Shown: piece after piece, positions 1 through 64,000 of the stretch
Position numbering within the stretch: position 1 is the stretch's first letter
How the letters are laid out: every line of letters starts with the position of its first letter
Source of the DNA: Fibrobacter succinogenes
GTDB lineage: Bacteria; Fibrobacterota; Fibrobacteria; Fibrobacterales; Fibrobacteraceae
Direction of reading: 5' to 3'
Length of the DNA: 64,000 nt
NCBI GenBank assembly: GCA_902762305.1
Contig: CACWNW010000002.1
Coordinates: 1-64,000, forward strand
The notes under the pieces: generated by a model
Told to the model about the DNA's origin: nothing
The model's input: only the letters and a program-made list of their open reading frames with translations
Database searches by the model: none
Made by a program: the position numbers and the translations under genes

Positions 1-513
<513 letters not shown>

Positions 514-568
514 TTAAATTCTTTTTTTTACATACATGCATAAAATCACACGGGCGAAGCCCCTGCGA

Positions 569-1060
569 TTAGACCATCGCGGCGACGAAATCGGCTTCGC
601 ACATGAGCTTTTCGCCAGAAAACGCCTTGCCGGAATATTTGAAGATTCCGTGGCGCACGGAGATGAGCTTCACTTCGAGGCGCAGGTCCATGCCGGGGAG
701 CACGGGGTTCCTGAAACGGCAGTTTTCGATGCCCATGAACGCCGGGCGCTTGCCCACCACTTCGGCCTCGCGGGCAATCATCGTGAGGAGAGTCGCCGCC
801 TGGGCCATGGATTCCACCTGGAGCACGCCGGGCATTACCGGATTGCCGGGGAAATGGCCCTGGAAGAACTTCTCTTCGCCGGTCACGTGGTAGAGGCCCA
901 CCAGAGACGGGAGAACTTCCTTGCCGTCGCCCAGTTCGAGGCTCAGGACTTCGTCGACAAAGGCAAACGGGGCCTTCTGCGGGAGCAGGCCATGAACCAC
1001 ATCGGCTTCGTAAACGACACCAGCTTTTTCAGATTTCTTGAGGGTTTCCAGTAGAGACAT
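569..1060 (-). CDS. fabZ: 3-hydroxyacyl-ACP dehydratase FabZ
   Basis: Dehydrates (3R)-hydroxyacyl-ACP to trans-2-enoyl-ACP in fatty acid synthesis. The 163-residue protein has the single hot-dog fold length of FabZ. The signature GHFPGNPVMPG is present, with catalytic His69, and Glu83 lies in QVESMAQ. It is the last lipid gene of an lpxD-lpxC-fabZ run, and its first 32 bases overlap the end of lpxC in another frame, so translation is probably coupled. In many Bacteroidetes and Chlorobi LpxC and FabZ are fused into one protein; here they are separate but overlapping. Confidence 0.93.
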   Translation of the reverse strand: MSLLETLKKSEKAGVVYEADVVHGLLPQKAPFAFVDEVLSLELGDGKEVLPSLVGLYHVTGEEKFFQGHFPGNPVMPGVLQVESMAQAATLLTMIAREAEVVGKRPAFMGIENCRFRNPVLPGMDLRLEVKLISVRHGIFKYSGKAFSGEKLMCEADFVAAMV

Positions 1061-1871
1061 AAGGCAGGAGTTTCTCCATGATTTTATGGTGAATGGTATG
1101 GCCGCCGTTCAGCACCTGAATGCGTAACTTTGGCAAGGCAGGACATGCGAAGGCGATATCGCCCAACAAGTCTAGAATTTTATGGCGGGCAGGTTCCTCG
1201 TCCATGCGGTAAACAACCCGCGATTGGGTGCCGAGCAGCATTCCGCAGCTCTCGTCGACCCCGCCCAGCAGTCCAGAAGCACGCGCGGCCTCGTAATCGT
1301 CCTTAAATATGAACGTACGCGCCGAAAACGCGCTGTAGAGGTCCTCGGCAGAATACACTGAAAGGCTAGCCGCCGAAGAGAATCCGTCGGGCCTGGTAAT
1401 CTCGTATTCCACCTCGAAGGTATCCGAAGGCGAAACCTTCACGTAGCCGCGCGGAAGTTCCCACGAATGCTCCAGGGACGCATCGTAGAAGCGGAGCGCC
1501 TGCGGGACTCCGGCAATGCGGCGCAACGCATGGAAGAACGGCAACGCGCTCCCGTCCATCATAGGGATTTCCGTAGCATGCACGTCGAACCGAAGTTCGG
1601 GCCACGCGAGGAACACGGGGGCAAGATGCTCAGGAGAATGCAGGGAAAGCCGGCGGTCGAGGCCCTGCTTCGAGTAAATGGAGGTACGCGCCACGCTGTA
1701 TTCCAGTTCGCCGTAGCAATGCAGGGCGTCGGTGGAATAGAAGCGCTCGCCGGCGACATTCCAGCAGATGCGCGGCGCCCTGTTCGGGTCGCGCTCCAGC
1801 AGGTCTACCCGCACCGTGGCACTTTTAGACGAGAGCGATGGTGATGAAAACTCGATGGACTTGAGAGGCAT
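1029..1871 (-). CDS. lpxC: UDP-3-O-acyl-N-acetylglucosamine deacetylase LpxC
   Basis: Zinc deacetylase that catalyses the committed step of lipid A synthesis. The first third is divergent, but the catalytic parts are clear: SPEHLAP with Glu81/His82, EIPMMDGSA around residue 101, RHKILDLLGD with His230 and Asp234, and GGHTIHHK with His258. These supply the expected zinc ligands and catalytic residues. At 280 residues it is slightly shorter than the usual roughly 300. The start follows GGGGGAG and lies one base after the lpxD stop, so the two are co-transcribed; fabZ starts inside its end. Confidence 0.9.
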   Translation of the reverse strand: MPLKSIEFSSPSLSSKSATVRVDLLERDPNRAPRICWNVAGERFYSTDALHCYGELEYSVARTSIYSKQGLDRRLSLHSPEHLAPVFLAWPELRFDVHATEIPMMDGSALPFFHALRRIAGVPQALRFYDASLEHSWELPRGYVKVSPSDTFEVEYEITRPDGFSSAASLSVYSAEDLYSAFSARTFIFKDDYEAARASGLLGGVDESCGMLLGTQSRVVYRMDEEPARHKILDLLGDIAFACPALPKLRIQVLNGGHTIHHKIMEKLLPYVSTGNPQEI

Positions 1872-1872
1872 G

Positions 1873-2880
1873 CTACTTCTCCCCCATCTGGCGGAGCCTT
1901 ACCATGGAACGACGCCAGCGGGAAATTTCTTCGGCAGGGAATCCGGAAACGGTGCGGCCCGCAGGGACACTCTTGGTCACCCCCGCCTTCGCGGCAATGC
2001 GGGCGCCCTTCCCGATGGTGAGGTGCCCGGCCGCCTTCGCGCCGCCGGCGAACTCCACATCGTCTTCCACAATCACGGAACCCGCGACGGCGGATTGCGA
2101 CGCCATGTAGATGTTGTTCCCGAGGCGGCAGTTATGGGCTATCTGCACAAACGAATCGAAATGACAATGGTCGCCTATCGTGGTGGGCGTAATGAAGCCG
2201 GCGGCCACAACGGCGTTCGCCCCGAAGCTGCAATCGCGCCCGATGCGCACACCCGCGGGGTGCGGGACAGGCCGGCGCACGCCCCCGTATTCATAGAAGC
2301 CGAACCCGCGGGAACCAATTACCGCGCCCGCCTGGAACACGCAGCCCTCGCCCACGACCACATTCGGGTAGACAGTCACGTTGGCCTCGAGCACGCAGCC
2401 AGCGCCGAGCGTAGCCCCGCGCATAATCACGCATCCCGGGCCCACGACGGCGTTCTCGCCCACGGAACCTTCGACTACGGCGCTCGCATGCACGCGGGCG
2501 GACTGAGCGACAAACGGCGCGCCCGCAGGTTCAACCGCGAATTTTTCGAGGAAGCAGACCATCGCGTGGTAAGGGTGTTCAACTGGGACCAGGCAGCGCA
2601 CTCCGGGAACATTTCCCGAACAGGTGGCCCCCAAGCCGCGCGGGACAAACAGGAGCCCCGCATGAATCTTGCCCAGGAGCGAACTTGCGAACCCGTTCGC
2701 GTTCGTCTCGTTCTTGACGGTATCGCCCACCCAGAAACTGGCATCGGCCGGGCCCGCCAGGTCGACCGAGGCAAACCCTTCAATTTCAAAATCGGGAACA
2801 GCGTCCAGCGCCGTATCGCCCGCCACAAAGCCCTCGGACTTAAGCCAGTCCAGCACGACAGAAAACTTAACAGGACGCAC
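1873..2880 (-). CDS. lpxD: UDP-3-O-acylglucosamine N-acyltransferase LpxD
   Basis: Adds the second acyl chain to UDP-acylglucosamine in lipid A synthesis. The 335-residue protein has an N-terminal uridine-binding domain (about 1-100) and a long left-handed beta-helix of hexapeptide repeats (about 105-290). The catalytic-type His lies in VQIAHN. The start is GTG directly after the TAG of the upstream lipid kinase gene, with no gap, which indicates translational coupling. The C-terminal tail is short. Confidence 0.92.
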   Translation of the reverse strand: MRPVKFSVVLDWLKSEGFVAGDTALDAVPDFEIEGFASVDLAGPADASFWVGDTVKNETNANGFASSLLGKIHAGLLFVPRGLGATCSGNVPGVRCLVPVEHPYHAMVCFLEKFAVEPAGAPFVAQSARVHASAVVEGSVGENAVVGPGCVIMRGATLGAGCVLEANVTVYPNVVVGEGCVFQAGAVIGSRGFGFYEYGGVRRPVPHPAGVRIGRDCSFGANAVVAAGFITPTTIGDHCHFDSFVQIAHNCRLGNNIYMASQSAVAGSVIVEDDVEFAGGAKAAGHLTIGKGARIAAKAGVTKSVPAGRTVSGFPAEEISRWRRSMVRLRQMGEK

Positions 2881-3846
2881 CTAGTCCCCCAACCGAAGCA
2901 TCTGGACCTGGCTTGCAAACTCTATCGACACGGTATCGCCGAGCTTGCCGCTCATGTCCTCGCCGTCGAGCTGCAGGAATTCATCCGGCACAAACTTGAA
3001 CTCGAGCGAACGAACCTTCGTGGACTTGCGCAAATACTTCTTGTACAGGTGCCCTACGACAGGGATGTTCCCAATCGCAATGGCCAACAGGAACGCGACC
3101 ATGTTCGGGACATCGACCACTTCCAGAAGCCCGTCCGCCATGTCGGACCTGAAAAACGGGTTCGCGCCACTCGCGAAGCTCGGTATGTTCCCGACGATCA
3201 CCGTGCGGTGCCCCTTGAGGTCGACGGCCTTCTTCTCGCCGTCCTTGTCCACATAGCGCAAGGTCCCGCCCTTCAGGCAGTAATTCCTGTCGGCAAAGAA
3301 CCGGCGCACGTAATGCAGCTTGTTCACGATTACCGAGTTCGAAGAAATCATGCCGGTAGCCCGGTCATGGTTAAAATCGTGCGCAATCCGCGCATCGATA
3401 CCGCCCGAAAAATAGTTCGCAAGCGCATACTTGCCGTTCACCTTCCAGATATCGAAGGGAACCGCATCTGCGCGCAAGAGGCGGCGCACCAGGAACAGCA
3501 AGCCCTGGTCTGCGTAAGCCTTGTAAAGGTTCAATACGCGGGCAAGGTCGTTGCCCGTACCGAGCGGGATGAGCCCGATTTTCACCTTGTTAGAAAAGTC
3601 GGAAGAAAGCATCGTCGAAAGCACGGCGGACACGGTCCCGTCACCGCCAACCGCAATCAGCGTCTCGGTGCACGAAAGCGCCTCGAGAATTTGCCCCTTC
3701 ATGTCTTCGTAGCGGGTAAATTCCACCTTCCATTCGTCGGCAGCGAAATCCATGGACTCCATGATTTCGGGCAGGAACTCCTTTATGAGCTTTCCCTTTC
3801 CGCCACCGCTAATCGGGTTTATCAAGAAATAAAACTTGAGCGCCAC
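2881..3846 (-). CDS. Diacylglycerol kinase-like lipid kinase
   Basis: Member of the DAGK catalytic-domain family (YegS, DgkB and eukaryotic DAG kinases), which phosphorylates a membrane lipid with ATP. Visible motifs are NPISGGGKG at residues 10-18, the nucleotide-binding GGDGT at 67-71 and LGTGNDLAR near residue 100. The accessory domain fills the rest of the 321 residues. It starts with GTG one base after the upstream hexapeptide-protein stop and runs directly into lpxD. The context suggests a role in recycling or making envelope lipids. The substrate (diacylglycerol, sphingoid base or other) cannot be told from the sequence. Confidence 0.82.
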   Translation of the reverse strand: MALKFYFLINPISGGGKGKLIKEFLPEIMESMDFAADEWKVEFTRYEDMKGQILEALSCTETLIAVGGDGTVSAVLSTMLSSDFSNKVKIGLIPLGTGNDLARVLNLYKAYADQGLLFLVRRLLRADAVPFDIWKVNGKYALANYFSGGIDARIAHDFNHDRATGMISSNSVIVNKLHYVRRFFADRNYCLKGGTLRYVDKDGEKKAVDLKGHRTVIVGNIPSFASGANPFFRSDMADGLLEVVDVPNMVAFLLAIAIGNIPVVGHLYKKYLRKSTKVRSLEFKFVPDEFLQLDGEDMSGKLGDTVSIEFASQVQMLRLGD

Positions 3847-3847
3847 G

Positions 3848-4360
3848 CTATGCCCCCAGGAGCTTGTCCTTTATTTCGACATAACGTTCCACGCCACCGC
3901 GGACACCCTCGATTTCTTCAGTAGTCAATTCGCGCACCACATGCGCGGGGGCACCCAGCACAAGCGAATTTTCCGGGAATTCCTTCCCTTGCGTCACGAT
4001 GGCGCCAGCACCCACGATGCAGTTCTTCTTGATATGCGCGCCGTCCATGACAATCGCACCCATCCCCACCATCACGTTGTCGTCGATGGTGCAGGCATGG
4101 AGCACGGCATTGTGCCCGACAGTCACCTCGTTTCCGATAACCGTCGGAACATCCGTCGAAACATGCACGGTCACGTTATCCTGTATGTTGGTACGGCGTC
4201 CGATACGGATCGGGGCCAAGTCGCCACGCAGCACGGCATTATAGAACACGGAGGAATCGTCCCCCACCTCAACGTCGCCAACAAGAATCGCGCCGTCGGC
4301 CACGAGAACGCGGCTTCCCAAGCGGGGAGTCTTCCCATCGAGTGCAATTAGTTTCGACAT
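3848..4360 (-). CDS. Gamma-carbonic anhydrase-like hexapeptide protein
   Basis: 170-residue left-handed beta-helix protein of the YrdA/PaaY/gamma-carbonic anhydrase group. Hexapeptide repeats run through most of the chain. The metal-binding histidines of the family appear in DNVTVHV and GHNAVLHAC. Close relatives bind zinc and are often annotated as carbonic anhydrase or acyltransferase homologues, mostly without proof. A TAAATTAG box at 4365-4372 lies four bases before the ATG, overlapping an AGGGG sequence that may serve as ribosome site. It heads the lipid kinase-lpxD-lpxC-fabZ run. Confidence 0.82.
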   Translation of the reverse strand: MSKLIALDGKTPRLGSRVLVADGAILVGDVEVGDDSSVFYNAVLRGDLAPIRIGRRTNIQDNVTVHVSTDVPTVIGNEVTVGHNAVLHACTIDDNVMVGMGAIVMDGAHIKKNCIVGAGAIVTQGKEFPENSLVLGAPAHVVRELTTEEIEGVRGGVERYVEIKDKLLGA

Positions 4361-4364
4361 GCCC

Positions 4365-4372
4365 CTAATTTA
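4365..4372 (-). promoter_or_regulatory. TAnnTTTG-like box before the hexapeptide gene
   Basis: TAAATTAG followed by GGGC and the ATG. The four-base distance implies a very short leader. The box resembles the -7 element of Bacteroidetes-type promoters. Confidence 0.4.
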
Positions 4373-4398
4373 CATTTTTTTTCGCCGCCAGGCCAATT

Positions 4399-4971
4399 TT
4401 ACTTGGCCGACGCTTCGCCCTGGGCTTCTGGCTGGGCTTCCGGCTTGCTTTCGGGCACATCAAACGCGGCAATCTTCTTCCATTCCGCAGCATCGGACGG
4501 ACGAAGCAGGAAGGCACCGGCATAATTCTTCAGCGTAGAAACGGCCTTCGCGGTATCGCCATCTTCGATCAGGATTTTCGCATCTTCGAGGATATCCTTC
4601 TGGGCGTTGCGCATGTCGGCAATTTGACCCTGGCGGTTCTGGCGGAGCACTTCCATGGAATCGCTCACGAACCCGAGATCCCACGTGCTATCGTAGCAAG
4701 CTTCAACCTCGACGTACTTCGCAGGTTCCGTGGCTGCGGCCATGTAGAGGGCGTCGCACTTAGCGAACGTCTCGGCGCTGCTGTTCTTCGCGTACTGGTA
4801 GTACTGGTACCCGCCGATGATGAGGCCGATGATGACCAGGAGGAACACGCCGTCCTGCCAGCCCATGACGGGGCCCGTGGACATTTTCGGGCGACCGTTG
4901 ATGGTCTCTCCCGCTTCGAGTTTTTCTTCAGCCTCGTCAAAGGGGCTCTTTCCGTTCAAGAAACTAACCAT
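4399..4971 (-). CDS. Hypothetical single-pass membrane protein
   Basis: No family recognised. The 190-residue protein has a charged N-terminus, one membrane helix at about residues 40-58 (VFLLVIIGLIIGGYQYY), a helical domain of about 110 residues rich in Glu/Asp/Ala, and a low-complexity Pro/Glu/Ala tail. The topology suggests that most of it is outside the inner membrane. The start chosen follows AGGGAAG; an in-frame extension to 5013 would overlap sufE and is less likely. It lies 7 bases after sufE in the same direction. Confidence 0.7.
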   Translation of the reverse strand: MVSFLNGKSPFDEAEEKLEAGETINGRPKMSTGPVMGWQDGVFLLVIIGLIIGGYQYYQYAKNSSAETFAKCDALYMAAATEPAKYVEVEACYDSTWDLGFVSDSMEVLRQNRQGQIADMRNAQKDILEDAKILIEDGDTAKAVSTLKNYAGAFLLRPSDAAEWKKIAAFDVPESKPEAQPEAQGEASAK

Positions 4972-4978
4972 ATCTTCC

Positions 4979-5425
4979 CTACTTTTTTGAAATCGCGTCG
5001 TAGACGCGTGCATATAAATAAATCTGTTTCACAAGGCTCGCGAACCCGTTCGAACGCGTCGGGGAAAGCCCGACATTCAGGCCGATATCCTGAAAGAACA
5101 CCGGATCGAGCGAAAGGATTTCGCGGGGCGGCAAGTCGTTGTAGACCTTCAGGGCGAGCGCACCGAGCCCGCGGCTGATGAGCGGGTTCGTCGTTCCGCC
5201 TTCCACATCCATTTCGAAATGAAGAACGCAGTTGTCAAATTTTGGCACAAGATACATCGTCGAGGCGCAGCCCTGGATAATGAATTTTGCATCCTTGAGC
5301 GAGGCGTCCATTCCCTTGTGCGCACGTGCGAGATCGAGCAGGAACTTCCACTTGTCATCGGGATCGGCAAACGATGCAAACTTTGCGCGAACTTCTTCTG
5401 TCCTTTCTGTTATCGAGTCTGCCAT
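4979..5425 (-). CDS. sufE: SufE-like cysteine desulfuration protein
   Basis: Accepts persulfide sulfur from a SufS-type cysteine desulfurase for Fe-S cluster assembly. The 148-residue length fits the family. The acceptor cysteine is in IIQGCAS (Cys53), followed by the family segments NPLISRGLGALAL and GLSPTRSNG. No sufS or sufBCD lies nearby, so the partner must be encoded elsewhere. It lies directly after the flavoprotein gene and just before the small membrane-protein gene. Confidence 0.9.
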   Translation of the reverse strand: MADSITERTEEVRAKFASFADPDDKWKFLLDLARAHKGMDASLKDAKFIIQGCASTMYLVPKFDNCVLHFEMDVEGGTTNPLISRGLGALALKVYNDLPPREILSLDPVFFQDIGLNVGLSPTRSNGFASLVKQIYLYARVYDAISKK

Positions 5426-5431
5426 GATTCC

Positions 5432-6634
5432 CTACTTTAAAAATGAACGCATTTTCCAGATGAGCGACGGGCATGCCCAGAGCACCGTGAAGAATATGCG
5501 GAACAAGGTTTGCTTTTCGCGCGGGAGCTTCGAAAGGCTCTTCGCTGCGCGGTCGAACTGCGAATCCTTGATGGCGTTGAAGCCGGGCTTCGCACGGGCA
5601 ATCTGCAGGTGGGCATCGCCGAGGACGTCCATCCAGCGGCCGAGAGTACCTTGTTCGACCTTCTGGCGGGCATCGGGCGTTCCGGCTGCAAGCCAGTCCA
5701 CAACAGCTTCCGCGACAATTTTTCCACAGAGCATCGATTCCACAATGCCCGAACGGCTGATGGGGTTCACGCAGCTTGCAGCATCGCCGGCCTTAAAAAG
5801 GCCACAGCGGGCCAAGGGACGCTGCGATTGTCCGCAGGCGATCATGCCGCCGTAGATGGCCTTGACCTTCGCCTGCGGGTAGCGTTCCGCGATAAACGAC
5901 TTCAGTTTTTCGCGCAGCGACGTACCGGGCAGAGCGCTCTTCCCGAGCACGAAACCGATGTTCACTTCGACGCCATCGCGCGGGAAAATCCAGCCGTAAC
6001 CGTCCTGGAATTCGCTCCCGAAAAAGAGTTCAATATGTTCCGCGCTGTGCTCGATACCTTCGGCGACAGCAAACACTGCCGGTTCCAAATCAGTATCGCC
6101 AGATTCAATCCCATCGAGGCATTCAATACCGCGGGTAAGGCGCGCACCCGGGCCAGTCGCATCGACGACTGCCTTAGCCTTTACAGTTTCCGTAACGGAA
6201 CTGGGGCCCTTCACGCAGACATTCCACGTGCCGTCCTCATTGCGGGACAGCGACTTCACGAGCGCGTCGAAACGGCATTCCACACCCGCCTCGGCACAGC
6301 CATCGGCAAGCGCATGGTGGAATCCGGAACGGTCCAGGATAAGCCCGCAGTTCTTGCTGTAGAACTCGGCCCTGTAACGGCTCGGCGAAGTAAAGTAAAT
6401 TCCAGAAATTCGACCTCGTACCCAGGACCGGTCAACGGGCCACAACTTGCTCAGACGGTTCTCGGACACAGCCTCGGCGCAGAAGATGGGTTCTTTCCAG
6501 GGAGCCTTCTTGTCGAGCAGCAAAACCCGTCTGGCACCGCCCGTCTGTCTGGCAAACGTACAGGCGGCCATAAGGCCTGCAGGACCGGCCCCGCAGACGA
6601 CCAAATCGTACGATTGAAACTTAAAAAGGGACAT
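5432..6634 (-). CDS. Geranylgeranyl reductase-family FAD oxidoreductase
   Basis: 400-residue flavoprotein with the Rossmann signature VVCGAGPAGLMAA at residues 12-24, an RSGFHHAL segment and the PISRSGI region that contacts FAD. These fit the geranylgeranyl/digeranylgeranyl reductase family, which reduces isoprenoid double bonds of lipids, quinones or chlorophyll precursors. The substrate is unknown. A UbiA-type prenyltransferase with archaeal-like motifs lies at 32527-33471, so an isoprenoid lipid or quinone role is plausible. The gene starts eight bases after a TAATTTTG box and has no ribosome site. Confidence 0.8.
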   Translation of the reverse strand: MSLFKFQSYDLVVCGAGPAGLMAACTFARQTGGARRVLLLDKKAPWKEPIFCAEAVSENRLSKLWPVDRSWVRGRISGIYFTSPSRYRAEFYSKNCGLILDRSGFHHALADGCAEAGVECRFDALVKSLSRNEDGTWNVCVKGPSSVTETVKAKAVVDATGPGARLTRGIECLDGIESGDTDLEPAVFAVAEGIEHSAEHIELFFGSEFQDGYGWIFPRDGVEVNIGFVLGKSALPGTSLREKLKSFIAERYPQAKVKAIYGGMIACGQSQRPLARCGLFKAGDAASCVNPISRSGIVESMLCGKIVAEAVVDWLAAGTPDARQKVEQGTLGRWMDVLGDAHLQIARAKPGFNAIKDSQFDRAAKSLSKLPREKQTLFRIFFTVLWACPSLIWKMRSFLK

Positions 6635-6642
6635 TGTAAGCG

Positions 6643-6650
6643 CAAAATTA
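6643..6650 (-). promoter_or_regulatory. TAnnTTTG box before the flavoprotein gene
   Basis: TAATTTTG eight bases before the ATG, with no Shine-Dalgarno sequence between. It probably marks the transcription start of the flavoprotein-sufE run. Confidence 0.45.
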
Positions 6651-6763
6651 GTTTTTTACGCAAAAAATAATGGAGTTTTTTTAAATAAGTGATTGTTTTT
6701 CCATTTTTTTAGTTATTTTAAGGCTATCCGTTATTTGGTTTTCCATAAAAGGAACAGTTTACT

Positions 6764-8191
6764 ATGAATATGAAGAAGATTTCGAAGTTCGGTGTATGCC
6801 TAATCGGTGCGCTGACAATTGGCGGTTTTGCCCAGGACTATTCAGGCAAGGATCTTAACACGTCCTTCCGTGACAAGCGTATCGACGGATATGACTTCTC
6901 GGACGCCAAGGCCAAGAAGGGCGTCACCGACTTCCAGCGCAGCGCTGGCGAAAAGCCGAGCTTCCAGGGTGCCAAACTTGAAGGCGTGTCCTTCCAGAAC
7001 GCCGTTATTAGCGAAGCCAACTTCAAGGAAGCAGACCTCAGGAAGGTCACCATCAGCGGCGCCGACATCCGTAACTCGAACTTCAAGGGCGCCAACATGG
7101 AAGAGGCCAACCTCTACCGTGCAACGCTCCTCGGCAGCCAGTTCCCGAACGTGAACTTCAAGAACGCACGCCTCGACGCCATGAAGGTTTCGGACCAGAC
7201 TGACTTCAGCAAGAGCGACTTCACGCAGGCTTCCATGATGGACGTCGACCTTACCGGCGCCGACCTCTCCAAGTCGAACCTCACGAACGCGAACCTTTCC
7301 CGTTCCTTGATGGCTGACGCGAACCTCAAGAAGGCCACCATCGTGAAGACCGACTTTACCGCATGTAACCTCATCGCGGCAAACTTCAAGAGCGTTGACC
7401 TCATCAACGTGAACTTCGCCAAAGCGGGTCTTTCCCAGGCCAACTTCAGCGGTGCAGAATTCCAGAACGTGAACCTGCAGGAAGCTGACCTTTCCCTGAC
7501 CGAGTTCGACGACGTCGACCTCTCCAAGACCCAGCTCCAGAAGGCCAAGTTCGCCCAGTCCACCCTGAGCAGCATGAAATTCGCTGGCCAGGATCTCACC
7601 GGCGTGGTCTTCGACAAGGGCGTCGTGAAGAAGTCCAACTTCGACAAGGCGAAGCTCACCAAGACTTCCTTCTTCGATACCGAAGTCAGCAAGTGTGAAT
7701 TCCGCGGCACCGACCTTACCAAGGCAGTGTTCGACGGCGCATACATCAAGAAGAACATCTTCGACGGTGCCGACATGGACAAGGCCAACCTCGCCAACTC
7801 CACCATCGAACAGACCGACTTTATCGGTACCCAGCTGAACGGCGCAAGCTTCGCCGGTGCCAAGCTCGTCAAGGTCCGTTTCACCAACGCCAAGATGAAG
7901 AACGTCAAGATTGACGCCGACACCAAGATGGAGAACGTCGACTTCTCCGGCGCCGACCTGAGCGACGCGAAAATCGAAAAGTGCACGGTGAAGAAGGTCG
8001 TCTACGACAGCCGCACCAAGTTCCCCGCAGGCTTCGATCCGCGCCAGTACGGCTTCACCAAGCCGGGCGAGAAGGCAGCCGAAATCGTCGTCCAGAGCAA
8101 CAACAAGAGGGAATCCTCCGTGGCTGACGACGCTATGCCGAAGAAGAAAAAGAAAAAGAAGAAAAAGCACGTCGATGATGACGATGAGTAG
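6764..8191 (+). CDS. Exported pentapeptide-repeat protein with poly-lysine tail
   Basis: 475 residues. A signal peptide (about 1-23, ending GGFAQ) is followed by an almost unbroken series of pentapeptide repeats of the A(D/N)LxX type from about residue 65 to 415, expected to form a right-handed four-sided beta-helix. The tail has a run of nine lysines followed by HVDDDDE. The ribosome site AAAGGAA precedes the ATG. The gene stands alone between divergent neighbours and ends in a strong terminator. The function is unknown: exported pentapeptide proteins are often structural, and the fluoroquinolone-protection type is cytosolic and much shorter. Confidence 0.85.
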   Translation: MNMKKISKFGVCLIGALTIGGFAQDYSGKDLNTSFRDKRIDGYDFSDAKAKKGVTDFQRSAGEKPSFQGAKLEGVSFQNAVISEANFKEADLRKVTISGADIRNSNFKGANMEEANLYRATLLGSQFPNVNFKNARLDAMKVSDQTDFSKSDFTQASMMDVDLTGADLSKSNLTNANLSRSLMADANLKKATIVKTDFTACNLIAANFKSVDLINVNFAKAGLSQANFSGAEFQNVNLQEADLSLTEFDDVDLSKTQLQKAKFAQSTLSSMKFAGQDLTGVVFDKGVVKKSNFDKAKLTKTSFFDTEVSKCEFRGTDLTKAVFDGAYIKKNIFDGADMDKANLANSTIEQTDFIGTQLNGASFAGAKLVKVRFTNAKMKNVKIDADTKMENVDFSGADLSDAKIEKCTVKKVVYDSRTKFPAGFDPRQYGFTKPGEKAAEIVVQSNNKRESSVADDAMPKKKKKKKKKHVDDDDE

Positions 8192-8216
8192 TCGGAACCT
8201 CTAACGGAATTAAATC

Positions 8217-8248
8217 GCCCCGCATTTTTGCGGGGCTTTTCGTTTTTT
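8217..8248 (+). terminator. Rho-independent terminator of the pentapeptide gene
   Basis: Stem GCCCCGC/GCGGGGC with loop ATTTTT, followed by TTTTCGTTTTTT. Confidence 0.85.
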
Positions 8249-8278
8249 GCCGGGTAACCTTTTGCGTTTTCGGCAGGA

Positions 8279-9670
8279 CTACTTTTTGTCCATAAGCCAG
8301 GAGATTGCCTCGGACAGGCTGTGGACGCGCACGACCTTCATGCCCTCGAGCGTTTCGGGAAGCTTGCCGTTCGCCGGAACGACAGCCTCCACCATGCCGA
8401 GGCGGCGCGCCTCCTTGAGCCGCTGGTCCAGGAGCGCGACACTGCGCACCTCGCCCGAAAGTCCGAGCTCCCCGATGGCGATGGTCTGCCGCCCGAGCGG
8501 AATCCCGAGGTGGTTGCTCGCGATGGCGAGGGCGAGCGCAAGGTCGGAGGAAGCATCCGTCACCTTCATCCCGCCCGCGATGCTCGCGAACACGTCGGAG
8601 GCGCCTATCGCGACTCCCCCGAACTTTTCGAGAAGCGCGAGGATTATCGTGAGGCGTTTGGGGTCGATACCCGCGGCCACCCGCTGGGGAACGGCAAAAC
8701 CCGTCTGGTTCACGAGCGCCTGCGTCTCGAAGAGAAGCGCGCGCGAACCCTCGAGCGTACAGCACACGACGCTGCCGGGAGTAGGCGGCGTGTTCTCTTG
8801 CAAGAATACGCGGCTCGGGTTCGCCACCGACTCAAGCCCGTGGCTCGTCATCTCGAACACGCCTATCTCGTCGGTAGCCCCGAAGCGGTTCTTGATGGTC
8901 CGCAGCAGGCGGTACTGGTGGTTGCGGTCGCCCTCGAAGTAGACGACGGTATCGACCATGTGCTCGAGGATTCGCGGCCCCGCAATCTGCCCGTCCTTGG
9001 TCACATGCCCGATGAGGATGGTGATGCAGCCGCTGTTCTTCGCGAACACCATGAGGTCGAGCGTGCACTCGCGCAACTGCGTGGCGCTCCCCGGAGTTCC
9101 CGAGAGGTCGCCCTTGTAAACCGTCTGGATGGAATCGATGACCATGACCTGCGGCTTGAGTTCCTTCGCCTGTTCCACAATCTTCTCGAGGCTCGTCTCG
9201 CACAGGAGCAGCATGTCGGAACCCGAGACGTTCAGGCGTTCGCTCCGGAGCTTCACCTGGCAGGCGCTCTCTTCCCCGCTCACATACAGCGTCTTCACGC
9301 CGGCGGCTGTCATCGTGGCGAGCGTAGTCAGTACCAGTGTGGACTTGCCTATCCCGGGGTCGCCACCGATGAGCACCAGGGAACCTGGCGCAAGCCCGCC
9401 ACCAAGCACGCGGTCGAATTCCGCATTGGCGGTACTCAGCCGCCGCGTGTCTTCCGTCGCCACGTCCCGGAGCGGCACCACCTGGTGGACCGGGCCCCCA
9501 AGCCCGCGCCCGCCACGCGCCGCAGCCGCCACGACAGGCTCCACCGCATGTTCCTTGAGGGTGTTCCACGCCCCGCAGAACGGGCACTTCCCGACCCACT
9601 TGGGAGTCGTGTTGCCGCAATCCGTGCAGAGGTACTCAATTTCTTTCTTAGACTTGTTTAGTGCTACCAT
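8279..9670 (-). CDS. radA: DNA repair protein RadA
   Basis: RecA-like ATPase that helps branch migration and processing of recombination intermediates. It has an N-terminal four-Cys zinc finger (Cys15, 18, 29 and 32), Walker A GDPGIGKST near residue 103, the RadA-specific KNRFG motif near residue 258, and a Lon-protease-like C-terminal domain. The length (463 residues) is normal. The ATG at 9670 is preferred over 9676 because a TATATTAG box ends five bases before it. Confidence 0.95.
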   Translation of the reverse strand: MVALNKSKKEIEYLCTDCGNTTPKWVGKCPFCGAWNTLKEHAVEPVVAAAARGGRGLGGPVHQVVPLRDVATEDTRRLSTANAEFDRVLGGGLAPGSLVLIGGDPGIGKSTLVLTTLATMTAAGVKTLYVSGEESACQVKLRSERLNVSGSDMLLLCETSLEKIVEQAKELKPQVMVIDSIQTVYKGDLSGTPGSATQLRECTLDLMVFAKNSGCITILIGHVTKDGQIAGPRILEHMVDTVVYFEGDRNHQYRLLRTIKNRFGATDEIGVFEMTSHGLESVANPSRVFLQENTPPTPGSVVCCTLEGSRALLFETQALVNQTGFAVPQRVAAGIDPKRLTIILALLEKFGGVAIGASDVFASIAGGMKVTDASSDLALALAIASNHLGIPLGRQTIAIGELGLSGEVRSVALLDQRLKEARRLGMVEAVVPANGKLPETLEGMKVVRVHSLSEAISWLMDKK

Positions 9671-9675
9671 GTGCA

Positions 9676-9683
9676 CTAATATA
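9676..9683 (-). promoter_or_regulatory. TAnnTTTG-like box before radA
   Basis: TATATTAG, five bases (TGCAC) before the ATG at 9670. No ribosome site is present. Confidence 0.4.
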
Positions 9684-9752
9684 ACAAATGCGAACGACAG
9701 AAAGTGTCATTCGCATAGATAATGCACAAAAAAGCAGTCTTTTTACAAAAAT

Positions 9753-10316
9753 CTACTTCGCAGCGGGCTTGGAAACCACAGGGCGGATGCGCTTGCCGCA
9801 GAGGGTCACCACGATGTGGGCCTGAGCGAACATGTAGTAGGCGGTATCGCGGCTGTTGTTGAGCGTGGACTTCGGGTCGTAATCGTCCTTGGTCACGAAC
9901 ACCTCGGCAACGCCCGAAAGACTCACGTCCAAGGCACAGCGTTCGCACGGGAAGCCAATCACGTACAGCTTGGAGCCGGGGGGCACCTTCCCGCGGGCAT
10001 AGTGCAGCGCGTTGATTTCGGCATGCACCATGAAGGGGTACTTGTTCGCCTCGAACTCGTGATGGCTCAGGAGTTCGCCCGTATCGGCATCGAGCAGGTC
10101 GTAGGCGAGCAGCTGCTTTTCGCGGGTGTACGGGACGGTCTCGTCGTCGAAACCCGCAGGGGCGCCGTTGTAGCCGGTGCTTATCACACGGCCCTCGGCG
10201 CTCACGAGCACTGCGCCCATCTGGGTATTCTGGTCTTTGCTGAGGCGCGCCTGGGCGCACATCATCTGGGTATAGACTTCGTCACGAAGCTTGCTGCGGG
10301 ATTGTGAATTGTTCAT
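9753..10316 (-). CDS. dCMP deaminase family protein
   Basis: Zinc-dependent deaminase of the deoxycytidylate deaminase type, which makes dUMP from dCMP for thymidylate synthesis. His98-Ala-Glu100 and PCERC (Cys124, Cys127) form the zinc site and proton shuttle. It is 187 residues long, with an insertion of about 35 residues before the HAE motif. dut, which makes dUMP by another route, is at 13294-13731. The ATG follows TATATTTC by five bases. Confidence 0.86.
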   Translation of the reverse strand: MNNSQSRSKLRDEVYTQMMCAQARLSKDQNTQMGAVLVSAEGRVISTGYNGAPAGFDDETVPYTREKQLLAYDLLDADTGELLSHHEFEANKYPFMVHAEINALHYARGKVPPGSKLYVIGFPCERCALDVSLSGVAEVFVTKDDYDPKSTLNNSRDTAYYMFAQAHIVVTLCGKRIRPVVSKPAAK

Positions 10317-10321
10317 GCCTA

Positions 10322-10329
10322 GAAATATA
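10322..10329 (-). promoter_or_regulatory. TAnnTTTG-like box before the dCMP deaminase gene
   Basis: TATATTTC with TAGGC between it and the ATG, the same spacing as at purN, recN and rapA. Confidence 0.4.
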
Positions 10330-10337
10330 GCAAGGAG

Positions 10338-12050
10338 TTAACGCAACGTGACAGGAACAGAGCGATTTCCGCTTGGCGTCGAGACACGGACCAGGAAGCG
10401 CCCAGCCGACGGCAGGCCTTCCAGTTGCAGCAGGTTGCCCGAGGCGTTCTGGCTCACCGGCAGGCGCCTTCCGTCGTACGAGAACACTCCCGCACGCACG
10501 CGGCTCATCGATTCCATTCCAGGAATTTCGAGGACGATACGCCCCTCGCCCACCTGCGCCACACTCACTTCCAGAGATTTCTTGGCAACAGGCGTCGGGA
10601 TATTGATAGTTCCATCCAAGAACAAAATGGAGCCCTCGTTCTTGCAAGCATTGGCCTGGAAGCGAACGCCCGAGTAGACTATGGCATATTCGCTCGTAAC
10701 AAGCGTCTGGTCCGCCTTTCCTATAATTTCAATGTCGCCCTTGTTGGTACAACTGTCCAACTCAGCGAACAACAGGGAATCCGTGACGCCCACCAGGCCC
10801 GCAATCTTGCCGTCCACAGAGGTATCCTTCTTGATAGAGATTTTGCCATTGTTGACCGACTCCTTGAGAGTGATGGATTTAGTGCCTTGGCGAACATAAC
10901 CGACAAGCCCGCCGACAAAGGGGCTATCGGCATTCTCGACAACGATATTCCCGAAGTTCTGCAGGCGGGTACCCGACGGGGTTTCCCACAAGCCGGCAAT
11001 GCCCCCAACATAAGCGAGTTCCTGCGATCCGGTTCCATGATAAATGACGTCGCCATGGTTGATGCAGCTGTCCAGGACCATAGTCGAATCTCCCTGAATC
11101 AACCCGAAGAGTCCGCCCAAGGAGGCGTCCTTGCCCGTAAATTCAATCTTGCCGTAGTTGACGTTACCGACATACGTATTCCGGTATCCATGCACGGCGC
11201 TGACACCAATAAGGCCTCCTATAAAGGGTATCCCCTTGTTGGCCTCCACCTGTATATTACCCTTGTTCGTATTGCCCTTTATCACGGTCGAGGAAAGATT
11301 CTCCCCAGCCAAGCCGCCCACGGTCACGGAGATATTCCCCTTGGCAGTGATATTGGCTTCATTCGTATTGCCGGTAAAGTTTCCATTCGTTACCAGAGTT
11401 CCGATAAGGCCCCCCATGGTCATACCGTCGCTGGAAGTCGCCTGAAAAGAACCCTTTACCGTATTGTTATAAAAGCCGACCCAACCGGAAACCGCATTGC
11501 CCATGATGCCACCGACCTGCGAGCCCTCCGCCGTCGCACCGGACTTGTATTCCAGATCGACCGTATTGTTCCGCACAACAACGACGCCCGAGACCACCTG
11601 CGTTATAATCGCACCGGTAGTCGCAGAAACATGAAGATAAGCCTTATCGACAACGATGTTCTCGAAATAGAGGGTATCATCGGAGTCTACCATGATAGGA
11701 CCGAAGAGAGCCGGAGTCATAGTCTCATCCACATCTTCGTCGACAAACAGGTTCGAAATCTTGAAGCCACCGCCATCATAACTCCCGGCAAACGGGCCAA
11801 TGGCCTTCCAATTGCCTTTTTCGCGGCCGTACTTGGTCGAGAGGTCGATATCCGCGGTCTGCTTGAAGAACATACCCTCACCCATATTCGTGACGGGCAC
11901 GCCCTTGTAGTTAGTCGAGGTAATCACTGCCAAGCGCAGTTCTTCCAAATCCTCCGCAGATTCCACAGTAAGCGGGTTTCCCCTGGTACCATTTCCGGCG
12001 GCCCAGGCTCCTGCCATGAGCAACATTAATGCGGCAATGAATGAACGCAT
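10338..12050 (-). CDS. Secreted GLUG-like repeat protein with sorting-type C-terminus
   Basis: 570 residues from the ATG that follows AAGGAG. A signal peptide (MRSFIAALMLLMAGAWAAG) precedes a repetitive region in which segments such as GGLIG and GGLAG followed by N-x-G-x-I recur about every 45 residues, a GLUG-like beta-helix arrangement seen in surface adhesins. The last 70 residues are a compact domain ending in a basic strand (FLVRVSTPSGNRSVPVTLR), similar in layout to type IX secretion sorting domains. It is probably a surface or secreted protein. The pectate lyase at 36210 has a comparable end. Confidence 0.75.
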   Translation of the reverse strand: MRSFIAALMLLMAGAWAAGNGTRGNPLTVESAEDLEELRLAVITSTNYKGVPVTNMGEGMFFKQTADIDLSTKYGREKGNWKAIGPFAGSYDGGGFKISNLFVDEDVDETMTPALFGPIMVDSDDTLYFENIVVDKAYLHVSATTGAIITQVVSGVVVVRNNTVDLEYKSGATAEGSQVGGIMGNAVSGWVGFYNNTVKGSFQATSSDGMTMGGLIGTLVTNGNFTGNTNEANITAKGNISVTVGGLAGENLSSTVIKGNTNKGNIQVEANKGIPFIGGLIGVSAVHGYRNTYVGNVNYGKIEFTGKDASLGGLFGLIQGDSTMVLDSCINHGDVIYHGTGSQELAYVGGIAGLWETPSGTRLQNFGNIVVENADSPFVGGLVGYVRQGTKSITLKESVNNGKISIKKDTSVDGKIAGLVGVTDSLLFAELDSCTNKGDIEIIGKADQTLVTSEYAIVYSGVRFQANACKNEGSILFLDGTINIPTPVAKKSLEVSVAQVGEGRIVLEIPGMESMSRVRAGVFSYDGRRLPVSQNASGNLLQLEGLPSAGRFLVRVSTPSGNRSVPVTLR

Positions 12051-12114
12051 ATTAGATTCTCCTTTTTTCGTTGTGAAGAACATGGTAGTTTACTAAAAAA
12101 AAATTAGTTTATTT

Positions 12115-12152
12115 TACGTAAAAAAAAAGCCTATCGGCATAACCGACAGACT
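12115..12152 (-). terminator. Terminator downstream of the SDR gene
   Basis: On the minus strand an imperfect stem AGTCTGTCGG/CCGATAGGCT with loop TTATG is followed by at least eight T. It separates the SDR gene from the GLUG-like gene. Confidence 0.6.
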
Positions 12153-12201
12153 TTTTTCCAAAAATACGAGAATTTCGGTACTACAAAGCGATTATTCCGT
12201 A

Positions 12202-12939
12202 TTACGCTTCGACCTTCTCGCCCTTTTCGATGGCATCGGCGAGGGTCATGCCGGTAAATTCCTGGGCGCTAAACCAGCGGCCGCTCTTCTTGTCGTCCAA
12301 GAGCACGGAGACCATGGAACCCGGAATAACGGTTTCGGGTGCGTTGGGGGCATTCGGGCCACCGAGATCAGTGCGGAGCCAGCCCGGGTCCATCACGTTC
12401 ATCATCACGTCGGTGCCGTTCAGCTTGCAGGCGAAATCCTTCACGAACTTGGTGAGGGCGGCCTTCGCGCAGGCATAACCCATCAGCTCGGGCTCGTTCG
12501 CGATGCCACTCGTGGTAAGCTGCATGCGGCCAAAACCACGTTCAATCATGCCCGGCAAAAAGTGGTAGGCTATCTTGACGGGGGCAAAGAAGTTCACGGC
12601 CATCGCATGGTGGAAATCATCCATCGTATTGGTGAGGTAGTCGGTGAAGTAGTGGCTCATGAGGCCCGCGTTGTTAAACACGAGGTCCACCTGCACGCCC
12701 CAGCTGTCGATTTCGGCGAGGGCGGCATCGATTTCGGCTTCGCTCTCGAGGTTGCAGCCCACGGCACGCACCTCGACGCCGTACTTCTTGAGTTCGGCAA
12801 TTACGGGTTCGGCATGCGCCTTGTCGCGGCCCTGCAAGATGATGTTTGCACCGAGTTTTGCCATCTCGATAGCGGTAAGACGGCCCACACCACGGCAGCC
12901 GCCGGTAATCAAGGTCCATTTGCCCTTCACGTCAATCAT
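12202..12939 (-). CDS. Short-chain dehydrogenase/reductase
   Basis: 245-residue NAD(P)-dependent oxidoreductase of the SDR superfamily. Visible are the cofactor motif TGGCRGVG, the NNAG motif, Ser in LTTSGIAN and the catalytic pair in YACAK. The ATG at 12939 follows AAAGGG; an in-frame extension to 13020 has no support. The substrate is unknown, and neighbours (the GLUG-like protein and dut) give no clue. Confidence 0.82.
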   Translation of the reverse strand: MIDVKGKWTLITGGCRGVGRLTAIEMAKLGANIILQGRDKAHAEPVIAELKKYGVEVRAVGCNLESEAEIDAALAEIDSWGVQVDLVFNNAGLMSHYFTDYLTNTMDDFHHAMAVNFFAPVKIAYHFLPGMIERGFGRMQLTTSGIANEPELMGYACAKAALTKFVKDFACKLNGTDVMMNVMDPGWLRTDLGGPNAPNAPETVIPGSMVSVLLDDKKSGRWFSAQEFTGMTLADAIEKGEKVEA

Positions 12940-13293
12940 TTCAATCCCTTTGCGCGTTTGCGCGACTGCGACACCCCTGAACTTTGCATAAAGCACGCGG
13001 TGAGTCGGTGTTACAGGCAATAAAATAGACTTTTATGGTTCGCTCCGGACATTTTTTGCCGAGGAAAGCGTTTACAGGCGTAACAAATGCGCCCACAAGA
13101 AGGCATACGAAAAGCCCCTGCCGGGGTGACAGGGGCTAATTTCGTAGGCGCTTGACCCGAGGTCCTCACGCATACAAAAATAAATATAGCAGTTTTTTAT
13201 AAAAAATAACACGTAAATAGAGATTTTACAAAACAATATGTTCTCTCTGTGTTCCCAACTATATAACAAAAAGAATACAACAGAAACACACCC
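12940..13293. other. Gene-free stretch between dut and the SDR gene
   Basis: 354 bp. It holds the structured element at 13078-13171 with a TATATTTA box upstream on the minus strand, plus AT-rich sequence at 13180-13290. No convincing gene was seen. Confidence 0.6.
13078..13171 (-). ncRNA. Candidate structured RNA or complex hairpin
   Basis: On the minus strand the segment folds into nested helices: outer GCGTGA/TTACGC, a small GACC/GGTC hairpin, GCGCC/GGCGC, then TACGAAA/TTTCGTA stacked on AGCCCCTG/CAGGGGCT with a two-base bulge and a nine-base loop. TATATTTATTTTTG lies just upstream and could be its promoter. The inner helix followed by TTTT could act as a terminator for dut. No known RNA family is recognised, so it may be a stand-alone RNA, a dut 3' structure or a palindromic repeat. 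Confidence 0.35.
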
Positions 13294-13731
13294 CTAGAGC
13301 ACGCCGGTGCTTCCGAATCCGCCACGGTCGGCGCCGTCAAGCGGGCCTTCCTCGAAGGTGAGCGTCGGCTGGATTTCCATGATGCGGAACTGAGCGATGC
13401 GGCTCCCCTTCTCGATTACCACGTCGCGGGTGGCGTACACAGGCATTTTCCACCAGTCATTGGCCCCGCAGTAGCTCGAATCGACCACGCCCACCGAATT
13501 CGCCTGCAAGATACCGAAGTTCTTGAACGTGGAACTGCGCGGGGCGATATGCGCCTCGTAGCCCTCGGGCAACTTCATCGCCACACCCAGATGAATGAGC
13601 TTGAACTCGCCAGCCTTGAGCGTCACGGTCTCCGCCGCAGCGAGGTCGATCCAGTCGGACTTTCCGCCGATGTAGGTGAGTTTCGGGATGGAATCGTCGA
13701 GGTACTGAATTTTGATTGTCGCTGTTTTCAT
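13294..13731 (-). CDS. dut: dUTP diphosphatase
   Basis: Hydrolyses dUTP to dUMP and diphosphate, keeping uracil out of DNA and feeding dTMP synthesis. The 145-residue trimeric-type enzyme shows motif II PRSST, motif III GVVDSSYCGANDWW with the catalytic Asp, motif IV GSRIAQFR and the C-terminal glycine-rich motif V RGGFGSTG. All motifs are intact. Confidence 0.94.
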   Translation of the reverse strand: MKTATIKIQYLDDSIPKLTYIGGKSDWIDLAAAETVTLKAGEFKLIHLGVAMKLPEGYEAHIAPRSSTFKNFGILQANSVGVVDSSYCGANDWWKMPVYATRDVVIEKGSRIAQFRIMEIQPTLTFEEGPLDGADRGGFGSTGVL

Positions 13732-13859
13732 GGGGCCTCTATGGGTTTCTTAAGAAAAATAATAAAAATGAGCCTCCAGCCACTATTCATACCCCCCCTT
13801 TTTTCGTATTTTAGGAATAAGAAACGTTGACAACAATCAAATAAAATGGAGTATCGACA

Positions 13860-14549
13860 ATGAAGACACGTATTCCTGAAGCATTGATCATCGCCATAGC
13901 CATAATCGCATTTGGCGCTTTTGTCTATTGCGGCATAAACAAGGCAAGTGACCGCGGCCGAGTCGTGCACGTGCGCGGCCTCGCCGAAATGGAAGTCCCT
14001 GCAGACAAGGTATTCTGGAACATCAGCTACGGGCTGCTCGGAAACGACATGAAGGAACTCTTCAAGGACATAGCTACGAACAACAACATCATCAAGCAGT
14101 TCCTCGTCGACAACGGCATTGCGGCAGAAGATATCACCTTCAACCTGCCCAGCATAAACGACAACGAAGCGAATCCCTTCATGAAAAACAACTCCAGGTT
14201 CCGCTATTCCAGCAACACCAACCTTACCATCGCGACAAATAAAGTAGAGGCCGTCCGCGACCTCCAGCAAAAAATGGTCAACCTGATAGACATGGGCATA
14301 GTCATCAACAACAACTACGCCTCCTATGAATTCACGGGACTCAACGACATAAAGCCGCAGATGATAGAAAGCGCGACCAAGAACGCCCGCGCAGCAGCAG
14401 AAAAATTCGCAAAGGATTCCGAAAGCAAGCTCGGCAAGATCCGGAACGCCTCGCAGGGAGTATTCTCCATCGACAACCGCGACGAGAACACGCCCTATAT
14501 CAAGAAAATCCGAGTCGTGACAACCGTCGACTTCGCGCTCGAAGACTGA
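13860..14549 (+). CDS. SIMPL domain (DUF541) protein
   Basis: 229 residues with an N-terminal membrane anchor or signal (about 8-26) followed by a SIMPL-type domain: a VRGLAEMEVPADKVFW start, a central segment of alternating strands and helices, and a conserved-looking VVTTVDFAL end. Relatives lie in the periplasm and are of unclear role; some bind or respond to stress on proteins. It is divergently arranged to dut and has GGAG before the ATG. Confidence 0.75.
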   Translation: MKTRIPEALIIAIAIIAFGAFVYCGINKASDRGRVVHVRGLAEMEVPADKVFWNISYGLLGNDMKELFKDIATNNNIIKQFLVDNGIAAEDITFNLPSINDNEANPFMKNNSRFRYSSNTNLTIATNKVEAVRDLQQKMVNLIDMGIVINNNYASYEFTGLNDIKPQMIESATKNARAAAEKFAKDSESKLGKIRNASQGVFSIDNRDENTPYIKKIRVVTTVDFALED

Positions 14550-14583
14550 TTAGAGCAACTTTAGCGGCTGGTGTTCACCCGCC

Positions 14584-14931
14584 TCAAATAACCGCGTCGA
14601 TTTTTTCGTTCCAGTGGTCCGTAGTTTCACGGGCCACTTCGTTTCCGCAATCGTAGATGCACAAGAAGCAGATTTCGTTCACGACCTCGTAATCGGAGCC
14701 GCCGTTAAACACGTTGGCGTTGCCGTATTCTTCGCGGTCTTTCCACAGATAGACTTTGCAGGCGTTCTGTGCAGAAACCGATTTGCAATAGGCGGAGAGT
14801 ATGTCTTCGGTGAGGTCGGCCGCAGTCCCGGCACCCGCAGCAACAGGCGACGCGAGGACTTCGGCCAGCGTTATGACGCGCGTGCCATCCTTGGCCAAGA
14901 TTCGCCCTGCGATGTTGAATTCGACTTCCAT
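14584..14931 (-). CDS. Hypothetical protein
   Basis: 115 residues, not recognised. It has no signal peptide or membrane helix. The composition is mixed acidic, and there are four cysteines in the second half, including CLCIYDC-like spacing within FLCIYDC. It lies 42 bases downstream of trmJ in the same direction and may be co-transcribed. Confidence 0.5.
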   Translation of the reverse strand: MEVEFNIAGRILAKDGTRVITLAEVLASPVAAGAGTAADLTEDILSAYCKSVSAQNACKVYLWKDREEYGNANVFNGGSDYEVVNEICFLCIYDCGNEVARETTDHWNEKIDAVI

Positions 14932-14973
14932 AGCTTATTGCTGTTTGCTTATTGCGTTTTTTATTGCGGGTTG

Positions 14974-15756
14974 TTACTGCCCGCAAGCCTCTTCCGTTTT
15001 TTCAGCAGCTTCCTTGGCAGCCTTGTCCGCGGCACGTTCGAGTCGTGCAGGCTTCCCAGCAAGGTTGCGGATGAGGCCAAAAAGTGCAGAAAGTTCGTTG
15101 CGCGTCGGGTGGATGCGCTGAAGAAGCGTGTTCAGGAAGTTGTCGCGCCAAGCCTGGTCGTGGTATTGCCCCGTCAGGTAACGGTCCAGGAACTTCTTGA
15201 AACTATCGATCTGGTCGATGGTCGCCGGGGCCGTCTCGCAGGCACCCTTCGTACCACGCTTCGCACGACCTTCGCCATTCGCGAGTGCGCCACTGCGGCA
15301 AAGTTCATACAAACCAACCGTCACCGCCTGCGCCAAGTTGAGGCTCATGAGCCCCGGCACCGGAATTTCGCACTGGTACGTGCAAGCGTTCACCTCTTCG
15401 GTCTCGAGCCCGCAGGATTCGCGCCCGAACACGAGCGCAATCGTGCCGTTCTCGGGCAAAAGTTCCGCAAGCCCGGGCATCATCGTATGCTTGATGGCGG
15501 AACCGTAAATGCGGCGGCTGAACGCGACAGCACAGGCGCAATCGCCGATGGCGTCCTCAAACTTGTGCACGATGGTCGCCTTGTCCAGGACCTCGTGGCT
15601 GTTCGGTGCAGTGTGGTAGGAATTTTCAATCACCTTGTCGCGCTTCGGGTAGACGATATACAGTTCGTCGAGAGCGTAACAGTGCATGGCGCGGGCCACA
15701 AAGCCCACATTGTGAGGATGTTCCGGTTCAACAAGTACAACTCTAAACTTTCGCAT
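14974..15756 (-). CDS. trmJ: tRNA (cytidine/uridine-2'-O)-methyltransferase TrmJ
   Basis: SPOUT-class methyltransferase of the TrmH/TrmJ group, which 2'-O-methylates position 32 of tRNAs. The N-terminal domain has VEPEHPHNVGFVARAM, then ALVFGRESCGL and the knot segment IPVPGLMSLNLAQAV that binds AdoMet. The C-terminal region of about 90 residues matches the TrmJ-type extension. It is 260 residues long and starts three bases after the nucleotidyltransferase gene, so the two form an operon. Confidence 0.88.
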   Translation of the reverse strand: MRKFRVVLVEPEHPHNVGFVARAMHCYALDELYIVYPKRDKVIENSYHTAPNSHEVLDKATIVHKFEDAIGDCACAVAFSRRIYGSAIKHTMMPGLAELLPENGTIALVFGRESCGLETEEVNACTYQCEIPVPGLMSLNLAQAVTVGLYELCRSGALANGEGRAKRGTKGACETAPATIDQIDSFKKFLDRYLTGQYHDQAWRDNFLNTLLQRIHPTRNELSALFGLIRNLAGKPARLERAADKAAKEAAEKTEEACGQ

Positions 15757-15759
15757 ATA

Positions 15760-16632
15760 CTAAACCTTCCAAATAAATCCCTTACCGCGGATTTCGTTCT
15801 CGACGGTTTCACCTTCTGCGATTTCCGCTCCGGCATAAATCACGGAGTGCTTGATTGTAACGCCTGCGGGAATTTTTACGCCGGGCTCGATTACGGCCTC
15901 GTTCACGTCACGGCCCAGTTCCTTCAAGCGGGCCTCCACCGCAGCCATCAGGCCCTCGGGCGAGCCCATGTCAATCCAGGTCGCGTGCAGTTGCGTCATG
16001 TCCACGAACGGAGCGCGGCCCGCGGCGATTTCCTGCTTCCAAAATTCTCGGATATCGGATTCGCCCTCACGAATTCGCGAGAGGGCCGCATCGCTGTACC
16101 ACGAAACACCCGAAAACGTCGCAGGAGTTCCGGAAGTTTCGCCGAAGCGCCCGGCAATTCCCGCCAAGCGACCATCAGCGCCCACACGGAAGGTGTTTAC
16201 CTTCGGGAAGTCCACCGCCAAGAGCGCCGCCTGCGGGCCATTCGGACGAGCCGCCAAAGACTGCGCGTTGCTCACGAACGCACGCAGGTCAAAAATGCAA
16301 TAGGCGTCGCCGTTCATCACGAGCAAGCCACCGCGGTAACCCTCTGCATAAATGCGGCGCAACGGCCCCGCCGTTCCCAAGATTTCCGGCTGTTCCACCC
16401 AGACTTTCTCGAATCCGAGCGCATAGCCCGCCTCCACCACCTGTTCCGCCAAGTAATGGGCGTTCGCATGCAGGCGCACATTCCCGATGGCACAGGCCTT
16501 TCGGGCCTGCAAATCGAGAATCGAAGCGTCCACCACGGGCACGAGCGGCTTAGGCACGTCGTTCGTAAGCGGCCGCAGGCGCGTCCCGAGCCCAGCCGCC
16601 AAAATCAAAACGTTCAGGGAACTATTATCCAT
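15760..16632 (-). CDS. Sugar-phosphate nucleotidyltransferase (MurU-like)
   Basis: Transfers a nucleotide to a sugar phosphate. The N-terminal Rossmann-like domain starts LILAAGLGTRLRPLT with PKPLVPV, and LLVMNGDAY supplies the metal-binding Asp. After about residue 230 come hexapeptide-like turns (IEPGVKIPAGVTIKHSVIYAGAEI). The size and layout fit mannose-1-phosphate guanylyltransferase or the cell-wall recycling enzyme MurU; the substrate is not determined. The ATG at 16632 is preferred because TACATTTG ends five bases upstream. Confidence 0.8.
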   Translation of the reverse strand: MDNSSLNVLILAAGLGTRLRPLTNDVPKPLVPVVDASILDLQARKACAIGNVRLHANAHYLAEQVVEAGYALGFEKVWVEQPEILGTAGPLRRIYAEGYRGGLLVMNGDAYCIFDLRAFVSNAQSLAARPNGPQAALLAVDFPKVNTFRVGADGRLAGIAGRFGETSGTPATFSGVSWYSDAALSRIREGESDIREFWKQEIAAGRAPFVDMTQLHATWIDMGSPEGLMAAVEARLKELGRDVNEAVIEPGVKIPAGVTIKHSVIYAGAEIAEGETVENEIRGKGFIWKV

Positions 16633-16637
16633 TACTG

Positions 16638-16645
16638 CAAATGTA
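16638..16645 (-). promoter_or_regulatory. TAnnTTTG box before the nucleotidyltransferase gene
   Basis: TACATTTG, an exact match to TAnnTTTG, with CAGTA between it and the ATG. Confidence 0.5.
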
Positions 16646-16677
16646 GAAAAACAGGTTGCATCACAAAAGACCATCCT

Positions 16678-17097
16678 TTAAGCAAAGGATATTTCGAGTT
16701 TCTTTCCCAACGCATTCGCAATTCTATATAGGGTCTCAACAGACGGAGAACCATTCGGGGTTTCAAAACGCTGGTAAGCCTGAGGCGTCATTCCTGCAGC
16801 CTTAGCCACCTGCGACTTTTTCATTCCACGACGAGCCTCAAAAATCTTGTAAGCAATCTCCACTTTGGGCGACAAAGCTACAGGGAACAGCCCCTTTTTA
16901 GGATCAGGCTCCGTCTTGGGATAGATAAACGTATAACCGAGTTCCAGGTCACTTTCCATGGCACCATCCAGCGCGTCTTTCGCCTGCGCAAGAGCTTCCT
17001 TTTGCGTACGACCGAATGCATTCACATTCGGCAAATCAGGAAAAGATACCACAAAACCCATCTTCTTGTCTTTTTCAACCTTTGCTGCGTAATCCAT
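16678..17097 (-). CDS. hicB: HicB-family antitoxin with XRE-type DNA-binding domain
   Basis: 139 residues. The first 60 form the HicB fold (GFVVSFPDLPNVNAFGRTQKEALAQAKDAL), which normally binds and blocks a HicA mRNA-cleaving toxin. Residues of about 85-139 form a helix-turn-helix (KKSQVAKAAGMTPQAYQRFE) that would bind the operon promoter. The ATG at 17097 follows AGGAG with six bases between; an in-frame TTG at 17103 overlaps this site. The hicA gene that should precede it is reduced to 24 codons, so this is an orphan antitoxin unless the sequence has a deletion. Confidence 0.88.
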   Translation of the reverse strand: MDYAAKVEKDKKMGFVVSFPDLPNVNAFGRTQKEALAQAKDALDGAMESDLELGYTFIYPKTEPDPKKGLFPVALSPKVEIAYKIFEARRGMKKSQVAKAAGMTPQAYQRFETPNGSPSVETLYRIANALGKKLEISFA

Positions 17098-17113
17098 GTT
17101 CAACTCCTACTAA

Positions 17114-17188
17114 TCAAAGGTCACCCGTAGTTCGGGTATGTTTCCAGCCTCTGTCTTCTGCGTATTTACAAATTTCTCTGAATTTCAT
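17114..17188 (-). pseudogene. hicA: Remnant of HicA toxin gene
   Basis: A 24-codon reading frame starts MKFREICKYAEDRGWKHTR, which matches the N-terminus of HicA (MKxRE...L..GW...R..G), then stops at a point where the family continues with the catalytic His (GSHH) and about 35 more residues. It lies between a consensus promoter and hicB, exactly where hicA belongs. It lacks the catalytic histidine and cannot be an active toxin as it stands. Confidence 0.65.
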
Positions 17189-17193
17189 AGGTT

Positions 17194-17221
17194 ATTATAC
17201 AAAAAAATTGTTATTTGTCAA
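17194..17221 (-). promoter_or_regulatory. Sigma-70 consensus promoter of the hic locus
   Basis: On the minus strand TTGACA, 16 bases, TATAAT: perfect hexamers. The -10 ends six bases before the hicA remnant ATG, so that frame would be nearly leaderless. Confidence 0.85.
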
Positions 17222-17295
17222 TATATTTGTTGATTTTTCAGCAAATCAACGAAAAATATGCCATTTATGCGTCCCCTTCCACCTGAAATTCAGAT

Positions 17296-17336
17296 AAAAA
17301 AGAACGCACCTTGCCTTTCCATAGCAAGATGCGTTC
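17296..17336 (-). terminator. Terminator on the minus strand without an obvious gene
   Basis: A 13-bp stem (one G-T pair) of GAACGCATCTTGC with its partner, loop TATGGAAAG, then six T. No minus-strand gene lies upstream, so it may be left over from a lost gene or may insulate the hic promoter. Confidence 0.6.
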
Positions 17337-17399
17337 GGGCGTTAATGTACCTAAGTTTCCCAAAACTGGCAAGAGGTCCAAGGAAAACTTACATAACGC

Positions 17400-17428
17400 T
17401 TGCGAAGCCGCATAAAATAAGGTATATT
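17400..17428 (+). promoter_or_regulatory. Promoter of the short leader transcript
   Basis: TTGCGA, 17 bases, TATATT. It would start a transcript of about 85 bases ending at the terminator at 17499-17521. Confidence 0.6.
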
Positions 17429-17437
17429 CAGAAAGTA

Positions 17438-17473
17438 AATCTTATAGGGGCTCTTTATGAGCCGAGGTAAAAC
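17438..17473 (+). repeat. 36-bp direct repeat, copy 1
   Basis: Identical at 35 of 36 positions to 18105-18140. It contains AGGGG, then GGCTC, five bases, GAGCC, which places the ATG at the loop-stem boundary of a short hairpin, followed by the codons for MSRGKT. Confidence 0.85.
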
Positions 17474-17477
17474 GTAA
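17457..17477 (+). CDS. Six-residue leader-like peptide MSRGKT
   Basis: The ATG follows AGGGG and the frame stops after six codons, 21 bases before a terminator stem. The same six codons begin the real gene at 18124. It may be a truncated duplicate of that gene's start, or a leader peptide. The size makes it uncertain. Confidence 0.3.
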   Translation: MSRGKT

Positions 17478-17498
17478 AATGGACAAGTCCGAAAAAGT

Positions 17499-17521
17499 GA
17501 CCCTTTCTGGGTCGCTTTTTT
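17499..17521 (+). terminator. Terminator of the leader transcript
   Basis: Stem GACCC/GGGTC with loop TTTCT, followed by GCTTTTTT. Confidence 0.7.
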
Positions 17522-17600
17522 ATCTAAATTGGAATAATTATCAACATGATTTTTTGCAATTTGGATAAAAAATGACGTTGATTTAAAGTATATTATAGGT

Positions 17601-18032
17601 ATGGAAAAATGGAATGACATTGATTTTAGGTTCGTCCCCGAGTCTGTTGTTTTGGGGATGGCTCTTCCGTTTTTCCTGTTCTGGTTGGGAATTATTATAT
17701 CTGCATTTTGGGGTGGCGTTATTACAAAATTGGGATGCCTAGTGCCTTTTTATGCATATATGGTTCTTTTGAATTTGTATTTGGATGATTCGTCTGATTT
17801 TAATACAAGCGAGGATGGAAGAAAAAAAGGAAAATCGGTTTCTTCGTTTTGGACAATTTCTTATGTTTTTTCTTTTTTATCGTCTATCGTTTTTGCCTTT
17901 TGTGTTGGCCGTGAATCGGTTTTTTACGTGCAATCTTGTGTTGCTCTTGTAAATATTTTTGTTTCAGTGCCCATTCTTGTACTGTTTTGCAGTGATCATG
18001 AATCTAGGTATGCAGGCCCATTCTTATATTAA
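17601..18032 (+). CDS. Hypothetical multi-pass membrane protein
   Basis: 143 residues with about four hydrophobic helices (about 18-38, 40-58, 82-104 and 110-130) and an acidic loop DDSSDFNTSEDGRKKGK between the second and third. No family recognised. The gene is markedly AT-rich compared with its neighbours, which suggests acquisition by transfer. A TATATTAT box ends four bases before the ATG. It is bracketed by the two copies of the 36-bp repeat. Confidence 0.6.
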   Translation: MEKWNDIDFRFVPESVVLGMALPFFLFWLGIIISAFWGGVITKLGCLVPFYAYMVLLNLYLDDSSDFNTSEDGRKKGKSVSSFWTISYVFSFLSSIVFAFCVGRESVFYVQSCVALVNIFVSVPILVLFCSDHESRYAGPFLY

Positions 18033-18064
18033 AAAGATGTTCCTTAAATGATCGATAGTCTTTG

Positions 18065-18090
18065 GCCATGGTTTATATTTGAACCATGGC
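18065..18090 (+). repeat. Perfect 9-bp inverted repeat
   Basis: GCCATGGTT, eight bases (TATATTTG), AACCATGGC. The loop itself matches TAnnTTTG, so the palindrome could be an operator flanking a promoter box for the gene at 18124. Alternatively it is a weak terminator of the preceding gene, although no T run follows. Confidence 0.6.
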
Positions 18091-18104
18091 TAGTTTGTTG
18101 GTTG

Positions 18105-18140
18105 AATCTTATAGGGGCTCGTTATGAGCCGAGGTAAAAC
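18105..18140 (+). repeat. 36-bp direct repeat, copy 2
   Basis: Differs from copy 1 (17438-17473) at one position in the hairpin loop. Here the reading frame continues into the zinc-ribbon protein instead of stopping. Confidence 0.85.
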
Positions 18141-18663
18141 AAAAAAAATGTTCTGTCCGGAATGCGGCGAAGCCTACAATTTCACTGAGCCCCACTGCCC
18201 TTGGTGCGGGGCGCCAAAGCCGCATAAAGAGTCTTCAAACGAAAAAGAAGATATTGTCGAGGAAGAAAAAATCCCGCTCAAGGCCCGACTGTATTCCAAG
18301 CGTTACGTCGCAGTGCTTATTTTGTTCATCATCGGAATAATATGCATTACCGTAATTGCGAGAGATGCATTTATTGCTGAGATACAGGACAAGTTTGAAT
18401 TTAATTCCAATTACTTCATTGCATTCGTTTTCTTATTAAGCCTTCCCTTTTTAGGGGTCTTGGGTTATATGTACGACAGCGAGCAAAAAAAGAATCCCCG
18501 GGAGGATTCTAAAAACGATCTAGTTTCTATGAATAAAACAATGTGGAATTTCTATTATAAAGCTCCATTTAAGTACGGTCACCGTTGTATAAAAGAGCGC
18601 AACTACAAGGGCCTAGTTCTTTTTGCGGCATTCATCGCAGCACTTGCATTTATATTTATCTAA
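18124..18663 (+). CDS. Zinc-ribbon membrane protein
   Basis: 179 residues. An N-terminal double-Cys zinc ribbon (CPEC at about 13-16 and CPWC at about 27-30) is followed by a charged linker and membrane helices at about 60-80, 97-117 and 160-178. Such ribbon-plus-helix proteins are common and poorly understood. The ribosome site and start lie in the repeated hairpin at 18105-18140, which may control translation. Confidence 0.7.
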   Translation: MSRGKTKKMFCPECGEAYNFTEPHCPWCGAPKPHKESSNEKEDIVEEEKIPLKARLYSKRYVAVLILFIIGIICITVIARDAFIAEIQDKFEFNSNYFIAFVFLLSLPFLGVLGYMYDSEQKKNPREDSKNDLVSMNKTMWNFYYKAPFKYGHRCIKERNYKGLVLFAAFIAALAFIFI

Positions 18664-18665
18664 GC

Positions 18666-19289
18666 CTATTTATATTTTCGGCTATAGTTCTCGAAGACGA
18701 TATTCACGTTAAAATACTCATTCCGCTCATTGCCTTCGGAATCGACGACTTCCATGAGGTCGCAAGTATTGTCGCCATCGCTTACCGTCTGCTGGCGTTT
18801 GAGTTTCCAGCCCATTATCCGCATCACGAAATATTCCTCCTCGACATCGATAACAATCCTCCCTTCCCGGCAATTCTTTCCGGAACCGCTTTGCCCGATA
18901 GAGCGCAAGAGCCCGAGTTCAATATCGAGATGGCGTTTTGACTCGACAGAGTCCCCCAGCGCCTCCGACGCCCACGAAAGCATCTTGTGCGCCGTCATGT
19001 TGAGGTAATTTATGTCTAGAATGGACTTGGCCAGTTTCTTGACCTTTGCGTAATCTTTATCGCTAGCAGCGGCATTCATTTTTTTGTTCATTTCGTCAAT
19101 CTTGCTCTGTTTGCGTTTCACGTACCAAGACGTCCGAGCGCAATTCTGGCGAAGAGCGGCATAGTCCACAGCCGTCTCCCCAGCCTTTACTTTGTTCAGA
19201 ATGCCAGAACATGTCTTTTCGTATTCGTCCGCATAGGACGTTGCAGCCCAAAACAGGGCTGCAATAAGTGTCAGGGCTAGGAGTTTCAT
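18666..19289 (-). CDS. Exported DUF4919-like protein
   Basis: 207 residues with a signal peptide (MKLLALTLIAALFWAATSYA). The mature part begins with a helical TPR-like half containing VDYAALRQNCA, then NMTAHKMLSWASEALGD, and a C-terminal beta-rich half ending YFNVNIVFENYSRKYK. The order (a yaaLR segment, then a Y(F)NV end) resembles DUF4919 proteins of the Bacteroidetes/Fibrobacter group. The function is unknown; it is probably periplasmic. Confidence 0.65.
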   Translation of the reverse strand: MKLLALTLIAALFWAATSYADEYEKTCSGILNKVKAGETAVDYAALRQNCARTSWYVKRKQSKIDEMNKKMNAAASDKDYAKVKKLAKSILDINYLNMTAHKMLSWASEALGDSVESKRHLDIELGLLRSIGQSGSGKNCREGRIVIDVEEEYFVMRIMGWKLKRQQTVSDGDNTCDLMEVVDSEGNERNEYFNVNIVFENYSRKYK

Positions 19290-19399
19290 GGGGGCCTCCT
19301 TTTTTGAGGAAGGTAGTTATTTACACCGCTCCAAGACCACACTTTCCATAATCCAAGTCGTAATATTACGCGCCTTCCACGACTAGGCAATACTTCACT

Positions 19400-19426
19400 G
19401 GATCCTTCGCTCCGCTCAGGATGACA
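19400..19426 (+). repeat. Short palindromic intergenic element
   Basis: GGATCC, TTCGCTCCGCTC, AGGATGACA. The complement (TGTCATCCTGAGCGGA...) is the same element that starts the insertion inside rnhB at 58285. Confidence 0.6.
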
Positions 19427-19453
19427 CATACATTTTCCACCCACATTTTCCAT

Positions 19454-19487
19454 ACTAGTAACTAGTAACTAGTAACTAATAACTATA
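19454..19487 (+). repeat. 7-bp tandem repeat before hisS
   Basis: About five copies of ACTAGTA, the last two diverged (ACTAATA, ACTATA), running directly into the TATATTTTG promoter-like box of hisS. Confidence 0.8.
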
Positions 19488-19492
19488 TTTTG
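19484..19492 (+). promoter_or_regulatory. TAnnTTTG-like box before hisS
   Basis: TATATTTTG, seven bases before the ATG. No ribosome site lies between. Confidence 0.45.
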
Positions 19493-19499
19493 CGCCACT

Positions 19500-20769
19500 A
19501 TGAGTATTTCTATCCCTCAGCTGCCCAAGGGCACGCGCGATTTTTACCCGGAAGCGCAACGCATCCAGAACTACATTTTCGATACCTGGCGCAGTGTCGC
19601 CGAAGGAGCTTTACACAGGCAAGTCCGGCGAAGAAATCGTAAGCCAGCTCTACAACTTCAAGGACAAGGGCGACCGCGAAATCGCGCTCCGCCCCGAAAT
19701 GACCCCGACACTCGCCCGCCTCGTCATCCAGAAGGCCCGCGAACTGAAGAAGCCCTTCAAGTGGTTCAGCATGCCGCGCCTTTTCCGCTACGAGAAGGCT
19801 CAGAAGGGCCGCCTGCGCGAGTTCTTCCAGCTGAACATGGACATCATCGGCACCGAGAGCATCTACGCCGAAGCCGATCTGCTCGCCTCCATCGCAACGA
19901 TGCTGCGCAAGTTCGGCCTAAAGGACGGCGAATTCGCAATTGGCGTCTCTAGCCGCAAGCTTTTGGCCACCTACCTCGAAGAAATCGGCGCCCCGAACCC
20001 GGCGCTTGTGTACCCGGTGCTTGACCGCCGCCTGAAAATCGGCCCCGAAGCCTTTGCGAAGGCGCTTGCCGATGCCGGCCTCACCGAAGAACAGGTGAAG
20101 AAACTCGACGACTTCATGAGCTGCAAGAGCATCGAAGAAGTCAAGACCAAGGTGCATAGCGAAAACGCTACCGCCGCCCTCGCCGAAATCGAAGACCTGT
20201 TCGCAACGCTTACCGCCGCAGGTTACGGCGAATGCGTGAATCTCGACCTCTCCATCGTGCGCGGCCTCGCCTACTACACGGGCATCGTTTTCGAAGTATT
20301 CGACAAGGGCAAATCCATGCGCGCCATCGCCGGCGGTGGCCGTTACGACAGCCTCACCGAAAAGCTCGGCGGCGAACGCATCCCGGGCGTGGGCTTTGGC
20401 ATGGGCGACGTGGTCCTCGCAGACCTCCTCGCCGAGCACAACCTGCTGCCGAGCCCCAAGCAGAGCGTCGACTTCTACATCGCAAGCTTCACGAACGACA
20501 TGAAGAAGGTCTTCGAGACCGCCCAGATATTCCGCGACACGAAGTTCGGCAACTGCTCCGTCTCGCACCCGCTCGCCCCCATGAAGATGGGCAAGCAGCT
20601 CGACCAGGCGAACTACCAGGGCGCAAAGATTGTCGTCTATGTGGACGGCTCCAAGGCCGCTGCGGGCGAATTCGAGTACAAGGACATGCGCGTGGGCGAA
20701 ATGCTCGTGGGCAGCCCCGAAGCAATTGTAGAACGCAGCAAGATGGTTATTGAATCTAAGAACGCATAA
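19500..20769 (+). pseudogene. hisS: Histidyl-tRNA synthetase, frameshifted near the start
   Basis: Charges tRNA-His. The first 35 codons encode the expected N-terminus (LPKGTRDFYPEAQRIQNYIF) and motif 1 begins. At 19605 the frame breaks: the rest of the enzyme continues from GAG at 19606 in another frame (ELYTGKSGEEIVSQLYNF). About 15 codons of motif 1, including the usual GYxxxxxPxxE, are absent, so this is a deletion plus frameshift. Downstream everything is intact: ALRPEMTP (motif 2), GLAYYTGIVFEVF, GGGRYDSL (motif 3) and the anticodon-binding domain. An essential gene damaged only here suggests an assembly or sequence fault, unless a second hisS exists. Confidence 0.85.
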
Positions 20770-20820
20770 GGAGATCCCCGGTAGATCCTATCGCCACTAC
20801 GTGGCTCCAGGATGACAGGG
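20770..20820 (+). repeat. Palindromic intergenic element after hisS
   Basis: Starts GGAGATCCCCGG and ends CCAGGATGACAGGG, a longer and diverged member of the GGAGATCCCC...GGGGATGACA family seen at 24072, 39247 and 62915. Confidence 0.5.
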
Positions 20821-20830
20821 GAAAAAATTC

Positions 20831-22414
20831 ATGACGCCTTTCAAATCATTTCTCAGCATATTAAGCCTTTTCGTCGTACTCGGCCTCATGGCATGGTTCT
20901 ACCCGGCAAGCGGGATTACCATCGCCGACACGACATTCAGGTTCCCCGCACTCACCGACATCTTCGAGAAAGAGGACCCGAACGCCGTAGCCGAAGACGA
21001 CAATGCGGAAACCGACCCGCAGAAGGCTATCGAGCAAATGATGGCGGCCACGCAGGCCAAAGAATTCGCGAAGTTCTCCGACTCGCTGAAGTTCTACGAA
21101 GATTTCTTCCAGAACGGGCGCAACAGATTCGACCTCCCGAACAACGACCCCACATGGTTTGACCGCTTGTTCCTCCACCTGGAACTCGCGAAGATCGATT
21201 CGAACACCGTGCACATCGTCCACTACGGCGACTCGCAGCTCGAAGAAGACCGCATATCGGCCACCATCCGCGAAGACCTGCAGAAGGAATTCGGCGGCGG
21301 CGGGCCGGGCATGCTCCCCGCGGTGCTGAACATCCCGTCGCAGACGACGAGCGTGTGGAACAACGGCGACCTCACCCGCTTCATCATGTTCGGTACCGAA
21401 GAAGACCGTGCCGACCACAACCGCTACGGGCCGCTCGCGCAGGTGAGCAAGCTCGAAGGCAGCGCCGTCATCGGCATCAAGAAGCGCGAAGACAAGGACG
21501 GCAAGTTCACGCACGTGGGCGGCTACGGAATCATCAAGGTACTCGCCAGCAAGCGCGGGAACCTCAGGGCAAGGCTTGCATACGAATCGACCATTATCGA
21601 GAACGAAGGCACCGAGAAGGAAAAGCGCAAGAAGAAATTCGTAGACGCTCCCGCACCCACCGACGAGAAGTTCAACAAGCTCCGCGTGTTCACGTGGAAG
21701 CTCCCCGACACCACGTCGAACGCAAAGGTCAACCTCTCCGGCAACGCAGAAATCTACTCCATCTCGGTCGACGGGCCCTACGGTGTCGCAGTCGACAACG
21801 TCGCCATGCGTGGCAGCTCGGGTACGGTGTTCACCCGCATGGACAAGGAACTCCTGGCGGAATCCTTCAAGGTAATGAACGCCCGCCTTATCATCATGGA
21901 ATACGGCGGAAACCTGGTCCCGAGCCTCAACAAGAGCAACCTCGAATACACGCGCAAGCTCATCACGAAACAGATCCAGACCGTCCAGAACGCGAACCCT
22001 GATGCCGACATCCTGTTCATCGGGCCCGCCGACATGGCCAAGCAGATGGACGGCAAAATCAAGAGCTACCCCGGACTGGAGCTCACCATCCAGATGCTCC
22101 GCGAAATCGCGCTCGAGAACGGGCTTGCCTACTGGGACATGTTCCGCGTGATGGGCGGAGAAGGTTCCATGCGCAAGTGGGTCAAGCAGTCCCCGCCGCT
22201 CGCCGGAGCCGACTACATCCATTTCAGCCGCAGGGGTGCTGCCTACATGGGTGAGCTATTCTGCAACGCACTGCGCATGCACTACGACTTCTTCAAGTTT
22301 CGCGACAGGCACAAGATCGATGATGCGAAGTTGAAGGAAATAAGCAAGTGGTACAAGGAAAACAAGGCCGAAAAGCCCGCCGAAGCGGCCCCACAGGCGG
22401 AGGCTGATCAATGA
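20831..22414 (+). CDS. Periplasmic SGNH/GDSL hydrolase-like protein, first of the acetylation cassette
   Basis: 527 residues with an N-terminal membrane anchor (about 8-26). The SGNH blocks are visible: HYGDSQLEED (nucleophile Ser), IMEYGGN (block III) and DYIHFSRRG (Asp-x-x-His). A long insertion with charged residues separates blocks I and III. In alginate-type acetylation systems (AlgJ/AlgX, PatB) such proteins move acetyl groups to a polysaccharide in the periplasm. It overlaps the next gene by ATGA and is followed by an MBOAT acyltransferase. The role is inferred from this context. Confidence 0.75.
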   Translation: MTPFKSFLSILSLFVVLGLMAWFYPASGITIADTTFRFPALTDIFEKEDPNAVAEDDNAETDPQKAIEQMMAATQAKEFAKFSDSLKFYEDFFQNGRNRFDLPNNDPTWFDRLFLHLELAKIDSNTVHIVHYGDSQLEEDRISATIREDLQKEFGGGGPGMLPAVLNIPSQTTSVWNNGDLTRFIMFGTEEDRADHNRYGPLAQVSKLEGSAVIGIKKREDKDGKFTHVGGYGIIKVLASKRGNLRARLAYESTIIENEGTEKEKRKKKFVDAPAPTDEKFNKLRVFTWKLPDTTSNAKVNLSGNAEIYSISVDGPYGVAVDNVAMRGSSGTVFTRMDKELLAESFKVMNARLIIMEYGGNLVPSLNKSNLEYTRKLITKQIQTVQNANPDADILFIGPADMAKQMDGKIKSYPGLELTIQMLREIALENGLAYWDMFRVMGGEGSMRKWVKQSPPLAGADYIHFSRRGAAYMGELFCNALRMHYDFFKFRDRHKIDDAKLKEISKWYKENKAEKPAEAAPQAEADQ

Positions 22415-24072
22415 CAAGATTTTCGCGCATATTCGGTTCCATAGTCGGGATTCTCGCTACCGCGCTGTTCGCCGCTCCGCCGGTTTCCAACCCCACGGGC
22501 TACGTCATCGATTTTTCGAAATACGAGTTCATTGACTCCACGCTCAACCTCATCCAGTTCCCGAGCGGCAAGGATTCATTCGAACCATTCTACCAGAAGA
22601 TGGATTCCCTTGTTTTCGAAAACAAGGGACAGGTGCGGATTATGCATATCGGCGGTTCGCACATCCAGGCGGATGTCATTTCGGGCCGCATCCGCGAACA
22701 CCTCGTAAAGGAATACCCGGGTTCATCCGCCGGTCGCGGTTTCGTGTTCCCGTACTCCGCCGCCCGCACGAACACGCCTTCCAGCTACGGCTCGCAATAC
22801 AAGGGCATCTGGGACATGAGCAAGAACGTGCTCCGCGAAGTGAAGAAACCGCTCGGACTTTTGGGCATCGCCGTCAGTACAAGCGACCCGCGAGCCGAAT
22901 TCAGCCTCCTGCTCGACAAGTACAATTCCTCCCCGATTTACGAAGAAACTAAGTTCCGCCTCTTCGGGTACAGCGACAGCAACAACGTCGTCCCTGTACT
23001 CGTAGTCGACTCGGTAGATATCAAGGGTGTGCTCGACACCGCCACGCAGAGCTATGTGTTCAAGAGCCCCCGCCCGATAGACACGCTGACATTCGCCTTC
23101 CGCTGGGCAGACACTACACTCCAGGCAAAGGTCGCGCAGTACATCATCGATTCACTTGTACAGGATTCCATCTACCGTGCTAACCTCGACACTACGGAAA
23201 TCGATTCCACTACCGGAAAGGATTCCGCAGCAAACAAGAACGCTGCCGTAAAAGAAAATGTCGAAGCTTCCGCAGATTCCATGTTCCAGGGAGACTGCGA
23301 CATTCTGGATACTGCATGCCTCGAACGCGTCGAAGTACAGAACGGCCTGATGGCGGCATGCGCCCTGCTCGATACTGCAAAGGCTCCCGTAGATTCCGCA
23401 CAGAAGGCCGTTTGCGATTCGCTTATCGAACTTTCGAAAACGATGTCGGCGGTCCGCCCGAGGTTCACGCTCACCGGAGTCCTCTCCGAATCCGATTACC
23501 CGGGAATAATCTACACGAACGTGGGCATAAACGGGGCACGCGTTGCGCACTATTTTGAAGACATTTGTCCGCTTTTCGAAAAAGAGCTCGCATTCGTCAA
23601 GCCCGACCTCGTGATATTTGCTATCGGCGTAAACGACGCCAACGTCGAAAAATTTGACGACAAGGCGTTCCGTGCCAACTACGACACGCTCATCCAGCGC
23701 ATAAAGCGCGTTAACCCGAATACAGCCTTCGTATTCGAGACGAACAACGACATGTTCCGCAAGGTGCGCAAGCGCCGCTACGTGCAACACCCCGTAGGCG
23801 AACAGGCCCGCAAAGCGTTCTTCAAGCTCGCCGAAAAGTACAAGGCGGGTATCTGGGACAAGTTCTCCCTGATGGGAGGCTTGGGTTCCATGGCCAAGTG
23901 GGAAAAGGCGAACCTCGCAAAGAAAGACAAGGTGCATTTCAACCAGGCGGGCTACCACCTGCTCGGCGACATGTTCTACAGGGCGCTCATCGATTCGTAC
24001 CAGGAACACATCGCGAACCTGCCAGCACTCGAACCCACACCGAAGAAGGTGGAGGATAAACCTAAGAAATAG
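22411..24072 (+). CDS. Second SGNH-like periplasmic protein of the cassette
   Basis: 553 residues with a signal peptide (ending ALFAAPP). Block I reads HIGGSHIQAD, which keeps the Ser but has Gly in place of Asp of the GDS motif. IFAIGVNDAN is block III, and DKVHFNQAG gives the catalytic Asp-x-x-His. Residues of about 250-340 form an Asp/Ser/Ala-rich insertion. It starts within the stop of the first SGNH gene (ATGA), so the two are translationally coupled. It is probably the acetyl-transfer or polymer-binding partner. Confidence 0.72.
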   Translation: MTRFSRIFGSIVGILATALFAAPPVSNPTGYVIDFSKYEFIDSTLNLIQFPSGKDSFEPFYQKMDSLVFENKGQVRIMHIGGSHIQADVISGRIREHLVKEYPGSSAGRGFVFPYSAARTNTPSSYGSQYKGIWDMSKNVLREVKKPLGLLGIAVSTSDPRAEFSLLLDKYNSSPIYEETKFRLFGYSDSNNVVPVLVVDSVDIKGVLDTATQSYVFKSPRPIDTLTFAFRWADTTLQAKVAQYIIDSLVQDSIYRANLDTTEIDSTTGKDSAANKNAAVKENVEASADSMFQGDCDILDTACLERVEVQNGLMAACALLDTAKAPVDSAQKAVCDSLIELSKTMSAVRPRFTLTGVLSESDYPGIIYTNVGINGARVAHYFEDICPLFEKELAFVKPDLVIFAIGVNDANVEKFDDKAFRANYDTLIQRIKRVNPNTAFVFETNNDMFRKVRKRRYVQHPVGEQARKAFFKLAEKYKAGIWDKFSLMGGLGSMAKWEKANLAKKDKVHFNQAGYHLLGDMFYRALIDSYQEHIANLPALEPTPKKVEDKPKK

Positions 24073-24100
24073 GAGATCCCCGGCCAAGCCGGGGATGACA
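24072..24100 (+). repeat. Palindromic intergenic element
   Basis: GGAG, then a perfect 9-bp stem ATCCCCGGC/GCCGGGGAT with loop CAA, then GACA. It lies between the second SGNH gene and the MBOAT gene and could act as an mRNA hairpin within the operon. Confidence 0.7.
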
Positions 24101-24134
24101 ACAATCATCAAGTTTTGCCCCCCCTCTAAAACAA

Positions 24135-25985
24135 ATGCTTGACTACTTAATACCCTACCTCACCCGCACGTTTGCATTCGACCAGAATAGCCCGCTCCTA
24201 TTTACGCAATTCTACTTCTGGGGATTCTTCGCAGTCGTCTTCGCCATCTTCTCGCTCGTCCACAGGAAGCTTTTGCTCCGTAACGCATTCCTCTTTGCGA
24301 CAAGCCTGTTCTTCTACTACAAGACGAGCGGAAGCTATGTATGCATTCTCATCTTCTGCGTCATCGCGAACTTCTTCATAGGCAAGTGGATTGAAAAAGC
24401 GCAGGTGCAGTGGAAAAAGAAGTTCCTGATGATTATCATCGTCATCATCGACCTTCTCGTTCTGTGCTACTACAAGTATTCCTACTTCTTCCTCGACGCC
24501 CTCTACGACTTTACCGGCATCGAACTGCACGTGTACAACTTCTTTGCCGCGGCAAGCAACAAGATGTTCGGCACGCACTCGCTGGTCGATACCATCATCC
24601 TGCCCGTGGGCATCTCGTTCTTCACGTTCCAGGCCATCAGCTACTGCATCGACATCTACCGCGGGAAAATCAAGGCCGTCAAGAACATCCTCGACTTCGG
24701 TTTCTACCTCTCGTTCTTCCCGCAGCTCGTGGCAGGCCCCATCGTTCGCGCCGACAAGTTCGTCCCGCAGCTCTACAAGCCCTACTTTTTGCCCCGCCGC
24801 GCCTTCGGGATGGCCGTATTCTGGATCCTGAACGGGCTCGGCAAGAAGATTATCCTGAGCGACTACCTCGCAACAAACTTCGTGGACCGCGTGTTCGACC
24901 AGCCGCTGCTCTACACCGGCCTCGAAAACCTCATCGCGCTCTTCGCCTACTCCCTGCAAGTGTACGCCGACTTCTCGGGCTATACCGACATCGCCATCGG
25001 CGTCGCGCTCCTCATGGGTTTCCGCCTGCCGCAGAACTTCAACAGCCCCTACAAGGCGCTCTCCCCCACGGAATTCTGGCGCCGTTGGCACATATCCCTT
25101 TCGAGCTGGTGGCGCGACTACCTGTACATCCCGCTGGGCGGCAACCGCGGAGCCTCCATCGGCACGTTCTTCTGGATGGGCTTCCTGAGCCTTGTCGCCA
25201 TCATGCTTTCGGGTAGCGTGTGGGTCGCCATCGCGCTCGTCGCATTGTTCCTCTACATTTCCATCTACGCCTACTTCAAGCCGGATTCCCGCAAGTTCAT
25301 CACCACGAACATGAACGCCATGGCAACCCAGATCGTGGGCGGCTGGTGGCACGGTGCAAGCTGGAACTTCATCATCTGGGGCGGCCTCAACGGATTCGGC
25401 CAGGTGTTCAACAAGATCTGGGTCAAGCGGAGCCGCACATTCCGCGCGACAGCAGCCTTCTTGCTTTTTGCCGCAAGCACAATCATCTACAAGCAGTTCC
25501 ACCTGCCCATCTGCGCGATTACCGCCGTATGGTTCGGCGTACTGTTCATCGGCATCTACTCCGTGATGATTTTCCGCCTGTTCAGCGACAAGACCTACCA
25601 CTGGCTCTACGTGGCATGGAACGTGACGCTCACCTTCGTGTTCATCACATTTACGCGACTCTTCTTCCGCGCGGGTTCAAACCTCGACCCCGCCGAAGCG
25701 AACGAAGTCGCCTGGAATACGGCCAAGAACATGGTGAACCAGATGGGAACCGCCTGGAAGTGGGATACGCTCGGCACCATCGCCTGGGAACACATCAACA
25801 TCATCCTCGTGTTCATCGCGGGCATGCTCATCCACTGGATCCCGAAAAAGTTCAAGAGCCGCTACCGCATCATGTTCGCATCGCAGCCCATACCGCTGAT
25901 GGTGCTTTCCACGGCGTTCATCATCTTCTTGATTTACCAGTTCATGAGCGCGGATAGTTGCCCGTTCATCTACTTCCAGTTCTAG
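24135..25985 (+). CDS. MBOAT family O-acyltransferase (AlgI/PatA-like)
   Basis: 616-residue polytopic membrane protein with about 12 hydrophobic segments. Family marks are FFPQLVAGPIVR, EFWRRWHISLSSWWRDY and PLGGNRG, and the catalytic His in GGWWHGASWNF. AlgI and PatA pass acetyl groups from the cytoplasm across the membrane to periplasmic SGNH partners. The two genes just upstream encode such partners, so the three probably O-acetylate a cell-surface polysaccharide. The genes for the polysaccharide itself are not in the window. Confidence 0.9.
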   Translation: MLDYLIPYLTRTFAFDQNSPLLFTQFYFWGFFAVVFAIFSLVHRKLLLRNAFLFATSLFFYYKTSGSYVCILIFCVIANFFIGKWIEKAQVQWKKKFLMIIIVIIDLLVLCYYKYSYFFLDALYDFTGIELHVYNFFAAASNKMFGTHSLVDTIILPVGISFFTFQAISYCIDIYRGKIKAVKNILDFGFYLSFFPQLVAGPIVRADKFVPQLYKPYFLPRRAFGMAVFWILNGLGKKIILSDYLATNFVDRVFDQPLLYTGLENLIALFAYSLQVYADFSGYTDIAIGVALLMGFRLPQNFNSPYKALSPTEFWRRWHISLSSWWRDYLYIPLGGNRGASIGTFFWMGFLSLVAIMLSGSVWVAIALVALFLYISIYAYFKPDSRKFITTNMNAMATQIVGGWWHGASWNFIIWGGLNGFGQVFNKIWVKRSRTFRATAAFLLFAASTIIYKQFHLPICAITAVWFGVLFIGIYSVMIFRLFSDKTYHWLYVAWNVTLTFVFITFTRLFFRAGSNLDPAEANEVAWNTAKNMVNQMGTAWKWDTLGTIAWEHINIILVFIAGMLIHWIPKKFKSRYRIMFASQPIPLMVLSTAFIIFLIYQFMSADSCPFIYFQF

Positions 25986-25997
25986 CAACCTACATGC

Positions 25998-26027
25998 AAA
26001 AAGCGGCGCCTTACGGCACCGCTTTTT
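25998..26027. terminator. Bidirectional terminator between the MBOAT gene and xth
   Basis: AAAAAGCGG, C, GCC, loop TTAC, GGC, A, CCGCTTTTT. The flanking A and T runs let it work in both directions. Confidence 0.8.
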
Positions 26028-26046
26028 CAAATATCAGGACAGACAG

Positions 26047-26853
26047 CTAATCCGCATCTGCCGGCTTAATCGGCAGGGGCGCGAACGGAGGGTCCAGTTC
26101 GATACTGATGGGGCAATGGTCCGAGCCCATCACCGTCGGGTGGATTTCGGAACTCACGACATTCTGCATGAGCGTCTCGTCCACAAACGCATAATCCAGG
26201 CGCCACCCCACGTTACGGGCACGGGCTCCGCCGCGGTTGCTCCACCAGGAATAGGCTTCGCGCGTATCGGGGTGCAGGGTACGGAACGTATCCACGAAAC
26301 CGCAGTCCACATACTTGTCCATCCAGGCGCGTTCAATCGGCAAGAATCCGCTCACGTTCTCGTTTTCTTCGGGACGGGCGATATCAATCGCCTTGTGGCA
26401 GGTATTGTAGTCACCCACGGTCAGCACGTGCTTGCCGTCCTTGACCCAGCGCATCGAATTTTCGAGGAACGCATCGTAGAAGCGCAACTTGTAGTCCAGG
26501 CGGTCGTCGCCGGAGCCACCGTTCGGGAAATAGATGGAATTCAGGACCCAGTCGGGGAACACGAGCTGGAGCACACGGCCCTCCTCGTCGAATTCCTCGA
26601 TGTCAAAACCATAGTTCACGGCATCCGGTTCTATCTGCGAGAATACGGCCACACCGCTGTAGCCCTTCTTGCGCTTGCACGAATTCCAGAACGTGTAGTA
26701 GCCGTCCGGAACTTGCAGGCCGTCGGCCTGTTCTTCTTCGGCACGCACCTCCTGCAGGCACAGGATATCGGGAGCAGTCGCCTTGAACCAGTCTCCGAAA
26801 CCCTTCTTTAGCGCAGAACGGATTCCATTCACGTTCCAACTGTAAATATTCAT
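26047..26853 (-). CDS. xth: Exodeoxyribonuclease III / AP endonuclease
   Basis: Cuts DNA at abasic sites and trims 3' ends in base excision repair. The 268-residue enzyme has SWNVNGIRS, the metal ligand in LCLQEVRA, GYSGVAVFSQ, GDYNTCHKAIDIARP, WWSNRGGARARNVGWRLDY and the terminal GSDHCPI with the catalytic Asp-His. The ATG at 26853 is the family start; six more codons are possible. It ends against the MBOAT gene at a shared terminator. Confidence 0.93.
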   Translation of the reverse strand: MNIYSWNVNGIRSALKKGFGDWFKATAPDILCLQEVRAEEEQADGLQVPDGYYTFWNSCKRKKGYSGVAVFSQIEPDAVNYGFDIEEFDEEGRVLQLVFPDWVLNSIYFPNGGSGDDRLDYKLRFYDAFLENSMRWVKDGKHVLTVGDYNTCHKAIDIARPEENENVSGFLPIERAWMDKYVDCGFVDTFRTLHPDTREAYSWWSNRGGARARNVGWRLDYAFVDETLMQNVVSSEIHPTVMGSDHCPISIELDPPFAPLPIKPADAD

Positions 26854-27068
26854 CTTATACCGTTTACCCAATCCTTTCGGAATAAAAATAGGTTTTTATT
26901 TTGTCTGGTAAAGACATGTCCCCTAAAAAAATGGAAACGCCCTCCTGAAAACCGCACTTTTGTAACTTTTTATTTTCAATTTTATCATATCCAAACATCC
27001 TTGAACACCCCTCAACGAAATTTTTTTTATAAAAATCAGAAAAAAAAAGTTTTTAGGGGCAGATAATT

Positions 27069-27076
27069 TATATTTA
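27069..27076 (+). promoter_or_regulatory. TAnnTTTG-like box before the lipoprotein gene
   Basis: TATATTTA, four bases before the ATG at 27081. Confidence 0.4.
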
Positions 27077-27080
27077 TGAC

Positions 27081-27689
27081 ATGAAATCTATACTTCCCGC
27101 CATCAAGCTGACCACCCTTCTCGCCTCATTGACCCTGTTTGCCGGCTGCGCTGGATCTTCCAATGGCGGTGACGAATACGAGGTCCCCACGAACCTGCCT
27201 CCCATCTGCCGCGATATCGACTTCGCCGAGAACCCGGATATGCGCGAAATGTGCGGAGTCCGCAAGGCTCACAACAAGGCGTACAAGAACATCCCGCAAC
27301 AGCGCTACCTCATCAAGCCTAGCGAGACGACGATTGTCAAGACGAATGGCAAGCTGGAACTCCGTTTCCAGAATTCCCTCCCCATCGACCTGGAAGGGCC
27401 CATCGTGAACGAGCTCCTTTTCAACAACGAAAAGCGCCTCGAAAAGATCAAGAACACTTACGACTACCACGAAATCTACTACAACAAGGGCTCCAAGGAA
27501 CGAATCCGCGTCTTCAAGATGGGCATCCCGACCGACCTCGGCGGTACGTACTACTTCTGCTTCCGCGTCCCCGAAAAGAAGGGTAACGCCAGAACACGAA
27601 GCAAGGCGATGGGTACAAACATCGAACTCATGGAATGCTCCGATTTCGAATCGATTATCCAGTCGGAAAAAGACGAAAAGAGCCGTTAA
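27081..27689 (+). CDS. Hypothetical lipoprotein
   Basis: 202 residues with a lipoprotein signal: hydrophobic core TTLLASLTLFAGC, with Cys23 as the lipidation site. The mature part has two early cysteines (PPICRDIDF and REMCGVR) and a later pair, and no recognised domain. It is probably outer-membrane anchored. It has its own terminator and a start-proximal promoter box, so it is likely transcribed alone. Confidence 0.7.
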   Translation: MKSILPAIKLTTLLASLTLFAGCAGSSNGGDEYEVPTNLPPICRDIDFAENPDMREMCGVRKAHNKAYKNIPQQRYLIKPSETTIVKTNGKLELRFQNSLPIDLEGPIVNELLFNNEKRLEKIKNTYDYHEIYYNKGSKERIRVFKMGIPTDLGGTYYFCFRVPEKKGNARTRSKAMGTNIELMECSDFESIIQSEKDEKSR

Positions 27690-27711
27690 CGCTAACGACG
27701 AACGAAAATGG

Positions 27712-27740
27712 AGCCGCCTAACACGCGGCTTCTTTTTTTT
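27712..27740 (+). terminator. Terminator of the lipoprotein gene
   Basis: Stem AGCCGC/GCGGCT, loop CTAACAC, then TCTTTTTTTT. Confidence 0.8.
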
Positions 27741-27763
27741 CTAGATTTTGTCGCGGTATTGAC

Positions 27764-28654
27764 GTGACAACAGAAAGCAAGTACATACATAACGCGCTCA
27801 AGCAGGTCCACCTCAAGGCGGCCTGTTCCGGCGTGCAGGGATTCTCCATTTCGGGGCTAGCGACGTACATGCAGTTCCCCGAGCTGAACTTCTGCGTCGA
27901 CATGGGAGAATGCCCGCTGTCGGCAACGCCCCTCGACCATGTGTTCCTCACGCATGCGCATGGCGACCATGCCCGCTGTCTCATGCGCCACCACAGCCTG
28001 CGAAAGATGATGGGCGTGGAACGCGACAGCATCTACTACATACCCGAGGCCATCTGCGATGGCGCCAGAAACTGGATAAAGGCCGAAGCGCTTTTCGAAG
28101 GCGTGAGCGAAGCCAAGTTCCAGTACCCCGAAATCGTCCCCGTAAGGGCGGGCGAAAGAATTGCGCTCGCCTACCGCAAGGACCTCGTGCTCGAACCGTT
28201 CTGCGTGAAGCATTCCGTATACGCGATGGGCGCGACGCTCCTTCTGCACAAGAAGAAGCTGAAAGATGAATTCCTGGGCAAGAGCGCCGACGAAATCATC
28301 AAGCTCAGGCAAGACGGCGTAGAGATTACGCGCGAGGTGTTCGAGCCGCTGTTGAGTTTCACGGGAGACTGCCTCGGCGAAAGCCTGCTCGAAAACAAGA
28401 GTATCTTCCAGTCGAAGGTGCTCGTCACCGAATGCACGTTCATCGCCCCCGAAGACGAGCCCATGAGCCGCAAGAAAGGCCACACGCATCTAGACCACAT
28501 CGTGCGCGCGCTGAACGAACTTGGGGACGAAGTCAAGTGCGAACAGATTATCCTGAGCCACTTCTCAATGAAATACTCCGAGAAATACATCCAGGAATCA
28601 CTCAAGAAGGCCATCCCCGAAAAATTCAAAGAAAAGGTAGTGGCGTTTATTTAA
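27764..28654 (+). CDS. Metallo-beta-lactamase fold hydrolase, RNase Z-like
   Basis: 296 residues. The metal motif HAHGDHA at about 64-70 is typical of the MBL fold, and later histidines in VKHSVYAMG, FTGDC, GHTHLDH and ILSHFS fill the remaining metal positions. The pattern (HxHxDH with a C-terminal sHFS) resembles ribonuclease Z and related phosphodiesterases. It may process tRNA 3' ends or cut a small substrate. The start is GTG without a ribosome site, 13 bases after TAGATTTTG. Confidence 0.72.
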   Translation: MTTESKYIHNALKQVHLKAACSGVQGFSISGLATYMQFPELNFCVDMGECPLSATPLDHVFLTHAHGDHARCLMRHHSLRKMMGVERDSIYYIPEAICDGARNWIKAEALFEGVSEAKFQYPEIVPVRAGERIALAYRKDLVLEPFCVKHSVYAMGATLLLHKKKLKDEFLGKSADEIIKLRQDGVEITREVFEPLLSFTGDCLGESLLENKSIFQSKVLVTECTFIAPEDEPMSRKKGHTHLDHIVRALNELGDEVKCEQIILSHFSMKYSEKYIQESLKKAIPEKFKEKVVAFI

Positions 28655-28681
28655 TTGATAATTGATGATTGATAATTGATG
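28654..28681 (+). repeat. 14-bp perfect tandem repeat before trmB
   Basis: Two exact copies of ATTGATAATTGATG fill the space between the MBL gene stop and trmB, covering the position where a ribosome site would lie. Confidence 0.85.
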
Positions 28682-28687
28682 ATTAAT

Positions 28688-29449
28688 ATGAAAGAAGACG
28701 AAATCAAAAAGAATGTAGAAGAAGTTGCAGAAGATGCAGGCGAAAAGCAGGTCGTCATCCCGGAATTTTACCGCGATTTGAAGGCCGACCCCGAACAGAA
28801 GGGACTCTGGCATTACGTGTTCCGCACCAACGGCGACCGCAAGCCCATCAAGACGGCAGACGGCAAGCCGCACACGCTCGACTTCAACTGGAAAGACATG
28901 TTCCCGAGCGAAAACGGCCACATCGAAGTGGAAATCGGTAGCGGCAAGGGCAACTTCATGACGGACTACGCCGAGAAGCACCCCGACTACTTCATCATGG
29001 GTAGCGAATGGGACTATACCTGGGCAGCATTTGCCGTCGAACGCATGACCAAGCGCGGCGTAATCGAGCAGGGCAATGCCGCCATGCTCCGCGGGGACGT
29101 GTTCTACTTCTTGCGCGACTGCGTGAAGAGCAATACCGTCGACGCCTTCCACATGTATTTTCCGGACCCGTGGCCCAAGGAACGCCACCACAAGAACAGG
29201 CTCCTGCGCCCCGACTTCCTCACCGAAGTCGCCCGCAGCCTCAAGCCCGGCAAGCGCATATTCTACTGGGGTACCGACCACAAGGAATACAACGAGATTG
29301 CGCTCGAGACCTTCGACGCCTTCCCCACTTGCAAGGTCATTGTACGCAACACGGCCGAGCCCACCGAGGGCATCACGACCGGTTTCGAACGCAAGTACCG
29401 GAAGGAAGGCCGCCCGATTTACAGGAGCGTGATTGAATTCGAAAAGTAA
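28688..29449 (+). CDS. trmB: tRNA (guanine-N7-)-methyltransferase TrmB
   Basis: Methylates G46 of tRNAs with AdoMet. The AdoMet-binding EIGSGKGNF and the active-site segment FPDPWPKERHHKNR are intact, and the C-terminal TGFERKYRKEGRPIY matches the family. The N-terminus has an extra charged stretch of about 40 residues. The ATG at 28688 is the first after the tandem repeat; ATG 28679 in the repeat is also in frame, and neither has a ribosome site. Confidence 0.92.
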   Translation: MKEDEIKKNVEEVAEDAGEKQVVIPEFYRDLKADPEQKGLWHYVFRTNGDRKPIKTADGKPHTLDFNWKDMFPSENGHIEVEIGSGKGNFMTDYAEKHPDYFIMGSEWDYTWAAFAVERMTKRGVIEQGNAAMLRGDVFYFLRDCVKSNTVDAFHMYFPDPWPKERHHKNRLLRPDFLTEVARSLKPGKRIFYWGTDHKEYNEIALETFDAFPTCKVIVRNTAEPTEGITTGFERKYRKEGRPIYRSVIEFEK

Positions 29450-29478
29450 AGTGTCTATTTTTGACACTCAGGATTTGC

Positions 29479-29486
29479 TAATTTTC
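29479..29486 (+). promoter_or_regulatory. TAnnTTTG-like box before recN
   Basis: TAATTTTC, five bases (TTACC) before the ATG. Confidence 0.4.
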
Positions 29487-29491
29487 TTACC

Positions 29492-31141
29492 ATGTTAAAG
29501 CAGCTTTCCATAGATTCGTTCGCGCTCATTTCGCACGCAGATGTTCCCTTCCACGAGGGCTTTACCGCCATTACCGGCGAAACCGGCGCCGGCAAGTCCG
29601 TACTCCTCAAGGCGCTCCGTATGGTCTGCGGCGACAAGGCGCAGGCATCGATGGTCCGTACCGGCGAAGAAAAGGCCGTCATCGAGGGCATTTTCGACAT
29701 CAGCAACGAGCCGAAGGTCAAGCAGATTCTCGATGACATGGGCATCGACAGCGACGACGAACTCGTAATCCGTCGCGAAATCCTCGAAAACGGCAAGGGA
29801 CGCACCCGCGTGGGCGGAAGCGTCGTGAACCTCGCCGACTTGCAGAACCTGGGCGAGCACCTGATACAGATGCACGGCCAGAGCGAACAGATTCTGCTCC
29901 GCGATACGCGCACGCACGCCCAGATGCTCGACGACTATGCCGGCAACGCAAGCCTCCTCGCGGAATATGCCGCATCGTGGGACGCCTGGAACAGCATCCT
30001 CGACCAAATCGAAGGAACAAAGAGCAAGGCGACCGAGCTTGCCGCCCAGAAGGACTTTCTCAAATTCCAGTTCGACGAGCTTTCGAAAGCCGCCCTCCGC
30101 GAAGGCGAAGAAGAAGAACTCGAAGAGAAGGTCAACATAGCGAGCAAGGGCGAAACGGAACGCCACTGCATCAACGATATTCAAGGACTGCTCGGCGGCG
30201 ACAACGGCCTCTTGGATCAGGTACAGATTCTGCAGGCGAAGATGCGCACGCTCGCCTCGCGCATCCCGCACTACGAAGACACGCTGAACGCGCTTACCGA
30301 AGTCGCCGACCCGTTCGAAAGCATCTGCAAGGACTTGCTCAGGCTTTCGCCCGCGAAATCGCTCTCGCCCGCCGAGATCGACCGCGCCAACGCGCGCATC
30401 GCTGCCATCCAGAAACTCAAGCGCAAGTACCGCACCGATGTCGCGGGCCTTATCGCGCTTGCCGAACAGCGCAGGCAGGAACTCGAAAGCCTCGAGAATC
30501 TCGATGCCGACATCGAGGAACTCTCCCGCCAGATGGAAAAGCACAAAGCAGCAATGGAACTTGCAGCAAAGCGCCTTACCGAAAAGCGCGCCGAAGCCGC
30601 CCTCCGGTTCGACAGCGCCGTACAGGGGATGCTGCGCACCCTCGGGATGCCGAAGGCTATCTTCAAGACGAGCGTCGAGAAGGCGAACTATTCTGCCAAC
30701 GGAGCCGACAAGATTGAATTTACGCTGGCGCCGAACCCTGGTGAAGGCGCCAAGAGCCTGCAGAAGGCGGTTTCTGGCGGTGAACTTTCCCGCGTGCTCC
30801 TTGCCATCAAGAGTGTCATGGCAGAACTCGACAAGGTTCCGCTCCTCATTTTCGATGAAGTCGATTCCGGCATCAGCGGCGAAGTCGGCAACAGCATCGG
30901 TGAAGCCCTCAAGAATCTGGGCAAGCACCACCAGGTGCTCACCATCACCCACCTGCACCAGGTCGCCAGCCGGGCGAAGAACCAGCTTTCTGTAAGCAAG
31001 CAGGTCGTAGACGATCGTACCTACACGTCCGTCAAGGAACTTGACAACGACGGACGCATTGAGGAACTGGTCCGCATGCTGGGAGACAATTCAGCAACCG
31101 TGCGCGAGCACGCCAAGCAACTTTTGGAGAAAAACCAATGA
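29492..31141 (+). CDS. recN: DNA repair protein RecN
   Basis: SMC-like ATPase for double-strand break repair. Walker A GETGAGKSV is at about 28-36, followed by LIQMHGQSEQ, two coiled-coil arms, the ABC signature VSGGELSR and Walker B LLIFDEVDSGISG. It is 549 residues, a normal length, and all motifs are intact, in contrast to smc in this window. The stop overlaps the start of the next gene (ATGA). Confidence 0.95.
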   Translation: MLKQLSIDSFALISHADVPFHEGFTAITGETGAGKSVLLKALRMVCGDKAQASMVRTGEEKAVIEGIFDISNEPKVKQILDDMGIDSDDELVIRREILENGKGRTRVGGSVVNLADLQNLGEHLIQMHGQSEQILLRDTRTHAQMLDDYAGNASLLAEYAASWDAWNSILDQIEGTKSKATELAAQKDFLKFQFDELSKAALREGEEEELEEKVNIASKGETERHCINDIQGLLGGDNGLLDQVQILQAKMRTLASRIPHYEDTLNALTEVADPFESICKDLLRLSPAKSLSPAEIDRANARIAAIQKLKRKYRTDVAGLIALAEQRRQELESLENLDADIEELSRQMEKHKAAMELAAKRLTEKRAEAALRFDSAVQGMLRTLGMPKAIFKTSVEKANYSANGADKIEFTLAPNPGEGAKSLQKAVSGGELSRVLLAIKSVMAELDKVPLLIFDEVDSGISGEVGNSIGEALKNLGKHHQVLTITHLHQVASRAKNQLSVSKQVVDDRTYTSVKELDNDGRIEELVRMLGDNSATVREHAKQLLEKNQ

Positions 31142-32292
31142 CCGAAAACACATCCGATGTCCGATTCAGATCGCGCGTTTGGAGCGTCCTCAGGGCACTC
31201 GTTTTCGTATGCGTTATAATCTTCATATGGAACGGCATGGCAAAAACCGCCTGTGCGTTCGTGGCAATTGCCCTTGTAATGGGCTGGGTGAACCTCTACC
31301 AGCTCCGTAGCCAAGAAATCGAGAAGCCCTATTACAGGCTATGGCTGAACGTAATCGACGGTGCACTATCCTTCGTGGTCATGACGAGCATCTTTGTGCG
31401 CGACCTTTTGCAGAATGAACAGGTCGAAAAGTTGCTCGCCGTCGGCTGCGTGTTCCTGCTCGCGCGACTGATTGCGCACACGCTGTTCTCGCTCGGGGTG
31501 CTGCGCGAAGGCAAGTCCCTGCCGCGCAAGAGGCGCTGGAGCAAGCTCGCGAACATTTCCATCACCATCACGATGGGCGTGTACCTGCTGAACCTCGAGG
31601 ACTACCAGCAGATTTCGATGGTCACCTCCATCCTGCTCATCCTCGCCTCTACTGTCGCGTACGCCTACTGGTACTACCGCGACCCCGCCCACCGCAAGCC
31701 GCTTTCCCTCGCATCGCAGCTCACCATGAGCCGCATCGTTCTCACTCCGTTCTTCCTCTGGGTATTCTTCTACGATAACGACCTGGACTACAGCAACAAC
31801 AGCATCGTATTCAAGAGCCTTGCGCTCATCATGGTACTCGGGTTCATGCTCACAGACTTCCTCGACGGAAAACTCGCCCGCAAGATGGGCGAAGTGAGCA
31901 CGCTCGGCAAGTACCTCGACCCGTTCAGCGACAAGATTTCGAACATGACAATATTCATGTGCTTCATCGCCACAGGGTATGCCCCCGTGTGGATGGTGGC
32001 GCTCATCTACTTCCGCGAATCTAGCGTCGAGACGCTCCGTACGCTCGCAGCAAGTGAAGGTCTCATCATGCCTGCACGCCGTAGCGGCAAGTGGAAGACA
32101 GCCCTCCAGGGAATCGGCATCGTCGCCATTCTCCTCGGCGCCATCGACCCCGTGCGAGCACTCATCCCGGGATTCGACAGCATCTGGGACGTGTTCCCGA
32201 TGGCAGTCATGGGTGTAATCACAGCTATCACGATCATCAGCGGCGTGGACTACTTCGTCGCAAGCAAGCACATCCTCAAGAAGTTCGTTTAA
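31138..32292 (+). CDS. CDP-alcohol phosphatidyltransferase with extra N-terminal membrane domain
   Basis: 384 residues. The C-terminal half (about 195-384) carries the CDP-alcohol phosphotransferase signature DFLDGKLARKMG...LGKYLDPFSD (DGxxAR...GxxxDxxxD) and is like phosphatidylglycerophosphate synthase (PgsA). The first 190 residues add about five hydrophobic helices not found in usual PgsA, which has about 180-200 residues. It is translationally coupled to recN by ATGA. It is probably phospholipid head-group synthesis; the alcohol substrate is uncertain. Confidence 0.83.
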   Translation: MTENTSDVRFRSRVWSVLRALVFVCVIIFIWNGMAKTACAFVAIALVMGWVNLYQLRSQEIEKPYYRLWLNVIDGALSFVVMTSIFVRDLLQNEQVEKLLAVGCVFLLARLIAHTLFSLGVLREGKSLPRKRRWSKLANISITITMGVYLLNLEDYQQISMVTSILLILASTVAYAYWYYRDPAHRKPLSLASQLTMSRIVLTPFFLWVFFYDNDLDYSNNSIVFKSLALIMVLGFMLTDFLDGKLARKMGEVSTLGKYLDPFSDKISNMTIFMCFIATGYAPVWMVALIYFRESSVETLRTLAASEGLIMPARRSGKWKTALQGIGIVAILLGAIDPVRALIPGFDSIWDVFPMAVMGVITAITIISGVDYFVASKHILKKFV

Positions 32293-32358
32293 AAACAGCG
32301 GCCTTCGCAGTAGCATGCAAACGAAATCGCCTTTTTTTGCTAAAAAAAGCACTCCCCC

Positions 32359-32387
32359 TTGACAAATCAGGCTCAAATTTCTATATA
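32359..32387 (+). promoter_or_regulatory. Promoter of initiator tRNA
   Basis: TTGACA, 17 bases, TATATA. The -10 ends 15 bases before the tRNA 5' end. Confidence 0.85.
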
Positions 32388-32402
32388 TGGAGCCAACCTC
32401 GA

Positions 32403-32476
<74 letters not shown>

Positions 32477-32483
32477 CTAAAAG

Positions 32484-32515
32484 ATCCGGTTCAAAGCCGG
32501 ATTTTTCTTTTTTAT
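32484..32515 (+). terminator. Terminator after the initiator tRNA
   Basis: Stem ATCCGG/CCGGAT, loop TTCAAAG, then TTTTCTTTTTT. The T run merges with the TATATTTG box of the next gene. Confidence 0.8.
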
Positions 32516-32520
32516 ATTTG
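32513..32520 (+). promoter_or_regulatory. TAnnTTTG box before the UbiA gene
   Basis: TATATTTG, an exact match, six bases before the ATG at 32527. It begins at the end of the tRNA terminator. Confidence 0.5.
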
Positions 32521-32526
32521 CAAGCA

Positions 32527-33471
32527 ATGTTTCTAGAACTCCTCAAGATGACCCGCCCCAAGAACATCGTGATTGCGATAATCACGCTCGTGGTCGGGTA
32601 TATGCTACTCGGGTTTCCCCATTCGCTTTTTCCGCCAGACGACTGCATTTCCGACTGGGATTGGATCGGCTGGTCTACCGTTATAGTGGAAGCGTTCGGG
32701 TTCGCATTCGCCATCGGGTTTGCGAACATCCAGAACGATATCCTCGACCTCGAAAGCGACAAGTTGAACCGCCCGGAACGCCCGCTCGTAACCGGGAAGG
32801 TCTCGGTAAAGGCCGCACGCATAACCTGGATAGTCCTGTTCGTGCTGATGCTCCTCTGCGGACTCGGAGATTCAAACTCGTCCTCTCCGTTTGAATACTT
32901 TCCGCTCGGTTTCTTCTTTTTACTCGGGGTGCTCCTGATAGCCTACAACAAGTGGCTCAAGCATATCCCGCTTTTGAAAAACATGACAGTCGCGTTCCTG
33001 TGCACGACACCCCTGCTCTACGCCCTGATGGATTATCACATTCTATCCAATCTCATCCTACCAGGAAACGACTACGCACAAGAACACATCTGGGCGATTA
33101 TCCCCGCCATCCCCTTCGCATTCTTGCTCACGACCGCACGTGAAATCTACAAGGATCTAGAAGACGAAACCGGAGACCTGAAGGCCGGCATCATGACGTT
33201 CCCGCTTATCGCAGGCTCGGCGACCGCCCGCAGGCTAGCAGGCGCCATTATCGCCTTCACCTGGATTTCGCTCCCGCTCCCGGTGTTCTACATGGACAAG
33301 GTGTTCGGGCACAACTACCCGCCGCTGTTCCTGATTATCACAGGCATAACGCTCACGCCGATATTCGCCTACGTGCTCGTGCAGGCGCGCAAGGGCCAAT
33401 ACAGGAAATCGCAATCCGCTGTGAAGATTGCGATGTTCGCGGGCCTCATCGCCCTTATCGTGTGTTGCTAA
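32527..33471 (+). CDS. UbiA-family prenyltransferase (geranylgeranylglycerol-phosphate type)
   Basis: 314-residue polytopic membrane protein. The first Asp-rich motif NDILDLESDKLNRPERPL and the second REIYKDLEDETGD bind the Mg-diphosphate of the isoprenyl donor. The pattern with NRPERPL is closest to the archaeal-type geranylgeranylglyceryl phosphate geranylgeranyltransferase/chlorophyll synthase branch, but menaquinone (MenA-like) prenylation cannot be excluded. The ATG at 32527 is chosen because TATATTTG lies six bases upstream. Confidence 0.82.
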   Translation: MFLELLKMTRPKNIVIAIITLVVGYMLLGFPHSLFPPDDCISDWDWIGWSTVIVEAFGFAFAIGFANIQNDILDLESDKLNRPERPLVTGKVSVKAARITWIVLFVLMLLCGLGDSNSSSPFEYFPLGFFFLLGVLLIAYNKWLKHIPLLKNMTVAFLCTTPLLYALMDYHILSNLILPGNDYAQEHIWAIIPAIPFAFLLTTAREIYKDLEDETGDLKAGIMTFPLIAGSATARRLAGAIIAFTWISLPLPVFYMDKVFGHNYPPLFLIITGITLTPIFAYVLVQARKGQYRKSQSAVKIAMFAGLIALIVCC

Positions 33472-33501
33472 AAAACAATCTGCGTCAATGCAAGGCGCAG
33501 G

Positions 33502-34425
33502 CTATAACACCTGGTCGAACGTCCACTTCACGTGGTCGGCCATGAAGTCGTGCGCATCGAATACGAGACCGAACTGGTCCTTGATTTTCTGCACGTCGAA
33601 GAGCATCGGGTCGTCGCCCCAGCCGAGGTCGGTTTCCACAATTTTCGATTTGGACTCCGGGCGGAGCGCAAGCATCATCTGGGCGATTTCCTTCCAGCTA
33701 ATCCACACGGAGCCGAGCCCGAGGAAGATTTCCTCGTTCTTGTCGGATTCCAGGACCTTCATGTAGAGTTCGGCCTGCTGGCTCGCATGGATAAACTGCG
33801 TGCCGTCGTTCTTGACAATCTGGATATCACGGTTTTCCTTCACGGCCTGCGCCATCTCGAAGAACCTGCGGTCGGGCTGCGAACAGCCGTCAGGGAACGC
33901 GGGATTGCCGAAGGTATAGCCCGGGCGGATGATGTTGCGTTGCATCGTCACTTCGGGGAAATTCTTGCCGTAACCGTGGCGGAACCCGAGGACAAACGCC
34001 TCTCCGGCAGCCTTCGTGGCACCGTAAAGGTCCATCGGGAGGTTGCTCGTGACTTCGCGCATGGACGGGCGCATGCGGCCCATCGCCGCAGTGCTGCTTG
34101 TCATGATAAACTTCTTGCAACCGGCACGTGCCGCCATTTCCAGCAGCATGACTGTCGCACGGGTGTCGTTCATGAGCATGGTGCTCGGAGTCTCGCCCCA
34201 GCCAAGTGCGATGTGGATACAGGCGTCACAGCCCTTGAGCCCTTCGCCCATCTTCTCGAAATCCGTGAGTGATGCCTGGACAAAGTTGACATTGGGGTTG
34301 ACACAAAGGGACGGGACCTTATTCGGATGCCTTGTCGCGACAACCACCTCATGCCCCTTCTCGAGGAGGGCCTTGACCACATAATGCCCGATGAATCCTG
34401 TACCGCCTGTAATGAAAACTCGCAT
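33502..34425 (-). CDS. NAD-dependent epimerase/dehydratase
   Basis: 307-residue extended SDR protein. It has GGTGFIGHYV at 7-16, the catalytic triad region with TSSTAAMG and YGATK, and RPGYTFGNP in the C-terminal substrate domain. It probably acts on a nucleotide sugar or a related small alcohol. The substrate is unknown. It is divergent from metK and shares the AT-rich region between them. Confidence 0.82.
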   Translation of the reverse strand: MRVFITGGTGFIGHYVVKALLEKGHEVVVATRHPNKVPSLCVNPNVNFVQASLTDFEKMGEGLKGCDACIHIALGWGETPSTMLMNDTRATVMLLEMAARAGCKKFIMTSSTAAMGRMRPSMREVTSNLPMDLYGATKAAGEAFVLGFRHGYGKNFPEVTMQRNIIRPGYTFGNPAFPDGCSQPDRRFFEMAQAVKENRDIQIVKNDGTQFIHASQQAELYMKVLESDKNEEIFLGLGSVWISWKEIAQMMLALRPESKSKIVETDLGWGDDPMLFDVQKIKDQFGLVFDAHDFMADHVKWTFDQVL

Positions 34426-34662
34426 AAAAATCTCACCTTTGAGCTAGGGAAATAATCTCCTTTATTCTTGTCCTATAAATATAAATTCCTTTATGCAAAT
34501 AGTAACGAACTTTTTGTGCAAAAATCATACAAATTGCATAGACAGGATTTATGCGTTTTTGTAGATTTATGCATAGAGAACATAAACCCGTTTTTTCAGT
34601 ACTTGGGGATGGTCAAAAATGCGACATTCTTTTCGGTATTGAAAACACTAAGGAGCCTAACA
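34426..34662 (+). promoter_or_regulatory. AT-rich divergent region and metK leader
   Basis: 237 bp between the epimerase and metK starts. It contains TATAAATATAAAT near 34474 and several TTTATGC-like words (34490, 34513 as TTTGTGCA, 34548, 34566). No SAM riboswitch of a type I can recognise and no MetJ box were seen. Confidence 0.4.
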
Positions 34663-35853
34663 ATGGCACATTATCTTTTTACCTCTGAATCCGTGTCGAA
34701 AGGGCACCCGGACAAGGTTGCCGACCAGATTTCCGATTCCATCCTCGACGCCTGCCTCGCGCAGGACCCGAAGAGCCGCGTCGCCTGCGAAACGCTCGTG
34801 AATACCGGCCTCGTAGTCATTTCCGGCGAAATCACCACCAAGGCCGTTGTCGATTTCCAGGAAGTCGCCCGCAACACCATCAAGAATATTGGTTACGTGA
34901 ACCCTGACCTCCAGTTCGACTACAAGGGATGCGCTGTGCTCGTCGCCATGGACAAGCAGTCCCCGGACATTGCCCAGGGCGTTGACGCCAAGGCCGCCGA
35001 AGGCAAGGAAGACGACAAGCAGGGTGCCGGTGACCAGGGCATGATGTTCGGCTACGCCGTGAACGAGACGCCGGAACTGATGCCGCTGCCGATCAGCCTC
35101 GCCCACAAGCTCATGGAAAAGATCCAGGAACTCCGCGAAACGGGCAAGATCAAGTGGCTGCGCCCGGATGCCAAGTCCCAGGTGACCGTGGAATACGACG
35201 AGAACGACAAGCCCGTGCGCGTCGACACCGTCGTCATCTCCACCCAGCACGACGACAAGGTGAACGGCAAGGAACTCAAGCACTCCGTGATTGAAAAGGA
35301 AATCATCGAGAAGCTCATCAAGAAGGTCATCCCGGCCAAGCTTTTGGACAAGAAGACCCGTTACCTCGTGAACCCGACCGGCAAGTTCGTTGTCGGCGGC
35401 CCACACGGCGACTGTGGCCTTACCGGCCGTAAAATCATCGTCGACACCTACGGCGGCATGGGTCGTCATGGCGGTGGCGCGTTCAGCGGCAAGGACCCCT
35501 CCAAGGTCGACCGCAGCGCAGCTTACGCCGCCCGCTACGTGGCCAAGAACATCGTGGCTGCCGGCCTCGCCTACCGCTGCGAAGTCCAGCTCGCCTACGC
35601 CATCGGTTACTCCAAGCCCGTGTCCGTGCTCGTGAATACCTTCGGTACCGGCAAGATCGACGACCGCAAGATTGAAGAAATCGTCGCGAAAAACTTCGAC
35701 CTCTCTCCGGCCGGCATCGAGAAGATGCTCGACTTGAGAAAGCCCGGCTACGTGCAGACTGCCGCCCTCGGCCACTTCGGCCGCACGGGAGCCCGCTTCA
35801 CGTGGGAAAAGACCGACAAGGCCGAGGCTCTTAAAAAAGCCGCTCGGCTCTAA
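34663..35853 (+). CDS. metK: S-adenosylmethionine synthetase
   Basis: Makes AdoMet from methionine and ATP. The 396-residue enzyme starts [18 protein letters not shown] and contains [12 protein letters not shown] (ATP binding), [11 protein letters not shown], the P-loop-like [13 protein letters not shown] and [18 protein letters not shown]. All regions match E. coli MetK closely. The ATG at 34663 follows AGGAG by seven bases, and a longer upstream frame is not needed. It provides AdoMet for trmB and trmJ, also in this window. Confidence 0.97.
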
Positions 35854-35901
35854 TGCTGGCAAAGAACCTCCGGCAAAGCCTCGCATTTTCGGGCAAATTT
35901 T

Positions 35902-35933
35902 AGCTGTTTTGGCTGACCAAAACAGCTTTTTTT
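35902..35933 (+). terminator. metK terminator that contains one arm of the paired repeat
   Basis: An 11-bp perfect stem AGCTGTTTTGG/CCAAAACAGCT with loop CTGA, then TTTTTT. The inner part is arm 1 of the repeat unit at 35908-35951. Confidence 0.85.
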
Positions 35934-35951
35934 GTGTTTTAGTCAGCCAAA
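35908..35951. repeat. Paired-arm repeat, unit 1
   Basis: Arm TTTGGCTGACCAAA, 16-bp spacer, arm TTTAGTCAGCCAAA. Arm 1 lies inside the metK terminator. Confidence 0.85.
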
Positions 35952-36023
35952 AAACGAACGGCCCGCCTTGCGGCCCCCAAAAAGCGGTTTCCCGCGGCTA
36001 TTCCGCATTTAATTTGTATGCAA

Positions 36024-36067
36024 AATGACTGACTAGAATGCAATTTTTCACAATTTAGTCAGCCATT
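36024..36067. repeat. Paired-arm repeat, unit 2
   Basis: Arm AATGACTGACTAGA, 16-bp spacer, arm TTTAGTCAGCCATT. The arms match each other at 12 of 14 positions. Confidence 0.75.
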
Positions 36068-36209
36068 TTTCTGAAATCGGCCCGAAAAAAGCCACAATCT
36101 AGCCTCCGGGAGCAGCACTCACGCCATATTGCAACCCGCGCGGGCACCAGCGGCCCCAAGCGCACCCCGCAAACTCAATGCAGCAGCCCACACGATATGC
36201 AGCCTTATG

Positions 36210-37970
36210 CTACTTCACGACGATGAAGGAGCGGCGATCCACTCCAGGAGCCTTCACGCGCATCACGTAGATACCCGCGGGCATGCCCCGCGTAATATAT
36301 GAAATATCGCCCATGCGGGTAGAGGCAACGTTCACGCGGCGCACCAGCACGCCCTTCGTGTCGAAGAGGCTCACGCGGTATTCACCCGCGGGAGCGATTA
36401 ACGAGGCGGCATCGCCCGAATGCACCGCAACCCGCATCTTGGACGTGTCGCCGGAGTTCGTATCGCGAGCAGTCGTATCCTTCATATCGGCCGCCTTCAC
36501 GAGCGTCACATCGAACTGGTCGATGTTCGGACCATCCTTGCCATCGAGCGTTGCGAACTTCACGCTGTTCTCGCCGGCGACCAAGTCCAGGTTCACCGAT
36601 TCCGTCACCCACGTAGTCCAGGAAATTGTGGCCTTGAAGTAGGCTTTCGCCGTATCGAGACCCGCAGTCACAGCAAGGCTGCGCGCCTCGCCCGAACCGT
36701 TTGCGAAATCGATATCGAACTTGTACTCTCCCGCGGTATCGACCTTCACTTTCACGACGACGTCGCCACCCTTGTCAAAGTTCACGTACCCCTCGCCATG
36801 GAAACCCGAGTTACTGCTTTCAGAAGTGCCACCCGTAATAGCCCCCTTTTCGGCCTGGTAGGCCTTCTCGGCCATACGCTCTACGCTGCTGGAACTCGCC
36901 GAACTCACGGAGGAACTGGATGCAGGAGTCGATTCATCGCAGGCAGTGGGACTTTCGAGGTTTGCTCCGGCGCCAGCCTTCACGGCAGCCTCCACCTCGC
37001 TCGCATTGAGCATAAAGCCCGTGTAGTCGTAGGGCGGCGTAAACGAGGTTCCCGTGCCCTTCGTGTTGCCCGAGCAGTTCGTAAAGATGTTGTCGATGAC
37101 CTCGTTCACGCCGGTGCCGTTCGCGTTGCCGGTGTAAATCGGGTTCGCCTCGTTGATGAACACGTTCCGCTCGGTGCGCACACGGCACATGTGGCCCGCC
37201 GAAACGCCAAGCACATCCGTCCCGTTCGTGATGCTCGCATCGCCGGTCAGGAGGTTGTTCACCACATGCACGTTCCCATAGCGGCAGCGGGGCTTGCGCT
37301 GGTTCGCCGCCTTCCACCAGTTGAACATGTAGGTCACGTTCAGCTTGCCCTCGCTCACGGGCTCGTTGTCGGAACTGCCGATGAGGTTCGAAAGGTTGTG
37401 CGTACTCTTTTTCTTGTAGCCGAAGATGCACCACGTAAACGTCACGTTGTCCGCACCCTTCACCACGTCGGCATTGCCGTCTTGGCCATCCCAGAATTCG
37501 CAATGGTCAATCCAGATGTTCTTCGCCTCGCCCTCGATGGTGAGGTTGTCCCACGCCTGGTCGGCATTGCTGCCCGGGCCCTGGATGACGATATTGCGGA
37601 CGATGATGTTCGAAGCCTTATTCGTGATGTGGATAGGCGCCTTCAAAAGCGTTCCCGGCTTGAGGCCGATAATCGTCTTGTTCGAGGCGGTGATGTTCAG
37701 GCGGCTACCGGAAGTACCGCTCCAACCATCCCCGAGGGTGCCGTCGATGTAGATGACCCACGGGGACGAATCCTTCGCGTATTTTTGCAGGTCATTAAAG
37801 GTCTTTACCGTAACGGGGGTCGCATTTCCGCCGCCAGTTACCTCGAAAGCCGTGGAACTACGGCCCGAACGGGTAGCCCAGCCGATGGGCTTGCACTGGT
37901 CCACCGCCGCAGACGCGCATACCGCGAATCCGCACAAGACGGCCAAAAATCTGGAAGGTACATCAAACAT
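36210..37970 (-). CDS. Secreted pectate lyase (PL1) with CBM35 and sorting-type C-terminus
   Basis: 586 residues. A signal peptide (ending CASAAV) is followed by a PL1 parallel beta-helix of about 340 residues with WVIYIDGTL, NIWIDHCEFWDG (calcium-site Asp) and FNWWKAANQRKPRCRYG (catalytic-type Arg). A Ser-rich linker follows, then a CBM35-like domain (AEKAYQAEKGAITGG ... NIDQFDVTLV). The final 70 residues end in a basic strand (RRSFIVVK), laid out like type IX sorting domains. It degrades pectin outside the cell. The ATG at 37970 follows AAGGAG. Confidence 0.88.
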   Translation of the reverse strand: MFDVPSRFLAVLCGFAVCASAAVDQCKPIGWATRSGRSSTAFEVTGGGNATPVTVKTFNDLQKYAKDSSPWVIYIDGTLGDGWSGTSGSRLNITASNKTIIGLKPGTLLKAPIHITNKASNIIVRNIVIQGPGSNADQAWDNLTIEGEAKNIWIDHCEFWDGQDGNADVVKGADNVTFTWCIFGYKKKSTHNLSNLIGSSDNEPVSEGKLNVTYMFNWWKAANQRKPRCRYGNVHVVNNLLTGDASITNGTDVLGVSAGHMCRVRTERNVFINEANPIYTGNANGTGVNEVIDNIFTNCSGNTKGTGTSFTPPYDYTGFMLNASEVEAAVKAGAGANLESPTACDESTPASSSSVSSASSSSVERMAEKAYQAEKGAITGGTSESSNSGFHGEGYVNFDKGGDVVVKVKVDTAGEYKFDIDFANGSGEARSLAVTAGLDTAKAYFKATISWTTWVTESVNLDLVAGENSVKFATLDGKDGPNIDQFDVTLVKAADMKDTTARDTNSGDTSKMRVAVHSGDAASLIAPAGEYRVSLFDTKGVLVRRVNVASTRMGDISYITRGMPAGIYVMRVKAPGVDRRSFIVVK

Positions 37971-38093
37971 TCCGCATACTCCTTGCGCCACCAAGCGCTA
38001 CCCCCTAAATCTACCCTTTTTCAGCCCCAAATAGACGCGGGCGACCTAAAAAAGCGTATACATGTTGTCCATGGACAACTGCATGAAATTATG

Positions 38094-38366
38094 CTACAGC
38101 ACGTAGAGTGCAAGGAAAACCGTAAACGCGGCAAACACGAGCACCACAGGCACCAGGAACCAGAAGCAGATGAAGCTTATTTTCAAATCGTAGAAGAACA
38201 TCATCCACCATCCGCGACGAGTCTTGCTGATTTCGGCTCGGCAATCGGGGCAGATGTTGCCCACCTTGTTGCGCACGCGGATAGCCATGTTGCTCTGCAA
38301 GGGGGTCATACCCACCTTGTCGTTGAATTCCTTATTGCATTTAGAACAAGTTGCCTGCATGCTCAA
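38094..38366 (-). CDS. Small zinc-ribbon membrane protein
   Basis: 90 residues. CSKC and CPDC about 30 residues apart form a probable zinc site, followed by a membrane helix pair (about 55-90, FFYDLKISFICFWFLVPVV...). No family recognised. The CPDC-helix layout resembles the zinc-ribbon proteins at 18124. The ATG at 38360 (MQATC) is also possible. It lies just after the DMT transporter gene, in the same direction. Confidence 0.6.
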   Translation of the reverse strand: MSMQATCSKCNKEFNDKVGMTPLQSNMAIRVRNKVGNICPDCRAEISKTRRGWWMMFFYDLKISFICFWFLVPVVLVFAAFTVFLALYVL

Positions 38367-38376
38367 AATGTAGTAA

Positions 38377-39294
38377 TTACTTTCCCTTCTTTACGGCAAT
38401 CAGCACTGTAGATCCGAGAATCAGGACAATACCCGCGATGAGCCTGCCCGTGAGGATTTCGCCAAATACAAGCACGCCTATCGCCACGGCGGTCACGGGT
38501 TCAAGCGCACCGAGAATCGCCGTGGGCGTAGACCCGATAATCTTGACAGCCTTCACCATGAATATGAGCGAAAGCACCGTCGGCACGAGGCCCAACATAA
38601 AGCCCCAACCCCACGAACTCGCCTGCGTAAAGAGCGGCGGGAACCCCGAGCCGAAAATTACCGAATAGAGCAACAGGAAAACGAGGCAAAAGCAGATGGC
38701 ATAGAACGTCATCTTCACCGCCCCCATCTGCAGGTTGATGCGGTTCGCCATGACCATGTAGATGGCATACGAAAGCGAAGAGGCGAATACGAGCGCGAGA
38801 CCCGCCGTGCTGAGCGCCGAGCTGCCGTCGCCGCCGCGATAGAGGAGAGCCACGCCCGACATCGAGACCGCGATAGAAACGACGGTCCAGCGCCTGATTT
38901 TCTCCTTGAAGAAGAGCGCCATCATCACCGAAACTTCGAGCGGGTAAAGGAAGAGGAGCGTCGAGGCTAGCCCCGCATCCATGTACTTGAAGGAAGCGTA
39001 ATACGTGAGCGAGCTGACCGCAAACAGGAACCCGAAAGCAATGAGAGCCGCAAGTTCCTTGAGCGTAACCCTGAAATGCGAGCCCTTCGCGAGAATCACC
39101 GCAAAAAGGAGAAGAGCCGCCGTAAAGAAGCGGTAAAACAGCACATTCTCGGGCGAATAGCCCTGGGCGTACAGGTTCAAAGCCCCCAGCGGGTTTGTGC
39201 CGTAGCAGACGGCAGAAAGGGCCGCAAAGAGGAAACCCTTTAAAACGGAGATCCCCGCCTTCGCGGGGATGACAGTATGAGCTGTGCGAGGCAT
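38377..39294 (-). CDS. EamA/DMT-family transporter
   Basis: About ten hydrophobic helices in two EamA repeats, typical of drug/metabolite exporters such as RhaT- or YdcZ-like carriers. Visible are PLEVSVMMALFFKEKI and GALEPVTAVAIGVLVFGE, the second-half EamA motif. The substrate is unknown. The first dozen residues (about 3-14) come from a palindromic repeat (39247-39274) read in frame, and no other start codon lies before the first helix. The ATG at 39294 is one base past the smc stop. Confidence 0.82.
   Translation of the reverse strand: MPRTAHTVIPAKAGISVLKGFLFAALSAVCYGTNPLGALNLYAQGYSPENVLFYRFFTAALLLFAVILAKGSHFRVTLKELAALIAFGFLFAVSSLTYYASFKYMDAGLASTLLFLYPLEVSVMMALFFKEKIRRWTVVSIAVSMSGVALLYRGGDGSSALSTAGLALVFASSLSYAIYMVMANRINLQMGAVKMTFYAICFCLVFLLLYSVIFGSGFPPLFTQASSWGWGFMLGLVPTVLSLIFMVKAVKIIGSTPTAILGALEPVTAVAIGVLVFGEILTGRLIAGIVLILGSTVLIAVKKGK
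39247..39274. repeat. Palindromic repeat inside the start of the EamA gene
   Basis: GGAG, stem ATCCCCGC/GCGGGGAT, loop CTTC, then GACA. Read on the minus strand it encodes residues of about VIPAKAGIS in the transporter. Confidence 0.75.
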
Positions 39295-39295
39295 A

Positions 39296-42200
39296 CTAAA
39301 TCGCAAATTTCGTTGCGTCGGCAAGCTGCACGCTGGCAATGCGAGAAATACCCTTGATTTCCTGCGTCACACCGTAGAGCATGTCGGCCTCGGCCATGGT
39401 ACGCTTGTTATGCGTCACCACGATGAACAAGGTCTGCTTGCTGAATTCGCGGAGCAGCGCCATGAAGCGGCCCACGTTGGCGTCATCAAGCGGGCCGTCG
39501 ACTTCGTCCAGCACGAGCGCCTTGATTCCGCGCATTTTCTTGCCAGTGGGGCGCACGTTGATTTCGATGTCCGCGTCGAGGATATCCATCGGCTTGCCAT
39601 TCTCGTCGAGCTTTTCCACGAGGCTCATCTTGGTTTCGCCATTCAAGAACAGCTTGCTGAACACAAACTGGAAGTTCTTCTGGATGCGTTCGAACGTTTC
39701 GAGGTAGCGGGTACGGGCGATATCGTCGAGCTTGGTGATGGTGCGGTCAAGCGAGGCGCGCGCCCTGTCGAGGTCGTCGAACTGCTTTTCGACTTCTTCC
39801 AGGCGCTTCTTCTCGTCTTCATAGTCTTCCATCACGTTCACGTTGATGGGCCCGAGTTCCTTCACCTTCGCGCGGATTTCGCGGATTTCGCGGTCGGCTT
39901 CGGGCTGCGTGTATTCCACGCGCTCGATTTCGCCGGGTTCCTCGAGGTTGACTTCCCAATCGGCAAGCATTCGTTCCTTGAGGCGGTCCACATTCGCCTG
40001 CAAGGCTTCGCGACGGCGGACGATTTCGTTCAAGTCTTTCATCTTGTCGATCATGTCGTCGCGGAGGCGGTTCACCTCGCCACGCCATTCTTCAAGGTCG
40101 CCCGACACGAGTTCATACTTTTCGCGGGCCAAGTCACGCCTGTTTTCCAGTTCGCGGAGTGCGGAATCCTTTTCCTGCACCTGGCCGGCAATGGCATCGG
40201 CATCGACACGGAGCTTTTCGATGCTCTCGTTGTTCTTCTCGATTCCATCGCGGTACGACCGGATTGTGTTCCCGAGGAATTCCATCTGGTCGGCAATATT
40301 CTTAAGGCGGTTCGTGTTCTGCGTGAGTTTCGCGCTCTTGTCGAGTGCGCTGCGCTCCAGTTCACGGACGTCTTCGTCTTTTTCGCGGAACATCGTCTCC
40401 TGTTCCTGGAGTTCGTCGTTCACGCGGCTGTATTCGTCTTCGGCCCGGTTTGCATCCGTCTCGGCCTCGGCAAGTTCCGCATCGGCGTTCTTGGTGCTTT
40501 CGGCTTGTTCGATTCGGGAGCGCGCACGGTCACACTGTTCTTCGAGCTGCGCGATACGGCTTTCGCAAGAAGTAACCGTATTCTTCTGGATGGCGATTGC
40601 CGCATCCCCGCCGTGCAGCGAATTTTCCTTTTCGCGGATGTCGTCCACCAGGGATTCGAGCATCTGGCTTTCTTCGGCAACGTTATCCTGAATCCTAGCG
40701 ATGTCAGATTCCGTCTGGGAAATCTTCCCCTGCACATCGGCAAGCGACGCTTCGGCATCGGCAATTTCGTTCTTGCGGCTGAGCGTCCCGGAAGTCGGGC
40801 TACCCGTAGACACGAGCCCCGCGGTACGTACCGTCGCTTCGGGAGCGACAAAACACAGGTCCTCGTTCCCGTAGCGTGCCGAAAGTTCCAGCGCCGCATC
40901 GAGGGATTCCACCAGGATATAGCGGGAAAGGAGCCCGCCGAGCCAGGCCTTCGTCACATCGTCGGCCTGCACGAAATCGAGCATGGGGCCGATAACACCC
41001 GCACCCTCTATGGCGCCCGTAAAGGCGGGACGCGGTTTGGACGTGAGCGCCATCAGCGCCTGGCCCACATTTTCGGACTTGAGGGCCGAAACAATTTCTG
41101 CAAGGTTGTCCGCATTCTCGACAACGGTCGCCTCGAGCACATCGCCCAAGGCATTTTCCACAAGGGCGGCATATTCGGGCGTCGCGGTTATGCGTTCCGA
41201 AAGGATGCCCTGCGTAAGGCCGGCCTTGTTTTCGGCAAGCCAGCGGCTCGCGTCGGAACCTTCGTTCGCGACACTCTGCAAGACTTCAATGCGCGCCTGG
41301 AGGCCTGCTTCTTCGCTCTTGAAGGCGGCCACCTTAGCCTGCAATTCACGCAGTTCCGCCCCGAGGGATTCCACTCGTTCCTCGCGCACGGCCTTCTGCT
41401 CTTCCAAATTCGTGATTTCGTTGCGGGCATCGTCCATGCCCTGCTGGATATCGGCCGCGGCTCGCTCGGCATCGCCCTTCTGCGTACGGAGCGTCCCGAG
41501 TTCGGCCTCCCAGCCATCGAGATTCGTCTGAAGCATGGATACTTCCGCATCCATGCGTTCGAAACGGCCCTTGAGGCCATTCAGCTTGTTGATAGCGGCA
41601 ACGCGCTCGTTGGAAAGGTCCCTAGACCTCTGGCGCAAGTCGTCAAGCTTGTCCCGCATCACCTGTAGGGTCTCGCGTTCACGCTCCAAAAGGGCGTTCA
41701 TCTCGTCAACTTCGCTGTCGTTCCCGAGAACCGCATTTTCCTCTTCGAGGCGACCCTGTTCCTGGGTAAGTTCGCCGACCTTCTGCTCGCTGCGGGTAAT
41801 CTCTTCTTCGGCCTTCGCGTTGGACGATTCCATCGAAGAAATCGAATCGCGCAAGCGCACGATGTCGTTGTTCAGGTTGTTGAGCTCGATGGTCGCAGCC
41901 TGCACCTCGCGTTCCAATTCGCGGTAGGCGTTCTCGTCTTCGCTGATATCGAGCTTCTTTTCCTCGATTTTCGTCTGGAGTTCGGTCGCCCTAGTCTTTG
42001 CAGATTCAACCTCGTGCTCCATCCGGCGCGACGAGGTATCAAGCGTGTTCAGGCCTTCGATAAAGTCCTCGAACTTGTCCAAGCTGACAGAAAGGTCCAG
42101 TTCACGCAGGCGCTTGGAGAGCCTCTTGTACTCTTCGACCTTCTCGGCCTGGGTCTCGTACTGGCGCACGGAGCGGCGGGTCGCCCTCAGGTTGTCTTCC

Positions 42201-42775
42201 ACGCGTTCCATATCCGTCTGGACGCGTTCCAACTGGCGCACGGCCTCCTTCCTCTGCTGGCGGTACTTGCTCACGCCGGCAGCCTCTTCAAAAAGCACAC
42301 GGCGGTCATCGGCCTTGTCGCTGAGCACCGATTTGATCATGTCGGCATTCATCTGCGAATACGTGCTGGAGCCGAGGCCCGAGTCAAACAGGAGCGCATG
42401 CACGTCACGCAGGCGGCATTCCTGGTTGTTAATGAGGTATTCGCCCGAACCGTCACGATGCACGCGGCGGGTCACGATGACCTCGGAATATTCAGAAGAA
42501 AGCGTTCCATCGCTGTTGTCGATGACGATGGAAACTTCGGCAAGGCTCATCGCGGCACGTTCTTCGGTACCGCTGAAAATCACGTCCTGCATCTTGCTCA
42601 TACGCAGGAGCGCAGCCTTCTGTTCGCCCAAGACCCAACGGATGGCGTCGGTAATATTCGACTTTCCGCACCCGTTCGGGCCCACCACGGCGGTAAGTCC
42701 CTTCGTGGGGAAATTGATTTCCGTCCTCTGGGCGAAGGACTTGAATCCAAAAATCTTTAACTTAGTTATCTGCAC
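39296..42775 (-). CDS. smc: Chromosome segregation protein SMC, apparently lacking the ABC signature
   Basis: Condensin ATPase for chromosome organisation. Walker A GPNGCGKSN is at 32-40, followed by a hinge flanked by long coiled coils (about 165-490 and 640-1010). In the C-terminal head, after RPTGKKMRGIK the text jumps straight to VLDEVDGPLDDAN at about residue 1086. The signature LSGGE and about 25 residues of the C-loop segment are missing in frame at about 39521. Length is 1159 against about 1185 in relatives. Walker B and VVTHNK are present. Without LSGGE the ATPase could not close; the sequence may carry a deletion. Confidence 0.92.
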   Translation of the reverse strand: MQITKLKIFGFKSFAQRTEINFPTKGLTAVVGPNGCGKSNITDAIRWVLGEQKAALLRMSKMQDVIFSGTEERAAMSLAEVSIVIDNSDGTLSSEYSEVIVTRRVHRDGSGEYLINNQECRLRDVHALLFDSGLGSSTYSQMNADMIKSVLSDKADDRRVLFEEAAGVSKYRQQRKEAVRQLERVQTDMERVEDNLRATRRSVRQYETQAEKVEEYKRLSKRLRELDLSVSLDKFEDFIEGLNTLDTSSRRMEHEVESAKTRATELQTKIEEKKLDISEDENAYRELEREVQAATIELNNLNNDIVRLRDSISSMESSNAKAEEEITRSEQKVGELTQEQGRLEEENAVLGNDSEVDEMNALLERERETLQVMRDKLDDLRQRSRDLSNERVAAINKLNGLKGRFERMDAEVSMLQTNLDGWEAELGTLRTQKGDAERAAADIQQGMDDARNEITNLEEQKAVREERVESLGAELRELQAKVAAFKSEEAGLQARIEVLQSVANEGSDASRWLAENKAGLTQGILSERITATPEYAALVENALGDVLEATVVENADNLAEIVSALKSENVGQALMALTSKPRPAFTGAIEGAGVIGPMLDFVQADDVTKAWLGGLLSRYILVESLDAALELSARYGNEDLCFVAPEATVRTAGLVSTGSPTSGTLSRKNEIADAEASLADVQGKISQTESDIARIQDNVAEESQMLESLVDDIREKENSLHGGDAAIAIQKNTVTSCESRIAQLEEQCDRARSRIEQAESTKNADAELAEAETDANRAEDEYSRVNDELQEQETMFREKDEDVRELERSALDKSAKLTQNTNRLKNIADQMEFLGNTIRSYRDGIEKNNESIEKLRVDADAIAGQVQEKDSALRELENRRDLAREKYELVSGDLEEWRGEVNRLRDDMIDKMKDLNEIVRRREALQANVDRLKERMLADWEVNLEEPGEIERVEYTQPEADREIREIRAKVKELGPINVNVMEDYEDEKKRLEEVEKQFDDLDRARASLDRTITKLDDIARTRYLETFERIQKNFQFVFSKLFLNGETKMSLVEKLDENGKPMDILDADIEINVRPTGKKMRGIKALVLDEVDGPLDDANVGRFMALLREFSKQTLFIVVTHNKRTMAEADMLYGVTQEIKGISRIASVQLADATKFAI

Positions 42776-42817
42776 TATTGCTTAATGTAGTAAAAAAGTA
42801 ACGTCTTCAGCCTGCTT

Positions 42818-43192
42818 TTACTTGAATTCGAAGAGCGCTTGCCCGTCATCGTCTATCGAGATTACCAAATACTGGCTCCCGCCTTCAAAATCCAACTCGA
42901 CGAAGGACGTGTCCTCGTGAGTCCAGTTGACCCTCACGCGGAACGTGCCGACCCAGTCTTCTTCGTAGACCCGGCTACGCGTTCCCGGAGGAATCGTATC
43001 CAGAATCCAGGGTCTGAATTCCGTTCCATCCTCGGACACGATATCAATCCCGTAGATGGTGTATTCCGTCCGGTTTTCAACCTGGAGCCTTGTCGAGGAA
43101 TCGACAAACCAGTGGCTGAGGCAGCCCGAAAGGACGGAGCAGCAGGCAAGCATCGCGGCAACGACAAGCAAATTCCTGACAGACTTTCTCAT
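42818..43192 (-). CDS. Hypothetical lipoprotein
   Basis: 124 residues with a lipoprotein signal (VVAAMLACCSVLSGC; lipidated Cys at about 24). The mature part is about 100 residues of probable beta structure with alternating charged and aromatic residues. Not recognised. Its start overlaps the stop of the beta-barrel-like gene (TAATG), so it is translated with it and may be its partner at the outer membrane. Confidence 0.7.
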   Translation of the reverse strand: MRKSVRNLLVVAAMLACCSVLSGCLSHWFVDSSTRLQVENRTEYTIYGIDIVSEDGTEFRPWILDTIPPGTRSRVYEEDWVGTFRVRVNWTHEDTSFVELDFEGGSQYLVISIDDDGQALFEFK

Positions 43193-44436
43193 TACTTGCC
43201 TCCCTGCGTGTTAGACGTCTGGCCCGATTTCTCGTAGCGGATGCCCTTCGCGGTAATCGTCTTCGAGGCAGTACCCGACGAACCCTCGGCAGCCCCGGTA
43301 AGCGGAGTCGTTTCGGCAGGTTTGTTCGGCGTATTCTTCCTCTTGATTTGCGTCGTCTCGAGCTCAATCGCCTGGCGGCCGTTCTTCGCGAACAGCATGT
43401 CATTCAGGCTTTCGAGGTTGAAGTGGAACTCGAGAATCCAGGTTCCCTTCGCATGGAAAAGGTGGTCGTATTCATTCGCGGCATTGTAGCCCACGCGCAA
43501 GATAGGCATTTCAACCGCCCAGCCGAGCATCAGGTCATCCCAGTTGTCAGCCATAACACGGCGGCGAAGGCAGGTCACTTCGAACGCAAAGAAGCGCGAA
43601 GGATCGGGATAGAACTTGAGTGCGGCAGAATGGAAGCCGTCGTCGGGGAAATCGTACGTGACCTCGGCATAGAGCCTCTGCCCGTACAGGTTCTGTTCCC
43701 AGTTCACACGGATAAAGTCTTCGTCGGACCCGTCGAGTCTTCGTTTATATAAAGTCGCATCGATATTGGGCAAATATGTCCGGATACCCGAAGAGGCTCC
43801 ACCGAAAACGGCGCGGTCTTCCAGGTCAAAGGAGAGGCGCAACAGGCGGAAATCCGTACGGTGGAACTGGACCTGGGCGCTAATACGGCCGTAACGCAAG
43901 TTCGCCCAGCTATAGAGCAGGGAATCGTTTTCGGCCGGGAAGACATCGCCCACGAATTCCACGTTCTGGTGCTGCATACCGGCAGCCACCGAGTATCCCC
44001 GCTTTACATCCGTATAGCCAAGGCCCCACGTGGTCACGGAACGCACCAAGCCGAAATCGCTATACTGCGGGAAAAAGAAATAGTCCTCGCTATCCCAGCC
44101 CGAACGTTCGAACCACACGAGAGCGTTCAGGTACCGATTCTCCTTGACCGGATAAGACGACAAGAACCCTACATGATGGCGGGTCGCAAAGCCTTCGTGT
44201 TCGCCGAAGGCGCTCCGGAGCGGAATTTGCGTCGGAAGCGGCGTGTAGTTGAATCCGATATCGAAGAACGACCCCGTTCCGAACAGGAGCAGGTCGCCAA
44301 TATCGTGCAGCTGGTTGTCGCGCATCCAGAATCCGCCACTCGCAACCGTTTCCACATCGACAGCATCGGCCAGGGCCGGCGCCACCGCAAGGGGAATCGA
44401 AAGGAGGGCTATCTTTAAAGAACGGGAGAATCTCAT
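43192..44436 (-). CDS. Probable outer-membrane beta-barrel protein
   Basis: 414 residues with a signal peptide (ending APALADA). Many short alternating strands end in aromatic residues (GDLLLFGTGSFFDIGFNYT, YFFFPQYSDFGLVRS, RLYAEVTYDF, FFAFEVTCLRRR), consistent with an outer-membrane beta-barrel. The last 60 residues are polar and Thr/Ser-rich. No family recognised. TATATTTA lies five bases before the ATG, and a coupled lipoprotein gene follows. Confidence 0.65.
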   Translation of the reverse strand: MRFSRSLKIALLSIPLAVAPALADAVDVETVASGGFWMRDNQLHDIGDLLLFGTGSFFDIGFNYTPLPTQIPLRSAFGEHEGFATRHHVGFLSSYPVKENRYLNALVWFERSGWDSEDYFFFPQYSDFGLVRSVTTWGLGYTDVKRGYSVAAGMQHQNVEFVGDVFPAENDSLLYSWANLRYGRISAQVQFHRTDFRLLRLSFDLEDRAVFGGASSGIRTYLPNIDATLYKRRLDGSDEDFIRVNWEQNLYGQRLYAEVTYDFPDDGFHSAALKFYPDPSRFFAFEVTCLRRRVMADNWDDLMLGWAVEMPILRVGYNAANEYDHLFHAKGTWILEFHFNLESLNDMLFAKNGRQAIELETTQIKRKNTPNKPAETTPLTGAAEGSSGTASKTITAKGIRYEKSGQTSNTQGGK

Positions 44437-44441
44437 AGCAT

Positions 44442-44449
44442 TAAATATA
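44442..44449 (-). promoter_or_regulatory. TAnnTTTG-like box before the beta-barrel gene
   Basis: TATATTTA, five bases before the ATG at 44436. Confidence 0.4.
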
Positions 44450-44460
44450 TAAAAGGCGGG

Positions 44461-45600
<1,140 letters not shown>

Positions 45601-45653
45601 ACAACTAAAAAATAGAATGTATCAGCGCAACAAAAAAAGTTGACGAGGAAAAA

Positions 45654-46511
45654 CTAGCGAAAAACAGCCGTTAGACCATTTTCGAACCGGACGACACGTG
45701 TCGAACCAGTCGCCTTTAGCGAACCCTGCCAGATGCCGCTACGGATAAAGACTCCGTTCACGTCGAACTCGCTGTAACGCAGGCCCAGCAAAGAACCGCC
45801 CACCGGAGCCCCGCGCGAAATGAAGAGCGGCTTGTCTGTGGAATCGGGAGTCGTCACGCCGACCGAATCATTCGGCTGCGCAACAACAGAATCCGTCGGT
45901 TGCTCACCTACCGGAGTTTTTGCCGACGTGTCTGCCGGGACGGGAGTCGACGATTCTGCCAGAAATTTTTTTTGAGGGAGGCGCGCAATGTCTTCTTCAG
46001 AAAAACTCGGTGAACCGCTCCCACCCCAAAGGATCTCTCCTTGGCATGCCGATAGCATTTCCTCGTCACAAACCTTTTTATGGATAATCTTACGTCCCTG
46101 AACATCTCTCGTTTCAGGCAAAATACGATCCAGCAAACGTTGGGCACTATCCTTTGTAATCTTGATAATACCCCACTCCTGCCACTTCATAAACTCATAA
46201 CGCAGAACTGCCGTCATCTTGAAATCATATCCCGCGGCGGCTTGTCTTTGTTCGTCCACATTCAAGGATTTAAAAAGTTGCACCCTTGTGATTAACGGAT
46301 TGAAAAGCACAGCGAAAGTGGTGTCCATCGTAGAATAGTACGCAAGACCTCTGTCCTGCGAGCAGTTGATATAGGTCGTATCCACATTGCAATTCTTTGC
46401 AGTGTCTACTTCCAAATACCCTTTTTCGAACTGGAACTCCGTCCAAATAAGGTTTACGCTGGACCACGCCGAAGCGGCAAGAAACACGATGCTCATTAAA
46501 ATCGGTCTCAT
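45654..46511 (-). CDS. Secreted paralogue A of a tandem pair
   Basis: 285 residues with a signal peptide (MRPILMSIVFLAASAWSS). The same order of segments occurs in the neighbour at 46514: EKGYLEVDTAKNCNVDTTYINC, LRYEFMKW.EWGI, KDSAQRLLDRILP, a Ser/Thr/Asp-rich linker and a C-terminal FDVNGVFIRSGIWQGSLK...RIVRFENG block. Not recognised as a known family. The conserved C-terminal block could be a sorting or anchoring domain. It is two bases downstream of paralogue B. Confidence 0.6.
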   Translation of the reverse strand: MRPILMSIVFLAASAWSSVNLIWTEFQFEKGYLEVDTAKNCNVDTTYINCSQDRGLAYYSTMDTTFAVLFNPLITRVQLFKSLNVDEQRQAAAGYDFKMTAVLRYEFMKWQEWGIIKITKDSAQRLLDRILPETRDVQGRKIIHKKVCDEEMLSACQGEILWGGSGSPSFSEEDIARLPQKKFLAESSTPVPADTSAKTPVGEQPTDSVVAQPNDSVGVTTPDSTDKPLFISRGAPVGGSLLGLRYSEFDVNGVFIRSGIWQGSLKATGSTRVVRFENGLTAVFR

Positions 46512-46513
46512 AC

Positions 46514-47305
46514 TTACCTCAAAATCACAGTTTTGCCGTTCTCGAACCGAACAATCCTAGTAGAACCATCCGTCTTTAGCGAGCCCTGCCAGATACCGCT
46601 ACGGATAAAGACTCCGTTCACGTCAAAAACGTGATACCGCATTCCCGGAATGACAGATTCCGACATAAAATTCGCAGATTCAAAAATCCGCAACGGCTTC
46701 TCGGAAGTATCCGCGGCAGTTTCCGAAGAACCTCCCACCGAAGCCGACGTGTCTGCCTGGGCAGGTTCCGACGATTCTGCAAGAACCTTTTTTTGAGGGA
46801 GGCGGGCAGCATCCTCATCGGAAAGTCCGCCACCCAAACCGCCTCCATACGGTCCCCAATTAGGACACTGCGAAGGATCTGTATCACATACTTTTTTATG
46901 GAGAATGTGACGATTATTCATTTGCAGCGAATCCGGCAAAATGCGGTCCAATAAGCGTTGGGCACTATCCTTCGTCATAACGATGATTCCCCATTCGACC
47001 CATTTTATGAACTCATAGCGCAATATTTCCGTCAAGGAATGCGTATTCGGATTCGATTGCAAGGCATAGACAGAAGCTTTTGCAATACGAGGCATAAAGA
47101 ACACTGCAACAGCAGTATCCAATGTCGAGTAATATGCTAAACCCTTTTCCAGCGAACAGTTGATATAGGACGTATCGACATTGCACGTTTTTGTCGTATC
47201 AATATCCAGATACCCTTTCTCAAAACTAATGCCCGCATCAATAGAGAAAATATTGGACCACGCCGAAACGGCGAGGAAAACGACAATAGCGAATACCTGT
47301 TTCAT
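46514..47305 (-). CDS. Secreted paralogue B of a tandem pair
   Basis: 263 residues with a signal peptide (MKQVFAIVVFLAVSAWSN). It is clearly homologous to paralogue A, sharing NVDTSYINCS, the KW.EWGI...KDSAQRLLDRILP core and the terminal FDVNGVFIRSGIWQGSLK block. The ATG at 47305 follows AAGGGGGAGG, and an upstream extension in the same frame is not supported. The pair probably arose by duplication; the function is unknown. Confidence 0.65.
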   Translation of the reverse strand: MKQVFAIVVFLAVSAWSNIFSIDAGISFEKGYLDIDTTKTCNVDTSYINCSLEKGLAYYSTLDTAVAVFFMPRIAKASVYALQSNPNTHSLTEILRYEFIKWVEWGIIVMTKDSAQRLLDRILPDSLQMNNRHILHKKVCDTDPSQCPNWGPYGGGLGGGLSDEDAARLPQKKVLAESSEPAQADTSASVGGSSETAADTSEKPLRIFESANFMSESVIPGMRYHVFDVNGVFIRSGIWQGSLKTDGSTRIVRFENGKTVILR

Positions 47306-47378
47306 ACCCTCCCCCTTTTCCACACCATTTCTAAAATAATTTTTTTTGCTACTTAAAGCAAAAAAATTAAGTATAAAA

Positions 47379-50351
47379 TTATCTACAAACAAGCAAACGG
47401 ATGGCATCCAGGCGGAGTTGCGGGTTCGCGACAATCTTCTTGCGGTCGCCCACATTCTTGCGGAGCTGCTTGAGTTCGGCGCTGTTACCCGCCTTGCCTC
47501 GCAAGGTAAGCAGGTGATTCATGCGCTGGTATTCCTGCTCGGCGCGGGCCTCGACTGCGTTTGCCGCCTTGTCGGCATATTCCTTCGCAAAGGCGCTCAC
47601 GGACTTTTTCGCAATCGCAAGGCCTTCCTTCGCAAAATACCTCAAGGTCGCATCGACAGCCTTGTTGCCCTGCGGCACGTTCACGTCGCGAAGTTCGGCC
47701 TTCGACAGCGCCTCCAGATGCTCGGACTGGTCTATTCCGGAAGCATCGACGAGAGCGCACACATAGCGCGGGCCCACGATATCGGTGACACCCCATTCCT
47801 CGGGAACAGGCAGTTCCACCACGAAATCGTACTGCATCATAAGTCCGTGCAGGCCGGAACAGGGCCAGATACAGCAGGCCACATTCCCGTGGTTCACGCC
47901 CGTCTCGAAATCGATCATGCCCTGCGCGAGCGGGTGTTCGAGGCTCAAGAAGTCCACCTCGTCGTGCACCATCGCCACATTGCGGTCGAACGTCGCCGTA
48001 AGGCAGATATTGTCGGAGCCCTGCTCGTCTTCTTCGTTCTGCGCAGCGACAAGCCCACGGCTCGGCATACCGGCAATGGAGCCGTCTTCGATTTGCGGGC
48101 CCTGCGTAATCACGCAGCAGCCGGCAATGGCGCTTCCGTCCACATCGAGCCCGCGGGCATGCAGCGACTCCAGGAGCAATTCCTTCAGTTCCGTCTGCGC
48201 GTCAATACGCAGGACTTCGTCCGTAATCTCCTTCGCCTTCTCGGGGTTGCGGGAATTGTATTCCAGCAGGCGGTCGCGCCCCTTCTCGATGTTTTTGCGC
48301 ATCGCCTCGCAATCCTTACGCACCTGCGGAATAATACTTTCGACAAAGTTCTCAAGGCCATGTCTCGGGTCGGCAAGAGCCTCAATCAGGCTGTCCGTGT
48401 ACTTGAGGAAAAGTTCGCCACCGCTCATCAGGGGCGCGCCGAAAGCGTTCAGACCTTCGTTGTACCAGCGGAACATCACTTCCTGGCCCGAGCCCTTCAC
48501 GTAAGGCACATGCACGATAATATCTTCCGTCTGGCCGATGCGGTCCAGGCGTCCGATACGCTGTTCCACAAGCGCAGCATCGAGCGGGAGGTCGAACAGC
48601 ACCAAATGGTGCGAGAACTGGAAATTGCGGCCTTCGGAACCAATTTCGGAGGCTATGAGCAAGTTCGCGCCGTTCTTCTTGCTGAAATTCGCGGCGGCCT
48701 TGTCGCGGGCCATGATGGTCATATCCTCATGGAACATCGAGAACGTGCCCTCGCCCAGGTAATCCGTAAGGATTGTCTCCAGCGCGAGCACCACCTGGAT
48801 GGATTCGCAAATGAGGAGAATCTTGTCGTTCCGGTGTTCCTTCAGGAACTCCTTGAGCCAGACGATGCGTTCGTCGAGTTCCCAGCCGTCGGAATAGCGC
48901 GTGCACAGGAGCCCGTTCTCTTGAATGTCCGTAGAGGCGTCCAAATCGTTCTCGGCTGCGGCCTCCACCATTTCACGGTATTTCGGGTTCGGTTCAAGGC
49001 ATATTTCGTCGAGCTTGCGCTTCGGGAAACCGCCCACGCCCTTGCGCGTGTTGCGGAACACCACGGAACCCGTACCCATGCCGTCCACGATACGGCGGAT
49101 CCATTCGCCCGCAGTCATGGACTTCGAATTTTCCTGTTCGAGCCAAGGGCGAATCTTCGAATTCTTCGGCACCGACTCGTACAAATCTTCCCAGCTCATC
49201 CGGTGATTCGGGTCGGTCGGGAGCTTGGAGAGGTCGTTCACCAGCTTGCGGTATTCTTCCTGCTCCTTGATAAAGGAGTTGTAATCGGCGAAGCGGGCCG
49301 GGTCGAGCATCTTCAAGCGGTTGAACTGGCTTTCGGGGTGCAGCTGGAGCGGCGTACCCGTCAGGAGCAACACGCCCTTCGACCTCGCGAGCACAGCATT
49401 CGCAAGCATGTACTCGTGGCTCGTAAAGCCGTCTTCGCAGACAAGGTGGTGAGCCTCATCGATAATGGTCATGTCCCACTGCGTCTTGAGCAAATCCTCG
49501 ATAAGGGCCGGCTGGCCCATGAGGAAATCAATCGCCACGATGATATTGTTGCTCTGCAAGAACGGATTGGGCTTCTGTTCGTCTTTCCCGACGCCAATGA
49601 AAAGCCCGCGGATAAAGCCCTCGTCCACCAACGTAAAGAGCTGGTTGAAGCGGCGCTTCATTTCGACCATCCACTGGTGCTTCAGGGTCTCGGGCACAAT
49701 GATGAGCGTACGGGAAACGCGGCCACGCATGCTCAGCGCATGCCAAATCATGCCTGCCTCGATAGTCTTTCCGAGGCCGACTTCGTCACTCAGCATAAGG
49801 CGCGGAAGCGCCGATTCGCTGCAGGCACGGTGGCAGAGGTAGTACTGATGCGGAATCATGCTCACGCGCGGGCCAATCATGCCACGCACGGGCGAAGACT
49901 TCCACATGCACGAAAGTTCCATGGCACGGCGGCGGCGTTCGAACGCCTTAGAAGACACGTCCGCAGCATTCGCAGTCGGAGCACCATCGGGTTTCTGTGC
50001 CTTGCCGATGCTCGTCAGGGCGCGGAACAAGTCAGAGGGCCTAGCCATCTGCTTCGCGGTGAGGTCGGCTTCTTTCATCTCGCGGCCACCACGGCCCACA
50101 TAGACAACCAAATCATCTACTTCGCGGAGGCTTTCTACAGCGAAAGATACACCCTTGTCATTCTTTACGGTCTCACCCGGCTGTAAAATGAACCTGTCGA
50201 CTGGAGCGTTATCCGTGCGGTAAAGACGCACCTCCCCCACAAGCGGAAACAAAAACTTGACGGTACGGCCCTGAACCTCGGAAACGACTCCAAGACCCAA
50301 TTCCGGCTCTGACTGGCTAACGAAACGTTGCCCCGGCTTATACATTCTCAT
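47379..50351 (-). CDS. rapA: RNA polymerase-associated helicase RapA
   Basis: SNF2-family ATPase that recycles RNA polymerase. It begins GQRFVSQSEPELGLGVVSEV, the RapA Tudor-like start. The helicase domains carry DEVGLGKTIEAGM (Walker A), TIIDEAHHLV (DEAH) and EQRIGRLDRIGQ (motif VI), and a large C-terminal domain follows. It is 990 residues, close to E. coli RapA (968). The ATG at 50351 follows TAAATTTC by five bases; ATG 50345 is also possible. Confidence 0.93.
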   Translation of the reverse strand: MRMYKPGQRFVSQSEPELGLGVVSEVQGRTVKFLFPLVGEVRLYRTDNAPVDRFILQPGETVKNDKGVSFAVESLREVDDLVVYVGRGGREMKEADLTAKQMARPSDLFRALTSIGKAQKPDGAPTANAADVSSKAFERRRRAMELSCMWKSSPVRGMIGPRVSMIPHQYYLCHRACSESALPRLMLSDEVGLGKTIEAGMIWHALSMRGRVSRTLIIVPETLKHQWMVEMKRRFNQLFTLVDEGFIRGLFIGVGKDEQKPNPFLQSNNIIVAIDFLMGQPALIEDLLKTQWDMTIIDEAHHLVCEDGFTSHEYMLANAVLARSKGVLLLTGTPLQLHPESQFNRLKMLDPARFADYNSFIKEQEEYRKLVNDLSKLPTDPNHRMSWEDLYESVPKNSKIRPWLEQENSKSMTAGEWIRRIVDGMGTGSVVFRNTRKGVGGFPKRKLDEICLEPNPKYREMVEAAAENDLDASTDIQENGLLCTRYSDGWELDERIVWLKEFLKEHRNDKILLICESIQVVLALETILTDYLGEGTFSMFHEDMTIMARDKAAANFSKKNGANLLIASEIGSEGRNFQFSHHLVLFDLPLDAALVEQRIGRLDRIGQTEDIIVHVPYVKGSGQEVMFRWYNEGLNAFGAPLMSGGELFLKYTDSLIEALADPRHGLENFVESIIPQVRKDCEAMRKNIEKGRDRLLEYNSRNPEKAKEITDEVLRIDAQTELKELLLESLHARGLDVDGSAIAGCCVITQGPQIEDGSIAGMPSRGLVAAQNEEDEQGSDNICLTATFDRNVAMVHDEVDFLSLEHPLAQGMIDFETGVNHGNVACCIWPCSGLHGLMMQYDFVVELPVPEEWGVTDIVGPRYVCALVDASGIDQSEHLEALSKAELRDVNVPQGNKAVDATLRYFAKEGLAIAKKSVSAFAKEYADKAANAVEARAEQEYQRMNHLLTLRGKAGNSAELKQLRKNVGDRKKIVANPQLRLDAIRLLVCR

Positions 50352-50356
50352 GGGCC

Positions 50357-50364
50357 GAAATTTA
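50357..50364 (-). promoter_or_regulatory. TAnnTTTG-like box before rapA
   Basis: TAAATTTC, five bases (GGCCC) before the ATG at 50351. Confidence 0.4.
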
Positions 50365-50430
50365 GTAAATTTGCGCCATTTTGGTTGAAGCGCATGCCTT
50401 TTTCCACCGAACTTCGGGAGCATTTTTTTC

Positions 50431-50438
50431 TATCTTTG
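50431..50438 (+). promoter_or_regulatory. TAnnTTTG box before the GYF/RDD gene
   Basis: TATCTTTG, an exact match, eight bases before the ATG at 50447. Confidence 0.5.
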
Positions 50439-50446
50439 GAACACGT

Positions 50447-51232
50447 ATGAAATGGTTCTTTATAGACGAAAGCATTACCGACGGAGAACGGAGACAGGGC
50501 CCCTATTCTATAGAGGAAATCCGCGAATTCGAAAAGCAGGGTAAAATAACAAGCGAAACCCTGGTTTGGCATAGCGGCATGGAGAACTGGATTCCGTGGA
50601 AAGAAGCCGTCGAAAAGCTCGAAAAGGACTATTTCGAGACAAATCCCGAGCAAGAAGAGATACTCGAGAACACCATCAAGGCTCTCGAACAAATTATCGA
50701 GACCAACAAGCAGAACAAAGCTTTTGCAGGCTTTTTCGTACGGGCTCTGGCATTCATTACAGACAACCTCATATTGGGGTTCGTCGGAGGAATTGTACTT
50801 TTCATCCTTGCGCAGGCAGGAATTTACGACCTGGACGCCATCCAGCAGGCGGTCGGTAACTATCTGCAAGACCCGATGGCACAGGATGCCATAAACAAGC
50901 TGTCCGAAACCCCGGGAATCGGTTCGCTCCTTACCATCTGGAGCATCATCCAGGCATTTTACTTTATCGTATTCCACGCCGTGTTTTCGGCGACTCCCGG
51001 CAAGATGTTCCTCCACATCCACGTAGAAACAGCGGAGGGGAACAAACTTTCCTGGAGTTCCTCGATCGTACGCTACCTTTGCAGCATCCTCTCGCAGTTC
51101 ATCTACGGGTTCGGCTACCTGATAGTCCTTTTCGACCCTAGGCGCCGCGCGCTGCACGACTGGATAGCACGGACATTCGTCGTATACGATGCCCCAAAGC
51201 GCAAATCCGGCACCGAAGAAACAAGCAACTAG
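50447..51232 (+). CDS. GYF_2 and RDD domain membrane protein
   Basis: 261 residues. The N-terminus (about 1-50) is a GYF_2-like domain (KWFFID, GPYSIEEIREFEKQGKI, LVWHSGMENWIPW). The C-terminal part is an RDD family membrane domain with helices at about 92-118, 155-185 and 205-228, containing VFSATPGKMFLHI and DPRRRALHDWIART, the RDD pattern. The GYF part may bind a peptide ligand. Function unknown. The next gene on the strand is murA. Confidence 0.75.
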   Translation: MKWFFIDESITDGERRQGPYSIEEIREFEKQGKITSETLVWHSGMENWIPWKEAVEKLEKDYFETNPEQEEILENTIKALEQIIETNKQNKAFAGFFVRALAFITDNLILGFVGGIVLFILAQAGIYDLDAIQQAVGNYLQDPMAQDAINKLSETPGIGSLLTIWSIIQAFYFIVFHAVFSATPGKMFLHIHVETAEGNKLSWSSSIVRYLCSILSQFIYGFGYLIVLFDPRRRALHDWIARTFVVYDAPKRKSGTEETSN

Positions 51233-51255
51233 AAACTCAACTATCGACTAAAAAT

Positions 51256-52533
51256 ATGTACCAGTTTATCGTTCCGCAAGTCAAGAAGCCCCTGGACGGG
51301 GAAGTAGAAATTTCCGGTGCGAAGAACGCCGTGCTCGCCGTGATGGCAGCAGCCCTCCTCGCCGACGGAGTCTCCGAAATAACGAACGTCCCTCACCTGA
51401 AGGACATGAAGACGATGAGTGACGTGTTGCGCGTCATCGGCTGCCGCATCAGCGGCGAAGCGCATTGCTTAAAGATTGACACCCGCGGTGCCGACCACCT
51501 GGAAGCGCCCTACGAACTCGTGAAGACCATGCGTGCAAGCTTTTACGTGCTCGGCCCTCTCGTTGCCCGCTTCGGCCGCTGCCGCGTCTCGCTCCCCGGC
51601 GGATGCGCCTGGGGCCCGCGCCCTGTCGATTTGCACCTGAAGGGGCTCGAGGCGCTTGGCGCAAAGATTACCCTTACCCGCGGTTACGTGGAAGCCACCT
51701 GCGACGGGCGACTCCCCGGCGGTACATTCCATTTCCCGATTTCTAGCGTTGGCGCCACGGTGAACGTGCTTATGGCGGCTACGCTCGCCAAGGGCACCAG
51801 CGTGCTGCAGAATGCGGCGCTCGAACCCGAAATCGACAACCTGGTGGATTTCCTCGTCTCGATGGGCGCCAAGATTCAGGGCCGCGGCACGCGCACCTTG
51901 ACGGTGCAGGGCGTAGAGGCTCTACGCCCTGGTAATGGCTTTACCATCCCCGACCGCATCGAGGCCGGCACATTCCTTTGCGGAGCCGCCATTACGCGTG
52001 GCCGCGTGCGGGTGAACAAAATCATTCCCGAACACATTGCCTCCACGCTCGACGCCTTCCGCGACATGAACTGCAAAGTGACTGTCGGGCCGGACTGGGC
52101 CGAAGTCGATGCCCGCGGGCAAGAACTCAAGCCCATTACCATCCAGACGCTCCCCTTCCCGGGCTACCCCACCGACATGCAGGCTCCCCTCATGGCAACC
52201 CTGCTTTCCGTGCCGGGCAACAGCGTCATTCAGGACACCGTCTACAACGACCGCTTCAAGCATGTGGCCGAAATGGAACGCCTGGGAGCAAGCATCACTC
52301 TCAGCGGGAACACCGCGACCATCAAGGGCGGGCTTCCGCTCGAAGGCGCCGAAGTGATGGGTTCCGACCTCCGCGCTAGTGCAGCGCTTGTGCTCGCAGC
52401 GCTCATTGCCGAAGGCGAAACCAAGATTAGCCGCATCTACCACCTCGACCGCGGTTACGAGGATTTCGAAGCCAAGATGGCAAAACTCGGTGCAGAAGTG
52501 CAGCGCGTCGTCATCGATGCCGACGAACCATAA
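51256..52533 (+). CDS. murA: UDP-N-acetylglucosamine 1-carboxyvinyltransferase MurA
   Basis: First committed step of peptidoglycan synthesis: transfer of enolpyruvate from PEP. The 425-residue enzyme has SGAKNAVLAVMAA, the catalytic Cys in LPGGCAWGPRPVDLH (E. coli Cys115), SVGATVNVLMAA, the substrate-binding DRIEAGTFLC and FPTD-like GYPTDMQAPLMA. Cys at this position predicts fosfomycin binding. It lies on the plus strand after the GYF/RDD gene, with a short gap. Confidence 0.96.
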   Translation: MYQFIVPQVKKPLDGEVEISGAKNAVLAVMAAALLADGVSEITNVPHLKDMKTMSDVLRVIGCRISGEAHCLKIDTRGADHLEAPYELVKTMRASFYVLGPLVARFGRCRVSLPGGCAWGPRPVDLHLKGLEALGAKITLTRGYVEATCDGRLPGGTFHFPISSVGATVNVLMAATLAKGTSVLQNAALEPEIDNLVDFLVSMGAKIQGRGTRTLTVQGVEALRPGNGFTIPDRIEAGTFLCGAAITRGRVRVNKIIPEHIASTLDAFRDMNCKVTVGPDWAEVDARGQELKPITIQTLPFPGYPTDMQAPLMATLLSVPGNSVIQDTVYNDRFKHVAEMERLGASITLSGNTATIKGGLPLEGAEVMGSDLRASAALVLAALIAEGETKISRIYHLDRGYEDFEAKMAKLGAEVQRVVIDADEP

Positions 52534-52685
52534 CGATAGCGGGTGCAAAGCCCGCTAATTTTTTGCAGGAAGCGCGGAGGACGAGAGAAATGCGCCCCTA
52601 TGCAAGCGTAAACGGCTATCGCGAATGACGCGCGGGGAAAGATGCGCGGGCCAAATCATGGTGTTTTGAAAGCGAAATCCCGTAT

Positions 52686-52729
52686 TTTGGCTGACTAAAG
52701 TTCAATTTTCAGCGATTTGGTCTGCCAAA
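52686..52729. repeat. Paired-arm repeat, unit 3
   Basis: Arm TTTGGCTGACTAAA, 16-bp spacer, arm TTTGGTCTGCCAAA. Confidence 0.85.
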
Positions 52730-52770
52730 TTTTACTTTATCCGTAACAGATTTAGGTGAGCCGAGGGTCA

Positions 52771-52814
52771 TTTGGCTGACTAAGTTCCCGTTTTATGCGA
52801 TTTAGTCAGCCACA
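52771..52814. repeat. Paired-arm repeat, unit 4
   Basis: Arm TTTGGCTGACTAAG, 16-bp spacer, arm TTTAGTCAGCCACA. Confidence 0.85.
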
Positions 52815-52876
52815 AAAGCCAAAATCAACCATCCGCAATGTAGAAATACACCCCATTCTTGTTACTTTATTCACAA

Positions 52877-52920
52877 ATTGGCTGACTAAAACGGCACTTT
52901 CTTCAATTTAGTCTGCCAAA
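52877..52920. repeat. Paired-arm repeat, unit 5
   Basis: Arm ATTGGCTGACTAAA, 16-bp spacer, arm TTTAGTCTGCCAAA. Confidence 0.85.
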
Positions 52921-53111
52921 AAGCAAAAATCAGCCCCCAAAAAGCCCCTATTAGCCCCGAAAAAGAGCGAATCCCGCGCAAATCAGGTCCGAAAAACTCT
53001 AGATTCCCGAAATTCGGCCCGCGGCAATGTCAAACCCGCAAAGGCAGAGCCAACCCCGCAAAAGCAGCACCCCTCCCGAAGCAGCGCCAAACCCGCAAAA
53101 AACATCCCACA

Positions 53112-53139
53112 AAAAAATCCGGCGGTTTTCCCGTCGGAC
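53112..53139 (-). terminator. Terminator of the Tol-Pal operon
   Basis: On the minus strand TCCGACGG, loop GAAAA, CCGCCGGA (one mismatch), then seven T. It follows cpoB. Confidence 0.75.
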
Positions 53140-53162
53140 TTCTTTCTCAAAGCTCTTTCCGG

Positions 53163-54053
53163 TTATTTTGCAGCAGGCGCATGCACCGCGGGCACGCAAG
53201 CCTCCACCTTTTCGCCGGCAGCAGTCTTCTCTTCCTTCTCCAGGATTTCCTGCAGGATTTCGGCGGACTGTTCGAACTCGCCCGTCTTTTCACAGGATTT
53301 CTTCGAGAGGAGTTTCTGGAGGAACTGCTTCTGCGACTGGATATCGCATTCCTCGCCATAGAGATTCGCAAGCTTGAAAATAGAAGGACAAGACTTTGCA
53401 CCGTCAGGGAAGGTTTCCGACAGGTTCGTAAAGATTTTCTTCGCCTTATCCCTCTGGTTCACCTCGATTAGGCAGAGGCCCATCCAGTAGAGAGAGTTCT
53501 CGGCAAGTTCACCGGTTTTCATTTGCTCATAAACCTGCTTGAAGCCCTTGAACGCGAGCTTGTATTCGCCACTATGGAAATCGGAGCGCGCCGTATTGAA
53601 GGTCGCTTCGGCTTCCACCAGTTTTTCGGCTTCGCGTTCCAGGCTGTCGAGCGAGATCGGCGCCTGCGGAGCACCGCTCACCACGACCTTCTTCGCGAGA
53701 ATCTTGTCGGACTTCCCGAGCAGCATGTCCAAACGGTAGATGATTTCTTCCTGTCTGGAGTCGTTGCGTTCGGACTCATCCGAGACACGGCGCGAAAGCA
53801 TCGTGATTTCGGCCTGCATGCGCTTCTGCGCCACAGCCGAAGCCACCAGTTCCGCCTTGAGGGAGTCAACACGCTTGCGGAGCTGCTTGTTGTCCGAGCG
53901 AAGCTTATGCATTGCGGAATCAAGATTTCCCTTCACGGAAACCTGCACGTCCGTACCGACGTTTCTCATTTCCTCGGTGCGAAGCATCGTAATCCTGGAG
54001 CACCCGACAAGCGCGACGGCAATCGAGAGCATTCCTATAGCAAGTTTATTCAT
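53163..54053 (-). CDS. cpoB: CpoB/YbgF-like lipoprotein of the Tol-Pal operon
   Basis: 296 residues with a lipoprotein signal (VALVGC) and a coiled-coil segment (about 40-110). TPR-like repeats follow (about 140-230: AEATFNTARSDFHSGEYKLAFKGFKQVY, AENSLYWMGLCLIEVNQRDKAKKIF), as in CpoB, which coordinates outer-membrane constriction with PBP activity. It is the last gene of the Tol-Pal operon and ends at a terminator. The C-terminus has Cys/Glu-rich extra sequence, unlike E. coli CpoB. Confidence 0.8.
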   Translation of the reverse strand: MNKLAIGMLSIAVALVGCSRITMLRTEEMRNVGTDVQVSVKGNLDSAMHKLRSDNKQLRKRVDSLKAELVASAVAQKRMQAEITMLSRRVSDESERNDSRQEEIIYRLDMLLGKSDKILAKKVVVSGAPQAPISLDSLEREAEKLVEAEATFNTARSDFHSGEYKLAFKGFKQVYEQMKTGELAENSLYWMGLCLIEVNQRDKAKKIFTNLSETFPDGAKSCPSIFKLANLYGEECDIQSQKQFLQKLLSKKSCEKTGEFEQSAEILQEILEKEEKTAAGEKVEACVPAVHAPAAK

Positions 54054-54118
54054 AATTAACGCTAGTTAAAAAGTTGCTAGTTACTGGCCAAACCGATGAC
54101 CTTTGACTAATCCCCAAA

Positions 54119-54706
54119 TTACGGCTGGATGTTCACGCGGAAGTTCGCACGGCGGTTCTGGGAGTAGGCCTCTTCGGTCTCGCCCTGAGCCTTCGGAGCT
54201 TCCTTACCGTAACTGACGGATTCCATGCGCTTGCCTTCGATACCGTAAGCACTCAGGAATTCCTTCACCTTCATGGCGCGCTTTGCACCAAGCGTGAAGT
54301 TGTAATCTTCGGTACCGCGAGCATCGGTATGGCCTTCAATCGTAACCGTGAAGCGGGTTTCCTTGAGCAGGAGTTCGCCCACCTGGGCAAGGAGTTCCTT
54401 AGCCTTTTCGGTCAGTTCCGAACGGTCGAAATCGAAGTACACGTCTTCGCTCATGATCTGGTTGATAAGCGCTTCGAGGCGGGCGCGTTCGGCTTCGAGG
54501 CGTTCGGCCTCCAGGCGGGCGCGTTCAGCAGCGAGCGAATCCTCGTTCACGGCAGGAGCTGCAGGTGCGGCTGCGGGAGCAGGTGCCGCTGCGGCCGGAG
54601 CAGCTTCGGGCTGCGGGTTCGTCTCGGGCGGATTGTTCTTGGAGCATGCCACGAGAGCGAGGCTCGCTGCACAAGAAATCATGGCGATTTTTGCGTATAA
54701 CTTCAT
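54119..54706 (-). CDS. pal: Peptidoglycan-associated lipoprotein Pal
   Basis: 195 residues with a lipoprotein signal (ALVAC), an Ala/Pro linker, a short Glu/Ala/Arg coiled coil (LAAERARLEAERLEAERARL) and an OmpA-like domain with TIEGHTDARGTEDYN and LGAKRAMKVKEFL, which binds diaminopimelate of peptidoglycan. Pal anchors the outer membrane to the wall with TolB. Its start overlaps the tolB stop (ATGA). Confidence 0.93.
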   Translation of the reverse strand: MKLYAKIAMISCAASLALVACSKNNPPETNPQPEAAPAAAAPAPAAAPAAPAVNEDSLAAERARLEAERLEAERARLEALINQIMSEDVYFDFDRSELTEKAKELLAQVGELLLKETRFTVTIEGHTDARGTEDYNFTLGAKRAMKVKEFLSAYGIEGKRMESVSYGKEAPKAQGETEEAYSQNRRANFRVNIQP

Positions 54707-56040
54707 TTGTTACCTTCCTTTTTGTTGTTAATCCCTTCGTTAAAGAACGACCAAGTCGGCGCGGTGTTCTCGCCGGAATTGGTAATGCGGGTCACGTTCG
54801 CCCCGTCCTTCCTCATGATGTAAATCTGATATGTCCCGCTCCTGTTGCTCGAGAAGGCAATCAGCTGGCCATCGGGCGACCAGGTCGGGTGTTCGTTGTT
54901 GCCAGCATTGTTCGTGAGCTGCACGATGTCGCTACCGTCGAGCGCGCAAGTATAGATGTTCATCTTGCCGTTGTCCATCGAGGTGTACACGATGCGGTCG
55001 CCTTCCGGAGACCAGCTTGCACGTTCGTTGTAGCGCCCCATGAACGTCACACGGCGCAGGTCGCTACCGTCGCGGCCCATCACGAAAATCTGCGGGCTGC
55101 CGCCACGGTCACTTGTAAACAGCACTTCAGATGCACGCGGGCTCCAGGCCGGGCTCGTCTGGTTGCTCTTCAGGTAGGCGAACTTGCGCGCCTTCCCCGT
55201 TTCCGTGTTGCCCAGATACAGGTCCGTCTTGCCGTCGACCGTCGAAGAGAACAGCAGTTCACCCGTCACAGGGTTCACCGCGGGGCTGTAGGTCTGGTCG
55301 AACTGCGGAAAAAGCGGGTGTTCCGCACCACCGAAATTCTTCTCGTAAAGGCGCGGCCTGTGCGTCTTGAAGTTCACGTACACAAGCCCCTTGTTGCCGC
55401 GCTTCCACACGGGCATCATGCTGATGGTCGTATCGCGCGTCACCTGGCTGCGGTGGAAACCATCGTAATCCGAGACCACGACCTGCTTCACGCCGTCGAT
55501 CTTGGAAACATAGGCAAGCTTCGTGCTCGCCACACCGCGTTCACCGCAAATGGTAAGCGTAGCCTTGTCAAAGAACTCGTGAACCGCACGGCGCAAATCC
55601 TTCTGCGGAACCGTGTAGCTTTCGCCCAGGCGGAGCGTCTTGGACTTCGAAACATAGAGGAAGCACTGCACGCGAAGCATGCCCGCGCCAGCATTTTCCA
55701 CCTTGCCCGTCATGTAGTGGTCCGCATGTTCGCGGCTGAACTTCGCGAGGTCGAACTTCGGGGACGCAACCACGTCGAACCGGCCAGAAAGGTTCGCATC
55801 GCGCGTAAGAATCTTATGCGGCTGTTCCTCGACCCAGTCAATCCTGCCCTTTTCCTCGAAGGGCACGATGCCGATGGGAATTGTCTTGAAAACAGAAATT
55901 CCTACATCCACCGCGATTGTATCGATGGCAGCGAAACTCGCAATCGGAGCAAAGAGAAGAAAGAAGAATACCAGAACGCCAGTCAGCGAATTCCTGTAAT
56001 TCATATCCTTGCTATCCTCGTTCGAAAAATTCATCGTCAT
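54703..56040 (-). CDS. tolB: Tol-Pal system protein TolB
   Basis: 445-residue periplasmic protein with a signal (about 17-38). The N-terminal domain (about 40-180) is followed by a WD40-like beta-propeller with repeated SPAWSPRASEVLFTSDRGG, ASWSPEGDRIVYTS and PTWSPDGQLIAFSSNRSG blades. It links Pal at the outer membrane to the TolA/TonB-type protein. The ATGA overlap with pal shows translational coupling. Confidence 0.9.
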   Translation of the reverse strand: MTMNFSNEDSKDMNYRNSLTGVLVFFFLLFAPIASFAAIDTIAVDVGISVFKTIPIGIVPFEEKGRIDWVEEQPHKILTRDANLSGRFDVVASPKFDLAKFSREHADHYMTGKVENAGAGMLRVQCFLYVSKSKTLRLGESYTVPQKDLRRAVHEFFDKATLTICGERGVASTKLAYVSKIDGVKQVVVSDYDGFHRSQVTRDTTISMMPVWKRGNKGLVYVNFKTHRPRLYEKNFGGAEHPLFPQFDQTYSPAVNPVTGELLFSSTVDGKTDLYLGNTETGKARKFAYLKSNQTSPAWSPRASEVLFTSDRGGSPQIFVMGRDGSDLRRVTFMGRYNERASWSPEGDRIVYTSMDNGKMNIYTCALDGSDIVQLTNNAGNNEHPTWSPDGQLIAFSSNRSGTYQIYIMRKDGANVTRITNSGENTAPTWSFFNEGINNKKEGNK

Positions 56041-56043
56041 ATC

Positions 56044-56766
56044 CTAGTTGGGCGTAAAATTGAAATGCAGCACCAGGCTCGGAGCGCGGTAGTTCGGGGG
56101 GAGCTCGGGCACCTTCGAAATCTGCACGGCACGCACCGACAGGTGGTCCCACGCCTTGTTGCCCGACGAGCGCTTCAAGATTACCGCCGTAATCCCGCCA
56201 AAGCGGTCCACCTGGAACTGTACCGTCGTCTTCGCATCGCGGCCCACCTTCAAGTCCTTGGGCGGCTTGAAGTTGCTCATGATAATCTTCTTCAGTTGTT
56301 CAAGATAGACCTGCATCAGCGGATCCATGTCGACCGACCCCACAGGGTTCAGGCTGGACGCTTCCACAGCCTTCGGCAGGTCGAGATCGTCCACATCAAA
56401 TTCTTCCTCCGGCTCTGGTTCCGGCTCCGGTTCTGGAGGCACGTCCTCGTGCACTTCCTCGGGTTTCTGCTCCGGTTCAGGCTTTATCTCGGGCGGCAAC
56501 TCCTTGTTCACCTTCGGCTTAGGAGGTTCCGTCTTCGGTTTCGGTTCGGGCCTAGGCTGTACGGGCCTGGGCTTCGGGGGCTGGGCCACCTGCACCATCT
56601 CGAACACGGGAATCGGTTCCGGTTCGGGCTTCAGGTTCACGTAGTGCAGCCCGATAAAAAAGGCGACAACGAGGAAATGAAAGACAACCGCAACTACGAT
56701 TATCTTCACGAGCGTGGAATCCACGTCCGAGCTGAAATACTTGATTCTGTCTTCCTGCTTGCTCAT
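56044..56766 (-). CDS. tolA: TonB/TolA-type energy transducer
   Basis: 240 residues: a cytoplasmic start, one membrane helix (about 20-40), a Pro/Glu/Lys-rich periplasmic spacer (about 45-130, with KPEPEPIP and EPEPEPEPEEE), and a C-terminal TonB-like domain of about 85 residues ending VLHFNFTPN. It lies between tolR and tolB, so it most likely acts as TolA, although the C-terminus is TonB-type rather than the E. coli TolA type. Confidence 0.78.
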   Translation of the reverse strand: MSKQEDRIKYFSSDVDSTLVKIIVVAVVFHFLVVAFFIGLHYVNLKPEPEPIPVFEMVQVAQPPKPRPVQPRPEPKPKTEPPKPKVNKELPPEIKPEPEQKPEEVHEDVPPEPEPEPEPEEEFDVDDLDLPKAVEASSLNPVGSVDMDPLMQVYLEQLKKIIMSNFKPPKDLKVGRDAKTTVQFQVDRFGGITAVILKRSSGNKAWDHLSVRAVQISKVPELPPNYRAPSLVLHFNFTPN

Positions 56767-57170
56767 TTACCCGGTTTTTCTTTGGGGTTCATGGTAAGGA
56801 ATCCGAGTTTCGTGACGCCCAGTTTCTGCACCTTGGTCACGACCTTCATCACCAGTCCGTACTGGACGGTTTCGTCGGAATTGATGACGACAGCCATCTC
56901 TCCGTTCCAGAGAGACTTGAACACTCTGTTGAAGCTGTCGAAATCCACCTGCATGTCGGCGATATAGATTTCCTCGTCCTTGGTAATGGAGACCTTCAGG
57001 AGCTTTTCCTGCTCCATGGTCGGGGCTTCGGCCTTGGGCAGGTCGACTTTGACCCCCTGGCTCATGAGCGGCGCAGAGATGATGAACACGATGAGAATCG
57101 AGAACACGATATCAATCATGTTCGTGAGGTTCATCTCCTGCTTGAGTTCTTTTCCGCGGCTACGCTTCAC
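56763..57170 (-). CDS. tolR: TolR/ExbD-type biopolymer transport protein
   Basis: 135 residues: a short cytoplasmic N-terminus, one membrane helix (about 15-37, MIDIVFSILIVFIISAP, with the functional Asp in NMIDIV) and a periplasmic domain. It forms the proton-driven motor with TolQ. It overlaps the tolA start by four bases and follows tolQ. Confidence 0.88.
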   Translation of the reverse strand: MKRSRGKELKQEMNLTNMIDIVFSILIVFIISAPLMSQGVKVDLPKAEAPTMEQEKLLKVSITKDEEIYIADMQVDFDSFNRVFKSLWNGEMAVVINSDETVQYGLVMKVVTKVQKLGVTKLGFLTMNPKEKPGK

Positions 57171-57179
57171 TTAGCCCCC

Positions 57180-57872
57180 CTAGCCGGCGACTTCTTCGAG
57201 GGCGAGCAAGTCGCCGCGCTTGAACAGGCTCAACACCTGGGAACCGAAGTTGAAGTACGAGATTTCGTTCTGGCCGTTGCAGCTAGTGAAGTAGTTGTAC
57301 CCTGCAGAAGCCGGAATTGCGACCACAAGGCCGCCCACCGTGGTGATAAGCGCCATGGCGATACCCGGGGCAACGACAGAAAGGTCGGCGGAACCATGCT
57401 GGCCGATCTGGAAGAATGCGATCATGATGCCCCAGACCGTACCCAAAAGGCCGAAGAACGGGGCCAGGTTCGAACTCGTGGCCAGGAAACTCAGGTAGCG
57501 GTCTTCGGTAAGGCGCAGGCCCTCGATGGAGCGTTGGATGGTATCTTCCAAAAGCGATGCTCGGTGCTGGATGGAATCGTAACTCACGAAGTTACTGAAC
57601 TTGGAGGCTTCCTTCAGCACCTCGGCCGTAAGGCGGCGGAGCGCACTGTCCTCGGCGGTTTCGCAAAGGCCCTGCAGCTGCACGAACTGCGTAACCGTGC
57701 TGAACTTGCGGAAGAATTCCGCGTTAGCGTGCTTACTCCTGCGGTAGGTGAAGAACTTCACGATGATAATGCCCCAAGAACCGAGCGACATGATAGCCAG
57801 GATGCACAGAACGACAATCGTCGCGATATCGGACTGAAGTACCATCTGTACAAGAGGTATGGAATTGTTCAA
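57180..57872 (-). CDS. tolQ: TolQ/ExbB-type motor protein
   Basis: 230 residues with three membrane helices: about 15-38, 125-150 (FFGLLGTVWGIMIAF) and 165-190 (GIAMALITTVGGLVVAIPA). The MotA/TolQ/ExbB core motif LLGTVWG and the third-helix IAMALITTVGGLVVAIPA are clear. It pairs with TolR to use proton flow. The start is TTG at 57872, five bases after a perfect GAGGAGG site; an in-frame ATG at 57845 has no ribosome site. Confidence 0.9.
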   Translation of the reverse strand: MNNSIPLVQMVLQSDIATIVVLCILAIMSLGSWGIIIVKFFTYRRSKHANAEFFRKFSTVTQFVQLQGLCETAEDSALRRLTAEVLKEASKFSNFVSYDSIQHRASLLEDTIQRSIEGLRLTEDRYLSFLATSSNLAPFFGLLGTVWGIMIAFFQIGQHGSADLSVVAPGIAMALITTVGGLVVAIPASAGYNYFTSCNGQNEISYFNFGSQVLSLFKRGDLLALEEVAG

Positions 57873-57997
57873 AGGAACCTCCTCAAAAAAACTTCGGGCG
57901 GGAACAACCGCCCCGAACCCAATGTAGCAAAAAGAAAATTTTAAGACCAACTTAAAGGCCTAAAACGGCCCCATTTATCGTCGCAGGCGCGTTTTTG

Positions 57998-58840
57998 TCA
58001 GTCCAGTCCCTTCGGGTGGAAGCTCCGGCGGTGCTCGGGAGTAAACCCGAGTTTACGTATGCCGTCGAGATGAGCCTTCGTGCCGTAGCCCGCATTCACC
58101 TCGAACGCATAACCCGGATATTTTTCGGCAAGCCGGTCCATATAGCGGTCACGGAACACCTTCGCGAGGATAGATGCCGCAGAGATGCTAGCAATGCGAC
58201 CGTCGCCCTTCACGATGGGCATCTGCATTTCAGCGGGGACCCCGTGGATTTTGAGGTTGCCATCCACGGCGATGAATATCGTTGTGTCATCCTGAGCGGA
58301 ACCTGTCATTCTGGAGCCGAAGGCGATAGAATCGGGCGAAGTCGAAGGATCTAGGCTCGCGAAACTTCCCTTCACCTCCACAGGAATCTCGGGCTCAGGA
58401 GCGTCAAGCCCACGCATTCCCAAAGCCTGCAAGGCACGCCGCATCGCCAGGAAATCCGCTTCCAGGATATTCAAGCGGTCAATTTCTGTCACAGAGGCAC
58501 TCGCAATCGCATAGCAGGAGCACGCGTCCTTCACCGCATCGAACATCGCCTCGCGCTTCTTGCGCGTAAGCTTCTTCGAGTCGTTCAGCTCGGGCATGAT
58601 ATCCGGAGCCTTCAAGACAGCGGCACATGCCACCACGGGGCCGGCAAGCGGGCCTCGCCCGACCTCGTCCACGCCGACCACGATTACGTTTTTGCCAGCA
58701 TCCGCAGCGACCGACGCAAAAAGGTCGAGCGAATCCACACCGCCAACCGACGCAGGGTCGGCAGCGAACTTGCGCAAGGCCACCTCGCCTTCTACCGGCG
58801 TGGATACATTTTCAAGAAATGCTGGCAGCTTGAATTTCAT
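57998..58840 (-). CDS. rnhB: Ribonuclease HII with an in-frame repeat insertion
   Basis: Removes ribonucleotides from DNA and RNA primers. VGVDEVGRGPLAGPV (Asp58, Glu59), the NDSKK motif (Asp87) and VDGN (Asp193) give the active-site carboxylates, and the C-terminal KGDGRIASISAASILAKV helix region is intact. It is 280 residues against about 200-220 usual. Residues of about 145-187 are extra and largely encoded by a palindromic element at 58285-58352. It overlaps purN by four bases (ATGA). Confidence 0.9.
   Translation of the reverse strand: MKFKLPAFLENVSTPVEGEVALRKFAADPASVGGVDSLDLFASVAADAGKNVIVVGVDEVGRGPLAGPVVACAAVLKAPDIMPELNDSKKLTRKKREAMFDAVKDACSCYAIASASVTEIDRLNILEADFLAMRRALQALGMRGLDAPEPEIPVEVKGSFASLDPSTSPDSIAFGSRMTGSAQDDTTIFIAVDGNLKIHGVPAEMQMPIVKGDGRIASISAASILAKVFRDRYMDRLAEKYPGYAFEVNAGYGTKAHLDGIRKLGFTPEHRRSFHPKGLD
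58285..58352. repeat. Palindromic element inserted in frame in rnhB
   Basis: It begins TGTCATCCTGAGCGGA and ends GAAGGATCT, the two halves of the element at 19400-19426, with extra sequence between. Read on the minus strand it stays open and encodes residues of about 163-185 of RNase HII. Confidence 0.75.
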
Positions 58841-59421
58841 AGTTGAGCGGCGTAGTCTCTTATCGTCTTCCAGTACAGATTGTGTTCCTGCACCAGCACG
58901 CGAGCGGCAAGCACCTCCGGCGTATCGTCTTCCAGCACGGGCACCTTTACCTGCGCAAGGATACGGCCCTTGTCGATTTCTTCGCTAACCAGATGCACCG
59001 TCGGGCCCGATTCCTTCTCATGAGCGGCAATCACGGCCTCGTGCACGTGGATACCCCAGAATCCCTTCCCGCCGAACTTGGGCAAAAGGGAGGGATGGAT
59101 ATTCAAAATGCGGTCGGGCAAGCGTCGGACGATACTCACCGGCAGGGCCTTCATGTAGCCCGCAAGAATAAGCAAATCAATATCGTAGCGGTCGATTACA
59201 TCCAGCAATGCAGCCTCGTATTCCGCAACAACCGGATGGGTCTTCCCCGAAATATGGTAGACGGGAATCCCGTATTCCTGCGCATGCGCAACAGCACCGC
59301 ACGTTCCGTTGTTCGTAATCAAAAACTTGCACTGGGCTTCGAGATCGCCCTCGCCAATATGGTCAATAATAGCTTTAAAATTGCTTCCACCACCGGAAGC
59401 CATAACTCCGATTTTCAACAT
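58837..59421 (-). CDS. purN: Phosphoribosylglycinamide formyltransferase
   Basis: Third step of purine synthesis, using formyl-tetrahydrofolate. The 194-residue enzyme has GVMASGGGSNFKAI, the N-H-D catalytic set as ILNIHPSLLPKFGGKG (His), HVHEAVIAAHEKESGPTVH and DKGRIL. The ATG at 59421 is five bases after TATATTTG, which supports this start over 59502. It is coupled to rnhB. Confidence 0.94.
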   Translation of the reverse strand: MLKIGVMASGGGSNFKAIIDHIGEGDLEAQCKFLITNNGTCGAVAHAQEYGIPVYHISGKTHPVVAEYEAALLDVIDRYDIDLLILAGYMKALPVSIVRRLPDRILNIHPSLLPKFGGKGFWGIHVHEAVIAAHEKESGPTVHLVSEEIDKGRILAQVKVPVLEDDTPEVLAARVLVQEHNLYWKTIRDYAAQL

Positions 59422-59426
59422 GCGGC

Positions 59427-59434
59427 CAAATATA
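59427..59434 (-). promoter_or_regulatory. TAnnTTTG box before purN
   Basis: TATATTTG, an exact match, five bases (GCCGC) before the ATG. Confidence 0.55.
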
Positions 59435-59446
59435 GAAAATAGCCGT

Positions 59447-59647
59447 TTACTTGTGGTCGATTCCGGGAGGCGTACGCAGATAATAAATGACGCAGGGGAC
59501 AACGACAGCCAGTACGGTCACCGCAGCAGTCAGGTATACGAACCATTCCTTGGATGTCACATCGGGCGGCAAGACAAAAGTCTTGAGGAGAGCGAACGCA
59601 ACGATGACAAGTAAGCCAAGAATCAGGTATGACATAAGTTTGTTCAT
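59447..59647 (-). CDS. Small two-helix membrane protein
   Basis: 66 residues with two probable membrane helices (about 5-24 and 34-56) and a short basic tail (RTPPGIDHK). Not recognised. It lies 25 bases upstream of purN on the same strand. Confidence 0.5.
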   Translation of the reverse strand: MNKLMSYLILGLLVIVAFALLKTFVLPPDVTSKEWFVYLTAAVTVLAVVVPCVIYYLRTPPGIDHK

Positions 59648-59764
59648 GCACTAAAAGATAATACTTTTTTGGCCCGAGTTCCGTTTTGTAAACACTTTTT
59701 TGTTTTTGGGCGAGTCCTTTCCGCGTATAATTTTTAATTTTTACCCCGAAAATTAACCCTATTC

Positions 59765-62700
59765 ATGGAATTCACTATGAGCATCAAAGATTACCTCGCC
59801 GGCGCAAAACAGGCCGGATCCGTCCAGAAGCTGATGACCCCGGGCCTCGCCGTGGAATTTATCCAGCCCTGGTACACCCCGCTTTCTACGACTCCCTCTA
59901 CCACGGGTATTGCTGTCGGCGGTATCGGCTCGACATTCACCGCCACGCCTGCTGGCACCACTCCCGTGATGAACGTGATGCCGGGCGTGCAGGTCCGCAC
60001 CGAAAAGCCCGCAGACCTCCGCTTCAACAACTTCTTCTTCCGCGAATCCGTGATTGACGCGAAGGCCGCTCTCGAAATTGCCGACTTCGCCGGCTTCACG
60101 CAGATGCTCGCCAAGTACCCGCTCGTGGATGCCAAGGGCGAAGCGCTCTTTACCGCAGCCGAACTTGCCAACCAGAAGAAAGCCGAGGCCAAGCTCAACA
60201 AGGCCATCGCCGAAAAGGATTTCTTCAAGAACAACGCCGCCGCGTTTGAACGCTGGCACATCGAATGGAGCGACCGCACCGCCGCCCTCCTGAACAAGGC
60301 CGGTGCCGAACTCAACCGCAGCGCCGTCATTGACTTCTTCAACGGTGTCGTTGGTGAAAAGGTTGTGCGTCAGGGCGCACTCACCGCCGCGTGGGCAAAC
60401 GACAATGTATTCCTGGGCCAGGCCGGTTACGATGCCGCCAAGATGCAGTACGCCGCCCTCTACCCGGTGAGCGAAACCAAGTACGAAGGCAAGGGTATCT
60501 CGATTACCAAGACCCAGTCCAGCTACGTGACTCCGGGTGACGAACGCCTCTCCAGCCTCCCGGTGAACGCTACCGTGTTCACTCTCGAAAATACCACCAA
60601 GGAAACCCGCGAAATCACGATCGTGCAGGTGCAGGACTGCATCGCCGGTTACATGGCCAAGAAGGACCGCCAGGGCGTTCAGGACTCGAGCTTCGTGCTC
60701 GTTCCGTCTGCACGTTTCCCGAAGGGCGTGAAGTTCAGCAAGCAGGCCAAGGACGGTCGCGAAGTCCGCGGTCTCGAATTCTACAACGAAAAGCCGCTCG
60801 CCGAAAGCGACTTCAACGGCTGCATGGGCGTGTCCGTCGCTTGGAACAAGAAGGACAACCTGAACGTATCCGTGAAGCCGATGTTCTACCAGGATGATGC
60901 AGCCTCTGTGCTGAAGGGCGCTCTCCGCAGCGGTCGCGTTTGCGAAGCCTGGGTCAAGAACGTTTACAGCGGCCGCGAAACGATGGCCGGTGCTGTTGCC
61001 GTTACCGCAGTTCTCAAGCCGAAGCAGAAGGTCAGCTTCCAGTTCAACCTGGTGCTCGACTTCCCCGAAATCAAGCTGAACAAGCTTACTTCCGCCAAGA
61101 AGTACACCACATTCTTCCCCGAAGCTTATGGCCGCGTGGGCGCCATCCTCGAAGAAGCCCTCGCCGCCGACAAAAACATGGACGCACGCCTCAAGGCATT
61201 CGAAGCTCTCGTGCCGAAGAAGGCTGTGGCCAAGCTCTACAAGACGGCTGCCAAGCAGGACGAATTCAAGAGCCTCGCCATCAACACCCTCAGCTTCCTC
61301 GCCGAAGCAACCGTGTGGGACAAGGACGACCGCTTCCTCGTCCGCGAATGCGCCGACTATCCGTTCTTCAACTCCCTTGACGTTTACTTCTACGGCAGCT
61401 TCAGCCTGATGGCCCTGATGCCGCGCCTCGACGGTGTGGTGATGAAGCGCTTCGGCGATGCGATTCTCGCCGTGAACGACAACCGTCGCCGTCACCACGA
61501 ATACGTGAACCACCCGTTCGCCGACCTGCCGGACCCGAAACTCGAAGGCCCGCGCGCCGTGCGTGGCGCCGTGATTCACGACCTCGGAAGCCCCTTCGAT
61601 GCAGAACCCGATGCCTACGACTGGCACAACGTGAAGGAATGGAAGGATCTCGCTCCGAAGTACGTGCTGATGGTTCTCCGCCACTACGTGAAGACGCAGG
61701 ATATCGAAAACCTGAAGGATTGCAAGGAAGCCGTCTACGCCGCCATGCAGTACCTCGAAAAGATGGTGAACGAAGGCGAAAACTTCCCGCTCACCCACGG
61801 TACCGACGACACGTTCGACAACCTCTCCAGCCACGGCATTTCCGTGTACTGCGGTAGCCTCTGGATTGCTGGCCTCCGCGCCGCTGCCAAGATTGCCGAA
61901 ATCCTCGGCGATAAGGCTCAGGCCGACACTTGGAACGCCAAGGCCGACGCCGCCAACAAGGAATTCGACGAAGCCCTGTGGGACGAAGCTGAAGGCTACT
62001 ACCACTTCTTCGTGACCCCGATGGAAGCGAAGGACGTTGTGGCTGACAAGCTCCCGCAACTCGCCGACGCCATCAAGGAAACGCTCGCCATCGACGGCAG
62101 CGACGTGAAGGCCGCCCTCAAGGCCATCAACGAATGGCTGAACTCCGGCGAAATTCCGAGCGATGTGGAACTTTCGAAGAACGAACTCCGCGGCCTCAAG
62201 AAGGCATGGCTCACCGCCCAGTGCAAGGAAGCCTTTACCGCCAGCTGGAACGCAAAGATTGCCAACGACTGCGACGACGTCTTTGCCGACTCGATGCTCG
62301 CCGACACTTACCTCCGCCTGCTCGGCCTCAAGCCCATCAGCGACGAGAAGAAGGCCAAGGCCAACCTGCTCCGCGTTTTCAACACGAACTACAAGGCCAA
62401 CAGCCCGCTCATCGGTGCTGCAAACCTTGTGCGCAAGGACGGCTCTCCGCTCGACGAATTCAACTTCCAGGCTCACGACGTGTGGATTGGCATCCAGTAC
62501 AGCATCATGTGCGCCATGATGCACCACGGCCTTGTGAGTCAGGCAGCCGACATGGGTGATTCCATGATCCGCAACCTCTACGAAGAAGCCCGTATCCCGT
62601 TCGCCGCACCGGAAGGATTCAACGGTTCCTGCCGCCTGCACCCGGAAGCCCTCGTGAAGGCATTCGGCCTTAGCGCTACCGCCGCCGACAAGATGCACAA

Positions 62701-62914
62701 GGAACTCCTGAAGAAGGGCGCCCTGCTTGCAGACTCCCGCATCAGCCCGAAGCTCCCGCGCAACCTGCCCGCCTTTACAAAGGCATTCGGCAGCATCGCC
62801 AAGGCCAATAAGGTTGAAGCAAGCGCGCTGTTCATGCTGCTCCACAGCACGGCACTCAAGTACACCGCCGGCAAGTACTTCCGCCCGGGTATGGTGTTCG
62901 CTCTGCTGTACTAA
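59765..62914 (+). CDS. GH116-family glycoside hydrolase
   Basis: 1049 residues, without a signal peptide, so probably cytoplasmic. The N-terminal beta-domain has GIAVGGIGSTF. The catalytic (alpha/alpha)6 domain has DVYFYGSFSLM, VIHDLGSPFDAEPD, WKDLAPKYVLMVLRHY and the acid/nucleophile region THGTDDTFDN followed by GISVYCGSLWIAGLRAA. These fit GH116 (beta-glucosidase, beta-xylosidase or glucosylceramidase-like). The substrate is uncertain; a cytosolic enzyme would act on imported oligosaccharide. The ATG at 59777 is also possible. Confidence 0.8.
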   Translation: MEFTMSIKDYLAGAKQAGSVQKLMTPGLAVEFIQPWYTPLSTTPSTTGIAVGGIGSTFTATPAGTTPVMNVMPGVQVRTEKPADLRFNNFFFRESVIDAKAALEIADFAGFTQMLAKYPLVDAKGEALFTAAELANQKKAEAKLNKAIAEKDFFKNNAAAFERWHIEWSDRTAALLNKAGAELNRSAVIDFFNGVVGEKVVRQGALTAAWANDNVFLGQAGYDAAKMQYAALYPVSETKYEGKGISITKTQSSYVTPGDERLSSLPVNATVFTLENTTKETREITIVQVQDCIAGYMAKKDRQGVQDSSFVLVPSARFPKGVKFSKQAKDGREVRGLEFYNEKPLAESDFNGCMGVSVAWNKKDNLNVSVKPMFYQDDAASVLKGALRSGRVCEAWVKNVYSGRETMAGAVAVTAVLKPKQKVSFQFNLVLDFPEIKLNKLTSAKKYTTFFPEAYGRVGAILEEALAADKNMDARLKAFEALVPKKAVAKLYKTAAKQDEFKSLAINTLSFLAEATVWDKDDRFLVRECADYPFFNSLDVYFYGSFSLMALMPRLDGVVMKRFGDAILAVNDNRRRHHEYVNHPFADLPDPKLEGPRAVRGAVIHDLGSPFDAEPDAYDWHNVKEWKDLAPKYVLMVLRHYVKTQDIENLKDCKEAVYAAMQYLEKMVNEGENFPLTHGTDDTFDNLSSHGISVYCGSLWIAGLRAAAKIAEILGDKAQADTWNAKADAANKEFDEALWDEAEGYYHFFVTPMEAKDVVADKLPQLADAIKETLAIDGSDVKAALKAINEWLNSGEIPSDVELSKNELRGLKKAWLTAQCKEAFTASWNAKIANDCDDVFADSMLADTYLRLLGLKPISDEKKAKANLLRVFNTNYKANSPLIGAANLVRKDGSPLDEFNFQAHDVWIGIQYSIMCAMMHHGLVSQAADMGDSMIRNLYEEARIPFAAPEGFNGSCRLHPEALVKAFGLSATAADKMHKELLKKGALLADSRISPKLPRNLPAFTKAFGSIAKANKVEASALFMLLHSTALKYTAGKYFRPGMVFALLY

Positions 62915-62943
62915 CTGTCATCCCCGACTTAGTCGGGGATCTC
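62915..62943 (+). repeat. Palindromic intergenic element after the GH116 gene
   Basis: TGTC, perfect 9-bp stem ATCCCCGAC/GTCGGGGAT, loop TTA, then CTCC. It is the inverted form of the element at 24072-24100. Confidence 0.7.
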
Positions 62944-62954
62944 CATAAACTTTA

Positions 62955-62983
62955 AGAGATCTGCCATGCAGATCTCTTTTTTA
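62955..62983 (+). terminator. Terminator of the GH116 gene
   Basis: A 10-bp perfect stem AGAGATCTGC/GCAGATCTCT, loop CAT, then TTTTTTATT. Confidence 0.85.
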
Positions 62984-63013
62984 TTGCACAAATTTATAAA
63001 GAAACTCTATAAT
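62984..63013 (+). promoter_or_regulatory. Orphan plus-strand promoter
   Basis: TTGCAC, 18 bases, TATAAT. No plus-strand gene follows before the opposite-strand gene at 63139. Confidence 0.5.
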
Positions 63014-63035
63014 TCGTAATAGAATCTATTACGAA
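63013..63035. repeat. Perfect 10-bp inverted repeat at a promoter
   Basis: TTCGTAATAG, loop AAT, CTATTACGAA. It begins in the -10 hexamer and spans the expected start site, a place where a repressor could bind. Confidence 0.7.
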
Positions 63036-63138
63036 ACAGCCATAAAAAGTTGGGCATAAAAACGAGGACTTTTATATCGTCTCGCAGAAAAAGCGAATGA
63101 GACAAAGAATAACACAAAAAAAATATGCAATTTATACA

Positions 63139-64000
63139 TTATTCAAGTTTACGTACTAAGCGGAATCCCTTAAACCCTTTTATTAAAGGAGAGTCTTTAG
63201 GATATGGCATTCCTCGTTCAATACAAACATATTGTTTCATATAACGACAACTAGGGCGAAGATCGTACGAATCCTCATAGCCATTGCATGCTAAATTACT
63301 ACTATATGTCGTTCCCTTAATGGAAATTACAACCTCTTCCGCATTACCATAAACATCGTACAGTCCGAAATAATTGGGCTCAAAGGATTTTATCGAATAA
63401 ACTCCGATTTTGCCGTTAGAACAATTTATATTCATATAACGACTTAATTCTTTTTCATCGGGTTCGTTTCCCCATGGGAATATTGTTGAGGCGCCACCAT
63501 TTTGGAGAACGCTCCATTCATCTCTTAAAGGATATCTATATCCATTTGCTGTAGTATCCCAAAAAACAACAATACCATTTTCTAGCTTCCGTACAAGCCC
63601 ATTTCTTTTTTTGGAATATAAGGTAGAATCTTCTAAAACAGGACTCATCCAAGCAGGATTCAAATGGTCAACTAGTGAACGGATTAAAACATAGCGTTCA
63701 TCATTGACTACTGGATAATTCAAATTATTTATAGAGTCTTGAAAGGGGTAAAAACTTCTTGCAAAATCCCTTTTAAAGAATGTTTCAAAAGAATTAAATT
63801 GAGGACTATTAGGCATTTTTTCATGCATTTCAGAAAATTTTTTTCGTAACCAAATGGCATCTTTTATTCTTAATTCTGTTTTGTCTACAATTAGATCATA
63901 CTGAAAAGAGATATTTCTTACTTTATTTTTCTTTGACCCCTCACCATAATATGAATCCCATATTTTGAAGTTTTTTCCAGCAAAGTCCACAATTGTTTGA
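63139..64000 (-). CDS. Formylglycine-generating enzyme/SUMF1-like protein, 5' part missing
   Basis: 287 residues in the window, open to the edge. The C-terminal half has the SUMF1 fold features YRYPLRDEWSVLQNGG, IFPWGNE, SIKSFEPNYFGLYDVYGNAEEVV and the end GFKGFRLVRKLE. The active-site Cys typical of true formylglycine enzymes is not evident, so it may be a non-catalytic member such as a surface protein domain. The gene is AT-rich compared with its neighbours. Confidence 0.72.
   Translation of the reverse strand, partial: QTIVDFAGKNFKIWDSYYGEGSKKNKVRNISFQYDLIVDKTELRIKDAIWLRKKFSEMHEKMPNSPQFNSFETFFKRDFARSFYPFQDSINNLNYPVVNDERYVLIRSLVDHLNPAWMSPVLEDSTLYSKKRNGLVRKLENGIVVFWDTTANGYRYPLRDEWSVLQNGGASTIFPWGNEPDEKELSRYMNINCSNGKIGVYSIKSFEPNYFGLYDVYGNAEEVVISIKGTTYSSNLACNGYEDSYDLRPSCRYMKQYVCIERGMPYPKDSPLIKGFKGFRLVRKLE

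Follow-up and report, generated by a model that had tools for sequence, protein, structure and literature searches.

Inverted repeats in the window examined here (the whole analysed stretch of Fibrobacter DNA, 64 kb in length) belong to a dispersed set of helically phased arrays, and we consider it probable that these arrays are the cognate double-stranded sites of a nuclease-like protein and have spread in trans as non-autonomous copies. This reading is built on the units themselves, their phasing, the arm dialects, the linkage of a gene family to the arrays, the congruence between dialect and protein, one dialect switch in place and a predicted protein fold, all of which were computed. The genome that contains the window (3.6 Mb, 57 contigs) is referred to as G000.

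Paired-arm units and helical phasing in G000

Two arrays are located within the window, one beside metK (35911-36064) and one beside murA (52689-52917) (Table 1). An earlier note had described two paired-arm units beside metK and both were present, with one and two mismatches, respectively, to GGCTGACTAAA-N16-TTTAGTCAGCC. The distance from the first to the second is 116 bp, corresponding to 11.05 helical turns, and no middle unit was found between them. The murA array (units at 52689, 52774 and 52880), the phasing of units, the phased A/T-tracts and a second motif, the TTANTTTGT box, go beyond what that note contained. The murA array sits between two intrinsic terminators, one kept by each flanking gene. 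At metK, the first arm (35902-35934) folds into a strong hairpin with a U-run behind it (AGCTGTTTTGG-CTGA-CCAAAACAGCT-TTTTTTT) and may therefore double as the metK terminator.

Table 1. Array features in the window
Feature	Position	Strand	Remarks
metK array unit 1	35911-35948	+	arms 35911-35921 and 35938-35948; 16-bp spacer with central T-tract
metK box b (TTAATTTGTATGCAAA)	36009-36024	+	starts 18 bp before the next unit
metK array unit 2	36027-36064	+	corresponds to the U3 position of complete arrays
murA array left flank	52560-52688	+	such flanks in G000 have T-tracts phased with the array at 10.5 bp
murA array U1	52689-52726	+	first unit of the array
murA box a (TTACTTTATCCGTAAC)	52732-52747	+	43 bp from U1 start
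murA array U2	52774-52811	+	85 bp (8.1 turns) from U1
murA box b (TTACTTTATTCACAAA)	52862-52877	+	18 bp before U3
murA array U3	52880-52917	+	106 bp (10.1 turns) from U2
murA array right flank	52918-53110	+	such flanks in G000 have A-tracts phased with the array at 10.5 bp

The consensus unit in G000 is GGCNGACYAAA-N16-TTTRGTCNGCC, that is 38 bp with 11-bp inverted arms around a 16-bp spacer. The arms had been described as paired and 14 bp long; the pairing holds, but strict conservation is limited to 11 bp, to which TTT is usually added. When G000 was searched with spacers of 0 to 30 bp allowed, nine exact pairs were found, all with a spacer of 16 bp, and the reversed control gave none, which excludes a chance origin of the units. 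With up to three mismatches 50 units were obtained (control 0), and a permissive pattern gave 58 units in 21 intergenic arrays. At the array loci (up to four mismatches) the spacer was 16 bp in 57 units and 17 bp in one, so the exact spacer proposed for the metK units, both of which have it, applies genome-wide. Few copies or evenly spread spacer lengths had been named as what would count against the repeat, and the 50-58 units with N16 spacers gave no such refutation. The spacers had also been thought constant in length and variable in sequence. Their length is fixed, but their sequence is partly conserved in that G000 spacers carry a directional central T-tract.

Each G000 array contains two to three units and no isolated units were seen in this genome. 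The arrays resemble one another over 300-400 bp including flanks, with up to 82% identity. Three related arrays are found within 11.5 kb of contig C8 (L051:4736-16311), and a pair among these, with 82% identity across 359 bp, are the most recent-looking copies in G000. Inspection by eye found neither clean insertion edges nor target-site duplications at the arrays. The arrays lie between ordinary genes (metK, murA, alaS, ilvD, glgC, dnaX and others, with names assigned from the sequences of the genes); 11 of the 21 are placed between convergent gene pairs and the rest between co-oriented or divergent genes.

The distances between units in G000 range from 74 to 212 bp in steps of one helical turn, with classes at 74/75, 85, 96, 106, 116, 126/127, 137, 168/169, 191 and 202 bp and a single distance (109 bp) outside the phase classes. 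Their phase coherence at 10.5 bp is R = 0.91 (n = 37), where the distances are not fully independent given that the arrays are mutually related; despite this kinship the arrays differ from each other by whole turns. The flanking DNA follows the same period, since T-tracts on the left side (R = 0.67, n = 203) and A-tracts on the right side (R = 0.58, n = 163) are periodic with the array at 10.5 bp and in the same phase as the T-tract at the unit centre, whereas control intergenic DNA of G000 showed weak periodicity only. The second motif, TTA(C/G/A)TTTGT, occurs at fixed offsets: it starts exactly 18 bp before U3 in 20/21 G000 arrays and, in most of them, is also found 43/44 bp after the U1 start. 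Across G000 there are 26 boxes in arrays, 2 elsewhere in intergenic DNA and 5 in genes.

In other genomes, 47 distinct arrays gave the same picture (79 distances; R = 0.90 at 10.5 bp, rising to 0.92 at 10.55-10.6 bp), the phasing of A/T-tracts recurred around arrays of other species, and the box, which different dialects share, was present at the same offsets in 34 of the 47 arrays with about 1.5 occurrences expected. The phasing of units and A/T-tracts in G000 and elsewhere supports the suggestion, made from the metK units, of a protein that reads paired sites on one helical face. GC skew was positive to the left and negative to the right of G000 arrays (19/21 each) independently of gene orientation, for example in the murA flanks (52569-53040 of the window). 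Strand breaks followed by resection were considered as the source of this flip, which was dropped as evidence because its left half does not recur in other genomes (24/47 arrays).

A nuclease-like gene family linked to the arrays

Five loci from five genomes were fetched by the array pattern alone and all of them contained a homologue of one protein beside the array. In the opposite direction, strict N16 arrays were present at 26/50 loci fetched by the protein as compared to 0/39 control loci and 0/50 shuffled ones. With the criterion relaxed to spacers of 15-17 bp, an array was located within about 370 bp of 49/50 family genes and in 0/58 control flanks, and the unit distances in these gene-side arrays had R = 0.92 at 10.5 bp. 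Different paralogues within one genome are associated with different array dialects, and the more alike two proteins are, the more alike their arms tend to be (Mantel r = 0.61, 0/5000 permutations, for loci that are not phylogenetically independent). Four paralogues reside together in G000, with the dialects GGCTGACTAAA, GGGTACCAAA, GGGGATTAAA and GGCGTATAAA. The gene of the GGCTGACTAAA dialect is situated outside the window on contig C20 (C20:18179-19222; L059:4677-5726, minus strand) and has an array on either side (L059:3956-4183 and 6087-6315); a 127-aa gene of unknown family lies between it and one of these arrays. In one gene clade the array is 3' of the gene, which weakens autoregulation as a general rule. 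In the relative G029, near-identical arrays flank a family gene as direct repeats (L150:1-1861 and the end of L155, corresponding to the start of contig C3 and the end of contig C6), and both contigs break inside the array. This arrangement suggests tandem copies of an array-gene cassette.

The family proteins are about 280-350 aa long, evolve fast and match no Pfam or NCBIfam model. The PADLOC PDC-S68 models share the C-terminal domain and all 31 family members match them. Among 168 genomes of the phylum, the only full-length members outside this genus came from a single other genus in the same taxonomic family. AlphaFold2 models were confident (pLDDT 91 for one G000 paralogue and 84 for the C20 protein) and predicted an N-terminal helical arm and beta-hairpin followed by a C-terminal nuclease-like domain of the Vsr/EDxHD-type PD-(D/E)XK class. 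The predicted C-terminal domain aligned with the catalytic domain of I-Bth0305I with Z 8.5 (rmsd 2.8, 92 of 97 residues), with TnsA at Z 8.4, Bax1 at Z 7.9 and Vsr at Z 6.7, where a Z of about 8.5 is in the middling range by the comparison tool's own scale; Foldseek returned no match with E below 0.001. These models give the domain a predicted Vsr-like catalytic fold. In the 31 aligned members E182 (RSKSE), P272-D273 (PDF) and W287-E288-H289 (WEH) are invariant, and from these residues only we infer a putative catalytic site.

Arm dialects and orthologous places in other genomes

Outside G000, the GGCTGACTAAA arms gave nothing but single chance-like matches in the genomes tested. The search of relatives with G000 arms was nearly empty because the relatives use other arms: G029 has the same architecture at orthologous places with TACGGACTAAA arms. 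The core GACTAAA-N16-TTTAGTC was matched in 15 of 80 genomes of the genus and was clustered in ten; among genomes with this core the outer arm letters are genome-specific. A full-length family gene was present in 14/15 of the GACTAAA-positive genomes vs 34/65 of the others (Fisher p = 0.0025). In G028 two units were seen and no family gene was found, which could reflect a relic or an assembly gap. Unit distances in other genomes of the genus were 53, 63, 74, 84/85, 95, 105, 136, 158 and 169 bp. A further dialect, GGCGGTGAAAT, was predicted from the protein side and found dispersed in G061 (25 units), G006 (11) and G096 (7), and a genome-wide search found it absent from G000, G030 and G083.

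The genes flanking most testable G000 arrays are adjacent and collinear in G029. One orthologous array could be compared between the two genomes; the surrounding DNA is alignable, a different dialect has replaced the arms in place, and the units are separated by a main indel of exactly 10 bp, about one turn. Many other G000 arrays are missing at the orthologous place, where the G029 intergenic regions measure 2 to 134 bp vs about 500 to 630 bp in G000 (134 bp vs 629 bp at murA). An RNase P RNA-like gene adjoins a G029 unit that is orthologous to a G000 array (L127; G029:C11:19000-24500). Clustering of arrays at origin or terminus was considered; the positions are scattered over the contigs of G029 and G068.

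When about 85,000 genomes were scanned, 12 stretches came up, all from Chitinophaga, Alistipes and Mucilaginibacter; GGCYGACYAAAAAG-type arms prevailed, and no arrays were noted in the 60-bp flanks shown. The repeated ones from Chitinophaga sp. Ak27 (L094, L095, L097 and L103), GGCYGACCAAAAAG inverted pairs of the same outer spacing, sit near contig ends and look like insertion-element or terminator repeats. The stretches from the three genera were set aside as probably unrelated. Among viral contigs there were no unit matches, and protein matches were at the domain level only.

Competing explanations, related systems and implications

The most serious competitor, which we regard as possible though not the likelier outcome, is that a domesticated family protein uses the arrays to organise the chromosome or to regulate genes, with the nuclease fold serving for binding only and nothing mobile. 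Conserved gene order around the arrays, the persistence of at least one orthologous array in different species despite a change of arm dialect, and a strict phasing that implies a maintained nucleoprotein structure are all in its favour; however, many arrays are missing at the orthologous places in G029, the G000 arrays are copies of each other, and none of the 31 aligned members departs from the E, PD and WEH residues. The linkage data bear on a different proposal, in which another, unknown protein reads the arrays and the nuclease-like genes are frequent passengers or regulated neighbours. The box is independent of dialect, so a further factor or a constant part of the protein must read the array, but an array near 49/50 family genes, dialects that each follow their paralogue, and a dialect predicted from protein and then found dispersed make this proposal unlikely.

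Two further ideas had been raised in the earlier note. In favour of RNA hairpins, be they bidirectional intrinsic terminators or a structured RNA, the units can form RNA folds of -13.7 to -21 kcal/mol, and at metK the first arm has the form of a hairpin followed by a U-run. Only this one of the four stretches folded was terminator-like, however; at murA the two flanking genes each retain a terminator of their own, one on either side of the array, arrays also occur upstream of genes and between divergent and co-oriented genes, and both the 10.5-bp phasing, which RNA hairpins leave unexplained, and A-tract curvature belong to duplex DNA. The note's view that this is not a simple terminator is supported, and RNA hairpins are a very improbable explanation. 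Least probable, to the point of being hardly credible, is the REPIN/RAYT reading, in which a Y1 tyrosine transposase would move a REPIN-like element and for which the inverted pairing, intergenic position and dispersal of the units speak, as do single arms that look near-palindromic by eye (TTTGG-CTGA-CYAAA). The only Y1_Tnp gene of G000 (C18:886; L062:844-1293) has IS200-like ends by eye and stands alone with no array adjoining, isolated units were not seen, and transposition through single-strand hairpins has no use for helical phasing of a duplex. What survives of the mobile-pair idea is dispersed, mutually similar copies linked to another, nuclease-like gene.

REP and REPIN sequences are dispersed intergenic inverted pairs whose cognate RAYT gene is flanked by its own repeat class; the class follows the protein clade and switches over evolution (PMC3116915, PMC3686654). 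The G000 units likewise form an inverted short-repeat doublet with a spacer, intergenic and dispersed, and a nuclease-type gene lies beside its own repeat class, which follows the protein clade and switches. The enzymes differ, a Y1/HUH transposase in one case and a PD-(D/E)XK-type protein in the other; the arrays combine two to three helically phased units, each with its 16-bp spacer, with a constant box and with flanks whose A/T-tracts are phased; they number tens as compared to hundreds for REP/REPIN; and the REPIN tetranucleotide (GTAG or similar) was not seen beside the palindrome in the array units listed. EDxHD homing endonucleases have E, D, H and D as catalytic residues, and they cut an empty allele and home into it. 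Their member I-Bth0305I, the best structural match of the modelled C-terminal domain, is reported to dimerise on a target of nearly 60 bp (PMC3943268). Family genes, in contrast, are not intron-encoded, have a different N-terminal domain and are associated with many chromosomal arrays instead of one target site. With Vsr and TnsA of Tn7 the models share a predicted PD-(D/E)XK core, but sequence identity is 8 to 19% and a non-systematic look noticed no mismatch-repair or Tn7 genes beside the family genes. The PDC-S68 candidate defence proteins have the C-terminal domain in common with the family, but their models are 1200-1270 aa long and the family proteins are far shorter and tied to arrays.

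Helical spacing of subsites is also a feature of Tn3-family res sites, which contain three inverted-repeat subsites, are linked to a serine resolvase and recombine between copies. The subsites of the arrays, unlike those of res, are identical in design, and no serine recombinase was noticed on casual inspection. Gene order is conserved across testable arrays and gives no sign that DNA between copies has been deleted or inverted.

The reading we prefer, cognate sites spread in trans, would work like REP/RAYT with a different enzyme and with double-stranded, helically phased sites. An array would be a piece of helically phased, curved DNA with two to three predicted 38-bp binding units. The putative cognate protein of the metK- and murA-type arrays is the C20 family member, whose multimers would bind the units directly on one face of the DNA and form a wrapped complex. 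The gene-side array probably also controls the nuclease-like gene, and the dispersed arrays are most likely copies of it that the protein would mobilise or maintain in trans. Mobility is suggested because the copies are alike and because array-free intergenic regions are shorter in relatives. On a wider scale, we lean slightly towards a genus-level radiation of orthogonal nuclease-like protein/DNA-array pairs, in which several paralogues share a genome, each reads its own dialect on curved, phased arrays via a long nucleoprotein wrap and the specificities of the protein and of dozens of sites shift in concert.

Open-access literature, outside which most subscription journals lie, gave no precedent for Fibrobacter repeats, phased elements or similar systems. 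The system appears new given that it is absent from this literature and from the libraries searched. If this wider reading is true, bacteria would have a further class of selfish or chromosome-structuring element that differs from REP/RAYT, from homing introns and from the nucleoid site systems known so far, and it looks like a new route for the spread of small non-autonomous elements or for the wrapping of chromosomal DNA. Sequence analysis alone has connected an unnamed, fast-evolving nuclease-like family with what appear to be its DNA targets, and the more than 10 protein/site dialect pairs with strict geometry form a natural set in which the co-evolution of binding specificity and many genomic sites becomes directly testable. 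The family may supply orthogonal DNA-binding modules, and its host genus consists of cellulose-degrading gut bacteria.

Follow-up and report, generated by a model that had tools for sequence, protein, structure and literature searches.

The locus raises the question of what three interrupted palindromes, set at regular steps in a gap without genes, are for: sites for a DNA-binding protein, RNA with repeated hairpins, or an accumulation of mobile elements, the three possibilities offered in the preliminary description. In the window, i.e. the whole 64,000-nucleotide stretch of Fibrobacter succinogenes DNA that was analysed, the cluster (element B) consists of 40-bp units of the form TGGCTGACTAAA-N16-TTTAGTCAGCCA: U1 at 52688-52727 (12-nt arm, 16-bp spacer, 12-nt arm), U2 at 52773-52812 and U3 at 52879-52918, all on the + strand. 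The steps of 85 bp and then 106 bp between unit starts and the exact 16-bp spacers were confirmed as first described. Two accessory motifs accompany the units on the same strand, m1 (TTACTTTATCCGTAA, 52732-52746), which lies 4 bp to the right of U1, and m2 (GTTACTTTATTCACAAA, 52861-52877). The gap that holds the element and its skewed flanks is indeed free of genes and measures 629 bp (52534-53162, unstranded). It is enclosed by a convergent pair of genes, both outside the element: on the left a gene that we take, from its translation, to be murA (51256-52533, + strand), with a close homologue in 40 of the 41 genus genomes searched, and on the right a presumably TPR/YbgF-like gene, so labelled from its translation alone (53163-54053, - strand). 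The “decayed arm” reported near 52751 (TTTAGGTGAGCC) is weak, with nothing corresponding seen at its position in the other copies compared, and the T-rich spacer centres are a property of the window's arm family but not of every other arm family. The first two units of the preliminary description, at 35910-35949 and 36026-36065 (both +), form element A, in which a U2-like unit is followed by m2 (TTAATTTGTATGCAAAA, 36009-36025, +) and U3, and U1 is missing.

The cluster belongs to a population of elements with the same arms, here called family 1. Full units with up to three mismatches occur at 47 places in the 3.6-Mb genome, and a chance origin was rejected, the reversed control pattern giving 0 matches. 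A looser scan of the window and 16 fetched stretches, allowing up to 8 mismatches of 24, found 59 units in 21 clusters, 17 with three units and four with two. In one of the latter the scan overlooked the middle unit, whose spacer is 17 bp long, two have no middle unit, and the fourth is element A. When the copies are all turned to a common orientation, the parts follow in the order U1, m1, U2, m2, U3, with m1 (TTASTTTGTATGTAA-like) beginning 4-5 bp after U1, m2 (GTTACTTTGTTCNNAAA-like) at a constant distance before U3 in 21 aligned copies, and spacings that are usually 74-96 bp from U1 to U2 and 106-137 bp from U2 to U3. The copies align at about 65-82% across the element with ragged ends, the conserved stretch running approximately from U1 to U3, and the closest pair (G_C8a and H_C8b) is 82% identical over 359 bp. 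The idea of a mobile-element accumulation is partly right, but the thing dispersed is the whole three-unit element and not the single unit. Of the marks of a classical IS or MITE, neither a target-site duplication nor a fixed insertion boundary was found in the family-1 copies or in the orthologous gaps of relatives. With gene orientations taken from a simple codon-usage caller rather than curated annotation, 11 elements lie in convergent gaps, 8 in tandem gaps and 1 in a divergent gap, and one of the 21 is unclassifiable; the same caller reports no genes over 7 kb between elements G and H, where it has probably missed some. As a separate matter, ordinary gene promoters are not supported as an explanation of m1 and m2, since TTASTTTGT occurs twice in sense and three times in antisense orientation in 54 upstream regions of this genome.

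The arms are palindromic and the elements tend to stand after genes, as would be expected of transcribed hairpins, whether an RNA element or terminators. The covariance check that had been proposed for the units speaks against this. At the variable positions the two arms of one unit differ about as often as independence predicts across the 59 units: matched arm pairs number 32 at position 1 against 38.1 expected, 34 at position 5 against 34.4, and 29 at position 9 against 31.8. Arm substitutions at these positions go uncompensated, and such independent variation is in keeping with duplex DNA bound by a symmetric protein, but not with an RNA that folds. Moreover, a cmscan search of the window against Rfam at the gathering score gave no structured RNA apart from a tRNA. 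The spacing between units also has no reason in RNA: a common period of about 10.45 bp (R 0.92, the best of the scanned range) runs through the 38 family-1 spacings, and the units therefore lie on one face of the helix. We regard RNA hairpins as hardly credible at this locus, and the sequence variation argues for protein sites on duplex DNA in their place. Half-site positions 2, 4, 6, 8 and 10 are identical in 118 of 118 half-sites, a constancy somewhat overstated because units were chosen by similarity, and spacers average 47% identity. Constant half-sites within strongly diverged copies suggest dispersed sites under selection or conversion rather than dead debris.

A candidate for the protein is provided by a gene that we call the partner gene. 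It was discovered because elements of different arm families adjoin it, so that it emerged as DNA shared between loci; Pfam searching of the neighbours of family-1 elements had on its own given nothing, as these are mostly housekeeping genes. The partner gene of family 1 lies on contig C20 of this genome at 18176-19225 (L036:3777-4826), between element Q (C20:17454-17683) and element R (C20:19585-19815), which share one orientation; it is the left neighbour of R. Partner genes encode proteins of about 280 amino acids for which Pfam and NCBIfam hold no family match, two of them having no Pfam match below E 0.09. Searching with m2 revealed that this genome also contains elements that share the layout but differ in their arms, each next to a partner homologue of its own: TTGGGGATTAAA arms at C13:996-1250, with the gene at 1369-2247 (L106), and TTGGGTACCAAA arms at C13:14.8-15.05 kb, with the gene at 13816-14706 (L107). 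With helical phasing, independently varying half-sites and a linked partner gene, the suggestion of an array for a DNA-binding protein is strongly supported. Units with yet other arms (GGGGCGTATAAA) were seen about 3 kb from element G (L028:1-200, contig C8 from 62500), and in L233 of Fibrobacter succinogenes RUG11683 these arms recur upstream of the partner gene. In the family-1 partner protein, about 55 low-complexity residues are inserted in frame between conserved motifs of the C-terminal domain, and some homologues have a gap near this place.

The preliminary description looked to relatives for conservation of arms and spacing, and here the two part ways: the arms themselves are found in 0 of 79 other genus genomes, but layout and phasing are kept genus-wide, and in two further phyla, with other arms. 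The window's arms were likewise absent from the species-genome contigs and viral contigs searched, a set that possibly does not include the window's own genome. A palindrome scan of the close relative G045 found another element of this layout with TTACGGACTAAA arms; at L071:9380-9660 of that genome, a triad with these arms is followed by a single half unit. A covariance model of m2 plus U3, built from 12 sequences of three arm families, has matches at E<=0.05 in 48 of 80 genus genomes and none in the other 32, many of these genomes being drafts. Many of the 30 loci fetched with the model carry further arm families, and a comparison of these shows arms that often agree in their inner part (about AYYAAA) and diverge in the outer part. 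The partner protein is also encoded in 48 of the 80 genomes: 41 have both model match and protein, 7 the element only, 7 the protein only and 25 neither (Fisher P 1.8e-8, related genomes not being independent). The element-only genomes include G079, with 24 units in an assembly that is 72% complete, and the near-complete G075.

Searching a genome collection identified 572 relatives of the partner protein, the best 80 of which come from Fibrobacter, Treponema and other Spirochaetes, and Lachnospiraceae and other Clostridia. Fib_succ_major genes, together with the named relatives, place the window's genome in Fibrobacter. Homologues are preceded by 2 to 11 palindromes, each about 40 bp long, whose arms are specific to the gene. 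Under one scoring rule, applied to loci with at least 500 bp of upstream DNA and leaving aside family 1 itself, a phased array lies upstream of the gene at 83 of 102 homologue loci in Fibrobacter, Treponema and Clostridia; the other 19 genes have no upstream array by this rule. None of 102 dinucleotide shuffles satisfied the rule; of 97 downstream windows 9 did so, several of them with the upstream arms. Because two search routes overlap and the 102 loci are not all independent, phasing was assessed on 63 distinct spacing patterns, whose 157 spacings peak at about 63.5, 74, 84.5, 95, 105.5 bp and so on, with a period of about 10.55-10.6 bp (R 0.89; nominal P near 5e-54 at 10.5). At 10 of 84 loci additional units with the same arms lie beyond the upstream array, in most cases on the downstream side of the gene. 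Treponema bryantii has units with these arms at two places only, so dispersal on a wide scale may be peculiar to Fibrobacter.

The arms go with one half of the protein. After exclusion of loci without a scored array and removal of proteins with N-terminal domains at least 85% identical, which reduced 84 loci to 59, arm similarity correlates weakly with N-domain similarity (Spearman 0.15), compared with 0.10 for the C-terminal domain. In partial permutation tests on these 59 non-redundant loci, the N-domain retains its association given the C-domain (P 0.002), and the C-domain given the N-domain has P 0.124. Two near domain swaps agree with this: L146 and L147 have C-domains that are 99% identical and N-domains at 48%, L154 and L158 have 93% and 43%, and in both pairs the arms are different.

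The structure predicted from 72 sequences (mean pLDDT 94.4, pTM 0.79) has an N-terminal part made of a helix, a beta hairpin and a long helix, followed by an alpha/beta domain. Foldseek gave nothing in the PDB at E<=0.001, its weak matches including several endonucleases, and a sequence search of the PDB found no relative (best E 0.24). With a second aligner, residues 138-275 come nearest to the catalytic domain of the homing endonuclease I-Bth0305I (3r3p; 88 residues, 2.6 A) and to TnsA (118 residues, 3.9 A), both at a middling Z of 8.3, followed by Bax1, Vsr and VRR_NUC proteins. The VIA-align list holds no RAYT-type fold, an absence that carries no weight. E169, D204, E219 and H220 are invariant in the 72 sequences, and the lysine usual in the PD-(D/E)XK motif is not evident in the alignment. 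On the model, the C-terminal half looks like a nuclease with a PD-(D/E)XK-like predicted fold. The alignment to I-Bth0305I, an enzyme of EDxHD type, could go with selfish spread; however, the site that is likely recognised lies beside the gene itself and not in an empty target, and we saw no intron, intein or cut coding target. The likeness to Tn7 extends to multiple phased sites and to the loci with same-arm units beyond the upstream array, but no other transposition genes were recognised among the scanned neighbours of elements, no target duplication was found, and dispersed copies stand without any gene. PADLOC PDC-S68, a candidate anti-phage protein with models of about 1200 amino acids, matches the C-terminal ~120 residues of the partner protein at its own C-terminus (E down to 6e-27); only this domain is shared, the rest of PDC-S68 being absent here.

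Elements come and go at orthologous loci. In G045, whose murA is 94.3% identical to that of the window at the DNA level and 84.5% at third positions, the gap beside murA is about 135 bp long, versus 629 bp in the window, and holds no element. The gap of element I measures 192 bp in G045, again with the element absent, versus 587 bp here, and at the metK locus of G045 another gene takes the place of the element. A different possibility is that the elements help to organise the chromosome, as insulators or as nucleoid or segregation sites, and that the protein binding them merely happens to belong to the partner family. About 20 dispersed intergenic copies, often in convergent gaps, with constrained half-sites and phased complexes, would suit such a role, but 32 of 80 genus genomes are without a match to the model, and several arm families are found together in one genome, two of them seen only beside their own gene. 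We consider this role distinctly improbable.

Of two related arm types, ATGCTACTAAA (16-bp spacers) and ATGCTACCAAA (17-bp spacers), a genome generally has almost only one. G076, G077 and G090 have 23, 21 and 18 units of the former type and 2, 0 and 2 of the latter, whereas G053, G087, G079 and G043 have 49, 38, 24 and 10 of the latter and 6, 2, 0 and 0 of the former; G006 has 8 and 28, respectively, and neither type is found in the window's genome or G045. At one locus with similar flanks in five species, all three units match the arm type and spacer length of their own genome, the copy in G077 having undergone some decay, and the same locus in G001 and G075 has other sequence in the gap and no such element. 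All three units at this locus have switched arm type together.

One could also picture an operator and its regulon without any mobility, in which a catalytically dead repressor uses the upstream array for autoregulation and has the dispersed triads as its regulatory sites. The position of the array directly upstream of the gene, same-face spacing suited to cooperative repression, half-sites constrained at dispersed copies and the lack of an evident catalytic lysine of the usual kind are all compatible with this. However, 11 of the 20 classifiable elements lie in convergent gaps with no promoter to control, the neighbours scanned around family-1 elements are mostly unrelated housekeeping genes, and there is the turnover between close relatives. 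This explanation is unlikely, if less so than chromosome-organising sites.

The flanks of the elements have a further regularity. In all 21 dispersed family-1 copies the left flank exceeds the right in top-strand GC skew, regardless of the direction of neighbouring genes, and control gaps have no such difference. The skew peaks in the first 40 bp (+0.31 and -0.29) and dies away past 160 bp; the T/A skew follows a less regular pattern. Exposure of 3'-ended strands to cytosine deamination at a repeated break would fit the mirror-image pattern, and a composition inherent to the element itself fits as well.

We think it probable that the window cluster is one of 21 copies of a site in a system of sites and nuclease-like protein that resembles REPIN-RAYT and acts on duplex DNA with an unrelated protein. 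In this system the triad would be the cognate site of the protein encoded at C20:18176-19225, with the variable N-terminal domain reading the outer part of each arm and one dimer binding each 40-bp palindrome. A single complex could then be built from three dimers that share a face of the helix, with m1 and m2 as accessory contacts. The array beside the gene might serve self-control or be an origin of copying, and triads away from the gene may be sites that the protein keeps occupying. Gene and site would coevolve, such that when the reading domain changes the arms change together genome-wide, and dispersed copies would be maintained or multiplied in intergenic positions in a way similar to REPINs and their RAYT. 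In view of the nuclease-like C-domain, cutting followed by break repair is the favoured route by which copies may be gained and kept alike.

As described in PMC8049555 and PMC3116915, REPINs are inverted repeats that form hairpins and have variable spacers; one linked transposase copies them, and they coevolve with it. Compared with that description, the elements here likewise have inverted arms around a highly variable spacer and form intergenic copy populations; distinct clusters stand beside distinct single genes, and the sites diversify along with the proteins. Both systems have intergenic palindromes whose spacers vary and which cluster next to a cognate gene. Nevertheless, since the protein is unrelated and the arms are not hairpin-like, we do not count the system as a member of REPIN-RAYT. 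The partner protein has no match to a Y1 (IS200-like) transposase and is predicted to have a PD-(D/E)XK-like fold, the arms of the 59 units lack hairpin covariation, the units form sets in helical phase that include accessory motifs, and gene-side arrays with hypervariable arms occur in three phyla. More tentatively, and with less confidence than in the narrower reading, we propose an undescribed class of gene and site in at least three phyla, in which a PD-(D/E)XK-like protein with an exchangeable N-domain is paired with phased hypervariable arrays; genome-wide matched sites would be repeatedly cut or unwound, giving rise to the skew, and the system would spread by break repair as an equivalent of REPIN-RAYT on duplex DNA. 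Within the literature covered, which leaves out subscription journals and bioRxiv, we provisionally found no description of the elements or the partner protein.

A widespread uncharacterised protein family thus arrives with its own DNA sites visible in sequence, and natural domain swaps indicate which half of the protein goes with site choice, so that sequence recognition and the upkeep of dispersed sites are directly testable. If the proteins cut, they would be a source of modular site-specific nucleases. Aside from this system, several genus genomes contain many copies of another dispersed repeat, a short one of about 40 bp (GTCAT...CGGGCATC-like), e.g. at L249:1504-1549 in G076.
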